Source of the DNA: Gemmatimonadota bacterium
GTDB lineage: Bacteria; Gemmatimonadota; Gemmatimonadetes; Longimicrobiales; Gaopeijiaceae
Assembly (NCBI GenBank): GCA_022822325.1
Contig: JAJEBW010000025.1
Span: 62,001 to 126,000 of the forward strand
Reading direction: 5' to 3'
DNA length: 64,000 nucleotides
Shown: positions 1-64,000 of the stretch, one piece after another
Layout of the letters: every line of letters begins with the position of its first letter
Numbering within the stretch: position 1 is the stretch's first letter
Translations under genes and position numbers: made by a program
The notes under the pieces: generated by a model
The model's database searches: none
Seen by the model: only the letters and a program-made list of their open reading frames with translations
What the model was told of the DNA's origin: nothing

Positions 1-285
1 GAGTGGGGGCAGGCCTGCGCGGACATCGTGGCCGGGCGGACCGCTGGTGTCGTAGACGCGGAGGGGGGGTTCGCCGCCCGAGAGGGAAATTTCCCGCATG
101 GGGACGCGGATGCCGTCCGGGCCGTCGACGTGGACACGGGTGGAGTTGGGGAAGGCGTCGCCGTAGTCGGACCTTCCGTTGGGGACGGGGTCGTCGTTGG
201 CGGCGGACCTTCCGTTGGGGACGGACTCGTCGTTGGAGAGGGACTTGCCGTTGGCCGCGAGCTTCCCGTTCGGTCTGGATCTCAT
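1..285 (-). CDS. thiC: Phosphomethylpyrimidine synthase ThiC, N-terminal part (cut by window edge)
   Basis: ThiC is the radical-SAM enzyme that converts aminoimidazole ribotide to hydroxymethylpyrimidine phosphate in thiamine synthesis. Only the first 95 codons are present. After a variable leader, the conserved N-terminal block is clear: [24 protein letters not shown] and then DVRAGLP. The ATG at 285-283 is the only good start between the riboswitch and this block; no strong Shine-Dalgarno sequence is visible. Residues 10-40 are a low-complexity stretch with three degenerate PNGRS-like units, which is unusual for the family. A TPP riboswitch lies immediately upstream on the same strand, which independently supports the call. 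The catalytic core and C-terminal cysteine motif lie outside the window. Confidence 0.93.
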
Positions 286-374
286 GACTGGACTTTTGGG
301 TTCCCCCGGCTCCCGGGTCGTCGCCGTTCGGAAGCTCCGGACCGCGGGCGAGGGACAGAGTGCCGCAGCCGCGC

Positions 375-465
375 TCCCTACGCCGGTATCAGCCGGATCA
401 GGTCATTGGGGTTCGGTCTCAATCCCGCTCCTGGGCGTTGCGCCCCGTGCGGGATGCCCCCGGCG
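375..465 (-). promoter_or_regulatory. TPP riboswitch (thi box) controlling thiC
   Basis: Read on the minus strand, the element has the conserved 3' half CCTGATCCGGCTGATACCGG followed by CGTAGGGA. Its 5' half pairs GCATCCCGC with GCGGGATTGAGA, where TTGAGA stands for the usual CTGAGA. An extra small hairpin (GGGCG-CAA-CGCCC) sits in the P3 arm, a common variable insertion. It ends 90 bases before the thiC start, as expected for a leader that represses thiC when thiamine pyrophosphate is abundant. The stop codon of the upstream M14 peptidase gene falls inside the aptamer. Confidence 0.93.
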
Positions 466-1666
466 ACTGGGGAAAAGATAGATCGATGGGAGCGGCAGAG
501 CCAATGATCGAGAGGCCCGCCCCGATGAAGGCCCGCTGGAAGCGCATCTGATCGCGAACCGGCATCGACTTCAACCCCGCGGCCACCGCCTCGGCGCGCA
601 CCTCCGCCTGAACCCTCGCGGCCACCCCTTCCCCCTCCCCCACCGCCACCGCCACCCGCTCCCCCCACCCCGCGATCCTTTCCCGCCACCGCATCAGCGC
701 GGGATCGGGAGGTCCGAGTTCGCGGCCCACGCCCGGAATGACGAAGAGCGGCATCTCGGTCACGAGGGTCAGGGTCCCGCCGCCGGAGAGAGTGCGAACC
801 GCCTCCATTGAACTGGGACGGAAGCGCGCCGCCGTGCGCGGATCGCCGAGGGCCAGGAAATGCCGTCGCATCGCGCGCGAATCGGGTCGGCTGCAGAATC
901 CGGGAGCCAGGCGGTGGAACCCCTTTTCGCCATTCCGTTCGACATCGTGGAGGGTGTAGCCCGCGGTCGCGACTTCGGTGGCCAGCTCCCGGGCCGCATC
1001 CGCAAAGCGCGGCCACCACGACCGTTCAACCAGAAAGTACGGGCCCGCCGCGACGCTCATCCCGTGCATGCTCACATGCAGATCGTAGGGGGCGCCGCTC
1101 CGCCAGAAGCGCCAGGCGGCCACATTTTCGGGGCGTGGCGGGGAGGGTTGCGCCGCCTTCGCCGCCTCCGGATCCGGATTCGCCGGGCCCGCGTCCCCGT
1201 TGGAGACCGCAGCGGTCGCCTGCGCGGAAGCCGATCGCAAGGATGGCGCGTCGGTGCGCTCGGCCGGGGACTCGCCACGGTCCGGATTCGGCCGGGCAGC
1301 GTCCAGATCGTCCGGGCCGCGCGGGAAACCGAACTCGATGTCCTCGCCGGGCAGCTCGCGGCGTCGGTGGCGGAGCCAATCCGCGAAGTCGTAGCTCGCC
1401 GCGCCCGGAGTCTGCCAGGCGTCGTTGGCGATCGCGCCGTCGGGGTTGAGATGGGGGATGACGGTCCAGGTGGCGGCCGCGCGCAGCTCGTCGCCGCGGG
1501 GACCGGTCAGTTCGCGCAGGAACCTTCGCAGAAAGCGGGGCCCGACTGGTTCATCGGCGTGACAGCCACCGAGCAGGCTGATCCGGAGCGGTCCCGTGCC
1601 GAGGCGCCAACCGCGGATCGGACGACCGGCGCGCGAATGGCCGATGAGGCGAGCCGACGCGCTCAT
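419..1666 (-). CDS. M14-family zinc carboxypeptidase-like protein
   Basis: This 415-residue protein has the M14 metallopeptidase signature: HADE at residues 36-39 (the HxxE zinc ligands), HLNPDG, a later DLHVSMHG supplying the third histidine, and a C-terminal TEMPLF whose glutamate matches the catalytic Glu. The substrate cannot be told; relatives trim peptides or murein peptides. A low-complexity Ala/Pro/Glu-rich insertion lies near residues 140-190 between the conserved halves. No signal peptide is obvious. I chose the ATG at 1666 because a GGGGTG motif lies six bases upstream; a GTG at 1693 would add nine residues encoded by the repeat there. The 3' end overlaps the TPP riboswitch of thiC on the same strand. 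Confidence 0.8.
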   Translation of the reverse strand: MSASARLIGHSRAGRPIRGWRLGTGPLRISLLGGCHADEPVGPRFLRRFLRELTGPRGDELRAAATWTVIPHLNPDGAIANDAWQTPGAASYDFADWLRHRRRELPGEDIEFGFPRGPDDLDAARPNPDRGESPAERTDAPSLRSASAQATAAVSNGDAGPANPDPEAAKAAQPSPPRPENVAAWRFWRSGAPYDLHVSMHGMSVAAGPYFLVERSWWPRFADAARELATEVATAGYTLHDVERNGEKGFHRLAPGFCSRPDSRAMRRHFLALGDPRTAARFRPSSMEAVRTLSGGGTLTLVTEMPLFVIPGVGRELGPPDPALMRWRERIAGWGERVAVAVGEGEGVAARVQAEVRAEAVAAGLKSMPVRDQMRFQRAFIGAGLSIIGSAAPIDLSFPQSPGASRTGRNAQERD

Positions 1667-1741
1667 TCGTTCACCCCAATCGCCTTCGTTCACCCCAATC
1701 GCCTTCGTTCAACCCGGTCGCCTTCGTTCACTCCGATCGCC
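1666..1741. repeat. Four tandem copies of a 19-bp repeat before the M14 gene
   Basis: The unit on the plus strand is TTCGTTCACCCCAATCGCC. Copies 1 and 2 (1666-1684, 1685-1703) are identical; copies 3 and 4 (1704-1722, 1723-1741) differ at a few positions. On the minus strand each unit contains GGGGTGAACGAA, so the ribosome-binding motif and a possible GTG start are repeated upstream of the M14 ATG. Nineteen is not a multiple of three, so copy-number changes would move the frame of any upstream start. Confidence 0.9.
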
Positions 1742-1794
1742 GCCGTGCCCAGCTTCGCTTCCCCCGCCGGTCGCCCTTTCCGGATCCCGCGCGA

Positions 1795-2451
1795 TCACTG
1801 CGGAATCGAAATGACCACGTCGTCGTACTCGACATCCTTGCCGCACATCATCCCGCGGAACACGCCCTGCGGCTGCTGTGTGAGGTCGGGATCGGAGAGG
1901 TCCAGTTCGACATCCAGCTTCAGGTCGATCACGCAGTCCCCCGAACGATCCTCCACCGCCCACCCCACCGTGCCCACGACCGTCCCCTCGACGGTCACAT
2001 CCTCGAAGAAGCCGACGATCGCGACCTCGAGGTGGTACCGCAGACTGCCGCTGGCCAAGGTGATTTCGACTTTGTCGTGCGCGAAGCGGCAGGCGTTGGG
2101 AACGATATCCACATCCAGGGTCACCTGCAGCGTGTCGCCGGTTTGTCCTTCGCTCCCCGTTCCGACGAACCGGGTGTCGCCGCCGAGCGGACAGGAGACC
2201 ACGACCGCGTTGTCCGAGACCTCGGTCGCCGCAAGGGTGGTGTCGGAAACGAGCTCGGCGATCCCGCGAAAGAGCGCCTCGGCCTCGTGATCGGTGAGCG
2301 CATCCTCCGGTTCGGTCGCGGCCTCCCTGCAGGCGGAGGGCAGCGCCAGGACAGACGCAGCAAACAGAATTCGGCGAATCCGCGCGCGGCGGCGACCGGT
2401 GGCGTGCATGGAACGCGCGGAAACGGAGGGACCATCGGTTTTGGCTGACAT
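1795..2451 (-). CDS. Putative lipoprotein of unknown function
   Basis: The protein is 218 residues long and I do not recognise its family. It begins with an Arg-rich segment and a hydrophobic stretch (ILFAASVLALPSAC) that ends in a cysteine, suggesting a lipoprotein signal, although proline at -3 makes the lipobox weak. The rest alternates beta-strand-like segments rich in Val, Thr and Asp, with three further cysteines that could form disulphides. The chosen ATG at 2451 follows a GGGAG ribosome-binding site at good spacing; the open frame runs further upstream but its composition there looks non-coding. It is probably a periplasmic or surface beta-rich protein. Confidence 0.6.
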   Translation of the reverse strand: MSAKTDGPSVSARSMHATGRRRARIRRILFAASVLALPSACREAATEPEDALTDHEAEALFRGIAELVSDTTLAATEVSDNAVVVSCPLGGDTRFVGTGSEGQTGDTLQVTLDVDIVPNACRFAHDKVEITLASGSLRYHLEVAIVGFFEDVTVEGTVVGTVGWAVEDRSGDCVIDLKLDVELDLSDPDLTQQPQGVFRGMMCGKDVEYDDVVISIPQ

Positions 2452-2780
2452 CTCAATCTCCCTGTTGTCGGGTTTGTTCCGTGCCCCATCCTCCGGGGCC
2501 CCTTGGGGCGCAGCTCCGGGGAACCGCTCCGGCCTGACGACCTCGCCGCCACAACCGCTCGCCGTGGCGCGACCGCGCGGGCCCGGCAGGCGCTTCGGCG
2601 ATAAGGTAGCCCCGCGTCGCTCGCACCGACAAAGCTTCTGCCGCAGGACTGCCCGCGAGACCCGCAGATTCACTGAGCGAAAAGGTCCCTCGGAACGCAA
2701 GGGCTTCAGATGGGCGGATCAGTCCGCGTCGTCGTTGGGGCTGTACCTTGTCAATCCGAACTCGCTGACCGGATACTGCG
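2452..2780. other. Divergent intergenic region
   Basis: This gap separates the leftward lipoprotein gene from the rightward aconitase X genes. No coding frame in it is convincing. It holds the ribosome-binding site of the lipoprotein and, at 2740-2754, a 15-base motif GCTGTACCTTGTCAA that recurs upstream of ahcY. Confidence 0.6.
2748..2777 (+). promoter_or_regulatory. Candidate promoter for the aconitase X operon
   Basis: TTGTCA (2748-2753) matches the sigma70 -35 consensus at five of six positions. GATACT (2772-2777) is a four-of-six -10 match after an 18-bp spacer. Transcription would start near 2784, which favours the GTG at 2838 over that at 2781 as the translation start. This is prediction only. 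Confidence 0.4.
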
Positions 2781-2837
2781 GTGCATACACTCCCGCACGC
2801 CAACCGGTTCCCCGCACCCGCAACGATCCCCTCCGCC

Positions 2838-4178
2838 GTGGCGACCTCCCATCCCCTCCACCTGACCCCCTTCGAGCGCGGCATCCTCGCCGGCGACCTC
2901 GGCCCGGCCACCCAACTCGCGCTCCGGATCGTCGTCCGCATGGGGAAGATCCTCGGGGCCCGCGAGCTCGTCCCGGTCGCGTCCTCGCACATCGACGGCT
3001 GCCTCTACCACGGCGACGGCGGGGTCGAGTTCGCGGAACGGCTGGTCGCGCTGGGCGGCCGGGTGCGCGTGCCGGCCACGCTCAATGTGGGCGCCCTCGA
3101 CCTCCTCAATCCCGCCCGGGTGCGCGCCTCGGACCGGCGGCGGCGGATGGCGCTGCGGCTCATGCGGGCCTACGAGGCGCTCGGCTGCGCCCCGACCTGG
3201 ACCTGCGCTCCCTACCAGGCCGGCCACCGTCCCGCGGCGGGCGAGGACGTGGCGTGGGGCGAGAGCAATGCGGTGGCCTTCGCCAACTCGGTGCTGGGGG
3301 CGCGAACCAACCGCTACGGCGACTTCATGGACATCTGCTGCGCACTGGCGGGACGCGCGCCGCGCACCGGTCTCCACCTGGAGGAGGAGCGCCACGCGAC
3401 GGTGGTGGTCGATACGGGCGCGATCGCCCGCGAACTCAGGGGACGCGACGTCTTCTATCCGGTGCTGGGAAGCTGGCTCGGGCTGGCGGCGGGGGAGCGG
3501 GTGGCGGCGGTGACGGGATTGCCCGCGACGGCAACCGAGGACCAGCTCAAGGCGATGGGGGCCGCGGCCGCGTCTTCGGGGTCGGTGGGGCTCTTTCATG
3601 TGGAGGGGGTGACGCCGGAGGCCCCGGACCTGGAGACCGCGCTCGGGGGGAAGGCGCCGCAGGAGGTGATTGCGCTGGCGCCGGAAGCCTTGCGCCATGT
3701 TCGCGACCGGCTCAGCACAACCGCCGCGGGAAAGATCGATGCGGTGGCGGTCGGCAGTCCCCACTTCTCGATGAGCGAGTTCGCGCGGCTGGAAGCGCTT
3801 CTGGACAGGCATCTGGGGGATGAGCGCCCGGCGCGGCGGCGTTCGTCCGATCCGCATTCGCCGGACCGCTCTTCTCCGGGGGCGCCCCTGGCCGTGCCCT
3901 TCTACATCTGCACCGGCCGCTCGGAATACCGGCGGTTGAAGGCTGCGGGGCGGTTGCGGCGGCTGGAGGAGGCGGGGGCGAAGATCGTCGTCGATACCTG
4001 TGTGGTGGTGACCCCGATTCTGCCTCCGACCGATGGCGTGCTGATGACGAATTCCGGAAAGTTCGCGCACTACACCCCCGCCAACACCGGTTACGGGGTG
4101 GTCTATGGAAGCCTGGAGGACTGCGTGCGGTCGGCGATGCGGGGACGGGTCACGCGCGAGGAGCGGCTGTGGAGCTGA
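2838..4178 (+). CDS. Aconitase X, large catalytic subunit (DUF521/AcnX)
   Basis: The family comprises iron-sulfur dehydratases of the aconitase superfamily. In bacteria characterised members dehydrate cis-3-hydroxy-L-proline; in archaea they form phosphomevalonate dehydratase. The roughly 446-residue protein carries the family blocks SSHIDGCLYHGD, CAPYQAG, WGESNAVAFANSVLGARTN, GDFMDICCALAGR and, near the C terminus, DTCVVVTPI and MTNSGKFAHYTP. Cysteines in these blocks are candidates for cluster binding. The small swivel subunit overlaps its 3' end by ten bases, so the two are co-translated. An earlier in-frame GTG at 2781 is possible. No hydroxyproline or mevalonate genes are nearby, so the substrate is open. 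Confidence 0.85.
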   Translation: MATSHPLHLTPFERGILAGDLGPATQLALRIVVRMGKILGARELVPVASSHIDGCLYHGDGGVEFAERLVALGGRVRVPATLNVGALDLLNPARVRASDRRRRMALRLMRAYEALGCAPTWTCAPYQAGHRPAAGEDVAWGESNAVAFANSVLGARTNRYGDFMDICCALAGRAPRTGLHLEEERHATVVVDTGAIARELRGRDVFYPVLGSWLGLAAGERVAAVTGLPATATEDQLKAMGAAAASSGSVGLFHVEGVTPEAPDLETALGGKAPQEVIALAPEALRHVRDRLSTTAAGKIDAVAVGSPHFSMSEFARLEALLDRHLGDERPARRRSSDPHSPDRSSPGAPLAVPFYICTGRSEYRRLKAAGRLRRLEEAGAKIVVDTCVVVTPILPPTDGVLMTNSGKFAHYTPANTGYGVVYGSLEDCVRSAMRGRVTREERLWS

Positions 4179-4582
4179 GGGGCAGGATCGTCCATCCGGG
4201 GTTCGGCGGGGGACGGGTGCTCGCGCTGGCCCGGCCGATCAGCTTCTGGGGCGGCGTCGATCCGGCGACGGGCGCGGTGACCGACCCGCGGCATCCGCAG
4301 CATGGGGTGGGGCTGGGGGGGCGCATCCTCGCGATGGAACGCACGATCGGGTCGAGTTCGTCGAGCGCGGTGATGCTCGAGCTGCTGCGCAACCGCGTGG
4401 CGCCGGCGGGAATCGTGGTGGGCCGTCCCGACGCGATCCTGGTCCTTGGCATTCTGGTCGCCGAGGAGCTGGGGTACGACACGATCCCGGTCGTGCAGGT
4501 GGATCCCGGGGTCATCCCGAATCTGGCGGCGGCCAATGGCAGGCGCGCGACGATCGGCGAGGGAACGATCCGCGTGGAGTGA
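4169..4582 (+). CDS. Aconitase X, small swivel subunit (DUF126)
   Basis: This 137-residue protein is the separate swivel domain that pairs with the large AcnX subunit to close the active site. Typical blocks are FWGGVDPATG, DPRHPQHG, GRILAMERTIGSSSSSAVMLELL and a C-terminal RRATIGEGTIRVE. The GTG start at 4169 lies inside the end of the large-subunit gene and follows GAGGAG, so translation is probably coupled. The length is normal for the family. Having two genes rather than one fused gene matches the archaeal-type arrangement and some bacterial ones. Confidence 0.87.
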   Translation: MELRGRIVHPGFGGGRVLALARPISFWGGVDPATGAVTDPRHPQHGVGLGGRILAMERTIGSSSSSAVMLELLRNRVAPAGIVVGRPDAILVLGILVAEELGYDTIPVVQVDPGVIPNLAAANGRRATIGEGTIRVE

Positions 4583-4603
4583 AGCGTCCCCTCGCGCCGG
4601 TCG

Positions 4604-4621
4604 GGTGGGGAATCCCCCGCC
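4604..4621. terminator. Candidate bidirectional terminator hairpin
   Basis: GGTGGGG and CCCCGCC form a seven-pair stem around AATC between two convergent genes. No U-tract follows on either strand, so the role is uncertain. Confidence 0.35.
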
Positions 4622-4637
4622 GTGGCCGCAAATCCCC

Positions 4638-5912
4638 CTACGGCAGGGCGTACCGCTCCAGCGTATGGAGCCCGAACATGTCCATCCGGACGGCATAGAG
4701 GACGCCGTCGCCAAAGCCGACCACGCGCCGGCCCTCTCCGAACTCGACCGTCATCACCGCTTCGCCATTCCCGTCGAAGAGGTCGTAGGCGGGGGATTCG
4801 CCCGCTTCCCGGTGACGCCGCACCCAGGCGCGTCCCAACCCGTCCACCGGAATCGGAGCGTCGTAGAAGGGCGGCTTGACCTCGGGCCAGGGCTGGTCGT
4901 CGAGACCTTCGTCGTTCGACGAGGCTCCGCCGCGGGAGGCGGTCATGGTGACGACCCCATTGTTGTTGGAAATCCCAATCGACAGGCTGCCCCCCTGCTC
5001 CATCCGTTCATCCGCCCACTGTTCCCGTTCCGCGCGGCCAATGCCGACGGGAGTGAAGGGAACCGAAGGACCGCTCGTCACCGATCCGTCCGGCTGAATC
5101 CACTCCACGCGAAAATCGCTGGAACGCGCGACCACGACGCGGCCGTCCGCGGCTACCCCCCAGGAATCGGCGGGCGACAGGGGAACCTGCGAAATCGAGG
5201 TGCTCTGCCCTGCCGCCGATCGGCTGGTCTCCACCACAACGTCGGGGATCTTGACGACGGCCACCGTGTCGAGCGCGGCAGTCTCGAAGTCGTAGCGGAA
5301 GACCTCCGTCGAATCGCGCTCCCCGGGCTGGCCGAAGCCGCGGAAGTAGAGCCCGCCCCGACCGTCCACGGCAGCCGGCAGCGCCAGCGTCATTGCTCCC
5401 AGATCGACGCCGCCGACGGAGAGGGCGTAGGGCCGCGTGTCGCCGAAGGCCAGCGTCGAATCCAGCTCCGTGAGGCGTCCGTTGCCCAGATCGACCAGGA
5501 GAGTGCGGCCGCCGGGCAGCGGCCAGACCGCGTCCGGCTGACGGTATTCCTCCGGTCCCTCGCCCACGCCCCCGATCGTGTCGGCGACGCCCGCGTCAAG
5601 ATCCAGTCGCATCACCACCTGTCCGAGCGGATCCGCGACCAGAAGGCGCCCGTCGGGCAGTTCGCGCACCGTCGAGATGAGCGAGAAGGCTTCGTCCCAG
5701 ACGGCTTCCGGCCGGTCGAGCGCAATCGCGGCGGCGCCCGCGCCCGCACCCCTTCCGCCGCCGTCCACGGCCGACCCATCCCCGCCCGGCCCGTCCCCCA
5801 ACACCAACAGCGCCGTCCCGGCGATCACCACCACGATCCCGGCCCCGATCGCCAGCACGCCCCACCCGCTCTTCTCCCCCCGCGACGCTCGCATCATTTC
5901 ACGAGAACCCAT
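4638..5912 (-). CDS. Membrane-anchored six-bladed beta-propeller protein
   Basis: The 424-residue protein starts with a short basic segment and one transmembrane helix (about residues 16-40), then a Gly/Ala-rich linker and a propeller-like domain. Blade-type repeats such as LPDGRLLVADP, LPGGRTLLVDLGNGRL, VDGRGGLYFRG, VAADGRVVVARS and VDGLGRAWVRR recur at regular intervals, as in NHL-like six-bladed propellers, which are very common in Gemmatimonadota. The conserved GGVGEGPEEYRQP also fits that family. It is probably exposed to the periplasm and binds a protein or ligand; no catalytic residues can be named. Its start abuts the tandem repeat that follows glnN. Confidence 0.7.
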   Translation of the reverse strand: MGSREMMRASRGEKSGWGVLAIGAGIVVVIAGTALLVLGDGPGGDGSAVDGGGRGAGAGAAAIALDRPEAVWDEAFSLISTVRELPDGRLLVADPLGQVVMRLDLDAGVADTIGGVGEGPEEYRQPDAVWPLPGGRTLLVDLGNGRLTELDSTLAFGDTRPYALSVGGVDLGAMTLALPAAVDGRGGLYFRGFGQPGERDSTEVFRYDFETAALDTVAVVKIPDVVVETSRSAAGQSTSISQVPLSPADSWGVAADGRVVVARSSDFRVEWIQPDGSVTSGPSVPFTPVGIGRAEREQWADERMEQGGSLSIGISNNNGVVTMTASRGGASSNDEGLDDQPWPEVKPPFYDAPIPVDGLGRAWVRRHREAGESPAYDLFDGNGEAVMTVEFGEGRRVVGFGDGVLYAVRMDMFGLHTLERYALP

Positions 5913-5915
5913 TCG

Positions 5916-6123
5916 TCATGAATTCCAGGTCGGAGCCCGTCACCCGCGACAACTCGCGCGCCCGCCCGGCAAAGCATGTCGCCACGAAGCCTGGCCGGGA
6001 GCCTGTCGCTTGTGGCAACTCGCAACCCCACCCGCCAAAGAGCATGTCGCCATGAAGCCTGGTCGGGAGCTTTGTCACCCATGACAAACTCACGCACACC
6101 CCCTACTTGACAAAGAGCATGTC
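5916..6123. repeat. Three degenerate tandem units derived from the 3' end of glnN
   Basis: On the minus strand each unit begins with GACATGCTCTTTG or a close variant (6123-6111, 6048-6036, 5980-5970). The first of these is the last coding segment of glnN (Asp-Met-Leu-Phe). Units are about 75, 68 and 65 bp. Each contains an inverted repeat flanked by GAG and CTC; the best copy pairs TTTGTCA with TGACAAA (6071-6077 and 6082-6088) and may act as the glnN terminator. Later copies have diverged but keep part of the stem. Confidence 0.75.
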
Positions 6124-8283
6124 GCGGTAGGTCGGCAGCGGCCAGAGATCGTCGGGAATCACCTTCTCCATCAGATCGGCCACGTCGCGCACCGCGTTCA
6201 TCGCCGGGATCACGTTGTCGCGCATGTGGAACACCTTCTCGGAGACCTCGTCGCCGCCCAACTCCTCGTTCTGCGCGTCCAGCTCGTCCAGGGCGTCGGT
6301 CAGATCGTCGACCAGGCCGGAGACCCGCGCGATGTTGTTGTCGAGTCCCCGGGTCGATGCGCCGGCCTTCTTCGCGCCCCCGCGGCCCGCCGCGAGCTGT
6401 CCCAGGTAGGACACCGCCGCCGGCAGGATCATGCTGCGCGCGATGTGGGCCGCAGTCTCGCCCTCGATGTTGATCTTGATGAAGTACTGCTCGGTCAGCA
6501 CCTCCAGCCGGGCCTCGAGCTCGCGCGGCGACATCACGTCGAAGCGGTCGAAGAGCTCCTTGTTCTTCTCCGCGCCCAGCGCCGGCAGCGCGTTGACCGC
6601 ATTGCGCGTGTTGAGCAGGCCGCGGCGCTTCGCCTCCTCGACCCATTCGTCGGAGTAGTTGTCGCCACTGAAGATGATGCGCTTGAAGGACGGAATCTCG
6701 TTGGCGAGCAGCGTCCATAGCGCGTCCTCGATCGTGGTGCCGGCGTTGACGATGGGCTCCAGCAGATCGGTCCATTCGTCGATCGACTCGGCCACGATCG
6801 TGTTGAGCACGGTGGCCGGGAGCGAGATGCTGGACGCCGAACCCACCGCGCGGAACTCGAACTTGTTGCCGGTGAAGGCAAAGGGCGAGGTGCGGTTGCG
6901 GTCGCCGGAGTGGCGCGGGAGGTTGGGGAGAACGTTCACGCCGAGGCCCAGCAGACCGTCCTGCTCCCGCTGCTTCGCGCGGCCCGACTCCTCGAGCTGG
7001 TTGAAGATGTCCTCCAACTGTTTGCCCAGGAAGATCGAGATGATCGAGGGCGGGGCCTCGTTGGCGCCGAGGCGGTGGTCGTTGCCCGCGCTCGAGACGG
7101 AGGCCAGGAGGAGATCCTGGTGCTTGTCGACCGCGCTCATCACGGCCGTGCAGAAGAAGAGGAAGATGAGGTTGTCGTGCGGAGTCGCGCCCGGGTCCAT
7201 CAGATTCCGGTCCGAGGTGCCGAAGGACCAGTTGAGGTGCTTGCCGCTGCCGTTGATCCCCCGGAAGGGCTTCTCGTGGAAGAGACAGATGAAGCCGTAC
7301 TGGCGCGCGTTCCGCTCCAGGATCCGCATCGTCAACTGCTGGTGGTCCGATGCCACATTCGCGTTCTCGTAGACCGGCGCCATCTCGTACTGACCCGGCG
7401 CGACCTCGTTGTGGCGCGTCTTCATGGGGACGCCCAGGCGGTACAGATCCATCTCCACCGACTGGATGCAGGCCAGCACGCGCTCGTGGATCTGGCCGAA
7501 GTAGTGGTCGTCGAGCTCCTGCCCCCGCGGAGGCTTGGCCCCGAAGAGGGTCCGGCCCGAGGTCATGAGGTCGGGGCGGCGGTAGTAGAACTCGCGGTCG
7601 AGGAGGAAGAACTCCTGCTCCGGCCCCAGGCTGGCGGTGACCCGTCCCGCGTCGATGCCGAATAGCTTGAGGGCGCGGCGCGTGACCCGGTCCAGGGCGT
7701 CGATCGAGCGCAGCAGAGGAATCTTGGCGTCGAGGCTCTCGCCCGCCCAGCTCGAGAAGGCGGTGGGAATGCAGAGATAGGTGGCGGTCTCGCCCCCCAT
7801 GATGAAGGCCGGCGAAGTCGGATCCCAGGCCGTGTAGCCGCGCGCCTCGAAGGTGGCCCGGAGTCCGCCCGAGGGGAAGGACGACGCATCCGGTTCGCCC
7901 TGCACGAGCTCGTCGCCTCCGAACTCGGTGATGGCGCGGCCGTCGCGCTGAACCTTGAGGAAGGAATCGTGCTTCTCGGCGGTGCTTCCCGTCAGCGGCT
8001 GGAACCAGTGCGTGTAGTGGGTGGCGCCGCGGGAGAGGGCCCAGTCCTTCATGGCGGCGGCCACCGCGTCGGCGACCCCGTGGTCGAGCTCTTCGCCGTC
8101 GCGGATGGTGCGCGCGATCTGCTTGAAGACATCCTCGGGAAGCCGGGACTGCATCTCGTCCAGTCCGAAGGTGTCCTGGCCGAAGGTGCGGGGCAGGAGG
8201 TTGCGATCGCCGGAGCGGGACTCGGCGCCCCTCCTCCAGGTCTTGGCTGCGGTGATGGAATCGAAGCGGCGGGGCGTGCTCAT
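6103..8283 (-). CDS. glnN: Type III glutamine synthetase
   Basis: The enzyme makes glutamine from glutamate, ammonia and ATP in the cytoplasm. At 726 residues it has the size of the GlnN (GSIII) class, far longer than GSI or GSII. Diagnostic blocks are present in order: an N-terminal RTFGQDTF segment, [61 protein letters not shown] and [20 protein letters not shown]. The ATG at 8283 precedes the conserved N terminus and has AGAGGA about eleven bases upstream; the longer frame adds 29 unlikely residues. It appears to be transcribed alone, with a palindromic repeat array directly after its stop codon. Confidence 0.95.
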
Positions 8284-8451
8284 GAACTGCGGTTCCTCTT
8301 GTTGGCGACGGTGTACGGGGGGGGACGCGGCGGAAGGCCCGTCCCTGATAGCCGGGAAAGATGTAGCCAATTGGGCGAAGTCGCAAGGCGCGGGGGGGGT
8401 GCAGGGACGATCAGTGGTTCCGGGACTCGTGCGGCAGCTTTGACCGCCTGT

Positions 8452-10956
8452 TCATGATCCGTCGGCGCGCACCGACGCCACCCACCTGCCCCGATCCTCT
8501 ATCAACCCAACAATGTCTCTCGCGACCTTCTCAAACTCTTCGGGCACCCGCTCGGATCTTCCCGCCAGCATTCGGAGGGCAGCCAGCAACGGCACGAATT
8601 CTCGGCAGTCCTCGGCGCTCCGAGCGAGCGCGTCCGCGAATACGCCCGGCGTCGCACCGGCAACCATCAGATCGATCGTGTCCCACACGACCTTGCCGAC
8701 CATCTCGCGGTTGGCGACATCGAGATCGTCGCACATCTCACGGAACAGTCGGGACGCGGCGGCCTCCTCACCCCTGACGACGAGCGCGTGTATCCGGGAC
8801 CCCGTGGCGCGCCATTGGACGGGGATTCCGTGACGTCCAGGCATGTCTCCCAAGTCGCGAACCAATGCGTCGCACGTTTCAAGGGCTTCTCGCCCGCGTC
8901 CCATTCGGTTCAGATTCATGGCCTTCAGTTCCATGGCCATGGCTACTTCCCGGCGAAGGTCCGCCCGGTCGCTTGTCCAGTAACGGCGAACGGCTTCGTC
9001 GCAGACTGCGGTAGCCGCCTCCCATTCGCCCAGCTTCATCTGCGCGGCCGCCTTCTTCATCAGTGCGTTGGCGACCTCAACCTGTACTTCCGGCTCGTCG
9101 ACTTCGCCAAGTCTCTCGATGAGATCATCCCAGATCGCGATCGCCGAGTTCAACGCTGCGGGCGACCCGGGTCTCGCCAGAGTGGATCCCTTGTTTCGGA
9201 GCGACATCGCAACGCACGCCCGGAGTCCTGATTGCGGGGTATCGGCAAAGCGCCGTGCGACCTCGTCGTAACACGCGATCGCAGCTTCCAGCTCGCCAAG
9301 GTGGCCGTGCAGGAATCCCCGGTTCAGGAGTGCGGCGGCGACGCATTCCTGGATTGGTAGCGCCTCTGACACGCCGAAACGGGCGACCACCTCATTGCAG
9401 GCCCTCAACGCTGCCCTGTGTCGCCCAGCCCTCTGCATCGCGACAGATTTGTTGAAATACGCCTTCGCGACGGCAACCTGCACATCGTGGATCGCAATGG
9501 CCTCGAAACGTTCGATCAGTTCGTCGTTGCACGCGATCGAGCGCTCGGCCTCCCCTGTTTCCCCAAGCCTTGCCCCGATGGCGAGAAGTTCGCCCGCCAC
9601 CGCGATCTGGCGGTCCGAGTCAAAAAGGGCCCTGTGGCGCTCGACAAGTGCCCGGTAGGTCGCCGCCGCGTCACCCGCCGGGATGTCGCCCATATCGGGG
9701 TCCAGATCCTTCTGTGCCTGGCGGAACGTCTTCCGGTATGTCTTGTCGGCCAGCAGCGAGCCGAGAATCTCCGTCGCCTCGTCCGGGCCGTAGAACGCCA
9801 CCATGAACCGAATCAGCCCGCGCACCACGGCCGCTTCGTCCCTCCAGCGCCTCAGCTTGTAATACATGCAGTGGAGCGGCTCCGCGACGGAGTACAGCCG
9901 GCGTCGCCCCTCCTCGGCGACCTTGACCGCGCCTCGCGAGCCCAAGCGGCCCAGCAAGGCGGAAGTCTTTCGCACCCCCATCCGAGCCCGGTTCGCCACA
10001 TCGCGAGTGCTCGACGGCCACCAGAGATCTGCCAGGGCCACGTAAACCCGTCGTTCCGTCCCGGGCAGGGAGTTCAGATTGCCGCGAAAGTACTCGCTGT
10101 GGTCGTCGACAAGACCCACCAGTTCCTCCAGCAACTGCGGAACGGCACGATGGCGAGCGAACTCGGCGACGATCACCAGGAGGCGCGGGCTTCCGCCGGT
10201 AAGGATCTCCAGCGGCCGCGTCCCCCAAGCGCTGCGCTGTTCACCGGTAATGGCCTGCCACAAGCGCTGGCACTCGGCAGTGTTCAGAGCGTCCAGCTGG
10301 AGGATGCGAAAGAGCTCGAAGAACGGCGCACTCGCGTCGTCCAGCGCTTCGAAGCGGCTTGTGGCGGTTCCCAGGAGCGTGATCTCCGGATCCGATTGGA
10401 GGGACTCGCGCAGTTGCCACCCGAAGTCGTCGTCCACCTCCTCGCAAAGGTCCTGAAGGTTCTCCACCATGAGAACCAGCCTTCTTCCCAGGCGGTCGGC
10501 GGCCTCCAGGAGAGCGGCCTTGGCGCGCCCGGCGACATCGTCTCCCCGCATCCTGCGAGCCAGAGCAGCGTGCGTCGTCTCGATCTCGCGGGAGATATCG
10601 GGGTGTTGCTCGCCGCACTCCTTCGCCAGATAAACCAGAGCCTCCAGCCAGAAGTCCCCGATGTCGAAGACCTCCAGGCTCTCTTCCATGAACCGAACTG
10701 GCAGCAAGGCACTGCGGAGTTCCGGGACGGCGCGCAGTTCCGCGGCGATGCGCGCCAACAGCATGGTCTTCCCCCGGCCTCGCGGGCCCACGACGAGAGT
10801 GTGCTGGCACGAAGGCGCACCGATGTTTTCTCGGAGGATCTCCAGGACCGTATCCAGCTCCCGCGTCCGAACAACGAACTGCTCGACGACCTCCTGGTCC
10901 GGCTGGAAGACACCCGGGTTGAACTTCCGGATGGTGCGCTCCGGCGGCTTTGTCAT
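8452..10956 (-). CDS. AAA ATPase with C-terminal TPR-like repeats
   Basis: The 834-residue protein starts with a STAND/ORC-like P-loop domain: Walker A GPRGRGKT at residues 57-64, a Walker B-like LVLMVENLQDL near 160, and sensor-like GTATSRF. A winged-helix segment with DLWWPSSTRDVANRARM follows near 310-360. From about residue 470 to the end there are repeated helical pairs (AYFNKSVAMQRAGRHRAAL, ALLNRGFLHGHLGELEAAI, ALMKKAAAQMKLGEWEAAT) typical of TPR units. It starts six bases after the upstream ATPase frame, so the two form an operon. The architecture suits a signal-sensing NTPase, possibly defence-related, but no effector domain is visible. Confidence 0.75.
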   Translation of the reverse strand: MTKPPERTIRKFNPGVFQPDQEVVEQFVVRTRELDTVLEILRENIGAPSCQHTLVVGPRGRGKTMLLARIAAELRAVPELRSALLPVRFMEESLEVFDIGDFWLEALVYLAKECGEQHPDISREIETTHAALARRMRGDDVAGRAKAALLEAADRLGRRLVLMVENLQDLCEEVDDDFGWQLRESLQSDPEITLLGTATSRFEALDDASAPFFELFRILQLDALNTAECQRLWQAITGEQRSAWGTRPLEILTGGSPRLLVIVAEFARHRAVPQLLEELVGLVDDHSEYFRGNLNSLPGTERRVYVALADLWWPSSTRDVANRARMGVRKTSALLGRLGSRGAVKVAEEGRRRLYSVAEPLHCMYYKLRRWRDEAAVVRGLIRFMVAFYGPDEATEILGSLLADKTYRKTFRQAQKDLDPDMGDIPAGDAAATYRALVERHRALFDSDRQIAVAGELLAIGARLGETGEAERSIACNDELIERFEAIAIHDVQVAVAKAYFNKSVAMQRAGRHRAALRACNEVVARFGVSEALPIQECVAAALLNRGFLHGHLGELEAAIACYDEVARRFADTPQSGLRACVAMSLRNKGSTLARPGSPAALNSAIAIWDDLIERLGEVDEPEVQVEVANALMKKAAAQMKLGEWEAATAVCDEAVRRYWTSDRADLRREVAMAMELKAMNLNRMGRGREALETCDALVRDLGDMPGRHGIPVQWRATGSRIHALVVRGEEAAASRLFREMCDDLDVANREMVGKVVWDTIDLMVAGATPGVFADALARSAEDCREFVPLLAALRMLAGRSERVPEEFEKVARDIVGLIEDRGRWVASVRADGS

Positions 10957-10962
10957 GGGGCG

Positions 10963-12212
10963 TCATTCTCCCGGAAACCGATGGCGCGATCCTCCGACAG
11001 GGGCCCTGTAGTGGTGCTGGAAACGGGCCTTCCACCAGTCCCGCAGCAGCTTCATCCTGAAGCGGTGGCCGTCCGGATGGGGTTCGATATACTCGTCATG
11101 GACCAAGACGGCGAGCGTTTCGGTGACCAGTCGCGGGGCGTCCTGCAAGAGCCTGGAATGCCTCTGCTCCAGTTGACGGCTTGCTTCGGCCGTGAAGGCA
11201 CCCTGTATGGCCGCTTCGGCGAGGATTTCCATGGCAATCCCATAGCGGGGTCCACGTCACCCAAGCCGTCTCGAAGCCGCGCCTCGTAGTGCGCGAGGTC
11301 GTTCTGTCCGGATGGTCCGAGAAGTCCGGTACGGTATACCTCCGCGACGTCGTCGAGAACAATCCGGGCTCGGTCGTGCATCCGGACATGGTCTCGCAGG
11401 CGGGCGAAGAAGGACTGCACGTATTGCGGGACGCCCGTGCCCAGGTGCTCGTAGACGGCCCGCGCAACGCCATCGTCGGCGGACAGGTCGTAGTTCTTCA
11501 TAAGCGCCTCAAGGCACCGGACCGATACCTCAAGGCTCCACGGACCCAGCCGGATGGAATCCAGGTAGTTGACCCGATCGGAGATGCCCAGCCGCTCGAC
11601 CAGCGGGGCCAGTCCGATACTTCCAGACACGATCAGGGTCGGGAGACGGTCATCACCCGTCTGGAAGACGGCGCGCAACCAGCTCAGGAACTCGTCCACA
11701 CGCCGAGCACCGTCTTCCTGATCAAGTAGTCTCACAAGGAAGATCGGCACCTCGTCGATAACGATGAGCACCGGTTGGTCGTGCCCGGCGCAATGTGCGA
11801 TCAGGTCTTCCCCGTGACGCCGCCAGTTGCCCGAATCCAGACCGGCACGGAAGCGGACGGCAAACTGATGGGCGCTGATCTTGTCGACCTTCCCAGCCAG
11901 CGTCCACAGCCGACGGCGCATACCCCTCATAAGGCGCGATGTGATTGGCGTAACCGGATGGCACGCCTTGGCGAGACTGGTGATCACGTCCTCCTCGTCT
12001 CGATCCGCTTCCACGTCTGCGAAGAGAAATACCCAACCCTTTCGTTTCAGTCGACGCCCAAGCTCGCGCAGGATGCTGGTCTTTCCCATGCGGCGCTGGC
12101 CGGTCATGACCAGGTGGTTTCCGTCGCGGACGCGGGATTCGAGGACCTTCAACTCTCCTTCCCGGTCGAAGAAGTCGTCGCCGACCACCCAGTGGCCGGT
12201 GGATGATTTCAT
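10963..12212 (-). pseudogene. AAA ATPase (ATPase_2 type) with a one-base frameshift
   Basis: The first frame has Walker A GQRRMGKTS (residues 38-46), Walker B VLIVIDEVPIF and LIVSGSIGL, typical of the archaeal-type ATPase_2 family. Near 11247-11250 the reading moves to another frame that continues sensibly as RYGIAMEILAEAAIQG and ends LVHDEYIEPHPDGHRFRMK then LLRDWWKARF, the usual C-terminal winged helix of this family. Adding one C to the CCCC run restores a continuous protein of about 416 residues. Without it the first frame runs out of register to 11052. The ATG at 12212 fits the domain start. This may be a true frameshift or a base-calling error at a homopolymer. A second ATPase gene follows six bases later. 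Confidence 0.75.
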
Positions 12213-12312
12213 GGGATGTCTCCGTTCGGTCCTTGAGTGGGGCAGTGTCTGTTTTGGACGAGGTTCCGGGACACGTACCCGGCGCACCGGGCCAAGCCCG
12301 TGGACGACCCAA

Positions 12313-12341
12313 AGGCTAACCGTCAACAGTTTCGTTGTCAA
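12313..12341 (-). promoter_or_regulatory. Candidate promoter and operator of the two-ATPase operon
   Basis: On the minus strand a perfect TTGACA (12341-12336) is followed after 17 bp by TAGCCT (12318-12313), about 100 bases before the ATPase start. Three GTCAAC/GTTGAC half-sites lie in 12320-12356; CCGTCAACA (12320-12328) and TGTTGACGG (12348-12356) form an exact inverted repeat around the -35 box, suggesting a repressor site. Confidence 0.45.
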
Positions 12342-12477
12342 CGGTCTTGTTGACGGGCAGTCCCGGAGGCGCGCAGGCCGGTCTGGATCTGTGAGAGGAG
12401 CTCGTTGAAGACTTTGCGCCGCGCCCAGGGACGCCGGATCGGCTCACCCTCCGCGCATCCCGACTCCCCGGGGAGTT

Positions 12478-13806
12478 CTACCGGTCCGTCACCCCCGCCC
12501 CCGCGCGCAGATAATCCAGCAACAGATTCGACATCGCCCGGATTCCCACCGGAACCGCCGAGTTGTCGGCCTGGAAGTCGGGGGTGTGATGGCCGCCCGA
12601 GTATCCGCCGGGAATCACCTGGCCCAGCCGGAAGAAGAACCCGGGCACCTCGTTGGCGAAATAGGCGAAGTCCTCGCCTCCCATCGTCGGTTCCAGCTCG
12701 ACGACGTTGCCGGCGCCCACCGCGCGCTCCAGCGAGGGCAGCATCCGCTCGCCGAGCCCGGGATCGTTGATCGTGGCCGGGGTGCCGCGATCGTATTCCA
12801 GCTCGTAGCCTCCGCCCCCCGCCTCCGTGATCCCCGCCAGGATTTCGCCCATCCGCCGCTCCACCGCATCCCGCACATCGGGGTTGTAGGTGCGCACCGT
12901 GCCCTCCATCTCGACCACATGCGGGATGATGTTGAAGCGGGTTCCACCCCTAATGATCCCCACTGTCACCACGCTGGGTTCGAGCGGGGGCAGATTGCGC
13001 GAACGAATCGTCTGGAATGCGCTGACCGCCTGCGACGCCATCACGATCGGGTCGATCCCCAGATGGGGTGCGGCGCCGTGGGCCTGGAGCCCCAGGACGC
13101 GGATCTTGAAGTGGTCCACCGCCGCGAGCGCCGGCCCGGAGGTGAAGCCGACCTTTCCCACCTCCATCTCGGCAAAGCTGTGAAGCCCGAAGATCGCGCT
13201 CGGCGCGGGATCCTGCAGCACCCCCTCCGCGACCATCATGCGCGCGCCCCCGTCCTCGCCCGGCGGCGGTCCCTCCTCGGCGGGCTGAAAGATGAACTTG
13301 ACCGTTCCGGGAATTTCGTCGCGCATCGCCGCCAGCACCGAAGCCACCCCGAGCTGCACCGCCACATGGATATCGTGGCCGCAGGCGTGCGAGACTCCGA
13401 CCTCCTGGCCCAGGTAGGTGGTGCGCACGGTGGACCGGAAGGGGTAGGGCGTCATCTCGGTGACGGGGAGTGCGTCCATGTCGGCCCGCACCGCCACGAC
13501 CGGACCGGGAAGGCCGCCGCGCAGAATTCCCACCACGCCGGTGTGGGCGACCTCGGTCTGCACTTCGTCGAAGCCGAGCGCCCGCAGGTGATCCGCGACC
13601 AGTTCGGCGGTCTTGAACTCGCGGTTGCCGAGCTCGGGATACCGATGAATGTGCTCGCGCAGCCGGATGATCGAATCCTGAACCTGGGCGAGGATCTCCT
13701 CGACGCGGCCGTCCTGGGCGGCGAGGGGAGCCGGGAACGACGCGAGGACGGCAAGGAAAACGGCCGCGAGGGGAATGGCCGGTGTGCGGAGAGCGGAGCG
13801 GGTCAC
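12478..13806 (-). CDS. Exported M20D-family amidohydrolase
   Basis: The 442-residue product has a cleavable signal peptide (hydrophobic PLAAVFLAVLASFPAPLAA, cut near AAQ) and a complete M20D peptidase/amidohydrolase domain. Metal-site motifs are visible: SHACGHDIH (bridging Cys142 and His144), FQPAEEGPP, FGLHS and, near the C terminus, SGGHHTPDF. Relatives remove N-acyl groups from amino acids (hippurate, indole-acetyl or N-acetyl amino acids) or cleave dipeptides. Export to the periplasm suggests peptide or conjugate scavenging. The GTG at 13806 is chosen because GGAG lies upstream and the signal peptide starts there; the longer open frame upstream looks non-coding. Confidence 0.88.
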   Translation of the reverse strand: MTRSALRTPAIPLAAVFLAVLASFPAPLAAQDGRVEEILAQVQDSIIRLREHIHRYPELGNREFKTAELVADHLRALGFDEVQTEVAHTGVVGILRGGLPGPVVAVRADMDALPVTEMTPYPFRSTVRTTYLGQEVGVSHACGHDIHVAVQLGVASVLAAMRDEIPGTVKFIFQPAEEGPPPGEDGGARMMVAEGVLQDPAPSAIFGLHSFAEMEVGKVGFTSGPALAAVDHFKIRVLGLQAHGAAPHLGIDPIVMASQAVSAFQTIRSRNLPPLEPSVVTVGIIRGGTRFNIIPHVVEMEGTVRTYNPDVRDAVERRMGEILAGITEAGGGGYELEYDRGTPATINDPGLGERMLPSLERAVGAGNVVELEPTMGGEDFAYFANEVPGFFFRLGQVIPGGYSGGHHTPDFQADNSAVPVGIRAMSNLLLDYLRAGAGVTDR

Positions 13807-14207
13807 GGGGGTTCTCCTGGGGTGGAGGGGGAGAATCAGCGCGAATCGCGGGGCGCCGGAGTTTCCGTGCGGATCCCGGGCGGAAGCGGCGCCGGGCGGG
13901 ATCGGGGGCGCCGACGACGACCTCAACTTCGTGCGATAACGGCCTGGGGGCAACAGGGCGGCGCCGGGTGTCCCCCTGCGGGGACGGCTGCGGCGGCAGA
14001 GTGGCGGTCGAGGCGGTGGCCGGGCCGGGGATCCCTTCCCCCAACTGGCGGGATTTCGCCCCGGAGCCCGGGAAATTCCTTGCGCGGCGCGGCGAAACGG
14101 CGCTCTTCCCGGGGATTCGCGTCCGCGGCACGTCGCTTGCGTAAGGTCGCGGCCGTTCGCCAATCTGATTCGTACGCAAAATCCACGAGACAGGGAGATT
14201 CGATCCG
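13807..14207. other. Divergent intergenic region with an inverted repeat
   Basis: This gap lies between the leftward amidohydrolase and the rightward barrel gene, and no gene is seen in it. TTGCGTA (14137-14143) and TACGCAA (14173-14179) are exact inverted copies 29 bases apart, just upstream of the GGGAGA ribosome-binding site at about 14195. They could be a regulator site or part of the promoter. Confidence 0.5.
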
Positions 14208-14972
14208 ATGACCATTCGATCCATTGGTCTTGCCGCCTGCGTCGCGCTGGCCGGGAGCTTCGGCGCCGAGAGGGCGGCGGCGCAATCCGGGGGCGACGGG
14301 TTTCTCTTCCAGCAGCCGCGCGTCTCTTTCTCTTTTCGCGCCGGTCTGAGCGTGCCCCGGGCGGGCAGCGGCAACGGGGGACCAAGTCTCTGGGACGACA
14401 CCCGCGAGTTCTTCACCGTGGAGACCTCCGATTTCGCCGGCCCCCTGATGGTGGGAGAGGTGGCCGTCCGGCTCAACGAGGCGCTCGACCTCACCGTCGG
14501 CATCAGCCACCACAGCGCCTCCTTCAACTCCGAGTACCGCGAATGGGTGGGCGACGACGACCTCCCCATCGCCCAGCACACGACCTTCTCCACCACGCCC
14601 GTTACCCTCGGGGTGCGCGCCTACCCTCTTGTGCGGGGCCGTTCGGTGGGGAGACTGGCCTGGATTCCCCGGGTCTTCAATCCATTTGTGGGAATCGCCG
14701 GCGGGATCGTCCGCTACCGCTACGAGCAGAGAGGCGAGTTCATCGACTACGAGACGTACGACATCTACCGGGACGGCTTTCTTTCGCGAGGCCGGGGGGG
14801 GACCCTACATTTCTCGGGAGGGCTGGAGGTCAGCGTGAACCGACATCTGATGTTGGTCGGCGAGGCGAAGTACGGGTTCGGAAGCGGACCCCTGAGCCGA
14901 GACTTCGTCGGGTTCCCGGATCTGGATCTGGCGGGGCTGCACCTCTCGGCCGGACTGACGGCGCGGTTCTAG
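14208..14972 (+). CDS. Small outer-membrane beta-barrel protein
   Basis: The 254-residue protein has a signal peptide ending AERAAAQ and then alternating amphipathic beta strands (SFSFRAGLSVP, GEVAVRLNEALDLTVGISHH, PVTLGVRAYPLVRG, FNPFVGIAGGIVRYRYEQ, LMLVGEAKYGFG, LHLSAGLTARF). The final residue is Phe, as expected for proteins inserted by the BAM complex. It resembles the OmpA/OmpW-like eight-stranded barrels. GGGAGA precedes the ATG. No peptidoglycan-binding domain follows. The function is unknown. Confidence 0.7.
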   Translation: MTIRSIGLAACVALAGSFGAERAAAQSGGDGFLFQQPRVSFSFRAGLSVPRAGSGNGGPSLWDDTREFFTVETSDFAGPLMVGEVAVRLNEALDLTVGISHHSASFNSEYREWVGDDDLPIAQHTTFSTTPVTLGVRAYPLVRGRSVGRLAWIPRVFNPFVGIAGGIVRYRYEQRGEFIDYETYDIYRDGFLSRGRGGTLHFSGGLEVSVNRHLMLVGEAKYGFGSGPLSRDFVGFPDLDLAGLHLSAGLTARF

Positions 14973-14978
14973 GATCGG

Positions 14979-15002
14979 CGGCGGGTTGGGCTCGCCGGTT
15001 TT
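14979..15002 (+). terminator. Candidate Rho-independent terminator after the barrel gene
   Basis: CGGCGGG and CTCGCCG form a seven-pair stem with one G-U pair and a five-base loop, followed by GTTTT. It begins six bases after the barrel gene stop codon. Confidence 0.5.
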
Positions 15003-15079
15003 CGCAGGCAGGGGACGACAACGGTCTTCGCAGTTGGAAGATCAAGGCATCGAAGATCAGGACACCAAAGGACGGAAAA

Positions 15080-16309
15080 ATGACGAAGACGATCGCAGGA
15101 CTCCGATCGGGAATGACCGGCCTCGCCGTCGCGATTCCGGCGCTGGCGCTTGCCGGGACCCTCTCCGCGCAGGTCGAGGGACGAATGGGATGGCAGCCGT
15201 ACCTGGGTTGCTGGGAGCGTCCGCAGCCGCTGATGGAGGCCGGCGCGGCCGAGACCGCCGCCGCGAGCGAGGGCGTTCTCTGCTTCGTGGCGAACGACGC
15301 GGGGGTGGAGATGCTGACCGTCGCGAATGGCCTCGTCACGCACCGGGAGCCCTTCCCGGCCGACGGACAGCCGCGCACGATCGAGCAGGAGGGCTGCAGC
15401 GGCGCCGAGACCGCGCGCTTCTCCGCCGACCGGCGGCGGATCTACACCGCGTCGGAGATCGTCTGCGAAGACGGGGCGACGCGGCGCGGCACCGGGATCA
15501 TCTCCATGCCGAATCCCGCCGCATGGCTGGATGTGCGCGCGATGGAGGTCGAGGGCGAGGTCACCGCCTGGTCGCAGTGGTATCGGCGGACCTCGAGCGA
15601 GGCGCTGACCGAGCTGGGAATCGAGACCGGCGAGTCGGCGGCGCCGCTGGCGTTGCGGGGCGCGGCGTCCCATGCGGCGGCTCCGATCACGATCGACCAT
15701 GTCATCGACGCCTCGCGGAATGTGGGCGCCAAGGCGGTGGAGGCCTGGATCGCCGAGGCCGGACAGCCCTTTGCCCGGCTCGATTCCGACGACCTCCTTC
15801 GCCTGGACGACGCCGGTGTGCCCGGCCCGGTGATCGATGTGGTGGTCGCGGTCTCCTTCCCGAACCGCTTCGTGCTGAACCGCCAGGAAGCCTACCCCGC
15901 GGAGACCGCCACCGGAGCCCGCGCGGCGCGGCCCATCACGATCGCAACCGGCTACTACGATCCCTTCTGGGGCGGGTACGGGTACAACGGCTATGGGTAC
16001 AGCCCGTACTACAGTCGCTACGGGTATGGCAGCTATTGGGGATACGGCGGCTACGGATACGGCTGGGGCGGCGGCTACTACCGTCCCGTCGTCGTCGAGG
16101 TCACCCCGGCCGCACAGGAGCGCGGCGGTCGCTGGGTCGCGGGCCGGGGCTACCAGGGATCCCGTCCCACGGTGAATCCGGGGCCATCGCGCACGATCGG
16201 CGGCGGAGCGATTCGGAGCACCGGAGGATCGCGCAGCACCGGCGCGGCGACGGCGGGCAGCCGGGGTTCCACCGGTCGCAAGGCCAAGCCCAGGGGCGGC
16301 AAGGGATAG
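15080..16309 (+). CDS. Exported Gly/Tyr-rich protein of unknown function
   Basis: This 409-residue protein has a signal peptide (AVAIPALALAGTLSAQ) and a middle domain I do not recognise, with several cysteines (GCWERP, VLCFVAND, EGCSGAET, EIVCEDGA) that could pair in the periplasm. Residues around 295-335 form a Gly-Tyr-Trp repeat (GYGYN, GYGYS, YGYGSYWGYGGYGYGW). The C-terminal 70 residues are Ser/Gly/Arg-rich and basic (RSTGGSRSTG, KAKPRGGKG). Such tails suggest a surface or matrix role, perhaps binding anionic polymer. The ATG at 15080 follows an A-rich stretch in place of a clear Shine-Dalgarno site. It is separated from the barrel gene by a likely terminator. Confidence 0.65.
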   Translation: MTKTIAGLRSGMTGLAVAIPALALAGTLSAQVEGRMGWQPYLGCWERPQPLMEAGAAETAAASEGVLCFVANDAGVEMLTVANGLVTHREPFPADGQPRTIEQEGCSGAETARFSADRRRIYTASEIVCEDGATRRGTGIISMPNPAAWLDVRAMEVEGEVTAWSQWYRRTSSEALTELGIETGESAAPLALRGAASHAAAPITIDHVIDASRNVGAKAVEAWIAEAGQPFARLDSDDLLRLDDAGVPGPVIDVVVAVSFPNRFVLNRQEAYPAETATGARAARPITIATGYYDPFWGGYGYNGYGYSPYYSRYGYGSYWGYGGYGYGWGGGYYRPVVVEVTPAAQERGGRWVAGRGYQGSRPTVNPGPSRTIGGGAIRSTGGSRSTGAATAGSRGSTGRKAKPRGGKG

Positions 16310-16457
16310 AATCTCCGGCTCGCGCCACAGGACACGTCGCCGGACAAATGAGGGAACGGGCTTCCGCGTCCAGGATCGGCGCGGGGGCCCTTCTCGCGTC
16401 CCTTCCCCGGCCATCCTTGCCCTTCCCGCCTCCGGGCCACTCCATGGAAGGGAACCA

Positions 16458-17183
16458 ATGACTTCACCGGTCCAGCTCGGCGACATGGCCGGACTCTCCC
16501 AGGCGCTCGGGTCCAATCCGCTCCTCGCCCTCGTCGTGCTCTTCGGCGCCGGCGTCGCGATCAGCCTGACCCCCTGCGTCTATCCGATGATCCCGATCAC
16601 CGCGTCGGTGATTTCCGGAACCGCCGAGCAGGGACAGTCGTGGCGGCGGACGGCAGCCCTGACCTTCACCTATGTGTCGGGACTGGCGCTTCTGTACGCG
16701 CTCCTGGGAACGGTCGCCGGGATGACGGGGACGCTCTTCGGGTCGGTGAGCGCAAGCCCATGGGCGCTGCTCGCAATCGGCAACCTGCTTCTCCTCTTCG
16801 CGCTCGCCATGTTCGACGTCGTTCCGGTACGGGTGCCGCAGCGGTTGATCGCGTGGGCCGGGAGCCGCGAGGGAGGTTCCTACGGCGCGGTCTTCGTGCT
16901 GGGCGCCACCTCCGGACTCGTGGCCGCACCCTGCGGAGCGCCCGCCTTCGCCGCCGTCCTGGCGTGGGTCGCCGCCACCCGGGCCGGACTCATGGGATTC
17001 GTCTACCTCTTCGTGTTCTCGCTGGGGATGACCGCCGTGCTGGTTGCGGTCGGCCTCTTTTCGGGAACGCTCTCGAAGCTGCCGAAGTCGGGTCGCTGGA
17101 TGGTCGCGGTCAAGCGCGGGGCGGCAATCGTCATGCTCGGCGTCGCGCAGTACTATTTTGTGCAGGCGGGGTACAACCTGTGA
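16458..17183 (+). CDS. CcdA/DsbD-like transmembrane thiol-disulfide carrier
   Basis: The 241-residue integral membrane protein has about six hydrophobic helices and the two family cysteine motifs: SLTPCVYPMIPIT in the first helix and APCGAPAF in the fourth. In CcdA and the DsbD core these cysteines carry reducing equivalents from cytoplasmic thioredoxin across the membrane. The length is that of stand-alone CcdA, with no fused periplasmic domains. A TlpA-like thioredoxin follows, which is the expected electron acceptor, so the pair may serve cytochrome c maturation or periplasmic thiol reduction. Confidence 0.85.
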   Translation: MTSPVQLGDMAGLSQALGSNPLLALVVLFGAGVAISLTPCVYPMIPITASVISGTAEQGQSWRRTAALTFTYVSGLALLYALLGTVAGMTGTLFGSVSASPWALLAIGNLLLLFALAMFDVVPVRVPQRLIAWAGSREGGSYGAVFVLGATSGLVAAPCGAPAFAAVLAWVAATRAGLMGFVYLFVFSLGMTAVLVAVGLFSGTLSKLPKSGRWMVAVKRGAAIVMLGVAQYYFVQAGYNL

Positions 17184-17243
17184 GGTCGATTTTGAGCGTG
17201 AATACGCGGGCTGCGGCGAAGAGAACCGCGCGGAGGCAGGAGG

Positions 17244-17320
17244 GCGTGAGGACAAAGGAAGCGTGAGAAAACAAAAAGCGTGAGAGGAAAGAAAAACGTG
17301 AGAAATGGAAGCGTGGGAAG
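17244..17320 (+). repeat. Purine-rich imperfect repeat, period about 17 bp
   Basis: Five copies of [AG]CGTG[AG]G start at 17244, 17261, 17278, 17296 and 17311 in an almost pure A/G stretch, striking in such GC-rich DNA. It lies between the CcdA-like and TlpA-like genes and supplies several alternative GTG codons in different frames. Confidence 0.65.
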
Positions 17321-17357
17321 ACGGGCCGGGGCCGGAGGGAGCACGGCAACAGGAATC

Positions 17358-17948
17358 GTGGGAAGCCAGGCCCAGGCGAGTCGGCGTGCAGGGAGGCCGA
17401 TCGTTGAGACGTGGGGCGCGGCAAGGGCAGGCGGGGGCTTCGGGGCACGGACCTTTCTTCTGCTGGTGGCGGGACTGGCTGTCGGCGTGGGGCAGATCCG
17501 TGCGCAGGAAGGGGGACTCGGTCTGGCGCCGGGTACGGCCGCGCCGGATGCACAGGTGGAGGACCTGGACGGGAACGCGGTTTCGCTGCTGGAGGTGGTC
17601 GGCGGCGGCCCCGCGCTGATCGAGTTCTGGGCGACCTGGTGCGAACAGTGCGAGGCGCTTCAGCCCGAGATCGACGCCGTGGTCGAGCGATTTGGGGACC
17701 GCGTGCAGATCGTGGCAGTGGCGGTAGGGGTGGCGCAGTCGCGGCGCCGGGTGCAGCGGCATGTTGGGGCTCACGATCCCGGGTACCCCTTCGTGTACGA
17801 CGCGAGGGGCGAGGCCGTGCGCGCCTACGAGGCCCTGACGACGGCGATCGTGGTGCTGGTGGACGCCGAAGGAAAGGTGGTCTCGACCGGCGTGGGGCCG
17901 CAGCAGGATCTGGTTGCGGCGGTGGCGGGGGTGTTGGGGGAGGGGTGA
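17358..17948 (+). CDS. TlpA-like periplasmic thioredoxin
   Basis: The protein has an N-terminal signal or anchor (FLLLVAGLAVGVGQIRAQ) and a thioredoxin fold of the TlpA/ResA type with PGTAAPDAQVEDLDG, then EFWATWCEQCEALQPEI containing the redox CxxC (WCEQC). The cis-proline region is altered: TTAIVVLVDAEG stands where a TPxxFLID pattern is usual. It likely receives electrons from the CcdA-like protein encoded just upstream and reduces periplasmic disulfides. The start is uncertain: GTG codons at 17280, 17298, 17313 and 17358 are in frame, and the earlier ones lie in a purine repeat. I chose 17358, which has AGGA just upstream. Confidence 0.8.
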   Translation: MGSQAQASRRAGRPIVETWGAARAGGGFGARTFLLLVAGLAVGVGQIRAQEGGLGLAPGTAAPDAQVEDLDGNAVSLLEVVGGGPALIEFWATWCEQCEALQPEIDAVVERFGDRVQIVAVAVGVAQSRRRVQRHVGAHDPGYPFVYDARGEAVRAYEALTTAIVVLVDAEGKVVSTGVGPQQDLVAAVAGVLGEG

Positions 17949-17961
17949 GGGACCCGCGGCG

Positions 17962-19173
17962 ATGAGCGGCGCTCGGGGATGGCGGGTCACGCATCCCTGG
18001 ATCAGCTTTCGGTCTGATCTCGGGCGGGCGGATCCCGGCTTCTGGTCCTTGGTCGGCCGGGTCGTGTCCCGCTGCGAGCAGGTGGCGCGCGCGGTGCTTC
18101 CTCCGGCGGAGGCCCGGGAGATGATGCGCGTCTACCTTGTCAGAGGCGCCCAGGCAACGACCGCAATCGAGGGGAATACGCTCTCGGAGGAAGAGGTCGC
18201 GGCGCAGTTGGAGGGGCGGCTGCAGCTTCCGCCGTCGCGGGCGTATCTGGCTCAGGAGGTTGAGAACGCGCTGGCGGCCCTGACCGAGACCTTCGAAGCC
18301 ATCAACGGGGGCGACCCGCCCCGACTGACCCCGGACTGGATTGCCGATATCAATCGCCGACTGTTGGCGGGGCTTGACGATCACCTTGGTGAGGGTGTGA
18401 TTCCCGGCGAAATCCCCGTGCATTCCGTGATCGTGGGCCGGTACCGGGGAGCGCCCCGGGAGGACTGTCGGTTCCTGTTGGACCGCCTCTGCCAGTGGAT
18501 CGAGGGCGGCGCTTTCCGATCACCTGGCCAATCACGCGGCGATGAGATCGAATCGGCGGTCATTCGCGCGATTCTGGCCCACCTCTACATCGCATGGATT
18601 CACCCATTTGGCGATGGCAATGGCCGCACCGCCCGCCTCGTCGAGTTCAGGATTCTCGCACGCGCTGGAGTCCCCGCACCCTGCGCCCACCTGCTGAGCA
18701 ACCACTACAACCGGACGCGGGCCGAGTACTACCGACAGCTTGACCGATCCAGCCGGGCCAACTCGGGACAGGGCGATTCGCTCGGATTCCTGCGCTACTC
18801 ACTCCAGGGACTGGCCGATGGGCTCCGCGAGCAGTGCCGGTACATCGAGGGTGTGCAACTTCGGCTGGCATGGGAACATTACGTCTATCAGCGCTTCGGC
18901 GAGATGCGGAAGTCCGATGCGCTTCGGCGGCGGCGAGAGCTCACGCTGGCGCTGGGACGAAAGGCCGGCTCGGTTCCGAAGCCGGAGATCGCCTCGTCGG
19001 CGCCTCGTCTGGCGGCGCTCTATGCCAATACGGTTCCGGCAACGCTCAGTCGTGACCTCAACTGGCTGGTAAAGGAGGGGTTCCTGGAGAGGGGCGATGG
19101 CGGGTACCGGGCGAGGGTGGGAGCGATGCTGGCGTTTCGGGCGAGGCGGGCGGAAGGCAGCGGGTCGGCGTAG
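17962..19173 (+). CDS. Fic-domain protein with N-terminal inhibitory motif
   Basis: Fic proteins usually transfer AMP from ATP to a target Ser, Thr or Tyr. This 403-residue protein has the complete active-site motif HPFGDGNGRTAR starting at residue 214 and, near residue 65, TTAIEGN, which fits the (S/T)xxxE(G/N) inhibitory helix of class II Fic enzymes. It should therefore be self-inhibited through that glutamate. The C-terminal 100 residues contain a winged-helix-like segment (LARDLNWLVKEGFLER type, here LSRDLNWLVKEGFLERGD), common in this large family and possibly autoregulatory. The ATG at 17962 lies 13 bases after the TlpA-like gene. Its 3' end overlaps the convergent nucleotidyltransferase gene. 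Confidence 0.9.
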   Translation: MSGARGWRVTHPWISFRSDLGRADPGFWSLVGRVVSRCEQVARAVLPPAEAREMMRVYLVRGAQATTAIEGNTLSEEEVAAQLEGRLQLPPSRAYLAQEVENALAALTETFEAINGGDPPRLTPDWIADINRRLLAGLDDHLGEGVIPGEIPVHSVIVGRYRGAPREDCRFLLDRLCQWIEGGAFRSPGQSRGDEIESAVIRAILAHLYIAWIHPFGDGNGRTARLVEFRILARAGVPAPCAHLLSNHYNRTRAEYYRQLDRSSRANSGQGDSLGFLRYSLQGLADGLREQCRYIEGVQLRLAWEHYVYQRFGEMRKSDALRRRRELTLALGRKAGSVPKPEIASSAPRLAALYANTVPATLSRDLNWLVKEGFLERGDGGYRARVGAMLAFRARRAEGSGSA

Positions 19174-19573
19174 GTTGCGGACGTTGGTAGAGGACTTTGC
19201 CTTCGCGGAGCGCGCGCGCCAGCACGTGATTGATGGAATCTCGCCAGTATTCGACCTCATCCAGCGAGAAGACAAGGATGTCGACATCTACCCGGAATCG
19301 GGCAACGGCATGGTAGAGGCGAACGAGTTCCTTGCGTCGACTGCGTGCGGGGCCGAAGGGTTGGGTCTCCAGGACGATGAGGTCGATATCCGAATCGGGC
19401 CGGGCTTCGCCTCGGGCGCGGGAGCCGAAGAGGATGATTTGGTTTGGGTCCACTTCCTGGACGATGGCGCGGAGTATGGCTGGAAGGAGATCGGGGGTGT
19501 TTGCCCGAAAAAGATCTCCGGCCGCCAGCTCGCTACCGCACATTAGTCCAGTTCGCCGAGTCATCTCACACAT
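19058..19573 (-). CDS. MNT-type minimal nucleotidyltransferase
   Basis: The N-terminal 130 residues form a small nucleotidyltransferase domain with FGSRARGEARPDSDIDLIV, giving the GSxxxG and DxD catalytic pattern, and a later DVDILVFS carrying the third acidic residue. MntA proteins of this type act as antitoxins that AMPylate HEPN toxins; no HEPN gene is visible here, so it may be an orphan. The ATG at 19573 has AAAGG eight bases upstream; a GTG at 19582 is also possible. The Pro-rich C-terminal 40 residues are read antisense through the Fic gene end and are probably not conserved. Base composition is less GC-rich than in neighbouring genes. Confidence 0.8.
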   Translation of the reverse strand: MCEMTRRTGLMCGSELAAGDLFRANTPDLLPAILRAIVQEVDPNQIILFGSRARGEARPDSDIDLIVLETQPFGPARSRRKELVRLYHAVARFRVDVDILVFSLDEVEYWRDSINHVLARALREGKVLYQRPQPTPTRCLPPASPETPASLPPSPGTRHRPSPGTPPLPAS

Positions 19574-20024
19574 GTTTGGCACCTTTGATTCTCACGGGAT
19601 CTTCGCACTGATCAAATCCACTTGGAGGATCGCCATGCAGCTCCCGTAGCTCTCGCCACACAACCGGGTCCATGCGCTGGACGTTGACTTTGCTCCTGGT
19701 GACCACGTTACCGCGCGAACCAAGTCCGTGGCCGAAGAACACACCACCGAATTCCGTGAGCACGAATCTGTCATGGATTTCCTCGCCGTTCTCCATTCGC
19801 CTCAAACGGCGAAACGTCACGCTGATTCCTTGGGGAACATCCTTATTCATTTCCCTACATCCCCGCTCGAAATCTGGTCCGCTCCACTTCCTATCGTCAT
19901 CTTTGACATGAACCTCCACCTTCCTTGGCATCTGGCACGGTCGAGCCACGAGAACCCGAGCAAGAAAAGCCCGAAACGGATCACGGAAAGCTACATCATA
20001 CGGATCAAAATATGGTCGCCCCAT
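19566..20024 (-). pseudogene. C-terminal fragment of a PLD-like or unknown accessory protein
   Basis: This 152-codon frame reads like the end of a larger protein. It has DPYDVAFRDPFRAFLARVL, KVEVHVKDDDRKW and, most telling, EIHDRFVLTEFGGVFFGHGL. The last resembles the second half of phospholipase D-like domains, where an H-x-(K/R) motif precedes a Gly-rich strand; this match is from memory and is low confidence. There is no upstream part: the sequence before codon 1 belongs to another gene remnant in a different frame. GC content is clearly lower than the flanks, suggesting transfer. The stop overlaps the start of the MNT gene. Confidence 0.45.
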
Positions 20025-20103
20025 ACAGCAGCGTAATCGGCCGCAGGGGAATGCTCTGCTCCCTCCCGAACGCCTTGAAGTTCGCCAGCCGCAGGCCCGT
20101 CAG
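20005..20103 (-). pseudogene. Remnant of an AAA ATPase N terminus (RecF/OLD-like)
   Basis: Directly after the peroxiredoxin stop codon, a frame reads LTGLRLANFKAFG, REQSIPLRPITLLYGA and then stops. This is the classic first strand and turn of SMC/RecF/OLD-type ATPases (LxxxNFKAFG...IPLRPLTLLYGPNSSGKSS), cut exactly before the Walker A loop. No ATG is left; a run of nine C bases (20107-20115) separates it from the peroxiredoxin. The reading then passes into the PLD-like fragment, so a deletion has joined the start of one gene to the end of another. Confidence 0.65.
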
Positions 20104-20114
20104 GCGCCCCCCCC

Positions 20115-20699
20115 CTACCCCTCCACCTCCGGCGTCACCTCGTCAACCGCCGCCCCCAGCTCCTCATACGCCGCCGGATCGTTGGGATTGAATTGCGGAA
20201 TCACCTTCGCCACGCGCCCGTCCGGCCCTACCACGATCACGGCCCGGCTGTCGACCATGTTGTTGTCGCGCAGTCCTCCGCCGAAGAGGGTGTAGGTGGC
20301 GCCGTCGTTGTCTGCGTCGCTGGCGAAGAGATAGGGGAAGTCCTCGTCCTTCAGCCAGGATGCGCCCTCTTCCGGCGAATCGTTCGAGATCGCCATGAGC
20401 ACGACGTTGCGGCCTTCGTTGAACAGCTCTGCGTACTGATCACGGTACGCTGTCATCTGAATCGTTCAGCCGCGGGTCCTGACTCTGAAGAAGAAGGCGA
20501 GCACCACCGTCTCTCCGCGGTAGTCGCTTAGCCGGACCGGGTCGCGGAGGACTCCGTGGCGGGTCGCGCCGGGCAGCTCGAAGTCGGGGGCCATCGCTCC
20601 GACCTCGACGAGGCCGCCGGTCTCCTGCGCATGGCTCGCCTCCGTCATGCCGATTCCAAGGGCGACGGCCAGCGCGGCCGCCATGACGATTCTTCGCAT
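20115..20699 (-). CDS. Peroxiredoxin, probable selenoprotein (in-frame UGA at the catalytic site)
   Basis: Read through one UGA at 20468-20466, a single frame encodes 194 residues: a signal peptide (AAALAVALGIGMTEASHAQ), then an AhpC/TSA-type peroxiredoxin with GAMAPDFELPG, VRLSDYRGETVVLAFFF, RVRTRG-U-TIQM, YRDQYAELF and ISNDSPEEGASWLKDEDFPY. The UGA is residue 78 and occupies the position of the peroxidatic cysteine in the family's TxxC motif (here T-R-G-U). The mature protein has no cysteine at all, so without selenocysteine it could not work. A hairpin with bacterial SECIS geometry starts 15 bases after the UGA. If UGA were a stop, two meaningless fragments would result. A nonsense mutation of TGC remains possible. 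The protein would reduce peroxides in the periplasm. Confidence 0.8.
20431..20450 (-). promoter_or_regulatory. Candidate bacterial SECIS element
   Basis: On the minus strand GCGTAC, an eight-base loop CGTGATCA and GTACGC form a perfect six-pair stem. It starts 15 bases and its loop 21 bases after the UGA, with G as the second loop base. This matches the usual bSECIS rule (loop 16-37 nt downstream, G in the first two loop positions). Confidence 0.7.
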
Positions 20700-21064
20700 C
20701 GTTGCTCATCTCCTGTGGTGTGTCGCGGTTCGAGGCCTCGCGCCGTTCCCGTCGGCGGACGCCGGAAAGATGATAGCACCTTCCCGCGCGGCGGGCGAAT
20801 CCTATCCCGTCCCGTCGGCACCCGGGCCAGTCCGGAATGCCGTTGGAGCGGAAAACAAGCGTCTACCCCATCGGCCCGGCCGCGGCCCCGCAATCGCCGG
20901 TCTCCATGTGGTCTGTGGCGAGCCTGCGGGGAGGGGGCCTGCGGCCCGACTCCCTGGGACCCCAACTCGGCCGCCATTTCGGATGATTGGACGCCGATGG
21001 TAACATCCACTCCACCGGGAGACAACCACCCATCGCCACCTTTCACCCCGGAGTAACCCACCCG
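20700..21064. other. Divergent intergenic region
   Basis: This gap separates the peroxiredoxin from the metallo-beta-lactamase-fold gene. It holds the peroxiredoxin ribosome-binding site (AGGAG on the minus strand). I see no further gene, strong promoter or repeat. Confidence 0.5.
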
Positions 21065-22093
21065 ATGCCGACCCGATCCCCCTCCAGAATCGCGCCCGCC
21101 GCCATCGCCGCCACGGCGCTCGCCACCCTCGTCTTCGTGGCGGCCACCGCCTGCGCTCCCGACGCCCCTCCCCGCCCGGCCACCCAGTCCGCCACCACCC
21201 AGCCCGCCCCCCTTCGCACCGCCGACCCCTACGCGCGCGGCTACAGCGACGACGACTTCCCGCGCGTCCAGGAGCTCGCGCCGGGGGTTTACAGCTACGA
21301 ACAGCTTCGTTCCGCGGGCGACGAGCGCTTCACGACCGTCAGCATGTTCATTGTGACCGACGAGGGGGTTCTCGTCGCCGACGGCCAGGGAAGCCCCGCC
21401 GAAACGCGCCTCCTGATCGAGACGATCGCCGGAATCACCGACCGGCCCATCACCGACGTCGTCGTCTGTTCCGACCACGGCGATCACACCGCGGGCAACG
21501 CCGAGTTCCCCTCCAGCGCGCGCTTCTGGGCCCACCCGACCTCGCAGGCCGTCCTGCAAGCCGCCGCCGACAGCCCGATTCGCCCGCCCGACGCGCCCCC
21601 GATCGTCGTCCCCACCCACCTGGTCGAGTCCGCCGAGACCCTCCTCCGGGGCGGCCGCGAGATCCGCCTCCTCTTCCTGGGACGCGCCCACACCGGCGGC
21701 GATCTGGTCGTCCATCTGCCCGCCGAACGGATCCTCTTCATGAGCGAGGCCTACCTTCACCGCGTCTTCCCCGCCATGCGCTCGGCCTATCCGTCGGAAT
21801 GGGTGGCGATGATCGAGGCGGCGCAGGCCATGGAGATCGACGCCTACATTCCGGGCCACGGCTTCGTCGATTCGCCCGAGCTGCTGGCCGAGGAGCTGGA
21901 GATCTACCGCCGCGCGATCGTCCAGGTCATCGACGAGGCGTCGCGGCTGCACGCCGCCGGTCTCTCGCTGGAGGAAGCGGTCGGCCAGGCCGATTTCGGC
22001 GAACTGGAGTCCTGGTCGCTCAGATCCAGCCAGGCGGGCCGCGCGATCGGGCGCGTGTTCATGGAGCTGAACGGCGAGCTGCCGCCGGGGTAG
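21065..22093 (+). CDS. Metallo-beta-lactamase-fold lipoprotein with altered metal motif
   Basis: The 342-residue protein begins with a lipoprotein signal (ALATLVFVAATAC) and contains an MBL-fold hydrolase domain: GVYSYEQL, FIVTDEGVLVADGQGS, CSDHGDHTAGN, LGRAHTGGDLVVHLP, ILFMSEAYL and YIPGHG. In the canonical HxHxDH motif the first His is replaced by Ser (S-D-H-G-D-H), and the bridging Asp segment reads SEA rather than GD. Metal binding may therefore be limited to one site or use other ligands. The ATG at 21065 follows GGAG. The substrate is unknown; periplasmic MBL proteins of this kind include lactonase- and phosphodiesterase-like enzymes. Confidence 0.8.
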   Translation: MPTRSPSRIAPAAIAATALATLVFVAATACAPDAPPRPATQSATTQPAPLRTADPYARGYSDDDFPRVQELAPGVYSYEQLRSAGDERFTTVSMFIVTDEGVLVADGQGSPAETRLLIETIAGITDRPITDVVVCSDHGDHTAGNAEFPSSARFWAHPTSQAVLQAAADSPIRPPDAPPIVVPTHLVESAETLLRGGREIRLLFLGRAHTGGDLVVHLPAERILFMSEAYLHRVFPAMRSAYPSEWVAMIEAAQAMEIDAYIPGHGFVDSPELLAEELEIYRRAIVQVIDEASRLHAAGLSLEEAVGQADFGELESWSLRSSQAGRAIGRVFMELNGELPPG

Positions 22094-22419
22094 CGGGCAA
22101 CGGGGCAACGGGCGGTCGCGGCCGCTGAAATGCGGGTGCGGACCATGTGTCGCCAAAGCCATGCTCCTTTGAAAATCCGCATTCGCCTTGGGGATTTTCA
22201 CGGTGCAATGCGCAAAGAGCGCAGGGGGGAAGGAAGCGCGACGATCCCGGGCCCGGCCGCGTCTGCAAATCAGCGCCGGCATCCTGGTGGGTTGCGGCCG
22301 CGAGGCGAGAACGCTCGGCTGCGTTGCCCCCCGGGAGTGGCGGCCGTTGCCCGGCCACCCGGACCGCGCCAACCTCATGGCATCCAGGGATGTGGCGGCT
22401 ACCAAAACGGTCCGATGCG
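22094..22419. other. Convergent intergenic region
   Basis: No gene is visible between the MBL-fold gene and the helicase. It contains the hairpin at 22171-22199 described separately. Confidence 0.5.
22171..22199. terminator. Candidate terminator hairpin
   Basis: GAAAATCC (22171-22178) and GGATTTTC (22192-22199) are exact inverted copies around a 13-base loop, between two convergent genes. The AT-rich outer stem gives short U-rich ends on both strands. Confidence 0.4.
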
Positions 22420-24336
22420 TTACCGGATCCCGGGGTGGTATTCATCGAAGTGGAGGTCGCGGGCGCGCTGGATTCCCTCAAATGGCTGCCCATCGGCAAC
22501 CAGATAGAGGCGGTCGCGGGCCCGGGTCATGGCCACAAAAAGGCGGTCGCGGTTGCGTTCGCTCTGCTCCTCCTCGGTCTCCACGGAGGCAGACAAACCA
22601 AGCATGACGATCTGTCCCGGCTTGGGGCCATCTTGGTCCAGCGGAAATCGCGACGCACCAAGGCGCGGTATGAAAACCGCGCGAAACTCCATCCCCTTTG
22701 CACGGTCAAAGGTACCGACCCGGATGCCATTGCCGAGTGTGTTGGACTTTAGATCCTTCAGATTCACGCAAGGCATGGCACGCTTCCGGAGGGACGCTAT
22801 CAATTTCTCGGCGTAATGGTTATGCAGGACGATCACCCCAATCTCGTCGTGCGTGAATCCCATCTCGTCAACCAGATGCCGGATCTCATCCAGGATCACC
22901 TGCATTTCCTTCCGCTTGGTAACAGCCAGAACCGGCCGCTCCCCCCGGCCGCGCTCAAAGCTGCCCGGTTGCCCTGTTTTTCCCCGGTCGTCTTTCTTCC
23001 CCCGCACCGCCAGCGCCGCCTTGAAGATCCTGGTAGTATTGCGGAAGTTGACCTTGAGGACATCGGAATTTCGCCGTCTGAGATCAAGACCGATCCACAC
23101 TGGCCTCCAACCACCCGGATAGATGCGCTGATGGTCAGCGTCGTCCAGAATCAGGATGCTGTCCGTTTGGAGCTTCACCTTCGGTTCTCCCTGCACCAGC
23201 GCCAGAATGAACTCCATGCCGACCTGCGTCATGTCCTGGGCTTCGTCCACGATCGCGGCGCGGTACCGCCGACTTGAGAGAATCCGGGCCTGGTCGCGCG
23301 CCTCGACGATCCGGTCGGGAAAGTCAACCGTATTCCGCAGCTTCATCTCCCAGTCCCACGCCACCCGCAAGCGCCAGGCGATTTCACGCTCTCGTTTGCG
23401 GAAACCGCGACCCCGGCCCAGCCTCTCGAAGCTTCCGGTGTCAAGGTACTCCTCCTTGTACGCGCCCCTGCCCTTGATGATGCGCCGGACCTCGTCCTGC
23501 ATGTACCGGCGGTCCAGACTGGCCATCTCCTCCCGCGGCACTGCGCTTTCGTAAGCCACCTCGAAGGCCTGGTCGACGGCGGGCATGTGGATTCGCCGTT
23601 TGTCAAAAACGTAGGCGAGCTTGTCAATGTTGAGGAAGTCGACATTGGTCGGCGGACTGGGGACGCGCCCGAAGAGCGTCTTCATATGATTGCACAACGA
23701 ACGACTAAAGGTTGTCACCAGGATCCTCTCGCCCGGATAGCGGCGCCCGAGGACGACAGCCCGGTGAAGCGCAACGACGGTCTTGCCGGTCCCGGCCCCA
23801 CCCCTGATCCTGCCCTGGCCCATATCATATCGACGATTGACGAGTCTACGCTGATGTTTTGGGAGATAGAGCGTCCACTCCTCGAACGGCTGCTCGAAGG
23901 CTCCTGGGAGAGGCGCCACAGGCTTTTTCCGGCGAGGTAGCACCATGTTGCGGAGCACGCCGGAATTCCCATTGAGCGTCTGCACGGGCAGATCGGAAAC
24001 CAGTCCGTACTCGCTCAGATCAGTTCGGTGGCGACGCCCACCGGACCACCGATACATCTCGTCGTCGCGCCCCATGTTCAGGAGCCCGATTCGCCGAGGG
24101 CTGATGTGGTCTGGATCCAGGGCAATGATGACACGCAGCTCTCGCGAGGCCCGGAGCGACCAGTGATTCTGATTGGCTCCCGAACCAAGACGTTTGCAGT
24201 TCAGGCCGGGGTGACGGGGACGGGAGAGGAATCTCTCCGCGGCGCGGATACATCTCCGGCTGTCTTCGTGCTGGAACCCCCACTCAACGGGATCTTTGGC
24301 TCGGCGGTGGAAGTCTTTGCCCAGGAGATATTGCAT
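22420..24336 (-). CDS. UvrD-like superfamily I helicase with N-terminal RelE/ParE-like domain
   Basis: Residues 1-105 resemble a RelE/ParE toxin fold: CIRAAERFLSRPRHPGLNCK, then HWSLRASRELRVIIALD and LLNMGRDDEMYRWS. From residue 155 comes a UvrD/Rep-type helicase with a Q-like segment (LPKHQRRLV), Walker A GGAGTGKT at 179-186, motif II IVDEAQDMT, GTFDRAKGMEFRAVF and VAMTRARDRLYLV. Fusions of this kind are known in bacterial genomes, but their role is unclear; they may process nucleic acid after ribosome or phage stress. GAGG precedes the ATG at 24336. Lower GC content than the flanks suggests acquisition. The gene stands alone, divergent from the PQQ dehydrogenase. Confidence 0.82.
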   Translation of the reverse strand: MQYLLGKDFHRRAKDPVEWGFQHEDSRRCIRAAERFLSRPRHPGLNCKRLGSGANQNHWSLRASRELRVIIALDPDHISPRRIGLLNMGRDDEMYRWSGGRRHRTDLSEYGLVSDLPVQTLNGNSGVLRNMVLPRRKKPVAPLPGAFEQPFEEWTLYLPKHQRRLVNRRYDMGQGRIRGGAGTGKTVVALHRAVVLGRRYPGERILVTTFSRSLCNHMKTLFGRVPSPPTNVDFLNIDKLAYVFDKRRIHMPAVDQAFEVAYESAVPREEMASLDRRYMQDEVRRIIKGRGAYKEEYLDTGSFERLGRGRGFRKREREIAWRLRVAWDWEMKLRNTVDFPDRIVEARDQARILSSRRYRAAIVDEAQDMTQVGMEFILALVQGEPKVKLQTDSILILDDADHQRIYPGGWRPVWIGLDLRRRNSDVLKVNFRNTTRIFKAALAVRGKKDDRGKTGQPGSFERGRGERPVLAVTKRKEMQVILDEIRHLVDEMGFTHDEIGVIVLHNHYAEKLIASLRKRAMPCVNLKDLKSNTLGNGIRVGTFDRAKGMEFRAVFIPRLGASRFPLDQDGPKPGQIVMLGLSASVETEEEQSERNRDRLFVAMTRARDRLYLVADGQPFEGIQRARDLHFDEYHPGIR

Positions 24337-24600
24337 GGGGATTGCCTCGGTGATTGGTATTCCTGATCGGGTGCATTTGTCGCTTTCACCTCTACCCGTT
24401 CAGAGCCACGGTCGCAACCACCCATCACCCCACACGCGGGTGCGCCATGTCCCACCCCACTGGCCCAACCGGCGCTGTCGGCGTATTCTGTTTCGGCGCG
24501 CACGGAGGAATCGCGCAAACGGGAATATTGCGTCTCTCTTCCGTCGCCTCCCCCGAGCCCCCCTTCCCCACCACCCCCGCCCCCACCCGGAGACGTCTCA

Positions 24601-26595
24601 GTGAAACCGACCGACCGCACCCTCACGGCCACCCGCACCCGCGCGACCACCCGCCGGCTCGGCCCCGCCATCCTCGGCGCCGCCGCCTGCGTCGTCCTCG
24701 CTTCCCCCATTGCCATCTCTGCGCAGCAGGCCGAGTGGCGCCACTGGGGCTCCGACGCGGCCAGCACGCGCTACGCTCCCTTCGACCAGATCGACGCCTC
24801 CAACTTCGACCGGCTCGAGGTGGCCTGGATGTGGCGCGGCGACAACTTCAGTCCTTCCCCCGATCCCTTTCTGCGAGCCACGCCGATCTATGTGAATGGC
24901 ACGCTCTACTCGGTTGCGGGATCCCGGCGCACCGCCGTCGCGATCGATCCGGCCACCGGCGAGACGCTCTGGACCTTTCGCGAGCCCACCACCAAGCGCT
25001 GGGAGGACTCGATGCGGAAGAACTACGGCAAGGGGGTCGCGTACGCCGAGGCGAATGGGCGCGGAATGATCTACCTGGTCACGCCCGGCTTCTTCCTGCA
25101 CGCGCTCGACCCCGACACCGGGCGCCCGATCGAGTCCTTCGGCGATGGCGGAACCGTCGATCTTCTCGCCAATCTGGGGCCTTGGGAGCACCATCCCGAG
25201 GACGGACTTCCCCCCGAGATCGGCTACATCACCAACTCTTCGCCCCCGATCGTGGTCAACGGGGTGGTCGTGGTCGGCAACTCGCACGAGCAGGGCTACT
25301 ACCAGACGCGCCAGGAAAATGTGCCGGGCAATGTTCTGGCCTACGACGCGGGCACCGGCGAGCACCTCTGGACCTTCAATGTGATCCCGCAGGAGGGCGA
25401 GTTCGGCAACGACACCTGGGAAAACGACGCCTGGAAGCGGACGGGGAATGTGTCGGCCTGGGCGCCGCTCTCCGCCGATCCCGAGCTCGGCCTGGTCTAT
25501 GTCGTGACCGATCCGCCCACAATCGACTATTTCGGCGGCTTCCACCCCGGCGACAACCTCTTCGCGACCTCGATCCTGGCGATCGACGTTCAGACCGGCG
25601 AGCGCCGCTGGCACTTCCAGACCGTCCATCACGATGTCTGGAACTACGACAATCCCACCGCGCCCAACCTGGTCGACATCAATGTGGACGGGCGCGAGAT
25701 CAGGGCCATCGTGCAGACCACCAAGCAGGGTTGGGCCTACGTCCTGGACCGCGAGACCGGCGAGCCGGTGTGGCCGATCGAGGAGCGTCCGGTGCCCCAG
25801 TCCACCGTCCCCGGCGAGCATCTTTCCCCCACGCAGCCCTTCGTCACCCGCCCGGCGCCCTACGAGATGCAGGGAATCACCGAGGACGACATCATCGACT
25901 TCACTCCCGAGCTGCGCGCGCAGGCGATGGAGATCCTGGAGGGGTTCAAGCTGGGACCGCTCTTCAATCCCCCCTCGACCGAGGACCATCCCGACGGCGT
26001 GGCCATCCACTGCCCGGGCGCAAATGGCGGCGCCAACATTCCCGGTGGCGCGGCGGTCGATCCCGAGACCGGAGTCCTCTACGTGGCCTCGACCCGGGGG
26101 TGCAGCGCGCCCCGGCTCGTTCCCGGCATCGACGAGGATCCCGATTCCAATGTCGAGTGGGTCAGCGTCGGTCCCGGCGGCGTCCGTGGTCCGCGCGGCC
26201 TGCCGATCACCAAACCGCCCTACAGCACGATCACCGCAATCGACCTCAACACCGGCGACCACATCTGGCAGATCCCCAACGGCCAGACGCCCGCATCGAT
26301 CCGCAATCACCCGCTTCTCCAGGGAATCGACATCGGCAACACCGGCGCCCGTTCGCACGCCACCAAACTCGTCACCCGCACCTTGCTCATGTACGCCGAG
26401 GGCCGGGGCGCCGCTCCCATCTTCCGCGCCGTCGACAAGATGACCGGCGAGGAGCTGGCGTCCGTCGATCTGCCCGGATCCAGCCTGACCGCGCCGATGA
26501 CCTACATGCACGAAGGCGTCCAGTACGTGGTTTTGGCGATCAACGGACCGGGGCTGCCGGGTTCGCTGGTGGCGCTGCGGTTGCCGGAAGGCTAA
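24601..26595 (+). CDS. PQQ-dependent dehydrogenase (quinoprotein, membrane glucose dehydrogenase-like)
   Basis: The 664-residue protein has a signal peptide (PAILGAAACVVLASPIAISAQ) and an eight-bladed PQQ propeller. Visible blade motifs include GSDAASTRYAPFDQI, AIDPATGETLWTF, LDPDTGRPI, AYDAGTGEHLWTF, AIDVQTGERRWHFQ, HHDVWNYDNPTAPNL, VLDRETGEPVWPIEERPVPQ and AIDLNTGDHIWQIPNG. The HDxWDYD-like block is the hallmark of quinoprotein glucose or sorbitol-type dehydrogenases. It would oxidise a sugar or alcohol in the periplasm and pass electrons to quinone or a cytochrome. No cytochrome c domain is fused, and no CxxCH motif is seen. The GTG start has GGAGA eight bases upstream. Confidence 0.88.
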   Translation: MKPTDRTLTATRTRATTRRLGPAILGAAACVVLASPIAISAQQAEWRHWGSDAASTRYAPFDQIDASNFDRLEVAWMWRGDNFSPSPDPFLRATPIYVNGTLYSVAGSRRTAVAIDPATGETLWTFREPTTKRWEDSMRKNYGKGVAYAEANGRGMIYLVTPGFFLHALDPDTGRPIESFGDGGTVDLLANLGPWEHHPEDGLPPEIGYITNSSPPIVVNGVVVVGNSHEQGYYQTRQENVPGNVLAYDAGTGEHLWTFNVIPQEGEFGNDTWENDAWKRTGNVSAWAPLSADPELGLVYVVTDPPTIDYFGGFHPGDNLFATSILAIDVQTGERRWHFQTVHHDVWNYDNPTAPNLVDINVDGREIRAIVQTTKQGWAYVLDRETGEPVWPIEERPVPQSTVPGEHLSPTQPFVTRPAPYEMQGITEDDIIDFTPELRAQAMEILEGFKLGPLFNPPSTEDHPDGVAIHCPGANGGANIPGGAAVDPETGVLYVASTRGCSAPRLVPGIDEDPDSNVEWVSVGPGGVRGPRGLPITKPPYSTITAIDLNTGDHIWQIPNGQTPASIRNHPLLQGIDIGNTGARSHATKLVTRTLLMYAEGRGAAPIFRAVDKMTGEELASVDLPGSSLTAPMTYMHEGVQYVVLAINGPGLPGSLVALRLPEG

Positions 26596-26717
26596 ATCGG
26601 TCAAGATCCTGAGGGAGGCGCGGAGGCGATCCGGGTGGGCGGCGCGGCCGGCGGCCAGGACCGAACCCCGTCGCGACGCTTGTGCGTTGGCGGATTGAGG
26701 GGAAGGAGGACGGGGGA

Positions 26718-27819
26718 ATGAGGTCGGCGATCTCCACACGGTCGGCCACTCTGGCAATCGCCGGGATGGTGCTGGCCGCGGGGAGCCTGCGGGATGCGCA
26801 GCAGGGCGTCGGCGCGCAACCAGCCGAGTCCCCACAACTTGCCGGAGACATCGTCGCCGAAGTCGTCTCGGCGGGCGATGAACCCTTTGGACAGCTCGGC
26901 GGACTCGCCTTCGCGCCCGGTGGCGGGGTCTGGGTGGCGGACTCGCAGGCCGAAACGGTCTACCTCTTTGACTCCGCCGGGAACCTCGCCAACCGGATCG
27001 GACGAAGCGGCGACGGACCCGGTGAGTTGCGCGAACCATGCTGCATCACCCTGGCCCTACAACCTGCTGTACCCCGATGCGCCCGTCATCCTCGACGGCG
27101 GCAGGAGCATCGCGGTCAGAGTGTTGTACAAGGATCCATCTCGCCACTATCGGAAGGATCGCCCTGTGTCTCTGCAGGTATCGTGGTCCGGCGCCGTGAC
27201 CGGAGAATTCCCGGCCCCCACCAGGCCACAACAATACGCGGGCACCGGGATTGCCGAGGCCGTGTATCCGCGCAGCGTGAGTTCGCTTCGCGCGATCCCA
27301 TTCGGCATTCCCTTCGGCCCCACTTTTCTTGTGGTCCGGAGCAGATCCGGGGTTTGGGCAACCGCATTCACCGGTGCCTATGACGTCTCCCTGCGGCGCC
27401 CTGAGGGCACACGGATTGCCAGGATCATGCGGATCGATGTCGCCGGTCCACCGCTCCTGCCGGAAGAGACCGCCTCCGCTTGCGCGACCCTTCAATCATG
27501 GGCACGGCAGGCTCGCGCCGGCGGTGGGCGTCTCTCCGTTACCGATCCGCCGGAAGCCAGGCCTCCCATTCAGTCGATCTGGTTCGATGCCGACGACCGG
27601 CTGTGGGTGCAACGAAGCTCCGCCGGAGACGACCCCCGTTCGCGGGCCGACATCCATTCATCCGACGGCACCCTGATCTTTCGCGCGGAATGGCCGCGGG
27701 CTATCGACTTGCGCCAGGGTGCGGCCTCGGAACGCTCGGCATGGGGAACTCGCGAGACCGCGCTGGATGAACAGATTCTGACGCGGCTTCGCTTTGCGCC
27801 ATCGCCCGGCCCTGACTGA
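26718..27819 (+). pseudogene. Six-bladed propeller protein, frameshifted
   Basis: The first frame (from the ATG at 26718) gives a signal peptide (TLAIAGMVLAAGSL) and an NHL-like first blade: LGGLAFAPGGGVWVADSQAE, FDSAGNLANRIG, SGDGPGELREPCC. At about 27040-27055 it loses sense, and the +1 frame takes over with NLLYPDAPVILDGG, a long middle part and the C-terminal blade PPIQSIWFDADDRLWVQRSS. The two halves are one gene broken by a frameshift, perhaps with loss of one or two blades, since the total is short for the family. A related C-terminal fragment lies in opposite orientation just downstream. Confidence 0.7.
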
Positions 27820-27934
27820 ACCATGACCCAGGCACCGGCCTTCGTTCCTGATAGCCGTCTGACCGCGCCGTCAACGAATTGGCAGGTGTCGCCGCCCGGT
27901 ACCTCATCGTGTCCCTGAGAGTCGGTAAACGCAG

Positions 27935-28309
27935 TTATCGGGCCGTGCCAAACTCAACGAGGACCAATCGCTGCACCCCCAGAGTGGTCCTGCGGACGCC
28001 CCAGGCCATGTTCCCACGGATCGCCCCGAAGCCGAGATCGATGTCTGAGGACCACGTCGCATGAAACGCCGGCCGTCCATCCCGATCATGGACATCCGCC
28101 GTTGCGCCGGTCCCACTGCCATCCACACTGAGTCCCACCCACAAACGTCGGTCGGCATCGAACCAGATGCGATCAATGGGTGGTTTTCGTCTCGGGACCG
28201 CAACGTCCGGCGCGATTCCGCCCACCGACCGCACCTGACGCATCCGATCGGTCAGAATGGAGTCGGCCCTCTCGTACTCCGCGCGGGTCAATGCGGGGCC
28301 GATTGCCGG
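27935..28309 (-). pseudogene. C-terminal fragment of a second propeller paralogue
   Basis: About 125 residues remain: TRAEYERADSILTDRMRQV, then PPIDRIWFDADRRLWVGLS and MAWGVRRTTLGVQRLVLVEF. The block matches the end of the preceding pseudogene (PPIQSIWFDADDRLWVQ; SAWGTRETALDEQILTRLRF), so the two are paralogues facing each other. A stop codon precedes it at 28312-28310 and no propeller N terminus is found upstream. Confidence 0.6.
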
Positions 28310-28461
28310 TCACGGCGTTGGTGCGCCGCCGCAGCCCGGCCGCCGACGAGCACGAGAGCAACTCCGCGGAACAGTCCGCCGATGAGCTTCCCGACGAAAG
28401 GCCTGCGTGATGCGGGCCGGACACCGACCAGAGAACGCCCACCGCGACGGGCCATGGTCAT
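28288..28461 (-). CDS. Possible small membrane protein or signal-peptide remnant
   Basis: A 57-residue frame starts at an ATG with GGAG just upstream. It has a basic start (MTMARRGGRS) and one hydrophobic helix (GKLIGGLFRGVALVLVGGRAAAA). It may be the leftover N terminus of the decayed propeller gene next to it, in another frame, or it may not be expressed. Confidence 0.25.
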   Translation of the reverse strand: MTMARRGGRSLVGVRPASRRPFVGKLIGGLFRGVALVLVGGRAAAAHQRRDRQSAPH

Positions 28462-28493
28462 CTGCTCCAGGCTCGCATCGGAGTTCCGGGGCA

Positions 28494-28529
28494 GGTCCTG
28501 GCGGGCCCGCATGCGGGCCCGCCAGGACC
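28494..28529 (-). terminator. 36-bp perfect palindrome after the TonB receptor gene
   Basis: The left half is GGTCCTGGCGGGCCCGCA and the right half is its exact complement, so a 16-pair stem with a CATG loop can form. It lies 22 bases after the receptor stop codon. No U-tract follows, so it may work as a Rho-blocked or processing hairpin rather than a classic terminator. Confidence 0.6.
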
Positions 28530-28551
28530 ACATCAGACCATCAGTCTACCT

Positions 28552-31338
28552 CTACCTTGACTCCCAGAGCCAGTCGTAGCTCAGTCGCACATAGTAGAAG
28601 CCGCCGTTGAAGCCGAAGGGCGTGCTTTCGGGATAGAGCGCTCCGACTCCCAGCGCGTTCGGATTTTCGTCCGGGTAGGTGTTCAGCAGGTTGTTCGCGC
28701 CGATGGCGATTGCAGCGTTGCCGGACAGCGGGAGCGAGACTTCGGCGTCGATGATGATGCGCGCGCCGTAGCGCTGGTCCGGATCGCTGAGCGCGGAATC
28801 GTAGAAGCCGTCGTAGTAGGTGCTCCGCAGAAGGGTGCCCACCTGACCCAGCCGCTGCGACAGGCTCAGCACGCCCCGGAAGCGCGGGAGCGCCCGCTCG
28901 AGCTGGTCCACGCGCCCGTCGCTCACGATTTCGGGATTGCGTTCGGTCACCTCGGTGCCGATGTAGTTGAAGAGCAGGTTCAGGTTGGTGGCGTCGCCCG
29001 CGGAGTAGTTCGCCACAAGGTCCACGCCCTGGGTCAGCGTCGCGAACTCGTTGGTGAAGAAGCGGAACTCGGCCAGGTTCGCCGCGCTTGTGATCCCTTC
29101 GGAGACCAGTCTCGTCACCTCGGCGTCGGTCAGCTTGAAGGTGCTTGTCTGGGCGAAGCGGTCCGAGATCGAGATGCGGAAGTAGTCCGCCGTCACCCGC
29201 AGAGCGCCCTCCTCGTACATGATCCCGCCGGCGAAGCTCACCGAGGACTCGGGTTCGAGCTGCTTCCCGCCCTTGGTCGCGGCGACCGCCGAGGTGGAGG
29301 GAATGGTGCCGCGGTTGACCAGATCGCCCAGATCGGCGTCGAAGACCGTCGAGACGTTGAAGGCATTCTGCTGGCCCGGCGTCGGCGCGCGGAAGCCGGT
29401 GTTGGCGCTCGCCCGGAACGCCACCTGGTCGGTCGCCTCGTAACGGAAGGAGACCTTCCCCGTCGCCTTGCCGCCGAAGTCCGAGAAGTCCTCGTAGCGG
29501 CCCGCGATCCCGAGCGCCCACGGGTCGTCGGGGCGGCCCAGATTCAGATCGGCGTAGACGGTGGTGTTGCTGCGCGTCCAGTCGCCCGCGGCCAGGGGGC
29601 TGAAGCCGGGAAAACCGTTCGACGAGGAGCTGAATCCCTGCTCCGCATAGGGGCCGATCTTCCACGATTCGTCCTGTCCCTGCCCGATCTCGAAGCGCTC
29701 CTCGCGCTGCTCGAATCCGCCGGCCAGATTCGCGGCGTCGTTGATCTGGTAGGAGAGATCGAGGTTCAGATTGATCTCTTCCTGGCTGTAATGGCCGGGA
29801 TCGAAGTGGGTGGGGGTCTCGGGACCGAGCGCCGCATTCACCGTGTTGTAGATGAAGAAGTCCGCCAGGTTTCGTCCCCAGCTCGTGCTGGCGTCCCACG
29901 AGATGCCGTCTTCGGTGCGACCCCTGATTCCCCCGACGATCGAGGCGTCGAAGACATCGCCGCCGAACTGGGGAGTGAAGCCCCCGGGAAACATCTCCTG
30001 GAAGGAGAAGCAGTTCGGATCGTCGAAGACCTGCTGGAGCGCGGCCTGGTCCGGAATATTGTTCGTGATCGCGACCACCGGGCAGTTGGCCGATCCCAGT
30101 CTCCTGGCCTGCAAAACGTCGCCGATCAGGAGGGTTTCGCCGCGGTCGCCGGAGAAGACGCCGCCGCGGGTGTTGGGGTTACGGAAGAAGAAGCCGCCGT
30201 CGACCTCCCTGGATGCGATGTTGCCGAAGGCGTAGGCCTGTTCGTCGTCGTCGAAGTTGTAGCCGGTGTTGAGCCAGACCTTCAGGTCGTCCCCAACTCT
30301 GGGCGAACCCCACACCTGCGCCGTCGGCATCCGCACGGCCGAGTTGCCCGCCGCCACCAGCGCCGCCGCGTCGGCACGTTGAATCGCGCGGTCGGTCGGC
30401 TCGGCATTGCCGTATTCCACCGTCATGTTGGCAAACCCGGATTCGCCCAGAGGCACGCCGAAGTTGCCCGCCACGGTGACGGTATTGCCGTTTCCGCCCC
30501 AACTCTGCCCGGAGCCGTCCACGAACTCGTCGCCATCGAAGTACTGGCCCTGCTTGACCTGAACCGAACCGCCGGAGCGGTCGTTCCTGAGCTGGAAGTT
30601 GAGCACGCCGGCGATCGCGTCGGATCCGTACTGCGCCGAAGCGCCGTCGCGAAGCACCTCCACCTGCCGAAGGGCGATCCCGGGAATGGCGCCGATGTCC
30701 GGGCCCTGCGCGCCATCGGAAAGGCCGTCGCCCAACCACGAGATGACCGCGCCCCGGTGACGCCGCTTTCCATTCACCAGTACCAGGGTGTGGTCGGAGG
30801 CGAGGCCGCGCAGATTCGCCGGACGGGTGATCGTCGCCGCGTCGCTGATCGCCTGGATGTTCACATTGTAGGAAGGCACCACGTTGCGGAGCAGAAAGTC
30901 GATGTTGGTCTCCGCCTGCTGCGTGATCTCCTGGACCGGAATCACGTCGACCGGAACCATCGACTCGGTGACGGTGCGGGGCCGCGTTCGGCTGCCCACC
31001 ACCACCAGCTCGTTCAGCGCGAAGGCCGCGACGCCCAGCGCGATCTCCAGGGTGACGGTCTGGCCACTGGCGACGGTGACCTCCTGGGTGTGCAGGCCGT
31101 ATCCCACCTGCCGAACCTCGATCGTGTAGCTGCCGGCCGCCACACCGGCGATCGAGAACTGCCCGGTGGCGCCGGTGAAGTCCACCAGCCCGAGCGCGGG
31201 AATCTCCACACGGGCATTCCCGACGCCGAGTCCGCTCTCGCTGCTGCGGACGGTTCCCTCCACGGTGCCCTGCTGCGCCTGAGCCGCCGCCGGAAGGGCG
31301 AGCAGCGCCAGGGCGAGAGCAAGAGTGCGTCTAATCAT
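28552..31338 (-). CDS. TonB-dependent outer-membrane receptor
   Basis: The 928-residue protein has a signal peptide (LALALALLALPAAAQAQ), a carboxypeptidase-regulatory-like domain (about 23-110: GTVEGTVRSSESGLGVGNA to LNELVVVGSR), a plug domain (IDFLLRNVVPSYNV, NLRGLASDHTLVLVNGKRRH, IPGIALRQVEVLRDGASAQY then GSDAIAGVLNFQL) and a 22-strand-type barrel containing ASANTGFRAPTPGQ. It would import a large ligand using TonB energy. It resembles the Gemmatimonadota/Xanthomonad-type receptors whose ligands are mostly unknown; the PQQ dehydrogenase nearby gives no firm clue. The ATG follows AAGGAG. The C terminus WLWESR lacks a final aromatic, which is unusual for a barrel. Confidence 0.92.
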   Translation of the reverse strand: MIRRTLALALALLALPAAAQAQQGTVEGTVRSSESGLGVGNARVEIPALGLVDFTGATGQFSIAGVAAGSYTIEVRQVGYGLHTQEVTVASGQTVTLEIALGVAAFALNELVVVGSRTRPRTVTESMVPVDVIPVQEITQQAETNIDFLLRNVVPSYNVNIQAISDAATITRPANLRGLASDHTLVLVNGKRRHRGAVISWLGDGLSDGAQGPDIGAIPGIALRQVEVLRDGASAQYGSDAIAGVLNFQLRNDRSGGSVQVKQGQYFDGDEFVDGSGQSWGGNGNTVTVAGNFGVPLGESGFANMTVEYGNAEPTDRAIQRADAAALVAAGNSAVRMPTAQVWGSPRVGDDLKVWLNTGYNFDDDEQAYAFGNIASREVDGGFFFRNPNTRGGVFSGDRGETLLIGDVLQARRLGSANCPVVAITNNIPDQAALQQVFDDPNCFSFQEMFPGGFTPQFGGDVFDASIVGGIRGRTEDGISWDASTSWGRNLADFFIYNTVNAALGPETPTHFDPGHYSQEEINLNLDLSYQINDAANLAGGFEQREERFEIGQGQDESWKIGPYAEQGFSSSSNGFPGFSPLAAGDWTRSNTTVYADLNLGRPDDPWALGIAGRYEDFSDFGGKATGKVSFRYEATDQVAFRASANTGFRAPTPGQQNAFNVSTVFDADLGDLVNRGTIPSTSAVAATKGGKQLEPESSVSFAGGIMYEEGALRVTADYFRISISDRFAQTSTFKLTDAEVTRLVSEGITSAANLAEFRFFTNEFATLTQGVDLVANYSAGDATNLNLLFNYIGTEVTERNPEIVSDGRVDQLERALPRFRGVLSLSQRLGQVGTLLRSTYYDGFYDSALSDPDQRYGARIIIDAEVSLPLSGNAAIAIGANNLLNTYPDENPNALGVGALYPESTPFGFNGGFYYVRLSYDWLWESR

Positions 31339-31662
31339 CGAAATGGTTCTCCTTGGGTTGTAGTGATCGCGGCGGTCCGCCGGACGAGCGAGTGGCGCGA
31401 CCGCCAGCGTCGCGGAATGTAACCGAATTCGCCCGCGCGATGGAGAGGGGCGGATTCACCCTCGACGACACCTGATTTCCCCCCGGACGAACCCCGCCGG
31501 AAGCCCCCTTCGTCCGGTGACGGTCCGCTCCTTGCCCGTTGCAACCGCGACGCGATCTTCGGCATCTTTGAACGGGCGGGGCACACCCGAAACGACTCCG
31601 AGACGGACTCGCCGAAGGGAGCTCGGGCCCGGCGGTCGGGACTGGTTGCAAGGAGGCGGAAA
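31339..31662. other. Divergent intergenic region
   Basis: This is the upstream region of the TonB receptor gene and of a small membrane-protein gene. On the minus strand it has a GGTTACATTCC segment, a possible -10 box (TACATT) about 70 bases before the receptor ATG, and the AAGGAG ribosome-binding site. No cobalamin riboswitch motif is visible. Confidence 0.4.
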
Positions 31663-32190
31663 ATGAGAAGGTGCTTCGAGGTGTCGAGCGGAGCGTGGGC
31701 GCTCTTCGCCACCCTGGCCTCGGCGCTGATTCTCGTTGTGGCGGTGTTTCCGGCGCTGCCGATCGGTGGCGAAATGCTCGATGTCAGGGGCGGCTACAGC
31801 TACCCGGAGACGCTCGCCGCTCTTGAGGAGTATGGCGAAGCGGGACGGCGGGCCTACGCATGGGCCAGCTTGACGCTGGACACCTTGCTCCCGGTCCTTT
31901 ACGCCGGCTTTCTGGCTGGACTCATCCATCGGTTCCGGCCATCGGAGCGGTGGTGGAAGCTGGCATGGATGCCCCTTGCGGCGGGCGCGATCGATCTGTG
32001 CGAGAACGTGCAGATCGTCGTCATGCTGAACCGGTATCCCGACATCTCCCCGGGACAGGTGGCCGTCGCTTCGCTGTTCACCTCGCTCAAGGGATTCGCC
32101 TTCCTGATCTGCCTGGCGCTGGCGATCGCCCTCGCGGTCGTTGCGGCGGGCCGCCGTCTTCGGGCGGGGATTCGAGACCGCGCTGCATAG
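31663..32190 (+). CDS. Four-helix integral membrane protein of unknown function
   Basis: The 175-residue protein has four hydrophobic segments (about residues 11-32, 66-86, 99-113 and 131-161) with short loops. The loop between the first two is soluble and Tyr/Gly-rich (GGEMLDVRGGYSYPETLAAL). A polar DLCENVQIVVML motif opens one helix. I do not recognise a family with a known function. The start follows AAGGAGG. It stands alone, divergent from the TonB receptor. Confidence 0.65.
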   Translation: MRRCFEVSSGAWALFATLASALILVVAVFPALPIGGEMLDVRGGYSYPETLAALEEYGEAGRRAYAWASLTLDTLLPVLYAGFLAGLIHRFRPSERWWKLAWMPLAAGAIDLCENVQIVVMLNRYPDISPGQVAVASLFTSLKGFAFLICLALAIALAVVAAGRRLRAGIRDRAA

Positions 32191-32238
32191 CTGCGGCCGA
32201 CGGTCGCGCCAACGTCGCTCGCGCTGCCTTTTCTCCGC

Positions 32239-32924
32239 TCACCACGGCACTCCCAGCGCCCCGCAGAGCCACCTCTGGAAGGGCGCGGCGGCGGCGCAGA
32301 GGCAGGCGAACTCCTCCATCAGCGACCCGGACACGACGAGCTCCCCGGTCAGAGGCGCGACCGCGATGAAGTCCTTGCGGCGCAGATCTTCGATGAGCGG
32401 ATGGTCCATCCGAATCCCCGCGGCGCGCGCACCAGCGAGTCCCCCGCCAACTCGAAACGCTCCCGGAAACGCCGCCCGCGCGAAGCCCGCTTCCAACCCT
32501 GACTGTCTTCGTCGATCCCCTCGCGAATCCGCCGCAGCGCCGGTCCCGCCGGATGCCACACGCCGCCCCCCATGAAGCAGTTCCCCGGTTCGATGTGAAG
32601 ATAGAAGCCGGGCGCATGCGCATCCTTCGCCGCCTCGTGCCGAAAGTGAATCCCGATGTGGGTCTTGTAGGGGCTCTTGTCGCGCGAAAACCGGGTGTCG
32701 CGGTAGATACGGAAGAGCGAACCGCCCTGAGCCCGGGGATCGGCGCGAAAGTGCGGACTGATTCGGCGGAGCGGCCCGGCGAAGTCTCCAATGAAGCGCA
32801 GCGCAGGATCCCTCGCGTCGGCCAGGTAGCGGGACTTGTTGGCGCGGAACCACTCCCGGTCGTTGTTGGCGGCAAGCTCGGCCAGGAAGGCGAAGGCGCG
32901 CGGGCTGAACCAGGGCGGGGTCAT
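32239..32924 (-). pseudogene. DUF2461/TIGR02453 protein with a frameshift
   Basis: The first frame carries typical family blocks: PPWFSPRAFAFLAELAANND, REWFRANKSRYL, FRIYRDTRFSRDKSPYKTHIG, GFYLHIEPGNCFMGGGVWHP and SLVRAPRGFG. At about 32405-32412 the sense moves to another frame that gives MDHPLIEDLRRKDFIAVAPL and the normal C terminus. A single inserted base would restore about 228 residues, the usual length. The family is uncharacterised. It may be a real frameshift or an assembly error. An ATG at 32924 precedes the conserved start. Confidence 0.8.
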
Positions 32925-33352
32925 TGCGGCGGCGGGCGGTTTCGGTCGTAGGGGGCAAGCGCGGCGCGGTCGGTGCGGCGGCGGCATCGCTTTCGGGGCA
33001 ACCCCGCGCACCCGAACGTATGTCGTCGTCGTTTCCCGGGGAACCCTGGCCCGCCGAAAGCGGCCGGGAAAGCCGCTGAGCCGCGAGCGATCGGATCCAC
33101 CGACCCGCGTGGTGCGCGTTGTTGGACGGGCCGCAGAGGGCATCGAAGACGCCACCGGGGCAAGGAGCCGGCCGCGCAAACCCAACCGTGCGCGACAGGG
33201 TCGACGCCCGCTGGATCTTCCGGTCGGCGATGTCGGCGCCCGCTTCGCCCGTTGCAGGCTGTACCTTGTCAACGCCCGACCCTGTCAACGCCTGCGAGAG
33301 TTGCGCGCTAGATTGAATCCCCACCTCACCCACACACCGGAGCTTCCCGACA
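32925..33352. other. Divergent intergenic region upstream of ahcY
   Basis: No gene is seen. At 33258-33272 it repeats the 15-base motif GCTGTACCTTGTCAA found before the aconitase X genes, and TAGATT (33309-33314) is a possible -10 box. No S-adenosylhomocysteine riboswitch could be recognised. Confidence 0.45.
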
Positions 33353-34834
<1,482 letters not shown>

Positions 34835-34910
34835 GCGAAGGGATTCGGGCGTGGTCGTTCATGCGTCGACGCGCGGTTCCGCTTCGCCGCGCCGGGGTCC
34901 GGGCAACGCC

Positions 34911-35360
34911 ATGTCGTTCCTTCGGGGAATGGATTCGCTCCAGCCACAGCTCCGCTCGCGCACCCTGGCCGCGCTCCCCTTCGTCTTCGCTCTGGCCGCC
35001 TGCGCCGCGCCCTCCAATTTTTTCGAGGGAGAATGGATCTCCGGCGCCCCGACGTCGCCGACGGTTTTCTGCCGCATTGGCGCCGATGGACGGTTGCAGT
35101 GGACGATCGACTTCCCGAGCGGCGCCGAAACCTTCGATCTCGCCTACCGGGTGGACCCGTCGGCCCGGCCCATCCAGCTCGACATCGGTCCCTGGCCCGA
35201 CGGTCCGCTGGCGGGAAGGACGTTGCTGGGGATTGCGGAGATCGAGAGCCCCGACCGCTTTCGGGTGGACTTCGAGCCCGGCGATCCGGCGGGGGACGAT
35301 TCGGAGCGCCCCGTCGCCTTCTCGGCACAGACGCTGACCTTCCTGCGGCGGGTGAACTGA
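34911..35360 (+). CDS. Small lipoprotein of unknown function
   Basis: The 149-residue protein has a clear lipobox (LPFVFALAACAAPSN), so it is probably anchored to a membrane. The mature part is a compact beta-rich domain (NFFEGEWISG, VFCRIGADGRLQWTIDF, RPIQLDIGPW, FRVDFEPGDP, TLTFLRR) that I cannot assign; its shape recalls lipocalin-like or META-type folds. A second ATG at 34929 is possible. It starts 76 bases after ahcY and may be co-transcribed. Confidence 0.65.
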   Translation: MSFLRGMDSLQPQLRSRTLAALPFVFALAACAAPSNFFEGEWISGAPTSPTVFCRIGADGRLQWTIDFPSGAETFDLAYRVDPSARPIQLDIGPWPDGPLAGRTLLGIAEIESPDRFRVDFEPGDPAGDDSERPVAFSAQTLTFLRRVN

Positions 35361-35373
35361 CGGCCCCCGAATT

Positions 35374-35394
35374 GCGAGAGGGCCCGACCCTCGC
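35374..35394. terminator. Candidate bidirectional terminator
   Basis: GCGAG and CTCGC form the base of a bulged GC stem between the convergent lipoprotein and hsp20 genes. No U-tract is present. Confidence 0.3.
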
Positions 35395-35473
35395 GGCCGG
35401 ACCCCCCCGGTGACTGATTCGGGAGAAGGATGCCAACTCGCTTCGAGCGGCCGTCTTCACCCCTTGTTGCGGG

Positions 35474-35944
35474 TCAGCTCCTGCGGCTGACCTCGATCTT
35501 CCTGCTGAGCGCCTCGTCGGCCTTGGGCAGCGTGACGATCAGAAGCCCGTTGTCGAACTCGGCGGTGATCCCCTCGGCGCGAATGGTGCGCGGCAGGGTG
35601 AAGGAGCGGCGGAAGGAACCGAAGCTGCGCTCGACGAGGTGGAACTTGCCGCTGCGCTCGTCCTCGGTGCGCGACTCCGTCTTCTCGCCGGAGATGGCGA
35701 GCACGTTGTTCTCGAGGTTGATCTCGACCTGGTCTGCCTTCATGCCGGGCAGCTCGGCGGTCAGGACGATCTCGTGGGCCCGCTCCTCGACGCTGACCGG
35801 GGGAATCCAGCTCGCCCCGCAGGTCAGGTTCCCGAAGGGCCGGCTTTCGGGAGAAGAATTGCCGAAGATGCGGTCCATGCGGTTGGCGATGGCGTCCAGA
35901 TCGCTCCAGGGGAGAGACCGGGCCGCGGTCCTGGCAAGGGACAT
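35474..35944 (-). CDS. Small heat-shock protein, Hsp20/alpha-crystallin family
   Basis: The 156-residue chaperone binds unfolding proteins and holds them for refolding. The alpha-crystallin domain is complete: PPVSVEERAHEIVLTAELPG, then MKADQVEINLENNVLAISGE, FRRSFTLPRTIRAEGITAEF and the signature NGLLIVTLPKADE. The C-terminal tail is short and ends EVSRRS, with IEV as a weak IxI-type motif. The ATG at 35944 is well supported by AGGAGG eight bases upstream. No CIRCE element is seen upstream, so a sigma factor or another repressor may control it. Confidence 0.92.
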   Translation of the reverse strand: MSLARTAARSLPWSDLDAIANRMDRIFGNSSPESRPFGNLTCGASWIPPVSVEERAHEIVLTAELPGMKADQVEINLENNVLAISGEKTESRTEDERSGKFHLVERSFGSFRRSFTLPRTIRAEGITAEFDNGLLIVTLPKADEALSRKIEVSRRS

Positions 35945-36257
35945 GGTGTGCCTCCTGTGGCTTGGGTCATGTAGGGTGAAGGGTCCCCTTCGCGGGACGC
36001 TTTGGGGGCGTAGCAGGAAGCGTGCCACTTGCTGGACGGCCGGATTTGTCGGATTGGCGGGAGCCGGCTGCGGAGTTGGCCGGGGTGCGTCCGCCGAAGT
36101 GGCAGAGTGCGGGAGAAGGGGTCGTTCGGCACCGTCCCCTCCGCGTGCTCTTCTTGATTGTCGCGCCGCTTTCGTCTTGATTGTCGCCCGGTGCCGGTGG
36201 CGCTCGACCCGCATTCGGCTCCGGGCCGGCACCCCCTTCGGACCAACGCGAGGAAGA
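35945..36257. other. Divergent intergenic region upstream of hsp20
   Basis: No gene is seen. On the minus strand it contains GCACGCTTCCTGC and CGCCCCC segments but no clear sigma32 or CIRCE consensus. GAGGA before 36258 is the ribosome-binding site of the next gene. Confidence 0.4.
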
Positions 36258-36614
36258 ATGAAGCTCACGGAACTCATCGCGCACGCGCCCTGGCGGGAGG
36301 CGATCAGCTATCGGGACACCTGGCCCCACGAGTACGTCGTCACCATAAGAGACGAACAGCGGGAGTTGCAGGACGCGATTCACGCCCGGTTTCTGGACGG
36401 CGAGGGAGTGACCTGTCGCTTCTTCCACGTGGAGAACCGGTACCTCTTCATCGGCGACTGCAAGTACTGGTTCAACAATCGCTGGGACGGCTTCGACCCC
36501 GACGCCGACAACGTGATCAACCGCGCCCGTCTGTACCGGGACCGCCGGGACTTCGCGATCCAGCGCGGCGATTCCGGCAAACCGGAGGACTATCCGGGCG
36601 AACCGGCGAGATGA
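36258..36614 (+). CDS. Conserved-looking small protein of unknown function
   Basis: This 118-residue soluble protein is rich in aromatic and charged residues (APWREAISYRDTWPHEYVV, CRFFHVENRYLFIGDCKYWF, DGFDPDADNVINRARLYRDR). I do not recognise a named domain, but the balanced composition and good GAGGA ribosome-binding site four bases before the ATG argue that it is real. Two cysteines (in CRFFH and CKYWF) could bind metal. It is divergent from hsp20 and followed by the convergent sugar-kinase gene. Confidence 0.65.
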   Translation: MKLTELIAHAPWREAISYRDTWPHEYVVTIRDEQRELQDAIHARFLDGEGVTCRFFHVENRYLFIGDCKYWFNNRWDGFDPDADNVINRARLYRDRRDFAIQRGDSGKPEDYPGEPAR

Positions 36615-36736
36615 TTCCGAGTAGGCCCAGGGGACGAGTAGGCCCAGGGAAAACGCCTCCATCGTCCCCGGGAAGTTCAGTCCGTGGAGCCACCAGGCGC
36701 GTCGCGCACTCCGCCGCCGCCTCGGGCCGCGCGCCG

Positions 36737-37717
36737 TCAATCCCCCACGATGCGGACCGCCCTCACGACCGCCCCCCGCTCGGGCACCACCTCGCGCGGA
36801 TGGACATCGCACCCCACCCCCCCCGCCGCCCCCGCCACCGCCTCGCGCAGCGGCCGCCCCTCCCCCACCAGCCCCCCGACCAGCGCCACCACGGGACGAC
36901 CCTCCCACCCCCCCGTCCGCCCCAGCGCGGCCACCAGGTGCGCGCGAATCGCCGCCACCGCGCCCTCCACGATCCGGGCCGCCACTGCGTCCCCCGCATG
37001 GGCCTCCTCGGCCACCCGCACCGAGAGCGCGGCGATCTCTCCCTTGGCGGCGCTCGCGGCCCATCCCACCAGATCGCGCGGCGCGGGCACCGCTGCGGAA
37101 TCGAGCAACGCGGCGCGGAGAGATGTGTCCGGCCCCCGTCCATCGCTCGCCTGCATGACCGCGCGCAGGCCGTCCAGTCCGATCCGGTAGCCGCTCCCCT
37201 CGTCGCCCAGGAGCTGCCCCCACCCCCCCACCTGCACCGCCTCGCCCCCCGGCCCCACCGCCCGCACCGACGAACCGGTCCCCACGACGCAGAGGATCCC
37301 GGGCCCGTCGCCGAAGGCGTCGGCGTGCGCGGCCTCGACGTCGGCGCCCACCGCGATTCGCCCAGCCAGACCGGCGCCCCTCAGCGCGGCCTCCACCGCC
37401 TCGCGCGCGCCCCGCCGTCCCGCCCCCGCCAACCCCGCCCAGAGTCCCCGCGCCGGCAACCGCGCCCCCGCCCTCGCGGCCGCCGCGCGCACCACCTCGA
37501 TCACCGCCCGGGCCGCGCCGCCAGGACTCGTCGGATCGATCAGCCCCGGTCCCCCATCGGCGGCCCCGAGCGTCCGTCCCCGCGAGTCCGCGACCAGCGC
37601 CCGCGACCGCGTCCCCCCGCCATCGACTCCGATGAAGACGCCACCCGTCGCTTCCCGGCCGACCTTCCCGCCCCCCGCTACCACCGCCAGCGCTCGGCTT
37701 CCGGCCGCGGCCTCCAC
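36737..37717 (-). CDS. BadF/BadG-type sugar kinase (N-acetylglucosamine or N-acetylmuramate kinase-like)
   Basis: The protein has the ASKHA-fold motifs of this family: VFIGVDGGGTRSRALV (phosphate 1), AGLAGAGRRG, CVVGTGSSVRAV (phosphate 2), WGQLLGDEGSGYRIG and VALVGGL (adenosine motif). The family includes eukaryotic-type GlcNAc kinase and bacterial MurK, which phosphorylate cell-wall sugars. The neighbours (symporter, two NagZ-like enzymes and a NamZ-type enzyme across the divergent gap) favour a salvage kinase for GlcNAc and/or MurNAc. The GTG at 37717 starts 16 bases after the symporter stop; a later GTG closer to VFIGVD is possible. It is the last gene of this leftward operon. Confidence 0.82.
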   Translation of the reverse strand: MEAAAGSRALAVVAGGGKVGREATGGVFIGVDGGGTRSRALVADSRGRTLGAADGGPGLIDPTSPGGAARAVIEVVRAAAARAGARLPARGLWAGLAGAGRRGAREAVEAALRGAGLAGRIAVGADVEAAHADAFGDGPGILCVVGTGSSVRAVGPGGEAVQVGGWGQLLGDEGSGYRIGLDGLRAVMQASDGRGPDTSLRAALLDSAAVPAPRDLVGWAASAAKGEIAALSVRVAEEAHAGDAVAARIVEGAVAAIRAHLVAALGRTGGWEGRPVVALVGGLVGEGRPLREAVAGAAGGVGCDVHPREVVPERGAVVRAVRIVGD

Positions 37718-37733
37718 CCGGGTCCCGCCGCCC

Positions 37734-39161
37734 TCAATCGCGCCGCCGGAAGACCGACCCCGCCGCCACCGTCACCGCCAGCCCGATCAGGACGAACCAG
37801 GGCCACGCCACCGCCTCGCGGGCGGTCGCCCAGATCGCGATCACCGTGCCCACGCCCAGCGTCATGCCCACCACCGCGCCCGTCTGTGTGACCCGCCGCG
37901 TGAACACGCCCAGCGCGAAGGCGCCCAGCAGTCCCCCGTAGGCCATCGAGGCGGCGGCCAGAGCGACCTCCACCGCGGCCGTGCCGCGCGAGAGCGGGAT
38001 GAAGACGATCGCGCCGACGATCAGCAGGGCCGCCCAGAGGAGGGTGAAGAATCTGCCTGCGATCATGGCCGAGCGGTCGTCGCGGCGGCCGGTCAGGGGC
38101 GCCCAGAAGTCGTAGGCGCTCGCCGAGGCCAGCGAGTTGATCGAGGACGAGAGCGAGGACATGGCGGCCGCGAAGACGCCCGCGATCAGGAGGCCGCGCA
38201 GTCCGGCGGGCATCTCGTCGATGATGAAGCGCGCGAAGATCTCGTCGGAGCTGGCGAAATCGCGGCCCTCGAAGAACACCCAGAGGCCCAGGCCGACGAA
38301 GAGAAAGAGGGCGAACTGGACGATCACCGCGACGCCGCTTCCGATCAGCGCGCGCTGGCTGTGGCGCAGGTCGCGGCAGGTGAGGAGGCGCTGGACGATG
38401 AGCTGGTCGGTACCGTGCGAAGCCATCGAGAGGAAGCCGCCGCCCACGAGTCCCGCCCAGAGGGTGTAGGCCACCGCGGGCGAGGCCGAGAGGTCGATGA
38501 CCGCCAGCTTGCCGGCCGACGACGCCTGCCCGAGGATCGTCCCCCATCCCCCCTCCACCGCGCCCTGGAGGAGCAGCAGCGCGATCACCCCGCCGCCGAC
38601 GTAGAGCGCCATCTGCACCGCATCCACCCAGACCACCGCGCGAATGCCGCCGTAGTAGGTGTAGATAAGCGTCGCGGCGCCGATGACCAGGATCGATATC
38701 GGATAGGACCAGCCGGTGATCAGCGCAAGGGGAATCGCGGTCGCGAAGAGGCGCACCGAATCGGCCAGGAGACGGGTCAGCATGAAGACGCCCGAGGCAT
38801 AGCGGCGCGCTACGCTCCCGAATCGGGTCCCCAGGAGGGCGTAGGCGGTTGAGAGTTCGCCCCGGTAGTACGCGGGCAGAAGGATGCGCGCAACCACGAT
38901 CCGGCCAACCAGATAGCCCAGCGCGAGTTGCAGGAAGGCGAGGGCGCCCAGGTAGCTGATCCCCGGAATCGAGAGGAAGGTGAGGGTGGAGGTTTCGGTC
39001 GCGACCACCGAGAGCATCACCGCCCACCAGGGAAGGTTGCGGCTGCCGAGGAAGTAGTCGGCGCCGCCCCGGTTGGCGCGTCCCAGCCAGGCGCCCCACG
39101 CCGTCACGGCGGCGATGTAGAGAACGAGGACCGCGAAGTCGAAGCCGCCGAATGCGTTCAT
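37734..39161 (-). CDS. Sodium:solute symporter (SSS family)
   Basis: The 475-residue membrane protein has about 13 hydrophobic segments and SSS-family blocks: ADYFLGSRNLPWWAVMLSVV, TLTFLSIPGISY, YTYYGGIRAVVWVDAVQMAL, GTDQLIVQRLLTCRD and AAAMSSLSSSINSLASA. The family couples sodium entry to uptake of sugars, amino acids or organic acids. Placement between GH3 enzymes and a sugar kinase suggests an amino-sugar or muropeptide-derived substrate. The ATG overlaps the upstream GH3 stop as ATGA, so translation is coupled. The inner-membrane location fits import of products released in the periplasm. Confidence 0.9.
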   Translation of the reverse strand: MNAFGGFDFAVLVLYIAAVTAWGAWLGRANRGGADYFLGSRNLPWWAVMLSVVATETSTLTFLSIPGISYLGALAFLQLALGYLVGRIVVARILLPAYYRGELSTAYALLGTRFGSVARRYASGVFMLTRLLADSVRLFATAIPLALITGWSYPISILVIGAATLIYTYYGGIRAVVWVDAVQMALYVGGGVIALLLLQGAVEGGWGTILGQASSAGKLAVIDLSASPAVAYTLWAGLVGGGFLSMASHGTDQLIVQRLLTCRDLRHSQRALIGSGVAVIVQFALFLFVGLGLWVFFEGRDFASSDEIFARFIIDEMPAGLRGLLIAGVFAAAMSSLSSSINSLASASAYDFWAPLTGRRDDRSAMIAGRFFTLLWAALLIVGAIVFIPLSRGTAAVEVALAAASMAYGGLLGAFALGVFTRRVTQTGAVVGMTLGVGTVIAIWATAREAVAWPWFVLIGLAVTVAAGSVFRRRD

Positions 39162-42100
39162 GGGTTGCGGGGTGGGGGCGGGGTGTCGAGGATCGCGCGC
39201 GCCACCCGGTCGTGGACGCCGCGCCGAAGGGGAATGTGCTTCGTGTTGGCGCGGGTGGGGTTGACGCGATTGGCGAGCAGCACGACCGCGAGCTCCTGCG
39301 TCGGATCGATCCAGATCGAGGTGCCGGTGTAGCCGGTGTGGCCGAAGGAGCGCGCCGAGAAGTAGTCGCCGGCCGACGAGCGGACCGAGGGGGTGTCCCA
39401 GCCGATCGCGCGCGTGGATTCCGGGGACTGTCGGCGGGTGAAGCGACCGACCTGGTCGGGCGCGAAGATGGCGACCGGGCCAAAGCGGGGACGGTGGCAG
39501 GGCAGCCCGGAGACGCGGTCGGCGCGGCAGGGCCCGGCGACGCCGCGGTCGAGCATCAGTTGGACGAAGACGGCCAGATCGCGGGCCGAGCTGAAGAGTC
39601 CGGCGTGTCCGGCGACCCCGCCGATCGCGTGGGCGTTTTCGTCGTGGACGACGCCGTGGACATGGTAGCCCCGGTACTCCTCGTCGATCTCGGTGGTGGC
39701 GACGCGGTTCCAGAGGGCGGGGCCGGGGGCGAATCCGGTGTCGGCCATTCCGAGGGGGCGCCAGATTTCGTCCTGCAGGAACTCGTCGAGCGGCCGCCCG
39801 GAGACGGTCTCGACGATGAAGGCGACCGTCATGAGGCCGATGTCGGAATAGACGGTGCTGTCGCCGGGCGCGTAGTCCAGGGGAAGCGCGGCGATCGCGT
39901 CCTCGTAGGCTTCGCGGCCCTCCATCTCGAGGAAGAAGCGGCGGAAGGGGGGAAGACCGCCCCGATGCACCAGGAGTTGGCGGATCGTGACGCGGGATTT
40001 GGCCGGGTCGCCCGCGCCCCACCAGGGGAGGTGATCGGTGACGCGGTCGTCGAGGGAGATGGCGCCGCGCTGCGCGAGGACGATGGCGGCCGAGGTGGTG
40101 CCGACGACCTTGGTCAGCGAGGCCAGATCGAAGATCGAGGCCGGGGTGACGGGAGGGGCGGCCGCGTCGTGGTCGAGCCGCCCGTAGCCGCGCAGCCGCA
40201 CGATCTGGCCGCGGCGAAGGACCGCCAGCGCCGCGCCCGAGGCGGCGGAATCGGCGAGGGCGGCCAGGATGAAGTCGTCCAGGGCGGCGAGGGAGTCGGC
40301 GTGCATGGCTACCCGCGCCGGATCGATCTCGCGGGGCGAGATGGTGGCCGCGCCGAGGCGGCAGACGGCGTCGGCGAGGTCGCCGGGGGCGGTGGGCGCA
40401 TCCGCGCCGCGGGGCTCCTCCAACGCCCCCGCGGGCCGGTAGTCCACGCACTCGGGAATCGGTTCCGCCACGCGCCAGCGGCCCGGACCGCCGGTTGGAG
40501 CGGCGGTGTCCCCGTCCGGCTCCTCCGCACCCGCTTCCGCGCCCGGAATGAAGCCCGCTTCGCGCAGGGGATCGATGGGCGACTCGGGCTCCCGCGCCGC
40601 GATCCTCTCGCGCGCATCCCGGTCGAGGCCGTCGCCGATCCGGTGCAGCGGCGGAATCGAGATGGGAAGCCGTCCGCCAATCGCAGCCACGCCCGCGACC
40701 GCGCGCGCCGCCGCCCGCTGCGGGACCTCCCGTCCCCCCCACGCCGCCAGGTAGCTCCCCGCGCCGGGAAAGGCCGAGAGCAGGTACGGGTTTCCGAAGG
40801 AGACGACGACCGCCCCGGCCCCGTCAACGCGGCTCGCGGCCTCGACGAAGGCGCGGAAGGCCGCCGGAACCCCGACCGAACCGGCCCCCGAACGCGGCGG
40901 CACGTAGGCGCCGATCACGACCGCGTCCACCTGGCCGGCCACGTGCAGCAGCGAATCGTAGACCGCCCAGGGGGTTTCGGGGCCGACCCGCGCGGTGCGC
41001 AGAGGCGGGGCGGGGAAAGTCCCCCTCTCGCTGTTGGGTCTGTCTTCGCTGACGCCGGCGCCGCCCCCCAGCACCCCTCGCAGAGTGGCGTCGAAGGTGC
41101 GGCCGGCCAGCAGATCCTCGGGGCGGCCATAGGTCACGCTCAGCACGCGCGCGCCCGGGGCCAGGGGAAGGACGCCCCCCTCGTCGCGCACCAGCGTCAG
41201 CGATGCGGCCGCCGCCCGGTCCGCCACCTCGCGATGCTCCGCCGTCCCCACGCCCAGCGCCACCCCCGCCGGATTCACCTGCGCGCCCCGGTGCAGCCCC
41301 AGCCTGGCCTTCGCCTCGAGCAGACGCCGCACCGAGAGATCGATCCTCTCCCGGCTCACCCGCCCCTCCCCCACCGCCCCCGCCACCGCCTCGATCGTCG
41401 CGGCCACGTCGGCGGGCGCAAGGATCACATCCGACCCGGCCTCCAGCGCCAGCACCGCCGCCTCCCCCGCCCCGTAGCCGTCGGTGATCGCTCCCATGCG
41501 CAGCGCGTCGGTGAAGAGGATGCCGCCGAATCCCATCTCGTCTCGCAGCAGCCCGGTCATGAGCTCGGGGGCGAGCGTCGCGGGAAGATCGCTTCCCAGC
41601 ACCCCCGGCACCGCCACATGGGCCGTCATGACCGCGTCCACCCCGGCGTCCACCGCCGCGCGGAAGGGCGCGAGTTCCACCCGGTCGAGCCGGTCGCGGT
41701 CCGCCGCGATCACCGGCAGCTCGATGTGCGAATCGGTGCGGGTGTCGCCGTGGCCGGGAAAGTGCTTGGCGGTGGTCAACGCCCCACCCGCCCGCGCGCC
41801 GCGAATGAAGGCGCGCCCGAGCCGAGCCACCGCCGCCGGATCCTCGCCGAAGGAGCGCGTGTTGATCACCGGGTTGTCGGGATTGCTGTTCACGTCGAGG
41901 ACGGGCGCAAAGAGCCAGTGCACCCCGACCGCCCGCGCCTCGATCGCCGTAATCCTTCCGTACTCGAAGGCCAGCGTTTCGTCGCCCGCCGCTCCGAAGG
42001 CCATCGTCGGGGGAAAGCTCGTGCCGCCCCCCTGCGCGAGAAGCGATGGCAGCGCGTAGCTGTGATTGATGCGCATCCCCGGTCCGCCATTCTCGAAATC

Positions 42101-42508
42101 CGAGGTGACGAGAAGCGGGATCCGCGCGCGCGCCTGCAGCCGGTTCAGCTTGGCCACATAGGCGTCCGGCGCCCCGATCGAGATCGAGACCCCGCCAAGT
42201 CCCTCCTCCACCCAGCCGAGCAGCTCGCGAAAGTCGGCGTCGCTCTCCGATGCGTAGCCGCCCGAAATCCAGGGGATCACAAGCTGAGCCACCGCGCGCT
42301 GCAGCGTCAGCGATGCGAGCGTCTCGTCCACCCAGCGGCGCGCCTCGTCGTCCAGGGCGGAGGGAACCGGCCCCGGAGCCGCGCTGAGCGACAATCCCCC
42401 GGAGCCGCCGGCCAGTCCCCGGTCCCCGCCCGCCGAAGCGCCGCCGCCCGCACACGCTGCGACCGCCAGCCACCCGCTCACCGCACAGAGCGCGCGGAAA
42501 GCGCTCAT
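39158..42508 (-). CDS. GH3 beta-N-acetylglucosaminidase fused to a serine beta-lactamase-fold domain
   Basis: The 1116-residue lipoprotein (lipobox near WLAVAAC) has three parts. Residues 60-380 are a GH3 NagZ-like barrel with TSDFENGGPGMR, NSNPDNPVINTRSFGED, KHFPGHGDTRTDSH near 247 (catalytic His/Asp loop) and FTDALRMGAI near 330 (nucleophile Asp). Residues 400-620 are the GH3 C-terminal sandwich. From about 700 a class C beta-lactamase/D-Ala-peptidase fold follows, with SLTK near 794 (SxxK), YSDIG (YxN position) and HTGYTG (KTG position, His for Lys). Known GH3-beta-lactamase fusions act on murein or its mimics. It could remove GlcNAc and trim D-amino acids or esters at the outer membrane. 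Lys in KTG is missing. Confidence 0.88.
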   Translation of the reverse strand: MSAFRALCAVSGWLAVAACAGGGASAGGDRGLAGGSGGLSLSAAPGPVPSALDDEARRWVDETLASLTLQRAVAQLVIPWISGGYASESDADFRELLGWVEEGLGGVSISIGAPDAYVAKLNRLQARARIPLLVTSDFENGGPGMRINHSYALPSLLAQGGGTSFPPTMAFGAAGDETLAFEYGRITAIEARAVGVHWLFAPVLDVNSNPDNPVINTRSFGEDPAAVARLGRAFIRGARAGGALTTAKHFPGHGDTRTDSHIELPVIAADRDRLDRVELAPFRAAVDAGVDAVMTAHVAVPGVLGSDLPATLAPELMTGLLRDEMGFGGILFTDALRMGAITDGYGAGEAAVLALEAGSDVILAPADVAATIEAVAGAVGEGRVSRERIDLSVRRLLEAKARLGLHRGAQVNPAGVALGVGTAEHREVADRAAAASLTLVRDEGGVLPLAPGARVLSVTYGRPEDLLAGRTFDATLRGVLGGGAGVSEDRPNSERGTFPAPPLRTARVGPETPWAVYDSLLHVAGQVDAVVIGAYVPPRSGAGSVGVPAAFRAFVEAASRVDGAGAVVVSFGNPYLLSAFPGAGSYLAAWGGREVPQRAAARAVAGVAAIGGRLPISIPPLHRIGDGLDRDARERIAAREPESPIDPLREAGFIPGAEAGAEEPDGDTAAPTGGPGRWRVAEPIPECVDYRPAGALEEPRGADAPTAPGDLADAVCRLGAATISPREIDPARVAMHADSLAALDDFILAALADSAASGAALAVLRRGQIVRLRGYGRLDHDAAAPPVTPASIFDLASLTKVVGTTSAAIVLAQRGAISLDDRVTDHLPWWGAGDPAKSRVTIRQLLVHRGGLPPFRRFFLEMEGREAYEDAIAALPLDYAPGDSTVYSDIGLMTVAFIVETVSGRPLDEFLQDEIWRPLGMADTGFAPGPALWNRVATTEIDEEYRGYHVHGVVHDENAHAIGGVAGHAGLFSSARDLAVFVQLMLDRGVAGPCRADRVSGLPCHRPRFGPVAIFAPDQVGRFTRRQSPESTRAIGWDTPSVRSSAGDYFSARSFGHTGYTGTSIWIDPTQELAVVLLANRVNPTRANTKHIPLRRGVHDRVARAILDTPPPPRNP

Positions 42509-42630
42509 GAACCCCGGCGACCGTCCCTTTGCCGGTGTGCTCTGGGAGGAACCCGCGGGGGGAATTTCCCCGCCCCGCCCAACAGCTTCGGCCTGGCCGC
42601 ATCCTCGCGCCCCCATGGTCGCCCGCGCCC

Positions 42631-44529
42631 TCACCGGCCGCCCCTCCCGTTTTCCGGCGCGGGTCGCAGCCCGGTGCCCACGGGAAAGTCCCCAATGCGG
42701 GTCGGCGCGCGCCCCCTGACCGGAATCCGGCCCAGGATCGCGTTGGCCGCCGCCCGCTCCGAGACCGGCACCCCCGACCACGCCGCCAGGTAGGTTCCCA
42801 CCCCCGGAAACTCCGAGAGCAGGTACGGGTTCCCGAATGCGATCACGATCGACGGCTGCGGCTGCCGCGCCAGCGCCCGCACGAAATCGAGCGCCGGTTC
42901 GGGAAGCGCCACCGATCCCGAGGCGGTCCGCACCCCGACATGCAGCGATACCACCGTCAGCGCCGTTCCGCGCGTCCGCGCCAGGAGCGCATCGTACTCC
43001 TCCTCGGTCGTTTCGGGTTCGATCCAGGCGGTCTGCAGGCGGCGGTAGCTGCGCCGAAGCGAGGCGTGGAAGGCGGCCCCCGCGCGCAGATCCCGCGGCC
43101 GCCGGTAGGTCACCGAGAGCACCCGCGCATTCGCCGTGCCCAGGAGCGGAATCAACTCGCGTTCGTCCTTGAGCACCGTGATCGAGCGGTCGGCGATCTC
43201 CTGCGCCACCGCCCAGTGCGCCGCCAGCCCCACCCCCTCCCGCACCCCGCCGATCTCGACGGTGCGCACGCGGTCCAGTCCCATCTCTTCCTTGGCCCGC
43301 AGGATCCGCAGCACCGACCGGTCCAGGCGCGCTTCGGCCAACCGCCCCGAGGTCACCGCATCTGTGATTCCGGCGCGCGCGGCCGCGATGTCGGGCGGCA
43401 TCAGGATCACGTCGGCCCCCGCCTCGAGCGCCCGCACCGCCGCCTCGCCGCGCCCCAGGAGCCGGTCCACGGCCGCCATGTCCATCGCGTCGGTCACGAT
43501 CAGTCCCCCGAATCCCATCTCGTCGCGCAGCAGCGCGGTCAGGATCTCGGGCGAGACGGTCGCCGGGGTGCGCGCGCCGGTGATCTCCGGCACGGTAATG
43601 TGCGCCGTCATGATCGCGCCCAGTCCCGCATCGACCGCGCGCCGGAAGGGCACCAGCTCGACGGCGTCCATCCGTTCGCGGCTGACCCGGATCACCGGCA
43701 GCGCCAGGTGCGAGTCGACCCCGGTGTCGCCGTGGCCCGGAAAGTGCTTGGCGGTGGCGATCGCGCCGTGGTCCTGCACCCCCCGCACAAAGGCGGCGCC
43801 CAGAGTCGCCACGCGCTCAGGATCCTCGCCGAGCGAACGCACATTGATGACCGGATTCTCCGGGTTGTTGTTCACGTCGAGCACCGGCGCAAAGGGAATG
43901 TGCACCCCGACCGCGCGCGCCTCGGTGGCGGTGATCCGTCCCATCTCGTAGGCCAGCCCCGGCTCGCCGGCCGCGCCGAGCGCCATGAAGGCCGGAAAGC
44001 GGGTCGCGCCGCCGAGCCAGATCCCGGTCGGCGCGTGCAGGACGCCGTCGAAGCGGAATCCCGCGCCCGCCTCCAGATCCGAGCCGATGAGCAGGGGGAG
44101 GCGCGAGAGCGATTGCAGCCAGTTGAGCTTGGCCGCCACCTCGACCGGCGAGCCCACCGAGATGATGATCCCGCCGACCTGGTGCTCCTCGATCATGGCG
44201 CGCGCGCGGCGGCCCGCCGAAGACCCCTCCGGCGCGAAGTCGCCCATCAGGATCGGCATGATGAGCTGGCCGGCCTTCTCCTCTAGCGAGAGCAAGGCCA
44301 GGGTGCGCTCGGCCCAGGTGCGGGAGTCGTAGCCGGCGGGGGCGGGGGTGGGCGACTGGGCGGAGGCGGCGCCGAGGGGGCTGCCGGGAAGAGGGAAGAG
44401 GACGCCGAGCAGGAGAAGGGCCGACAGTCCGTGGATCGTGCATCTCGGCGTCTGCCTGCGGGCTGCCGGGACCGGGGAGATGGCCGGGGCGAATGGCGAC
44501 CGCCTGCCGGGTCCGATGAGATGGGTCAT
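42631..44529 (-). CDS. GH3 beta-N-acetylglucosaminidase (NagZ-like), exported
   Basis: The 632-residue protein has a signal peptide (LSALLLLGVLFPLPGSPLGA) and a two-domain GH3 fold. Catalytic blocks are LIGSDLEAGAGFRF, NNNPENPVINVRSLGEDP, KHFPGHGDTGVDSHLALPV near residue 260 and GGLIVTDAMDMAAV (nucleophile Asp). A C-terminal sandwich ends in IVIAFGNPYLLSEFPGVGTY and a short IPVRGRAPTRIG strand. It parallels the GH3 half of the downstream fusion, so the two are tandem duplicates with separate roles. Most NagZ enzymes are cytosolic single domains; the two-domain exported form is typical of Bacteroidetes-like and Bacillus-type enzymes. It is the first gene of the leftward salvage operon. Confidence 0.88.
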   Translation of the reverse strand: MTHLIGPGRRSPFAPAISPVPAARRQTPRCTIHGLSALLLLGVLFPLPGSPLGAASAQSPTPAPAGYDSRTWAERTLALLSLEEKAGQLIMPILMGDFAPEGSSAGRRARAMIEEHQVGGIIISVGSPVEVAAKLNWLQSLSRLPLLIGSDLEAGAGFRFDGVLHAPTGIWLGGATRFPAFMALGAAGEPGLAYEMGRITATEARAVGVHIPFAPVLDVNNNPENPVINVRSLGEDPERVATLGAAFVRGVQDHGAIATAKHFPGHGDTGVDSHLALPVIRVSRERMDAVELVPFRRAVDAGLGAIMTAHITVPEITGARTPATVSPEILTALLRDEMGFGGLIVTDAMDMAAVDRLLGRGEAAVRALEAGADVILMPPDIAAARAGITDAVTSGRLAEARLDRSVLRILRAKEEMGLDRVRTVEIGGVREGVGLAAHWAVAQEIADRSITVLKDERELIPLLGTANARVLSVTYRRPRDLRAGAAFHASLRRSYRRLQTAWIEPETTEEEYDALLARTRGTALTVVSLHVGVRTASGSVALPEPALDFVRALARQPQPSIVIAFGNPYLLSEFPGVGTYLAAWSGVPVSERAAANAILGRIPVRGRAPTRIGDFPVGTGLRPAPENGRGGR

Positions 44530-44987
44530 GGGGTGCGGGGCTGGGGGGATCGGGAGGAGAGGAGTGTACCGTTGCCGGGGATCGGGCTTCGGACTCCAAC
44601 GATACCTGTCCGGGACCGGGGCGGACCAGCCCTGACCGGCGGGGAGTGAGCCGGGCGACCCCCCACAACCGGCGGCACATGAACCGTCGAAGGTGCAGCG
44701 TGGCCGCGCGGCGCGCTGTCCGCATTCCCTGATCGGAAATTCCCTGGTCGGAAGTTGTCGGCATTCCGTGATCGGAAGTCAAGGGGCACACGGCAGCAGT
44801 GTGATGAGTTCCTTGAATGGCGGAAGTCCATTCGAGGGTGCCGCGCCCGTCCGCCTGCGGCTGTGACTTCGCCGAAGCCGCTACGGTGGACTATACTTAC
44901 GCGGTGAGGAACGGGAAGACGGCTTTCCCACCAGTCGACATCCGGGAAGATGACCGCAGGATCACGCACCCCCAAAGGAGGAAGTCA
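44530..44987. other. Divergent control region of the peptidoglycan-salvage locus
   Basis: This gap contains no convincing gene. It holds three 15-bp repeats (44724-44777) described separately. AAAGGAGGA at 44975-44983 is the ribosome-binding site of the rightward small gene. Confidence 0.5.
44724..44777. repeat. Three copies of a 15-bp element with TTCC...GGAA symmetry
   Basis: ATTCCCTGATCGGAA (44724-44738) is followed directly by ATTCCCTGGTCGGAA (44739-44753), then nine bases later by ATTCCGTGATCGGAA (44763-44777). Each is a TTCC-N6/7-GGAA dyad. The cluster lies about 200 bases upstream of the leftward GH3 operon. Its form suits a transcription-factor operator. Confidence 0.7.
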
Positions 44988-45173
44988 ATGAAGGAAGCTC
45001 GGCAACCAGCGACCGATCAGCCCGCAGACCAGTCGATTTCGACCGACAGAGAAGTCATGCGCTTGCTTGATGAAGCGCTTGCCCGCTACGAGGACATCAT
45101 GGAGTTGGCGGATCTCGTGGACGGTTTGGACACCGGCGCGGCCGCTCCCGTGGAACCGACGCACATGCGGTGA
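44988..45173 (+). CDS. Small acidic protein of unknown function
   Basis: A 61-residue frame follows an excellent ribosome-binding site (AAAGGAGGA, about five bases before the ATG). The product is helical and acidic (STDREVMRLLDEALARYEDI, MELADLVDGLD) with no signal peptide. It is not recognised. It overlaps the start of the protease remnant downstream by four bases (GTGA), so it could be the surviving first gene of a pair. Confidence 0.5.
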   Translation: MKEARQPATDQPADQSISTDREVMRLLDEALARYEDIMELADLVDGLDTGAAAPVEPTHMR

Positions 45174-45568
45174 TTCCGGCGTACGCCATGTCGGCGAGTA
45201 CCATGGTGGCTCTCGGATGCGATCGGATCATCATGGGTCGGCAAAGTCAGCTTGGACCAACAGATCCTCGACAGAAACACATGTTCCGGAACCGCCATGA
45301 CTCCGTAGCCCTTGCGCAACGGATTGCGGCTCACTTCGGCGGACCAGAGCACGGGAGTCATGGCAGACGCATCGGCCGCGAGGAGGCCCGCGGACTGGGT
45401 CTCGATGTCGTTGATCTCGAGGAAGACCAGGCTCTGCAGGAAGCGATCCTTACGTTGTATCATCTTGTCACCATTGCGTTCGAGCAAGGACCAGCACTGA
45501 AGACGGTTGCAAGCAGCAATGGCCGGATGTGGGTGAAGAACATCCCCAGCGCCGGGCCTCAGCCATAA
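45170..45568 (+). pseudogene. Remnant of a ClpP-class (serine dehydrogenase proteinase, SDH-type) protease
   Basis: The first 33 codons give IPAYAMSASTMVALGCDRII, MGRQSQLGPTDPR, a close match to the catalytic serine region of SDH/SppA-like proteases (AMSAGTMIALACDEIVMG...LGPIDPQ). The usual 80-residue middle is gone. The rest (SHGRRIGREEARGLGLDVVD, LEEDQALQEAILTLYHLV) is the family C terminus. The N-terminal third is also missing. A truncated gene with an internal deletion explains this best. Lower GC content than the flanks suggests a foreign origin. Confidence 0.6.
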
Positions 45569-45753
45569 TGGCTCGCCTGACACTTCCATGACCGCACTCC
45601 GCCCCTGGCAGCTACCATCGCCGAACATTCGACACCGATTGCCAACAGACCTGCGACCCTGCCTGCATAACCGGGAGAATGTAGGGGTGACGCGATGTGT
45701 CATCGTGACCTGAACCATCGCGACACCCCCCCAACCCCCAGGAGACCGCCCCC

Positions 45754-47007
45754 GTGAGAACCCGCCGCATCCCATTCCCCCTTTTCGTCCTCGCCGTTGG
45801 CCAACTCCAGGCCGGATGCGCACCGGAGGCCACGGGAAGGAACGCGACCGAGCCGATCCAGCCGGTCCGCCCCGGCATCGAGGTGCTGCTGGCCGATTCG
45901 CTCGATCTGGTGCGGGGACGGCGCGTCGGCCTCGTGACCAACCACACCGGCCGCGACCGCGCGGGCGTCTCGTCGATCGACCGACTGGCGGAGCACCCCG
46001 AGGTCGAGCTGGTCGCGCTCTACTCCCCCGAGCACGGGATCCGGGGCAGTGCCGAGGCGGGGGTGCGGGTCGAGGGCGGAATCGACGAGCGCACCGGCCT
46101 GCCCATTCATTCGCTCTATGGCCAAACGCTGAAGCCCACGCCCGAGATGCTGGCGGGCGTCGAGGCGCTCCTCTTCGACATCCAGGATGTGGGGGCGCGG
46201 TACTACACCTACCTCTCGACGATGGCGCTGGCGATGGAGGCGGCGGGAGAGGGTGAAATCCCCTTTGTGGTGCTCGACCGTCCCAACCCGATCGGCGGCG
46301 ATCCGGTGCAGGGCAACGTCCTCGACCCCGGCTTTTCCTCCTTCGTCGGCCTCTATCCGATCCCGATGCGGCACGGACTCACGGCGGGCGAGTTCGCGCG
46401 CATGGCGGCGGGCGAGTTCGGGGTTGAGGTCGATCTGAGCGTCGTGGTCGCGGATGGCTGGGAGCGCGCGATGCCCTTCGGCGAGACCGGAATTCCGTGG
46501 ATTGCGCCCTCGCCCAACATGCCGTCGGTGGAGAGCGCGCTGCACTATCCGGGAAGCTGTCTCTTCGAGGGAACGCCGGTCTCGGTGGGGCGCGGGACGG
46601 ACCGGGCCTTTCAACAGGTGGGCGCGCCCTGGATCGACGGCGAGGCGCTGGCTGCCCGGCTGGAGGCGCTGGAGGTGCCCGATGCGCGCTTCGTCCCGGT
46701 GCGGTTTACGCCGGAGAATCCGGGCGATGGCAAGTTCGGCGGGATCCAGGTGGGGGGCGTGCGACTGGAGGCCGATGGGCCCGTCTACGATCCAACGCTG
46801 GCGGCGCTGGCGCTCCTGGTGGAGATCAGGGCGATGTCGGGCGAACGCTGGGAGTGGCGGACGGGACACTTCGACCGGCTGGCGGGCACCGATGCGCTCC
46901 GGAGCGCCCTGGACGCCGGGGCGTCGTACCGGGAACTTGCGGTGGACTGGGGGGTGGGACTGGACGACTTTCGGGCGTTGCGGGCGCCCCATTTGCTCTA
47001 TCGCTGA
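45754..47007 (+). CDS. namZ: Exo-beta-N-acetylmuramidase NamZ-like lipoprotein (DUF1343, GH171)
   Basis: NamZ releases N-acetylmuramic acid from the non-reducing ends of peptidoglycan chains. The 417-residue protein is a lipoprotein (VGQLQAGC, Cys22) with the DUF1343 blocks: RRVGLVTNHTGRDR, ALYSPEHGIRGSAEAG, SLYGQTLKPTPEML, LLFDIQDVGARYYTYLSTM, VLDRPNPIGGDPVQGNVLD, PIPMRHGLTAGEFA, PWIAPSPNMP and LFEGTPVSVGRGTDRAF. The Glu and His in SPEHG are likely in the active site. The GTG start has AGGAGA nine bases upstream. Its partners on the other strand are NagZ-like enzymes, a symporter and a kinase, which makes a muramate-salvage route plausible. The gene is followed after 12 bases by the LRR-protease gene. 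Confidence 0.92.
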   Translation: MRTRRIPFPLFVLAVGQLQAGCAPEATGRNATEPIQPVRPGIEVLLADSLDLVRGRRVGLVTNHTGRDRAGVSSIDRLAEHPEVELVALYSPEHGIRGSAEAGVRVEGGIDERTGLPIHSLYGQTLKPTPEMLAGVEALLFDIQDVGARYYTYLSTMALAMEAAGEGEIPFVVLDRPNPIGGDPVQGNVLDPGFSSFVGLYPIPMRHGLTAGEFARMAAGEFGVEVDLSVVVADGWERAMPFGETGIPWIAPSPNMPSVESALHYPGSCLFEGTPVSVGRGTDRAFQQVGAPWIDGEALAARLEALEVPDARFVPVRFTPENPGDGKFGGIQVGGVRLEADGPVYDPTLAALALLVEIRAMSGERWEWRTGHFDRLAGTDALRSALDAGASYRELAVDWGVGLDDFRALRAPHLLYR

Positions 47008-47019
47008 CAGGGGGACGAG

Positions 47020-50000
47020 ATGCGGTCGCACGCCACCAAACCATCCGCCGGTTGCGCATCCGCGCGCGGCCTCGCGGCCCGCGGACAACCCCATCGCCAC
47101 ATTCGCGCGGCCGTGCATCGGCGCCGGACCGCTGCGCTCGGCGTCATGCTGCTGCTGGCGGCCTGCTCGGACGATCCCCCCCCCACCGCCCCGCCCCCAC
47201 CACCCCCCGCCGACACCGACACCGCCGACCGCGCGGTCCTCATCGATCTCTTCAATGCCACCGGCGGCCCCGACTGGCGCGAGAACGGCGGCTGGAACAC
47301 ACCCGCGAGCATTCGCAACTGGCACGGCGTCCGCACCGACGGCGAAGGCTTCGTCACCGAGCTCGATCTGAGCGCGAACGGGCTCTCGGGAACCCTTCCC
47401 GCGCGGCTTGGCGAGCTCTCCCGGCTGGAGCGCCTGGCGCTGGACGACAACGAGATCGGGGGCGCGATTCCTGCTTCGGTGGGCGCACTCGCGCAGCTCA
47501 CCTTCCTGGAACTGGGCCGCAACCAGCTCACCGGGCCGATCCCGCCCGAACTGGGCAACCTTGCCCGCCTGGATTCGCTGCAGCTCGCCTTCAACTCGCT
47601 CGCCGGTCCGGTTCCCGCCGAGTTGGGAAATCTCGCTTCGCTGCGACGGTTGCTGCTGGCCTGGAACGAACTCTCGGGTCCGGTGCCGCCGGAGCTGGGC
47701 AATCTGACCAACCTGACCTACATGAGCCTCAGCCGGAACCAGCTTGCCGGAACGGTCCCGCCCGAGCTGGGCAACCTGTCCGCGATCGAGATCCTGTCGG
47801 TTTCGCGCAATAATCTGACCGGAACGATTCCGACGGAGCTGGGCGACCTTGACGCCGTCGAGGGATTGTATCTCTACGACAACCGGCTCACCGGCCGCAT
47901 CCCCGACGAGCTGGCCGCCCTGGAGGGGCTGGAGACGCTCTGGCTGCACCAGAACCGTCTGACGGGCCCGATTCCCGAGGCCTTTGGCAATCTGGTCGCG
48001 CTGCAGGATCTGCGCGCCGAGACCAACCGGCTGAATGGCCAACTCCCCGCTGCCCTGGGAGAGATGCGCGCGCTGAGCCGCCTCTGGCTCGCCGACAACG
48101 ATCTGGAGGGAACGCTGCCGCCCGGAATCGGCGCGCTCCGGGATCTGGAGACGCTGCGGCTGGAAGGGAACGAGCGGATGGCGGGACTGCTTCCGCGCGA
48201 ACTTCTGAACCTTGCCTACCTGGAGAATCTTTCCTATGCGGGAACGGCTCTCTGCGCTCAGATCGACCGCGAGTTCCAGGATTGGCTGGCCGACGTCGCG
48301 GCGGACGAGCCCGCCGAGTGCGAGGCGGCCCATGTGGAGCGGCTGGCGCTGGGCCGGCTTCATGCCGCAACCGGGGGCGAAGGTTGGGCGGAGCGGGGGG
48401 GTTGGGGGACGGGAGCGGCGGTCGCGGACTGGCACGGCGTCGGCCTCGAGGGCGAACGCGTGGTCGAACTCTCGCTGGCCGGGAATGGTCTTGCGGGAAC
48501 GCTGCCGCCGGTGATCGCGAATCTGACCGCGTTGCGCCGCCTGGAGCTGGGGGACAACAACCTGGTCGGCGATCTTCCCCCGGCCCTGGCCTGGCTTCCC
48601 GACCTGACCGAACTGCGGCTCGAAGGGAATGAAGGGCTCGCCGGACGACTGCCCTTCGCGCTCCGAAATCTGGGTGGGCTGCGCGCGCTCGCCTTCGATC
48701 GCACCGGGCTCTGCGCCTCCCCGGCGGCGTCCTTCCAGAGCTGGCTCGCCGGAATTCCCGAGTGGACGGGGGCGACCTGTCCCAATCCCGACCAGGTGAC
48801 GATCTCCCTGGAGCTGGCCTACCTGGTGCAGTCGGTGCAGGAACCGCGGCGGCGCGTCTCCCTGGTCGCGAATCGCGAGGCGTTGCTGCGCGTCTTTCTC
48901 ACCGCCGAGGAGCCGCGGGGGTTCTTCGAGCCGGAGGTGTCGGCGGTCTTTGCGCGCGATGGAAGCGAGGTGCACCGGGCCGTTCTCACGCGGGACGACG
49001 ACCGCATTCCCGGCGGCGCGGAGGAGGGCGAACTCGGGCAGTCGTGGAACGCGGCGATCCCGGCGGAGGTGATCGCTCCCGGCCTGACGATGGTCGTCGA
49101 GGCGGACCCGGCCGGGGCTCTTCCCCTGGCGCCCGCAAGCCGCACCCGCTGGCCCGAGGCGGGGGTCGATTCGCTGCGCGTGGTCGAAGTCTCTCCCCTG
49201 CGGATCACTCTGGTCCCGGTGGTGGAGGCCGCCGAGCCCGACACCTCGGTCCTGGCCTGGACGCGCGGCATCGACGGCGACAGTCCCCAACTCGGGCTGC
49301 TTCGCCATTCCTTCCCCTTCTCCGAGCTGCAAGCCACGGGGCGCGCCACCTACATGACCTCCCTCGACCTGACCACGGAGGCCGGGCAGCATGAACTCCT
49401 CGACGAGCTGGAGGCGCTGCGCACGGCGGACAACGGGACCGGGCACTACTACGGCGTGGCGTCGAGCGTGAATGGATTCGTGCGCGGCTGGGGCCTGATT
49501 TCAGGCTGGATCAGCATGGGCAAGGCGATTCCGGTCGAGTTGGCCCACGAGATCGGGCACAACCTGAGTCTGCGGCACGCCCCCTGCGGCAACCCGCTCA
49601 ACATCGACCCGGCCTTCCCCTACCGGGACGGAAGCATCGGCGTCTGGGGATACGACTTTCGCGACGGCAACCTCCTGCCCCCGGACCGCAGCCGGGATCT
49701 GATGTCGTACTGCCAGCAACGGGCCTGGCTGAGCGATTATCACCACGCCAGGGTGATCGACTATCGCGCGGGACTCGCGGCGGATGGCGGGGCCGACATC
49801 GTGGCGGCCGACGCGGCGCCGACCGATCTGCTCGTCCTCTGGGGCGGAATCCTCAATGGCGAGCCGCGGCTGAATCCCCCCTTCGCGATGCGCGGGCGGG
49901 CTCGGGTTCCGCAGGCGTCGGGACCCTGGCGCATTCAGGGCGGCGGCCGCCGGGGCGAGTCGCTCTTTTCGCTGGATTTCACGCCCGGCGAGGACGGCTA

Positions 50001-50271
50001 CGGCGGCGGGCACTTCTTCTTTGCGATTCCGATCGAACCGGGCTGGGCCGATGCGCTCGAACGGATCACGCTTTCCGGACCCGAAGGGACGGTGTGGCTC
50101 GACCACGACGACGAGCGAGCCATCACGGTGGTGAGGGAGCGGGGAACCGGACGGATCCGGGCGATTCTGCGCGACTGGGAGGGGGCGCCGCCGACGCTGC
50201 AGGGCGACCGGGCGGAGCTGGATGCGGTGACGACGCGAGGGCCCGGCGAGGCGGTGCGTCTGCGAAGGTAG
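47020..50271 (+). CDS. Lipoprotein with leucine-rich repeats fused to a zinc metalloprotease
   Basis: The 1083-residue protein has a lipobox (VMLLLAACSDD), a Pro-rich linker and an LRRNT-like cap (LIDLFNATGGPDWRENGGWN). About 12 plant-type LRRs follow (residues 110-420; for example LTGPIPPELGNLARLDSLQL), then a second cap plus short LRR block (430-590). The C-terminal half is a metalloprotease: HEIGHNLSLRH at 843-853 gives the HExxHxxxxxH zinc site, and DLMSYC supplies a Met-turn, as in metzincins; the layout recalls M66-type enzymes. It would be surface-exposed, with LRRs choosing the protein target. It sits 12 bases after namZ and may be co-transcribed. The repeats are regular and intact. 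Confidence 0.85.
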   Translation: MRSHATKPSAGCASARGLAARGQPHRHIRAAVHRRRTAALGVMLLLAACSDDPPPTAPPPPPPADTDTADRAVLIDLFNATGGPDWRENGGWNTPASIRNWHGVRTDGEGFVTELDLSANGLSGTLPARLGELSRLERLALDDNEIGGAIPASVGALAQLTFLELGRNQLTGPIPPELGNLARLDSLQLAFNSLAGPVPAELGNLASLRRLLLAWNELSGPVPPELGNLTNLTYMSLSRNQLAGTVPPELGNLSAIEILSVSRNNLTGTIPTELGDLDAVEGLYLYDNRLTGRIPDELAALEGLETLWLHQNRLTGPIPEAFGNLVALQDLRAETNRLNGQLPAALGEMRALSRLWLADNDLEGTLPPGIGALRDLETLRLEGNERMAGLLPRELLNLAYLENLSYAGTALCAQIDREFQDWLADVAADEPAECEAAHVERLALGRLHAATGGEGWAERGGWGTGAAVADWHGVGLEGERVVELSLAGNGLAGTLPPVIANLTALRRLELGDNNLVGDLPPALAWLPDLTELRLEGNEGLAGRLPFALRNLGGLRALAFDRTGLCASPAASFQSWLAGIPEWTGATCPNPDQVTISLELAYLVQSVQEPRRRVSLVANREALLRVFLTAEEPRGFFEPEVSAVFARDGSEVHRAVLTRDDDRIPGGAEEGELGQSWNAAIPAEVIAPGLTMVVEADPAGALPLAPASRTRWPEAGVDSLRVVEVSPLRITLVPVVEAAEPDTSVLAWTRGIDGDSPQLGLLRHSFPFSELQATGRATYMTSLDLTTEAGQHELLDELEALRTADNGTGHYYGVASSVNGFVRGWGLISGWISMGKAIPVELAHEIGHNLSLRHAPCGNPLNIDPAFPYRDGSIGVWGYDFRDGNLLPPDRSRDLMSYCQQRAWLSDYHHARVIDYRAGLAADGGADIVAADAAPTDLLVLWGGILNGEPRLNPPFAMRGRARVPQASGPWRIQGGGRRGESLFSLDFTPGEDGYGGGHFFFAIPIEPGWADALERITLSGPEGTVWLDHDDERAITVVRERGTGRIRAILRDWEGAPPTLQGDRAELDAVTTRGPGEAVRLRR

Positions 50272-50355
50272 GGGGCGACCTGCTGCGGCCGGAGACTCGG
50301 GCCGCTCCGCCGGCTCCCGGGTCGCGCCGTCCGGGGGCGACCCCTGCGGCCGGCC

Positions 50356-50371
50356 GGGGGTTCAGTCCCCC
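50356..50371. terminator. GC hairpin at the dat stop codon
   Basis: GGGGG and CCCCC flank TTCAGT, overlapping the stop codon of the leftward dat-like gene, between it and the rightward protease gene. Two similar 21-bp direct copies (50271-50292 and 50333-50353, core GCGGCCGG) lie just before it. No U-tract is present. Confidence 0.35.
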
Positions 50372-51210
50372 GAAACGACCTCCAGGAAGCGGTCGAAGAG
50401 AGCCCGCGAGACCTGTCCCACTTTTCCGTCGGCGATCGCAGCCCCGTCGATCTCGACCAGGGGACGCACCTCGGTGGTGGTGCCGCTCAGGAAGACCTCG
50501 TCGGCCGCCCGCAGTTCGCCGATCTGGATCGCCCGCTCCTCCACCGGAATTCCCAGCGCGTCCGCCAGCTCGATGACGAACTCGCGGGTCACCCCGTGAA
50601 GGATGTAGTTGGAGCGCGGGGCGGTGGTCAGCACGCCGTCGAAGACCGCGAAGAGGTTGGCGTGGGAACCCTCGAGGGCAACTCCGTCGCGCACGAAGAT
50701 CGCGTCGTTCACCCCGGCGTTCACCGCCGCCTGCTGCGCGAGGACATTGGGGAGCAGCGCGATCGCCTTGATGTCGGCGCGGGCCCAGCGCTGGTCCGGC
50801 ACCGTGACCGCGTCGTAGCCCTCTTCCCAGCGTTCGCGCGTCGGCCGCAGGTATTCGTTCGCGAAGCCGTAGATGGAGGGGGGGACGGGGGGGTTGGGAA
50901 AGGCGTGGGTCCGGGGCGCGATCCCGCGCGTCACCTGCACATAGACGTAGGCGACCGGGACGCCGGTCAGCCCGTTGCGGGCGAGCAGCTCTTCCTTGAC
51001 CTCGCGCAGCGCGGCCGCGTCGTAGCCGATCTCGATGGCGGCCAGACCCCGGCGCATCCGGTCGAGGTGGCGGTCCCAGCGAAAGAGGCGGCCCCGGTAG
51101 GCGGGTGTGACCTCGTAGACGCCGTCGGCGAAGAGGTAGCCGCGATCGTTGACGGGAACGCGGGCTTCGTCGATGGGCAGGTATTCGCCGTTCAGGTGGA
51201 CGATCTTCAT
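50362..51210 (-). CDS. dat: D-amino-acid transaminase (class IV aminotransferase)
   Basis: The PLP enzyme swaps amino groups between D-amino acids and keto acids, supplying D-Ala or D-Glu for cell-wall peptides. The 282-residue product has fold-type IV features: RVPVNDRGYLFADGVYEV, VTRGIAPRTHAFP, DIKAIALLPN with the PLP lysine at residue 148, EGSHANLFAV and FLSGTTTEVRPLVEIDG. The RGIAPRTHAFP block is closer to D-alanine transaminase than to branched-chain transaminase or ADC lyase. The ATG at 51210 starts the conserved N terminus. It is convergent with the LRR-protease gene and lies downstream of pspA on the same strand. Confidence 0.87.
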   Translation of the reverse strand: MKIVHLNGEYLPIDEARVPVNDRGYLFADGVYEVTPAYRGRLFRWDRHLDRMRRGLAAIEIGYDAAALREVKEELLARNGLTGVPVAYVYVQVTRGIAPRTHAFPNPPVPPSIYGFANEYLRPTRERWEEGYDAVTVPDQRWARADIKAIALLPNVLAQQAAVNAGVNDAIFVRDGVALEGSHANLFAVFDGVLTTAPRSNYILHGVTREFVIELADALGIPVEERAIQIGELRAADEVFLSGTTTEVRPLVEIDGAAIADGKVGQVSRALFDRFLEVVSGD

Positions 51211-51289
51211 TCGGTTGTCGCTTGCCTTCGTTGTCGCGCGCCCGGGGGATTCGCCTGCGCGGCAACGCCGTTCGGGCGGCGCCGGGGGA

Positions 51290-52147
51290 TCAGTGGACGC
51301 TGCTGCGCTTCCGTTCCAGGCGGTCGAACTCCTCCAGGAGCTCGGCGTCGCGGACCGGGGGGCCGGAGCTGGATCCGCCCGACGAGGCGGCCGCGTCTTC
51401 CTCTTCGCTCTCGCCGGCGCTGTCGCCCGCTTCAAGCTGCTTCGGGGGCTCGGGCTCGGGGGCGGCCAGGAGTCCCATCCGGGCCTTCAGCGCGAGGAGC
51501 TTGTCGTCCGTCTCGTCCGCGGCGCCTCCCGCTTCCAGTCGCACGAACTCCTTCTCCAGGCTGTCGCCCGCCAGCGCTTCGGTCACCTCCGCCTCGGCCA
51601 GGTTGCGCTGCTCCTGTTCCTCGATCCGTTCGGCCATCCGGTTGAAGGCGTCGAAGGCCGAGGTGTCGGACAGACCCGACATCGTGTCGTGGATTCGCTT
51701 CTGCGCCTGCGCCCGCTTCTGCTTCGCGATCAGGAGATTCCGCTTCCGCTTGGCTTCCTCGATCTTCTCGTGCAGTTGGCGCAGCGATCCCTTCAGCTTC
51801 TCGGTCTCCTGCCGCTGCGCTTCCCAGCTCTGGAGGTAGGCGGCCACATGATCCTGCTGCTCGCCATGGCGGGTCAGCGCCTGCTTGGCCAGGTCGTCGC
51901 GCCCCTGCTCCACGGCCAGCATCGCCCGCTTCTCCCAGGCCTTCATCTGCTTGCTGGCTTCGTCGAGCTGCCGCTTCAGCTTGCGTTCGTCCGCGATCGC
52001 GCCCGCAACCTCGCGCTTGGCCTTCGCCAACTGGTCGCGCATGTCCACAATGATCTGGTTCAACATCTTTTCCGGATCCTCCGCGCGGGAGATCAGGTCG
52101 TTGATGTTGGATTTGATCATCGTCGAGAACCGCTTGAATATGCTCAT
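51290..52147 (-). CDS. pspA: PspA/IM30 family membrane-stress protein
   Basis: PspA coats and stabilises damaged inner membrane. The 285-residue protein is almost wholly helical: an amphipathic start (MSIFKRFSTMIKSNINDLIS), then the family block AEDPEKMLNQIIVDMRDQL followed by AKAKREVAGAIADERKL and long coiled coils to about residue 180. The C-terminal 70 residues are an acidic Ser/Gly/Glu-rich extension that ends EEFDRLERKRSS and is not typical of PspA. The ATG overlaps the stop of the upstream YbjN-like gene (ATGA), so the two proteins are probably made together. No PspF-type regulator or sigma54 site is seen. Confidence 0.9.
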   Translation of the reverse strand: MSIFKRFSTMIKSNINDLISRAEDPEKMLNQIIVDMRDQLAKAKREVAGAIADERKLKRQLDEASKQMKAWEKRAMLAVEQGRDDLAKQALTRHGEQQDHVAAYLQSWEAQRQETEKLKGSLRQLHEKIEEAKRKRNLLIAKQKRAQAQKRIHDTMSGLSDTSAFDAFNRMAERIEEQEQRNLAEAEVTEALAGDSLEKEFVRLEAGGAADETDDKLLALKARMGLLAAPEPEPPKQLEAGDSAGESEEEDAAASSGGSSSGPPVRDAELLEEFDRLERKRSSVH

Positions 52148-52551
52148 TCCTGACCGTCCTCCGTCCTGTGGGCCAGATCCCGAATGCGCGCCAGATGGGA
52201 CGACGCGGCCAACTGCACGCTCTCGAGCGACGCCTGCAACTCCTCGAAGTCGAGTCCCATCAGCTGCAATGTGTCGCTCAGGATCAGCTCCCGCCCCTCG
52301 ATTCCGTATGCGCCGTGAACCACGTCGGTGGCGTTCAGCCGCAACAACTCCTCGAAGAGCCCGCCGAGCCCATCCGCTTCCACCGGCAGATCCATCACCT
52401 TCATGCGGATCACCAGCACCGGATCGGAGTAGTGGATGACGATCGGGGCGCCGCCATTCTCCGAACGAACGAGGAACATGTCCTCGTCCACCTCCTCGTA
52501 GTCCGCGTCGAGGCGAATCAGATATCCTTCAAGATCTTCGCGAGTAACCAT
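52144..52551 (-). CDS. YbjN-like/type III chaperone-like fold protein
   Basis: The protein of about 135 residues has the pattern of the YbjN/CesT-like fold: TREDLEGYLIRLDADYEEVD, MFLVRSENGGAPIVIHYSDP, LVIRMKVMDLP and ELLRLNATDVVHGAYGIEGR. Such small proteins often bind partner proteins. Its four-base overlap with pspA suggests it modulates PspA. I chose the ATG at 52551; an ATG at 52575 would add eight residues and is possible because the GGGGAGG before 52551 is only two bases away. Confidence 0.7.
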   Translation of the reverse strand: MVTREDLEGYLIRLDADYEEVDEDMFLVRSENGGAPIVIHYSDPVLVIRMKVMDLPVEADGLGGLFEELLRLNATDVVHGAYGIEGRELILSDTLQLMGLDFEELQASLESVQLAASSHLARIRDLAHRTEDGQE

Positions 52552-53193
52552 GTCCTCCCCGGGTGCGATGTGCATTGACGACCTTGCGCACCGGCGGAAA
52601 CCGGCGCGAACGGGAAGCTAAAGCGCATCGGGCAAGCGAACAAGGGCGAGGAAGGCGCTGATGCACCCGGCCGGGGAGCCGGGGGGCGCCGAAGCGACCT
52701 GAAAGCCGTCCAGCCGGAAAGTCGGAGTGCCAGCGACAATCGGGATGAGAGCCTGGGGTTGCGCGCGCACCCTCTCCGTCCGGCCGCCTGCGCGGGCCGG
52801 CCCGCGCAGGGGCCGGAGCCAGGGGGCGGGCGCATGCGACGCTCAGGAAAGGAACCGGTCCCGGCGCCATGTCGCGGCGGGGCGAATTCGTTTGAGCCGC
52901 TGCCGTCCTGCGGCCCCGTCGGTTGCCGCGAACGGAGTGGCGCGGCGCCTGCCAACTGCAGGTCAGCTTGCCGCAGTGGAAGACGCCGTCCTCCTGGCCA
53001 TCGCCCCGCGGTGGAGTTCGGTGCCCGGGCCGCGGGAGGGACCCGGGAATGCGGCGGATGCGCCAAGGCCGATTTCGTCGTCCCGAGGGAGCGTTCCGCC
53101 CCGCTCCGGGCGGCCGGCGGCGAGGCGGCAAGGAGCGACTTCGCCCAGGGAGCGGCGGCCAGGGCGCGCAAGGACAGGCGCGTCCCCCGGCCT
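52552..53193. other. Long gene-free region with a 24-bp palindrome
   Basis: Between uvrA and the YbjN-like gene, both leftward, about 640 bases hold no convincing gene. I looked for RNase P RNA, tmRNA and SRP RNA signatures and found none. At 52787-52810 there is a perfect 24-bp GC palindrome whose left half is CCTGCGCGGGCC. Confidence 0.5.
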
Positions 53194-56157
53194 TCACGGA
53201 TTGGCCAGGCACTCCGCCAGGTACCTCCCCGTATGCGACCCGGCCACCTTCGCCACCTCCTCCGGCGTCCCTTCGGCCACGATGCGCCCGCCCCCCCCGC
53301 CCCCCTCCGGCCCCAGGTCGATCACCCAGTCGGCCGTCTTGACCACATGCAGGTTGTGCTCGATCACGACGACGGTGTTGCCGCGCTCCACCAGGCGGTG
53401 CAGAACCTTGAGCAGGATGCGGATGTCTTCCATGTGCAGCCCGGTGGTCGGCTCGTCGAGGATGTAGAGGGTGCGGCCCGTGGATTTCTTCGAGAGTTCC
53501 GACGAGAGCTTGATGCGCTGGGCCTCGCCTCCCGACAGCGTTGTGGCGCTCTGTCCCAGATGGATATACCCAAGTCCCACGTCGGAGAGCGTTTGCAGCT
53601 TGCGGCGGATCCCGGGAACCGCGCCGAAGAAGTCAAGCGCCTCGTCCACCGTCATCTCCAGGACGTCGGCAATGTTGCGGCCCTTGTAGTGCACGTCCAG
53701 GGTTTCGCGGTTGTAGCGGCGACCGCGGCAGGCGTCGCACGAGACATAGACGTCGGGCAGAAAGTGCATCTCGATGCGCACAAGTCCGTCGCCCTTGCAC
53801 GACTCGCACCGTCCGCCCTTCACATTGAAGGAGAAGCGCCCGGCCGCGTAGCCGCGCATCTGCGCCTCGGGCACGCCCGCGAAGAGTTGGCGCACCGGGG
53901 TGAAGAGGCCGGTGTAGGTGGCGGGATTGGAGCGCGGGGTGCGTCCGATGGGGGACTGGTCCACCTCGATGACCTTGTCGATCTCCGAGAGCCCGTCGAT
54001 GCGGTCGTGGTCGCCGGCGACCCGTCGACTACGGTGCAGTTGGCGGGAGAGCGCGCGGTAGAGGGTGCCGTTGACCAGGGTGGACTTTCCCGATCCGCTC
54101 ACCCCGGTGACCGCAACGAAGCAGCCCAGGGGAATCGAGGCGTCGATGTCCCGCAGATTGTGTTGGCGCGCGCCCCGCACGGTGAGGATCCTGTCGGGGG
54201 AAGGCGCCCTGCGCACGGCCGGCGCCTCGATCCGGCGGTCGCCCCTCAGGTAGGCCCCGGTGATCGACTCCGGATTCGCGCGCACGGCTTCGACCGGACC
54301 CGCCGCCACCACCTCGCCCCCCGCCCGCCCCGCCCCCGGCCCCAGATCGATCACGAAGTCGGCCGCCAGGATCGTGTCTTCGTCGTGTTCGACCACCATC
54401 ACCGAGTTGCCCAGATCGCGCAGCTCGCCCAGAGTGCGCAGCAGGCGGTGATTGTCGCGCTGGTGCAGCCCGATCGAGGGTTCGTCCAGGATGTACAGCA
54501 CCCCGACCAGGCGGCTCCCGATCTGCGTGGCCAGCCGGATGCGCTGCGATTCGCCGCCGGAGAGGGTGTCGGCCGAGCGGCTGAGCGACAGATATCCGAG
54601 ACCGACGTTGCGCAGGAAGCCGAGCCGTTCGCGCACCTCCTTGAGGATCGGGCCGGCGATCTCGGCCGGGAGCGGTTCGGGGGAAGCGGCGGCGGCGTCC
54701 AGGCCATGGCCGGGGCCTTTGCGGGGTTCGGCTGCGGCCGAAGAGGGGGACGCCCGCGCGGAACCGGCAGCCGCGAGATGGGTCTCCCCCGCCAGCGGCA
54801 GCGAGCGCAGGAAGCCCAGCACCTCCCCGATCGGTCGCTCCACGAGTTCGCTGATTCCCACGCCCCCCACCCTCACCGAACGCCCCACGGGGCCGAGCCG
54901 CGATCCACCGCAGTCCGCGCAGGTCCGGCTCGACATGTAGCGGTCGAGCTGCTTGCGCACATGTTCGGAGGCCGTCTCGCGGTAGCGGCGCTCCACATTG
55001 GCCACGACGCCCTCCCACCGGTCCTCGTAGTGGCCGCGCATCTTGCCCGCGTTGTAGGGGAAGCGGATCTTGCGGCCTCCGGAGCCGTGCAGAAGGGCGG
55101 TGCGCGCGCGGGCCGGCAGATCGCGCCAGGGGGTGGCCGGGTCGAAGTCGAAGGCCCGGGCCAGACCCGGAATGACCGAACCGCGCAGATGGCCGCCGGG
55201 TTCGCCCCAGGGAATGATTGCGCCCTCCATGATCGAGAGGCGGGGACTGCCGAGAAGCAGCGATCCGTTGACCTCGCGGGTCGTTCCGAGTCCGTTGCAG
55301 CTTTGGCAGGCGCCGTGCGGGGAATTGAAGGAAAAGACGCGCGGTTCCAGCTCGGGAATGCTCGTTCCGCATTGTGCGCAGGCGTAGTGCTCGCTGAAGA
55401 GGCGACTGGCCGCGTTCTCGCCCCGCCCGGCCACGATCTCCACGATTCCCTCCGCCGCCCGGAGTGCGGTTTCCACCGAATCCGAGAGGCGGGCGCGATC
55501 GCGGCGGCGCACGATCAGGCGGTCCACCACGATCCCGATCTCGTGGTTCTCGTAGCGGTTCAGCTTCGGCGGCGCATCCAGGTCGTACAGCTCGCCATCG
55601 ACTCGCGCGCGCACGAAGCCGTCCCGGCGCGCCTTCTCGAAGAGTCCGCGGAATTCGCCCTTGCGGCCCCGCACCAGCGGAGCGATCACCTGAATGGGGG
55701 CGCCCTCCTTCATCTCGAGCACCCGGCTCACAATTTCGGTGGCGGATTGGCGGCGGATCGGCAGATCGCAGTCGGAGCAGTGGGGAGTGCCGACGCGCGC
55801 GTATAGAAGGCGCAGATAGTCGTAGATTTCGGTCACGGTTCCCACGGTGGAACGGGGGTTGCGCGACACCGACTTCTGTTCTATGGAGATGGCGGGCGAC
55901 AGTCCCTCGATCGCATCCACATCGGGCTTTTCCATCATTCCCAGGAATTGCCGCGCATAGGCGCTGAGCGATTCGATGTAGCGGCGCTGTCCCTCGGCGT
56001 AGATCGTGTCGAAGGCCAGGGAGGACTTGCCCGATCCCGAGAGTCCGGTCACGACGACGAAGCGCCCGCGGGGGATTTCCAGCGAGATGTTGCGCAGATT
56101 GTGCTCGCGCGCGCCCCGGATGACGATCGTCCCGGCGTCGGCCTTCGCTTCCCCCAC
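53194..56157 (-). CDS. uvrA: Excinuclease ABC subunit A
   Basis: UvrA finds bulky DNA lesions and loads UvrB in nucleotide excision repair. The 987-residue protein has two ABC ATPase halves: Walker [10 protein letters not shown] near residue 41 and GVSGSGKST in the second half, with signature segments [12 protein letters not shown] and [12 protein letters not shown]. It also has the zinc-binding CxxC pairs (CSDC, CAQC and CQSC; CADC; CESC and CDAC). It is slightly longer than the E. coli protein owing to an Ala/Pro-rich insertion after about residue 450 ([17 protein letters not shown]). The GTG at 56157 follows GGGGGA and starts the conserved N terminus. No LexA box was recognised. Confidence 0.96.
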
Positions 56158-56190
56158 TCGCTTCCCCCTTGTCGGTGCGGGAAGTGCGGG

Positions 56191-59100
56191 CTAGTAGCCC
56201 CACTCCCGGAAGAAACTGAATCCCCAGATGCGCTCCAGCGCGAGCGCGGTTTCGCCCAGTCCGTGGTAGCCCTCGCGGGTGCAGCGTCCCTCCAGAAAGC
56301 CCTCGAAGCGCACATCGCGCGGCATTCCCATCTCGAAGCGCACCGCGCCGCTGTTCACCGGCAGGGTGGGATCGGCGCAGAATCCGCGCTGATAGACGGC
56401 GGTGAGGAAGAGGTCGTCGAGGACGTAGCGGCCGGCTTCGATCTGAACCGAAGATGCCCCGAATACGGCGCTGGCCAGCGTCTGTTCCGACTGCGAGACC
56501 GAGAGGTGGTCCAGATTCAGCTCGCGCACAAGGAAGTAGCCTAGTTCGTTGGCGAGCTCGCCGAGAAGCAGATCGCGTCCCGCTCCGACCGGTGCGCCCG
56601 CCGTTCCGACCAGAACCGAGGTGGGCCGGCCGATGACGAGATAGTTGACCAGGTCGGCCTCGGAGATGGCGGCTTCGGCGTCGCTGGTGAAGGTGAGGGT
56701 CGGGGTGAGGAGGGTGCCGGAGATGTCGGCGGTGATGACGAGCGGCTGGCCCTCGCGGGTGCGGAGACGGGTGTCGGCGCTGATCGAGAGTCCCGGATTG
56801 AAGCCGGGCGTTCCCACGAACTGGAAGGCGCCCTCGGTGATGCGCAGCGTGCGGGGTCCGACCTTGTAGGTGCCGCGTTCGACCGCCATGTCGCCGGCGA
56901 GGACGAGCTGGCTGCCGCGCCGGTCGAAGGTGAGGGAGAGATCGCCGGTGGTCTCGACGTTCATGCGCCGCGAGCGCAGCCAGTTGCCGCGTCCCACCCG
57001 CGCATCGACGAGCACGCGCAGGTTCTCGAGGAAGGGGATGCGTTCGCCGGCCGCGGCCTCCTCGTCTTCGCCTCCCGCCCCGATCCGGGCCGTGGCCGCG
57101 CTGAAGAGCGCCGGATCGTAGAGATCGACGACTTCGGCGGTGCGCTGGAACTCCTCCATATAGACCGTTCCCCCCTCCACCGCCACCTCCCCCTCGATGA
57201 AGGGAAAGTCCCAGTTGCCGGTCAGGGTGACGCTGTCGCTGCTGATCGCGGCCTCCATGTCTGCGCGGTCCACCACCTGGAATCCGTGCGGCCGGAAGAC
57301 CAGATCGAGTGGAACGCTGTCCGATGGCTGCCCCAGATCCACCGTCCCCTCCACATCCATGACCCCGCCCGAGACCCCCGACCCGGCCACCCGCACCACG
57401 CCGTCGGGGCTGAGCGCCATCGCCACGTCGACCTCCGAGACGGAGATCCCGAAGGGCGGCATGAAGGCCGACACGTCGTTCAGCAGGATCTCGCCGTCGG
57501 GTTCGAAATCGGAGGGGCGGCCACCCAGATTCACCGCGGCGGCGACGGTGCCCTCGATGTCCTCGAGCCCGGCCATCCCGGCGAGCACCAGCCTGGCCGG
57601 CAGCGAGTCGGCGACGATCGCGAAGTCGATGGGCAGGTCGGGGATCCGCTCGCGCGGCGTATCCGGGTCGTCGCCGAAGCGCAGGTCAAGGGGAAGGGAA
57701 CCGTTGGCGCGGAGGGTGCGACGACCTCCGGTCCAGCTTTCGACCGCAGTCGCCAGAGCCAGATCGGCGTACCTTCCGCTCGCGCGCACGCTGTCGAAGA
57801 CGAGGGTTCGGTAGCGGGCGCCATCGACGCTGACCTCGCCGATCCAGCCGGGATTCGCGCCGGTGCCGCGCGCCGAGAGCGTCGCGTTGAGGATGCCCGC
57901 GGGCGGGGTCTCCAACTGCAGGATGCTCCCCAGGGCCGCCAGATCGAGGTCGGTGGCGCGCAGTTCGAAGTCGGAGGCGCCCCCACCCCGCGCGAGGTGG
58001 CCGTTCGCCGCGAACCGGAGGCCGTCGCCGCCCGTGCGGATCAGTCCGAAGTTGCCGATGGTGTAGCCGCCGGCGTTCCACGCGAAGCTCGCAGGACCGA
58101 GCAGATTCCAGCGGCGGTCGGCCAGCGCCAGGATCAGGCGGTCGAGATTCACCTTGCTCGTGTCCGGGCCGATCTGCACGACGCCCTGTGCTTCGTAGCT
58201 CTCGTTCGCAGTGGGCCGGACCAGGACGCGAAGGCGAGCCCGAGTGCCATCGCTGACCTCGCCTTCGAGGAGGGCGTGGTGCCAGTTGCGCCCCCCGAAC
58301 GCCATCGAGTCGGCCGTGAGCGTTCCCGCGAAGACCACCGGATCGGAGGGATCCCGCGGCGCCACCCCAATGCGCGTTCCGGCCGTGTCGGCCTGATCGA
58401 GACCGGCGACGCGCAGCCCCGAGACCTCGATGTCGCCCGTCAGGCGAACCGCGTCGGCGTGCCCGTATTCGAAGCCGTCCAGGGTGAGGGAGGCGGCCGC
58501 GACGAGGTCGTCCAGTCCGCCGTGGATCCTTGCCTCGCCATCGAGACGAGCGTCGAAGCGAATGTCGCGCGCCCGCGGGAAGGTGTCCGGATCGACCCCC
58601 TCCATGCGGATCAGCAGCTCCTGTTCGATCGAGGGCAGCTCGTCCCAGGCCACCAGATCCGCGCCCATGAAGAGATCGCGCAACGGGTGGATCGAGGGCG
58701 AGGAGAGCTGGAGCGCCACCCCTTCGGCGCGTACCCCCGGCGCGACCCCCAGGACCCCGCTTCCCTGCATGGCGATTCCGGCGGCTTCGGCGTGGAAGCG
58801 CTCGACATGCAGAATTCCGTCGTCGTCCGCCCAGGCGTTCAGCTCGGTGGAATCCACGCGCAGCGGCCCGATCCGCGATGCGCCCGCATGCAGGGTGAAG
58901 GCGCCCCGCAGCGTTTCGAGATCGCGGCCGCGCGCATTGATGGTTGCTCTGCCCGCCACCACGGTCGAGTCGGGGAAGCGGCGGCTGAGGCGCGAGAGAT
59001 CGAGGGCGTCGCTCGAGGCAAGGAGCTCGTAGCCGGCTCCGAAGTCGCGCGCATTCACCGTTCCTTCGGCGTTGATGTGTCCCGCGTCGGTCTCCAGATC

Positions 59101-60747
59101 GGCGGCGAACGTCAGGCGGTCCAGCTCGCCCCGCAAGGAGAGCGACCCCGAGGTGGCGCCCTCCAGGGCAAGCTCCGGAAAGAGCGCGGCCACCGTCCCG
59201 AGATCGAGCGGGTTCAGCGTCGCGTCGAGATCGATGACCGAGATCGCCGTGTCGCCGTAGAGGTTGCCCGACAGCGCCACCGAGCTCGGGCCGCGCTCCT
59301 CCCCCGCGTGTTCGGCTTCGATCGCGATCGCCAGCCCGGTCTCCAGCCTGCCGTCGGCGCGGATCGTCGCGCGGCCGCGGCCCCGCCACCAGTCCAGCTC
59401 CGGCGCGAACGCCGCCACAAGTTCGTAGTCGAGCGCGGCCGCGGTCAGCTCCACGCCGGTCACGCCATCCGCGCCCAGATCGGTGCCGCGGCCCGCCAGA
59501 TGGACGAGGGTGTCGCGGCCCGCCTCCTCCAGGAGGGTCAGCTCGCCCGCCATCTCGAGCCGCCCCCCGTATCCGTCGAAGCGCGCCTCGCCGGCAAGGA
59601 GTCCCGTCACCGGGAGCGGTTCGGCCAGGAAGGGCTCCAGTTCGGAGGTGGCGAAGCGGTCGGCGCGGGCCTCCAGACCCTCCAGCCGCAGGGTGTCGCC
59701 GGGGAGCAGGGCGCCGGTCAGCGCCAGGCGGCCCCCTTCGCCCAGATCGGCCTCCAGGTTGTCGAACTCGATCCGCGGCTCGGCCGGGTCGTTGTGGATG
59801 ACGACCCCTCCCCGCGCGGCGCCGTGGTCGAAGCGGGGGTCGATCCAGTCGATGTCGGGGAGCGCCAGCCGGTCCATCTCCAGCGTGAAGGTGGCGACGA
59901 GCGCGTCGTCCACGGAACGCGCATCGATCCGCGCCGATCCCTCGGAGTCGGGGAGACGAAAGCGGTCGGCCCGCACGAAGATCCCCGCCGGACCGATCTC
60001 GGCCGAACCGCGAATGCCCGCCAGCGCCAGGGCGCCCGTGCCCATGGGGAGGTGGAGCGCGGCGTCGGCGACGGTGGCCGCGGCGAAGCGGCCGGGGTCG
60101 GGGGCGAGCTCCACGAGGGGAAGATCGAGGTCGATGCCGCTGACCGTCTTGCGCCCATTGGCCTCCGAGTGAACGACGAAGGCGCCGTCCCGCACCTGGA
60201 GGCCGCGAATGCGCAACAGCGGCCCGGCGCCGGATGGAGGAGGCGAATCCCGCGAATCGCCAGGGTCCCCGGCGCCAACGGCATCGTCCGCGCCGGCCAG
60301 GCCTTCCACCTCCTCCGCTTCAGCCGCGCCCTCCACCTCGCCCGATTCGCCCGGCGGGCCAATCAACTCCCCCAGCTCCACCCGGCGTCCCTCCGGGGCC
60401 AGATCGATCGCCAGCCCCCACAACTCCACATCGGCGATCGTCGGCGGCAGCGCGAACCAGCTCGCCAGCGAATAGCGCGCGCGCAGCGAATCCACCCGCG
60501 CGACGGGGTGCCCGGCATGGTCCCGAAGCTCCACATCGAAGAGGGTCGCGCCGCCGAGCAGGCCTCGGGGGGCCAGCGAGCGGACCTCCAGCGTTCCCTT
60601 CACCCAGGGACTCGTCCGCGCCAGCGCCCACTCCAGCGCGAGATCGCGTCCGGCCTCGGTGCGGCTGAACCAGACCGCGCCGGTCACCCCGAGTCCGAGC
60701 AGAACGCTCGCCCCGAGGACGGCCCAGGTCAGGATCCGAAACGCCAT
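56191..60747 (-). CDS. tamB: TamB-like translocation and assembly module protein (DUF490)
   Basis: The 1518-residue protein has one N-terminal transmembrane anchor ([18 protein letters not shown]) and a very long beta-rich periplasmic body of AsmA/TamB type, built of repeating strands. It ends in the DUF490 domain ([71 protein letters not shown]). Proteins of this group span the periplasm and help barrel insertion or lipid transport. An acidic low-complexity stretch lies near residues 135-170. The BamA/TamA-like gene lies just upstream on the same strand (93-base gap), the usual TamA-TamB pairing. Confidence 0.88.
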
Positions 60748-60840
60748 CCAATCCTCCGCAAGTGACTCCGCGACTGGTTTCGCGAACGACCCGGAAAGGG
60801 GGGAACGGGGGCGGCCGCCGCGATGCGGGCGCGCGCCGGG

Positions 60841-63144
60841 TCAGAACGCCTGCCCAATCGAGAACTGAAGCTGGAAGCGCCGCAGGTCAAATCCGGGCGG
60901 ATCGCCGAAGAGAACAGGGGGAAGTATGGCCAGATCCTCCGAGATTACCCAGTCGATCGGTTCGGGGGCGCTCCCCGGGGCGGCAATGTCGATCCGGTCG
61001 GCGGCGGCGTCCACACCCGCGACCCAGGGGCGAATCTGCGAAGTGATCACCTGCAGCGGCTCCTCGACGCGGAAGGAGTAGGCCAGATCCAGCCGAAAGG
61101 GACCAAAGGGGGAATTGTAGCGAATCCCCACTCCGGGACTCGCCTCCAGCGCATCCAGGACCGGTCCCCGCGGCCACACCTGCCCGACATCGACGAAGAC
61201 CGCGCCCCCCCATTCGGTCCCGGCCAGGGGAAATCGCAGCTCGGCGCTCGCCTCGACGGTGGAGAGCCCCCCGATCGGACGAAGCTGGAAGAGGTCGCCC
61301 TCGCGGAGCGGCGAGGCATCGCAGACCCGGGCCAGGACCGCGGCGGGAATGCAGACCGGATCGGAGTCGGACGACCGGCGGCGCAGCAGCTCCTCCACCC
61401 CGATCGAAAGGCTGCGGGGCCCGAGGGTGTTCTGGTCGAAGCCGCGCACGCTGTTCGGACCGCCGCCGTAGAAGCGCTTCTCGGAGGGCACCACATCGGC
61501 AAAGCGTTCGTCGCCGCCCGCGAATCCGCGAAAGCCGCCCGCAAAGATCCGTCCCGCGCGAAGACGCAGCGCCAGGACCGAACTCGTCCCCACCGGTCTG
61601 TAGAGGCTGGCGTCGGCGAAGGCCCGCAGATAGGCGTAGTCGGATCCGGTCGGGGCCCCGGCGATTTCGAGGTCGAAGAGCGCGCGCGAACCGGTGGCCG
61701 GGTTGAAGATGTTGTCGCTGCGGTCGCGGCTCAGGGAGAAGGCGACGGGCGAAAGCCAGTTGGTGCTCGACAGCGCCTCGATGTCGTCGGGGGTGCAGGC
61801 CAGGAAGGCCGCGCACAGAGTGACTTCGGCCGCGGCGAGACGGCTTAGCTGCGGCTGAAACCGGATTCCCAGCGAGGATCCCGCACCGAGGGCGCGGCCG
61901 AAACCGAGATCGAGTCCGAGGGCGTCGCGCACGAAGATGTTGCGGCGGGACTGGCGTTCGGCGAAGAGTCCCAGACTCACGCTGTTGCGCAGCGAGAGAA
62001 AGGCGGGTTCGCTGAAGTCCACCCCGGCCAGCCAGTTGAGACGCCCGAATTCCCCCGTTCCGGCCTGCGCGCAGAGGGGAGTCGAGACCAGCAGGTCGGC
62101 CAGCAGGTGCGACAGCCGGGCCTGCGCCTGAAGCGTTCGTCCGCCCCCGAAGAAGTTCCGGCTCGCCCACCGTCCCTCCACATTGAGGCACTCCGCGCTG
62201 TTCGCGCCCCCGCCGAAGCGAACCCGGTGCATGTCGCCCTCCACCACATCCACGCGGATCGGCATCACCGAATCGGTCGTCATGCGCGCCGTGTCGCGCC
62301 GGACCTGCGCGCGCGCGACGATCCCGAGCTCATGGAGACTCCGCTGCCCCTCGATGATCGCGCTCTCGCGGAAGGGTTCGCCCTCGCGGAAGGGCAGCCG
62401 CGCCAGGATCACATCGTCGTCCAGGAGCCGGTTGCCCGCCACCTCGACCGGGCCGAAGAGGGCAGGCGGACCGAGATCGACGCGGTAGCTCACCGAGGCC
62501 GTGTCGCTGGCGCGGGCGCGGTCGAAGCCGTAGAAGACCTCGGCGTGGGCGAAGCCGGCGTCGCGCAGCCGCAGCGTCAGGGTGTCGCGAGCGGCGATCA
62601 GCAGATAGCTCGCCGGATCGCCGGGAGCGACGGGAAGGTCGTCCGCCATGGCGCCGTCCGGGAGCGAGTCCCCCAGGAAGACGATCGAACCCACGCGGAA
62701 GAGCGTTCCCTCGTTGATGCGAAAGGTGATCTCGACGTAGGTAGTGTCATCGCCGACCTCGGGCGTGACCTCCGTTCCCCGGAACCCGTTGGCGCGGTAG
62801 AGCTGTTGCAGGCGGCTCACGTCGTCGTCGAGGACGCGCCGGCTGAAGTACTGGCGGTCGCGCAGCCAGTCGAGGCCGATGGCGCAGGTCAGCGCCAGGA
62901 TCGGGGGACAGCGGGAAGCGGTGGTGACGACGGCGCGGCGCAGCTCGGCGTCGGAGAAGGCGACGTTGCCCGCGAAGCCGACGCGGACGATCTCGGGGCG
63001 GGTGGATTGGGCCGAGAGCGCGGGCGTGAGGGGAGCGGGGGCCGCCGCCAACGTAGCCAGCGCCGCCGGCAGCGGAAGGAGTCCCCATCGCTTTCGCCGC
63101 CCGCTCGCGCGACCGAACCGGGACGCGAGATCGCGGTGGTTCAA
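60841..63144 (-). CDS. BamA/TamA-family outer-membrane assembly protein
   Basis: The protein of about 767 residues has a signal segment (LPLPAALATLAAAPAPLTPA), POTRA-like repeats (IVRVGFAGNVAFSDAELRRA, VEITFRINEGTLFRVGSIVF, LFGPVEVAGNRLLDDDVIL) and an Omp85 barrel. Barrel signs are RRFYGGG-type KRFYGGGPNSVRGF, GAVFVDVGQVW and GVGIRYNSPFGPFRLDLAYS, with a final Phe. Pairing with the TamB-like gene downstream suggests a TamA-like role, although the single BamA cannot be excluded. The start is uncertain: I chose TTG at 63144 with GGCAGG upstream; the open frame runs back to 63546 but the added 134 residues look non-coding. Confidence 0.85.
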   Translation of the reverse strand: MNHRDLASRFGRASGRRKRWGLLPLPAALATLAAAPAPLTPALSAQSTRPEIVRVGFAGNVAFSDAELRRAVVTTASRCPPILALTCAIGLDWLRDRQYFSRRVLDDDVSRLQQLYRANGFRGTEVTPEVGDDTTYVEITFRINEGTLFRVGSIVFLGDSLPDGAMADDLPVAPGDPASYLLIAARDTLTLRLRDAGFAHAEVFYGFDRARASDTASVSYRVDLGPPALFGPVEVAGNRLLDDDVILARLPFREGEPFRESAIIEGQRSLHELGIVARAQVRRDTARMTTDSVMPIRVDVVEGDMHRVRFGGGANSAECLNVEGRWASRNFFGGGRTLQAQARLSHLLADLLVSTPLCAQAGTGEFGRLNWLAGVDFSEPAFLSLRNSVSLGLFAERQSRRNIFVRDALGLDLGFGRALGAGSSLGIRFQPQLSRLAAAEVTLCAAFLACTPDDIEALSSTNWLSPVAFSLSRDRSDNIFNPATGSRALFDLEIAGAPTGSDYAYLRAFADASLYRPVGTSSVLALRLRAGRIFAGGFRGFAGGDERFADVVPSEKRFYGGGPNSVRGFDQNTLGPRSLSIGVEELLRRRSSDSDPVCIPAAVLARVCDASPLREGDLFQLRPIGGLSTVEASAELRFPLAGTEWGGAVFVDVGQVWPRGPVLDALEASPGVGIRYNSPFGPFRLDLAYSFRVEEPLQVITSQIRPWVAGVDAAADRIDIAAPGSAPEPIDWVISEDLAILPPVLFGDPPGFDLRRFQLQFSIGQAF

Positions 63145-63376
63145 TGACCTGCCGGAAGGGGAGGCCCCGGCCCGGCCCGGACGCGCCCCGTCGCTCGTTC
63201 CCCGGGAAGCGGCCCGGAAACCCCGCCGCCGGCGGGCGCCCTGAGGATCCGGCCCGGCTGCCCCGTCGGAGGCGGGGGCCGGCGCGGCGCCGCGGAAAAC
63301 GTCCCCGGAGAGTCTGCCGAGACCAAGGATCGTCACCGGTCGTTCGCTCCCCCTGTCGAGACGGGACCCCCCCGGC

Positions 63377-64000
63377 CTACCCCTGAAAGAGAGCCCTGAG
63401 GGCCTTGGCGGGCTCGCTTGGGCCATCGCGTCCGGGACGCGGCCGACGCGCGTACCGGCGAGAATCCCGGCGCTCGAATCCCCCTGACTCTTCGGAGTAA
63501 AGATACACCGCGGCCTCGATCTCCGACTCCTTGAGCTCAATGACATTGACCGAGTTCCTGCCCCGCTCCGGTCCCCTGCCCCGGGTCGAGGAGGCGGTTC
63601 CGGCGATCACCACCGGGATGCCGCCCTTCCCCACAAACGGCATGAAGCGAAAGGGATCGGCGACGGCGTCGTCGCCATCGTAGCCCTCCGGGTCGCACTG
63701 TCCCCAGCCGAGATGCGAACGGTGAACGTGTCCGGCGAGGATCAGATCGACCGCCCACCCCTTGGCCCGGCAGATGAGCTGACGAGCGCCCGGAAATGGC
63801 TGAATCGCCTCGCCGTCGCCGGGGTCGACCAGGGCATGATGAACGACCAGGATGCGCAGAGTGTCGCGTCCGCCGCGCGGAGCGAAGATGAAGCCGAGGC
63901 CGGCATGGTCGAGCTGGATCTCGGTGATCCGGCCGTTGACGATCGCGTTGTAGGGAGCCACGGAGCTCAGCGCCACGAAGCGGGCGGGGGCGGGAGTGCC
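63377..64000 (-). CDS. Calcineurin-like metallophosphoesterase, C-terminal part (cut by window edge)
   Basis: The visible 207 residues form the second half of a metallophosphoesterase: RILVVHHALVDPGD supplies the conserved His of the VHH motif, and LILAGHVHRSHLG the GHxH metal ligands. The N-terminal DxH and GDxxD motifs lie beyond the window. The protein probably hydrolyses a phosphoester such as a cyclic nucleotide, phospholipid or protein phosphate. The last 45 residues are basic and look disordered (RRDSRRYARRPRPGRDG). Confidence 0.85.
   Translation of the reverse strand, partial: GTPAPARFVALSSVAPYNAIVNGRITEIQLDHAGLGFIFAPRGGRDTLRILVVHHALVDPGDGEAIQPFPGARQLICRAKGWAVDLILAGHVHRSHLGWGQCDPEGYDGDDAVADPFRFMPFVGKGGIPVVIAGTASSTRGRGPERGRNSVNVIELKESEIEAAVYLYSEESGGFERRDSRRYARRPRPGRDGPSEPAKALRALFQG

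Follow-up and report, generated by a model that had tools for sequence, protein, structure and literature searches.

A cysteine-free, likely selenocysteine-dependent peroxiredoxin widespread in the Gemmatimonadota, with an unusually fixed hairpin and a likely CcdA–TlpA electron supply

In the window, i.e. the whole stretch of 64,000 nucleotides of Gemmatimonadota DNA analysed here, the minus-strand gene at 20115–20699 is, with a probability of roughly 95 % and judging from sequence comparison, a peroxiredoxin that uses selenocysteine (Sec). That its UGA codon 78 would be decoded as Sec is, from the comparison of genomes, next to certain. The gene forms a single frame, running from an ATG at 20699 to a TAG at 20115, whose sole internal stop is a TGA, and no other decay is seen in it. 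Read through, the product has 194 residues, none of them Cys; the motif at the UGA is T-R-G-U, and Sec is the only redox residue, there being no second Cys or Sec. The original prediction of a probable selenoprotein had described one frame broken only by the UGA at 20466–20468, a UGA in place of the Cys of the peroxiredoxin TxxC motif, and a mature protein otherwise lacking Cys, and all of these features were recovered; the prediction is supported, since the refuting observations that were looked for all failed to appear. From the arrangement of the frames, a gene finder that takes the UGA as a stop would split the peroxiredoxin in two, and annotations of a widespread phylum may therefore lack one of its envelope antioxidant enzymes. 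The features of the gene are as follows.

20115–20699, minus strand: Sec peroxiredoxin gene, with UGA read as Sec (Pfam AhpC-TSA; family of relatives)
20466–20468, minus strand: UGA within the frame (codon 78), occupying the peroxidatic site (relatives and solved BCP-like peroxidases have their aligned Cys here)
20628–20699, minus strand: signal-peptide-like N-terminus of about 24 residues, ending SHA/Q (by eye)
20710–20714, minus strand: AGGAG, likely ribosome-binding site (by eye)

The protein matches the Pfam models PF00578 (AhpC-TSA; 74.2 bits, cut-off 26) and PF08534 (55.2 bits, cut-off 26.6). Its scores on all seven of the listed NCBIfam models fall short of the respective cut-offs, PrxU (NF040737) scoring 43.7 bits against 270 and BCP thiol peroxidase (NF006960) 47.1 bits against 140. 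By sequence, its nearest solved structures are BCP-like thiol peroxidases, the best being 2cx3 (54.1 bits), and in the alignment their Cys falls on the presumed Sec; on this sequence evidence the protein belongs to the BCP/PrxQ-like branch. Across 22 aligned members, Thr75 is nearly invariant and Arg152 is invariant, the latter aligning with an Arg of 2cx3 and being, we presume, the peroxiredoxin active-site Arg. Peroxidase activity is, on these grounds of sequence, probable. The motif of Sec peroxiredoxins has been given as PxxxTxxU in a 2026 review (PMC13188914), and the full PxxxTxxC/U motif is absent from the window protein, which has the TxxU part and Phe71 at the position of the Pro. That position holds Phe in 120, Tyr in 31, Pro in 35, Ile in three, Ser in two and Val in two of 193 distinct UGA regions, vs Pro in 49 of 49 distinct Cys regions; hence, within this sample, an aromatic residue occurs there only alongside Sec, while Sec also occurs without one. 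The protein had also been called periplasmic. What stands of that claim is a signal-peptide-like N-terminus recognized by eye, with the same kind of start in the aligned relatives, from which export is very probable.

The UGA is conserved well beyond the window. The 98 nearest genomes yielded 61 loci for examination (two contig-end pieces of one genome, G007, having been left out), and exclusion of five distant peroxiredoxins (L077–L081) reduced these to 56 family loci, 54 of which, counting that of the window, carry UGA at the Sec position; the other two (L066 and L071) have Cys. L078 of genome G092, one of the excluded loci, encodes another, BCP-like type of peroxiredoxin on its minus strand, with a UGA in TPGUT and one more Cys. 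A scan of named genomes gave 301 relatives, and the best 80, which as the nearest to a Sec query are biased towards Sec, all have TGA at the site (80/80), as do, on residue re-check, all of 82 further loci that had been preselected for a TGA. The titles of the best 80 loci name the Gemmatimonadota or its subgroups in 76 cases, Gammaproteobacteria in three and Euryarchaeota in one; BD2-11, Palauibacter and Longimicrobiales are here taken to be groups inside the Gemmatimonadota, and the four outlying titles are assumed to be mislabelled bins. Of 395 genomes sampled from the phylum, 325 match the family at 1e-20 or better, in Sec or Cys form. Among aligned members, protein similarity runs on past the UGA, with residues conserved on both sides. 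The alignment of homologues at residue 78, proposed as a check with the prediction, thus gave UGA in nearly all near loci and Cys in other members, and the opposing outcome, i.e. close relatives with TGC and a decaying copy in the window, was not what was found, as the relatives have TGA and the window copy no further decay. Of the accompanying claim that a periplasmic one-Sec form would be new for this lineage, the part that holds is that no report of a Cys-free, probably exported variant turned up in open-licence papers; as to lineage the claim was too narrow, given the spread of the family across the phylum, and the wider family of Sec peroxiredoxins had been described earlier.

The source genome has what Sec decoding would need. 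Its assembly (3.48 Mb, 49 contigs, 94 % complete) contains a tRNA-Sec at 79.7 bits (gathering score 47), called also by ARAGORN as a SeC tRNA with anticodon tca, together with SelA (389.6 bits, cut-off 22.8), SelB (289.5 bits, cut-off 242.25) and SelD (374.2 bits, cut-off 125), so that the four genes suggested as a check are all there, over curated cut-offs. The SelD gene (L087, contig 16) contains a TGA of its own, in frame at the active site (HGAGUACK), and SelD is probably also a selenoprotein. A second peroxiredoxin-like gene of the same genome (L004, contig 29, 1429–2058, minus strand) has one in-frame TGA, in FYRGHWUPYC; its exported-looking product is a probable second selenoprotein.

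Across the phylum, the residue at the site follows the Sec machinery, as judged from sequence matches. SelA was matched in 287 of the 395 sampled genomes, 255 of which also have a family match and 32 of which do not; a further 70 genomes have a family match without SelA. The residue re-examination took in those 70 and 80 of the 255, leaving out 175, and it used a line of 180 bits between family and weaker matches that was set after the lists had been viewed. Among the 80 SelA-positive genomes, 68 have UGA, one (G157) only Cys and 11 only matches below 180 bits, vs 14 with UGA, 46 with Cys and 10 with only such weaker matches among the 70 SelA-negative genomes. Since the 14 UGA genomes without a SelA match might reflect gaps in draft assemblies, tRNA-Sec was sought in these 14, in the 46 Cys genomes and in 10 SelA-positive controls (70 genomes in all), with stricter filters under which weak matches can be lost; it was found in 14 of the 14 UGA genomes and in none of the 46 Cys genomes, as well as in 10 of 10 controls, two of them Cys forms (G058 and G157). 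The residue was read again in all 128 sequences on which the UGA and Cys counts rest, and in that of G157 (L261). A count of stops was not taken by itself as proof of Sec, G240, listed with one TGA, having proved to have Cys and a terminal TGA; the Fisher values of 1.6e-20 and 8.6e-13 were computed with this Cys genome still counted as UGA. The Cys genomes are clustered in few genera, many coming from g73, and genomes of one genus are not independent. Within genus g28, G049 has UGA, SelA and tRNA-Sec, and G168 has Cys with neither SelA nor tRNA-Sec; among the matches listed in the phylum-wide family search, only G058 and G168 lack an internal stop. Among the 98 nearest genomes, 53 have UGA and SelA, one UGA without SelA, 29 neither, and 15 SelA without a UGA gene of this family. 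G058 and G157 have Cys at the site even though SelA and tRNA-Sec are present, and so the machinery can persist where the family gene has gone to Cys.

Switching between Sec and Cys has, on the trees of these sequences, occurred repeatedly, no direction being claimed. In a tree of 78 rows, three Cys forms are nested among UGA forms, and in a wider tree of 87 rows there are nine Sec/Cys changes over the 85 family rows, at least three of which are imposed by well supported branches; Cys forms sit near the root too, and the placing of that root is unsure. In several g79 genomes, Cys-type and UGA-type copies adjoin one another in the same direction; one such pair (L260, G143) was residue-checked.

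Two ways of denying that the UGA is decoded bear on the core claim. Sequencing error, or a mutation that has disabled the gene and left a pseudogene, might be suspected in a draft assembly of 49 contigs in which a single base decides the reading. The same UGA nevertheless stands in 54/56, 80/80 and, on re-check, 82/82 loci, and a read error would hardly recur in so many separate assemblies; with an otherwise intact frame and a protein similarity that carries on across the codon, this explanation is scarcely credible. Hardly less improbable is a genuine stop, whereby the halves would be separate proteins or the stop a regulatory switch. In its favour, the list of open reading frames holds a frame of 113 aa, with its own ATG, that begins just past the UGA (20115–20456); yet the exact replacement by Cys where tRNA-Sec is absent (14/14 vs 0/46 genomes) and the conservation of residues on either side of the codon fit Sec decoding, though part-time termination at the UGA may occur under selenium scarcity. 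The Sec reading is kept in what follows.

Just downstream of the UGA lies a hairpin that would serve as the upper part of a putative SECIS.

20431–20450, minus strand: upper hairpin of the putative SECIS, six-pair stem and eight-base loop CGUGAUCA (20-mer and synonymous conservation)
20420–20468, minus strand: possibly an extended SECIS whose lower stem takes in the UGA (fold predicted in the window and in L022)

The stem is GCGTAC/GTACGC with an eight-base loop (CGTGATCA), and it begins exactly 15 bases past the UGA, the same geometry as had been described before. In bacterial SECIS elements, a stem-loop follows closely 3' of the UGA and has a small, G-containing apical loop (PMC1088965), and the window hairpin is of this kind in both its distance and its loop. 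The 20-mer is found letter for letter in 172 of 193 distinct UGA regions vs none of 49 distinct Cys regions, and six pairs can form in 192 of 193 vs four of 49. Amino-acid change explains part of this difference; even over the same peptide, YRDQY, the UGA codon set is found in 174 of 191 UGA regions that have the peptide vs none of the 10 Cys regions that have it. Over the seven sites of the hairpin (codons 84–90), the commonest codon has a mean share of 0.966, vs 0.640 at 43 other sites of conserved residue, a synonymous conservation for which a rank test on 100 distinct UGA genes gives p = 6.7e-5. The codon of Asp87, for example, is GAT in 98 %, whereas GAC is the commoner at five of six other conserved Asp sites.

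Covariation was rejected as evidence for a SECIS, the six upper pairs being invariant in 72 distinct sequences, and hence uninformative, and the lower stem, in which with the UGA 72.2 % of cells are paired (72 sequences), being no better than shuffles. Folding energy was likewise rejected as proof, the z-scores being mixed. The 54-nt region of the window folds no better than its shuffles (z = -0.77, 39/200 as good); L022 reaches -3.51, L090 -1.27 and four other UGA regions -0.13 to -0.88, while L206 (0.59) was scored on a stretch that missed the hairpin, L004 (-0.06) on one that began a base late, and the two Cys stretches (1.00 and -0.85) were both placed nine bases further downstream than intended. 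The window's own region having an ordinary folding energy, support for the hairpin comes from its conservation and not from its energy.

If an enzyme, the protein would need a partner, as a single Sec with no resolving Cys calls for an outside reductant. Two plus-strand genes of the window are candidates for supplying the electrons.

16458–17183, plus strand: CcdA-type membrane electron transporter, proposed feeder of the thioredoxin (Pfam DsbD_TM, 161.2 bits, cut-off 27.1)
17280–17948, plus strand: TlpA/ResA-like thioredoxin with WCEQC, start codon uncertain, proposed reductant (Pfam Redoxin and Thioredoxin)

The CcdA-type protein has 241 aa and matches models of the DsbD transmembrane domain only; the thioredoxin scores 68.7 bits on NCBIfam ResA, below the cut-off of 170. 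Both genes point toward the peroxiredoxin gene, i.e. are convergent with it, at a distance of about 2.2 kb. The intervening stretch (17949–20114) separates TlpA-like and peroxiredoxin genes that in relatives are usually close, and it looks like an insertion; it holds a gene for a Fic protein (17914–19173, plus strand; PADLOC SoFic, 172.1 bits), a nucleotidyltransferase-like frame that overlaps it (19058–19582, minus strand) and a frame of 152 aa without a match (19566–20024, minus strand). Elsewhere in the window, at 22420–24336 on the minus strand, a frame of 638 aa resembles UvrD/GajB-like helicases (PADLOC, 64.1 bits to a NERD+UvrD model). Among the best 80 of the 301 loci, CcdA and TlpA relatives lie nearby in 63 and 64, respectively, on the strand opposite to it apart from one of each. 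A survey of 134 UGA loci, with some genomes represented twice, found both partners at 103, TlpA alone at six and neither at 25; one of two Cys loci in the same survey has both. Among 71 further loci, with some repeats and many flanks shorter than 2 kb, both partners were found at 26 of 52 UGA loci and none of 19 Cys loci. The neighbours recur beside UGA forms across several of the phylum's families.

The proposed mechanism would begin with tRNA-Sec and SelB, which would decode UGA codon 78 as Sec at the hairpin just downstream. In the cell envelope, the Sec would attack hydroperoxides, passing to the selenenic acid, and the oxidised Sec would then be reduced by a partner, for which the TlpA-like thioredoxin encoded nearby is the best candidate; that thioredoxin would in turn receive electrons from the cytoplasm through the CcdA-type membrane protein. 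This relay, from CcdA through TlpA to the peroxiredoxin, is on the present analysis rather favoured, with the convergent layout that precludes an operon, the loci that have no such partners, and the separation of about 2.2 kb in the window all counted against it. An alternative, possible if on balance somewhat improbable, is that the Sec peroxiredoxin is reduced otherwise, by a low-molecular-weight thiol or another exported thioredoxin: convergent genes need not work together, and CcdA and TlpA were not found near 25 of the 134 and 25 of the 52 UGA loci, some of them with short flanks. The recurrence of the pair beside UGA forms in several families speaks for the relay instead, as does the use of a TlpA by an analogous system of Caulobacter (PMC5403849). 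The protein might also be a selenoprotein of peroxiredoxin fold with another main reaction, such as the repair or reduction of other oxidised envelope substrates. Phe or Tyr in place of the motif Pro (151 of 193 distinct UGA regions) means that the active-site pocket departs from the norm; the nearly invariant Thr of TxxU and the Arg152 shared with 2cx3 argue the other way, and a dithiol reaction would lack its second Cys or Sec, making this alternative unlikely. It stands at about even odds that many Gemmatimonadota with the Sec trait run an envelope shield of CcdA, TlpA and a Sec-only peroxiredoxin, its motif Pro mostly replaced by Phe or Tyr, and that loss of the machinery goes with Cys, decay of the hairpin and Pro. 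If this is true, the phylum amounts to a repeated natural experiment in the swapping of Sec and Cys. Matched Sec and Cys forms, together with tRNA-Sec, the hairpin and one active-site residue, make the benefit of Sec in a peroxiredoxin directly testable.

The enzyme would also give one use to Sec genes already reported. One study has reported SelA and SelB genes in the majority of its bins of sponge symbionts (PMC5649159), two bins of which are among the named loci (L090 and L131), and from Challenger Deep sediments sel genes have been reported, along with their transcription, with Gemmatimonadota named as one of the groups active there (PMC8938466). The TxxU-type Sec peroxiredoxins form an established family (PMC13188914, PMC9312934, PMC1088965), for which a count of 91 proteins in 78 organisms has been given (PMC5029168). 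No report of a Cys-free, probably exported Sec peroxiredoxin clade was found in open-licence papers; this clade, usually with Phe or Tyr for the motif Pro, is what is new.

Set beside known systems, the window protein has its closest solved relatives among the BCP/PrxQ thiol peroxidases (2cx3, 4gqc and 2ywn), with which it aligns over nearly the whole mature protein, and from which it differs in having Sec where they have Cys and in a score well under the NCBIfam BCP cut-off (47.1/140 bits). BCP/PrxQ enzymes often carry a resolving Cys. The peroxiredoxin-like UxxC selenoproteins, one of which (FYRGHWUPYC) is encoded by the source genome, belong to the same Pfam family and have a second redox residue, in contrast to the single Sec in TxxU here. 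With the Sec peroxiredoxins (PF00578/COG1225), including the experimentally described PrxU of Eubacterium acidaminophilum, it shares the domain, the peroxidatic Sec and TxxU (PMC13188914, PMC9312934), and it differs from them in having Phe for the Pro of PxxxTxxU, a signal-peptide-like N-terminus, no Cys and a score of 43.7/270 bits on the NCBIfam PrxU model. The proposed electron supply has its nearest counterpart in Caulobacter, where a Cys version of the chain, leading from ScsB through TlpA to the peroxiredoxin PprX, likewise joins a transporter of the DsbD family, a TlpA-like thioredoxin and an envelope peroxiredoxin (PMC5403849); in the window the transporter is of the short CcdA type rather than ScsB, the peroxiredoxin carries Sec, and the electron flow is a proposed one.
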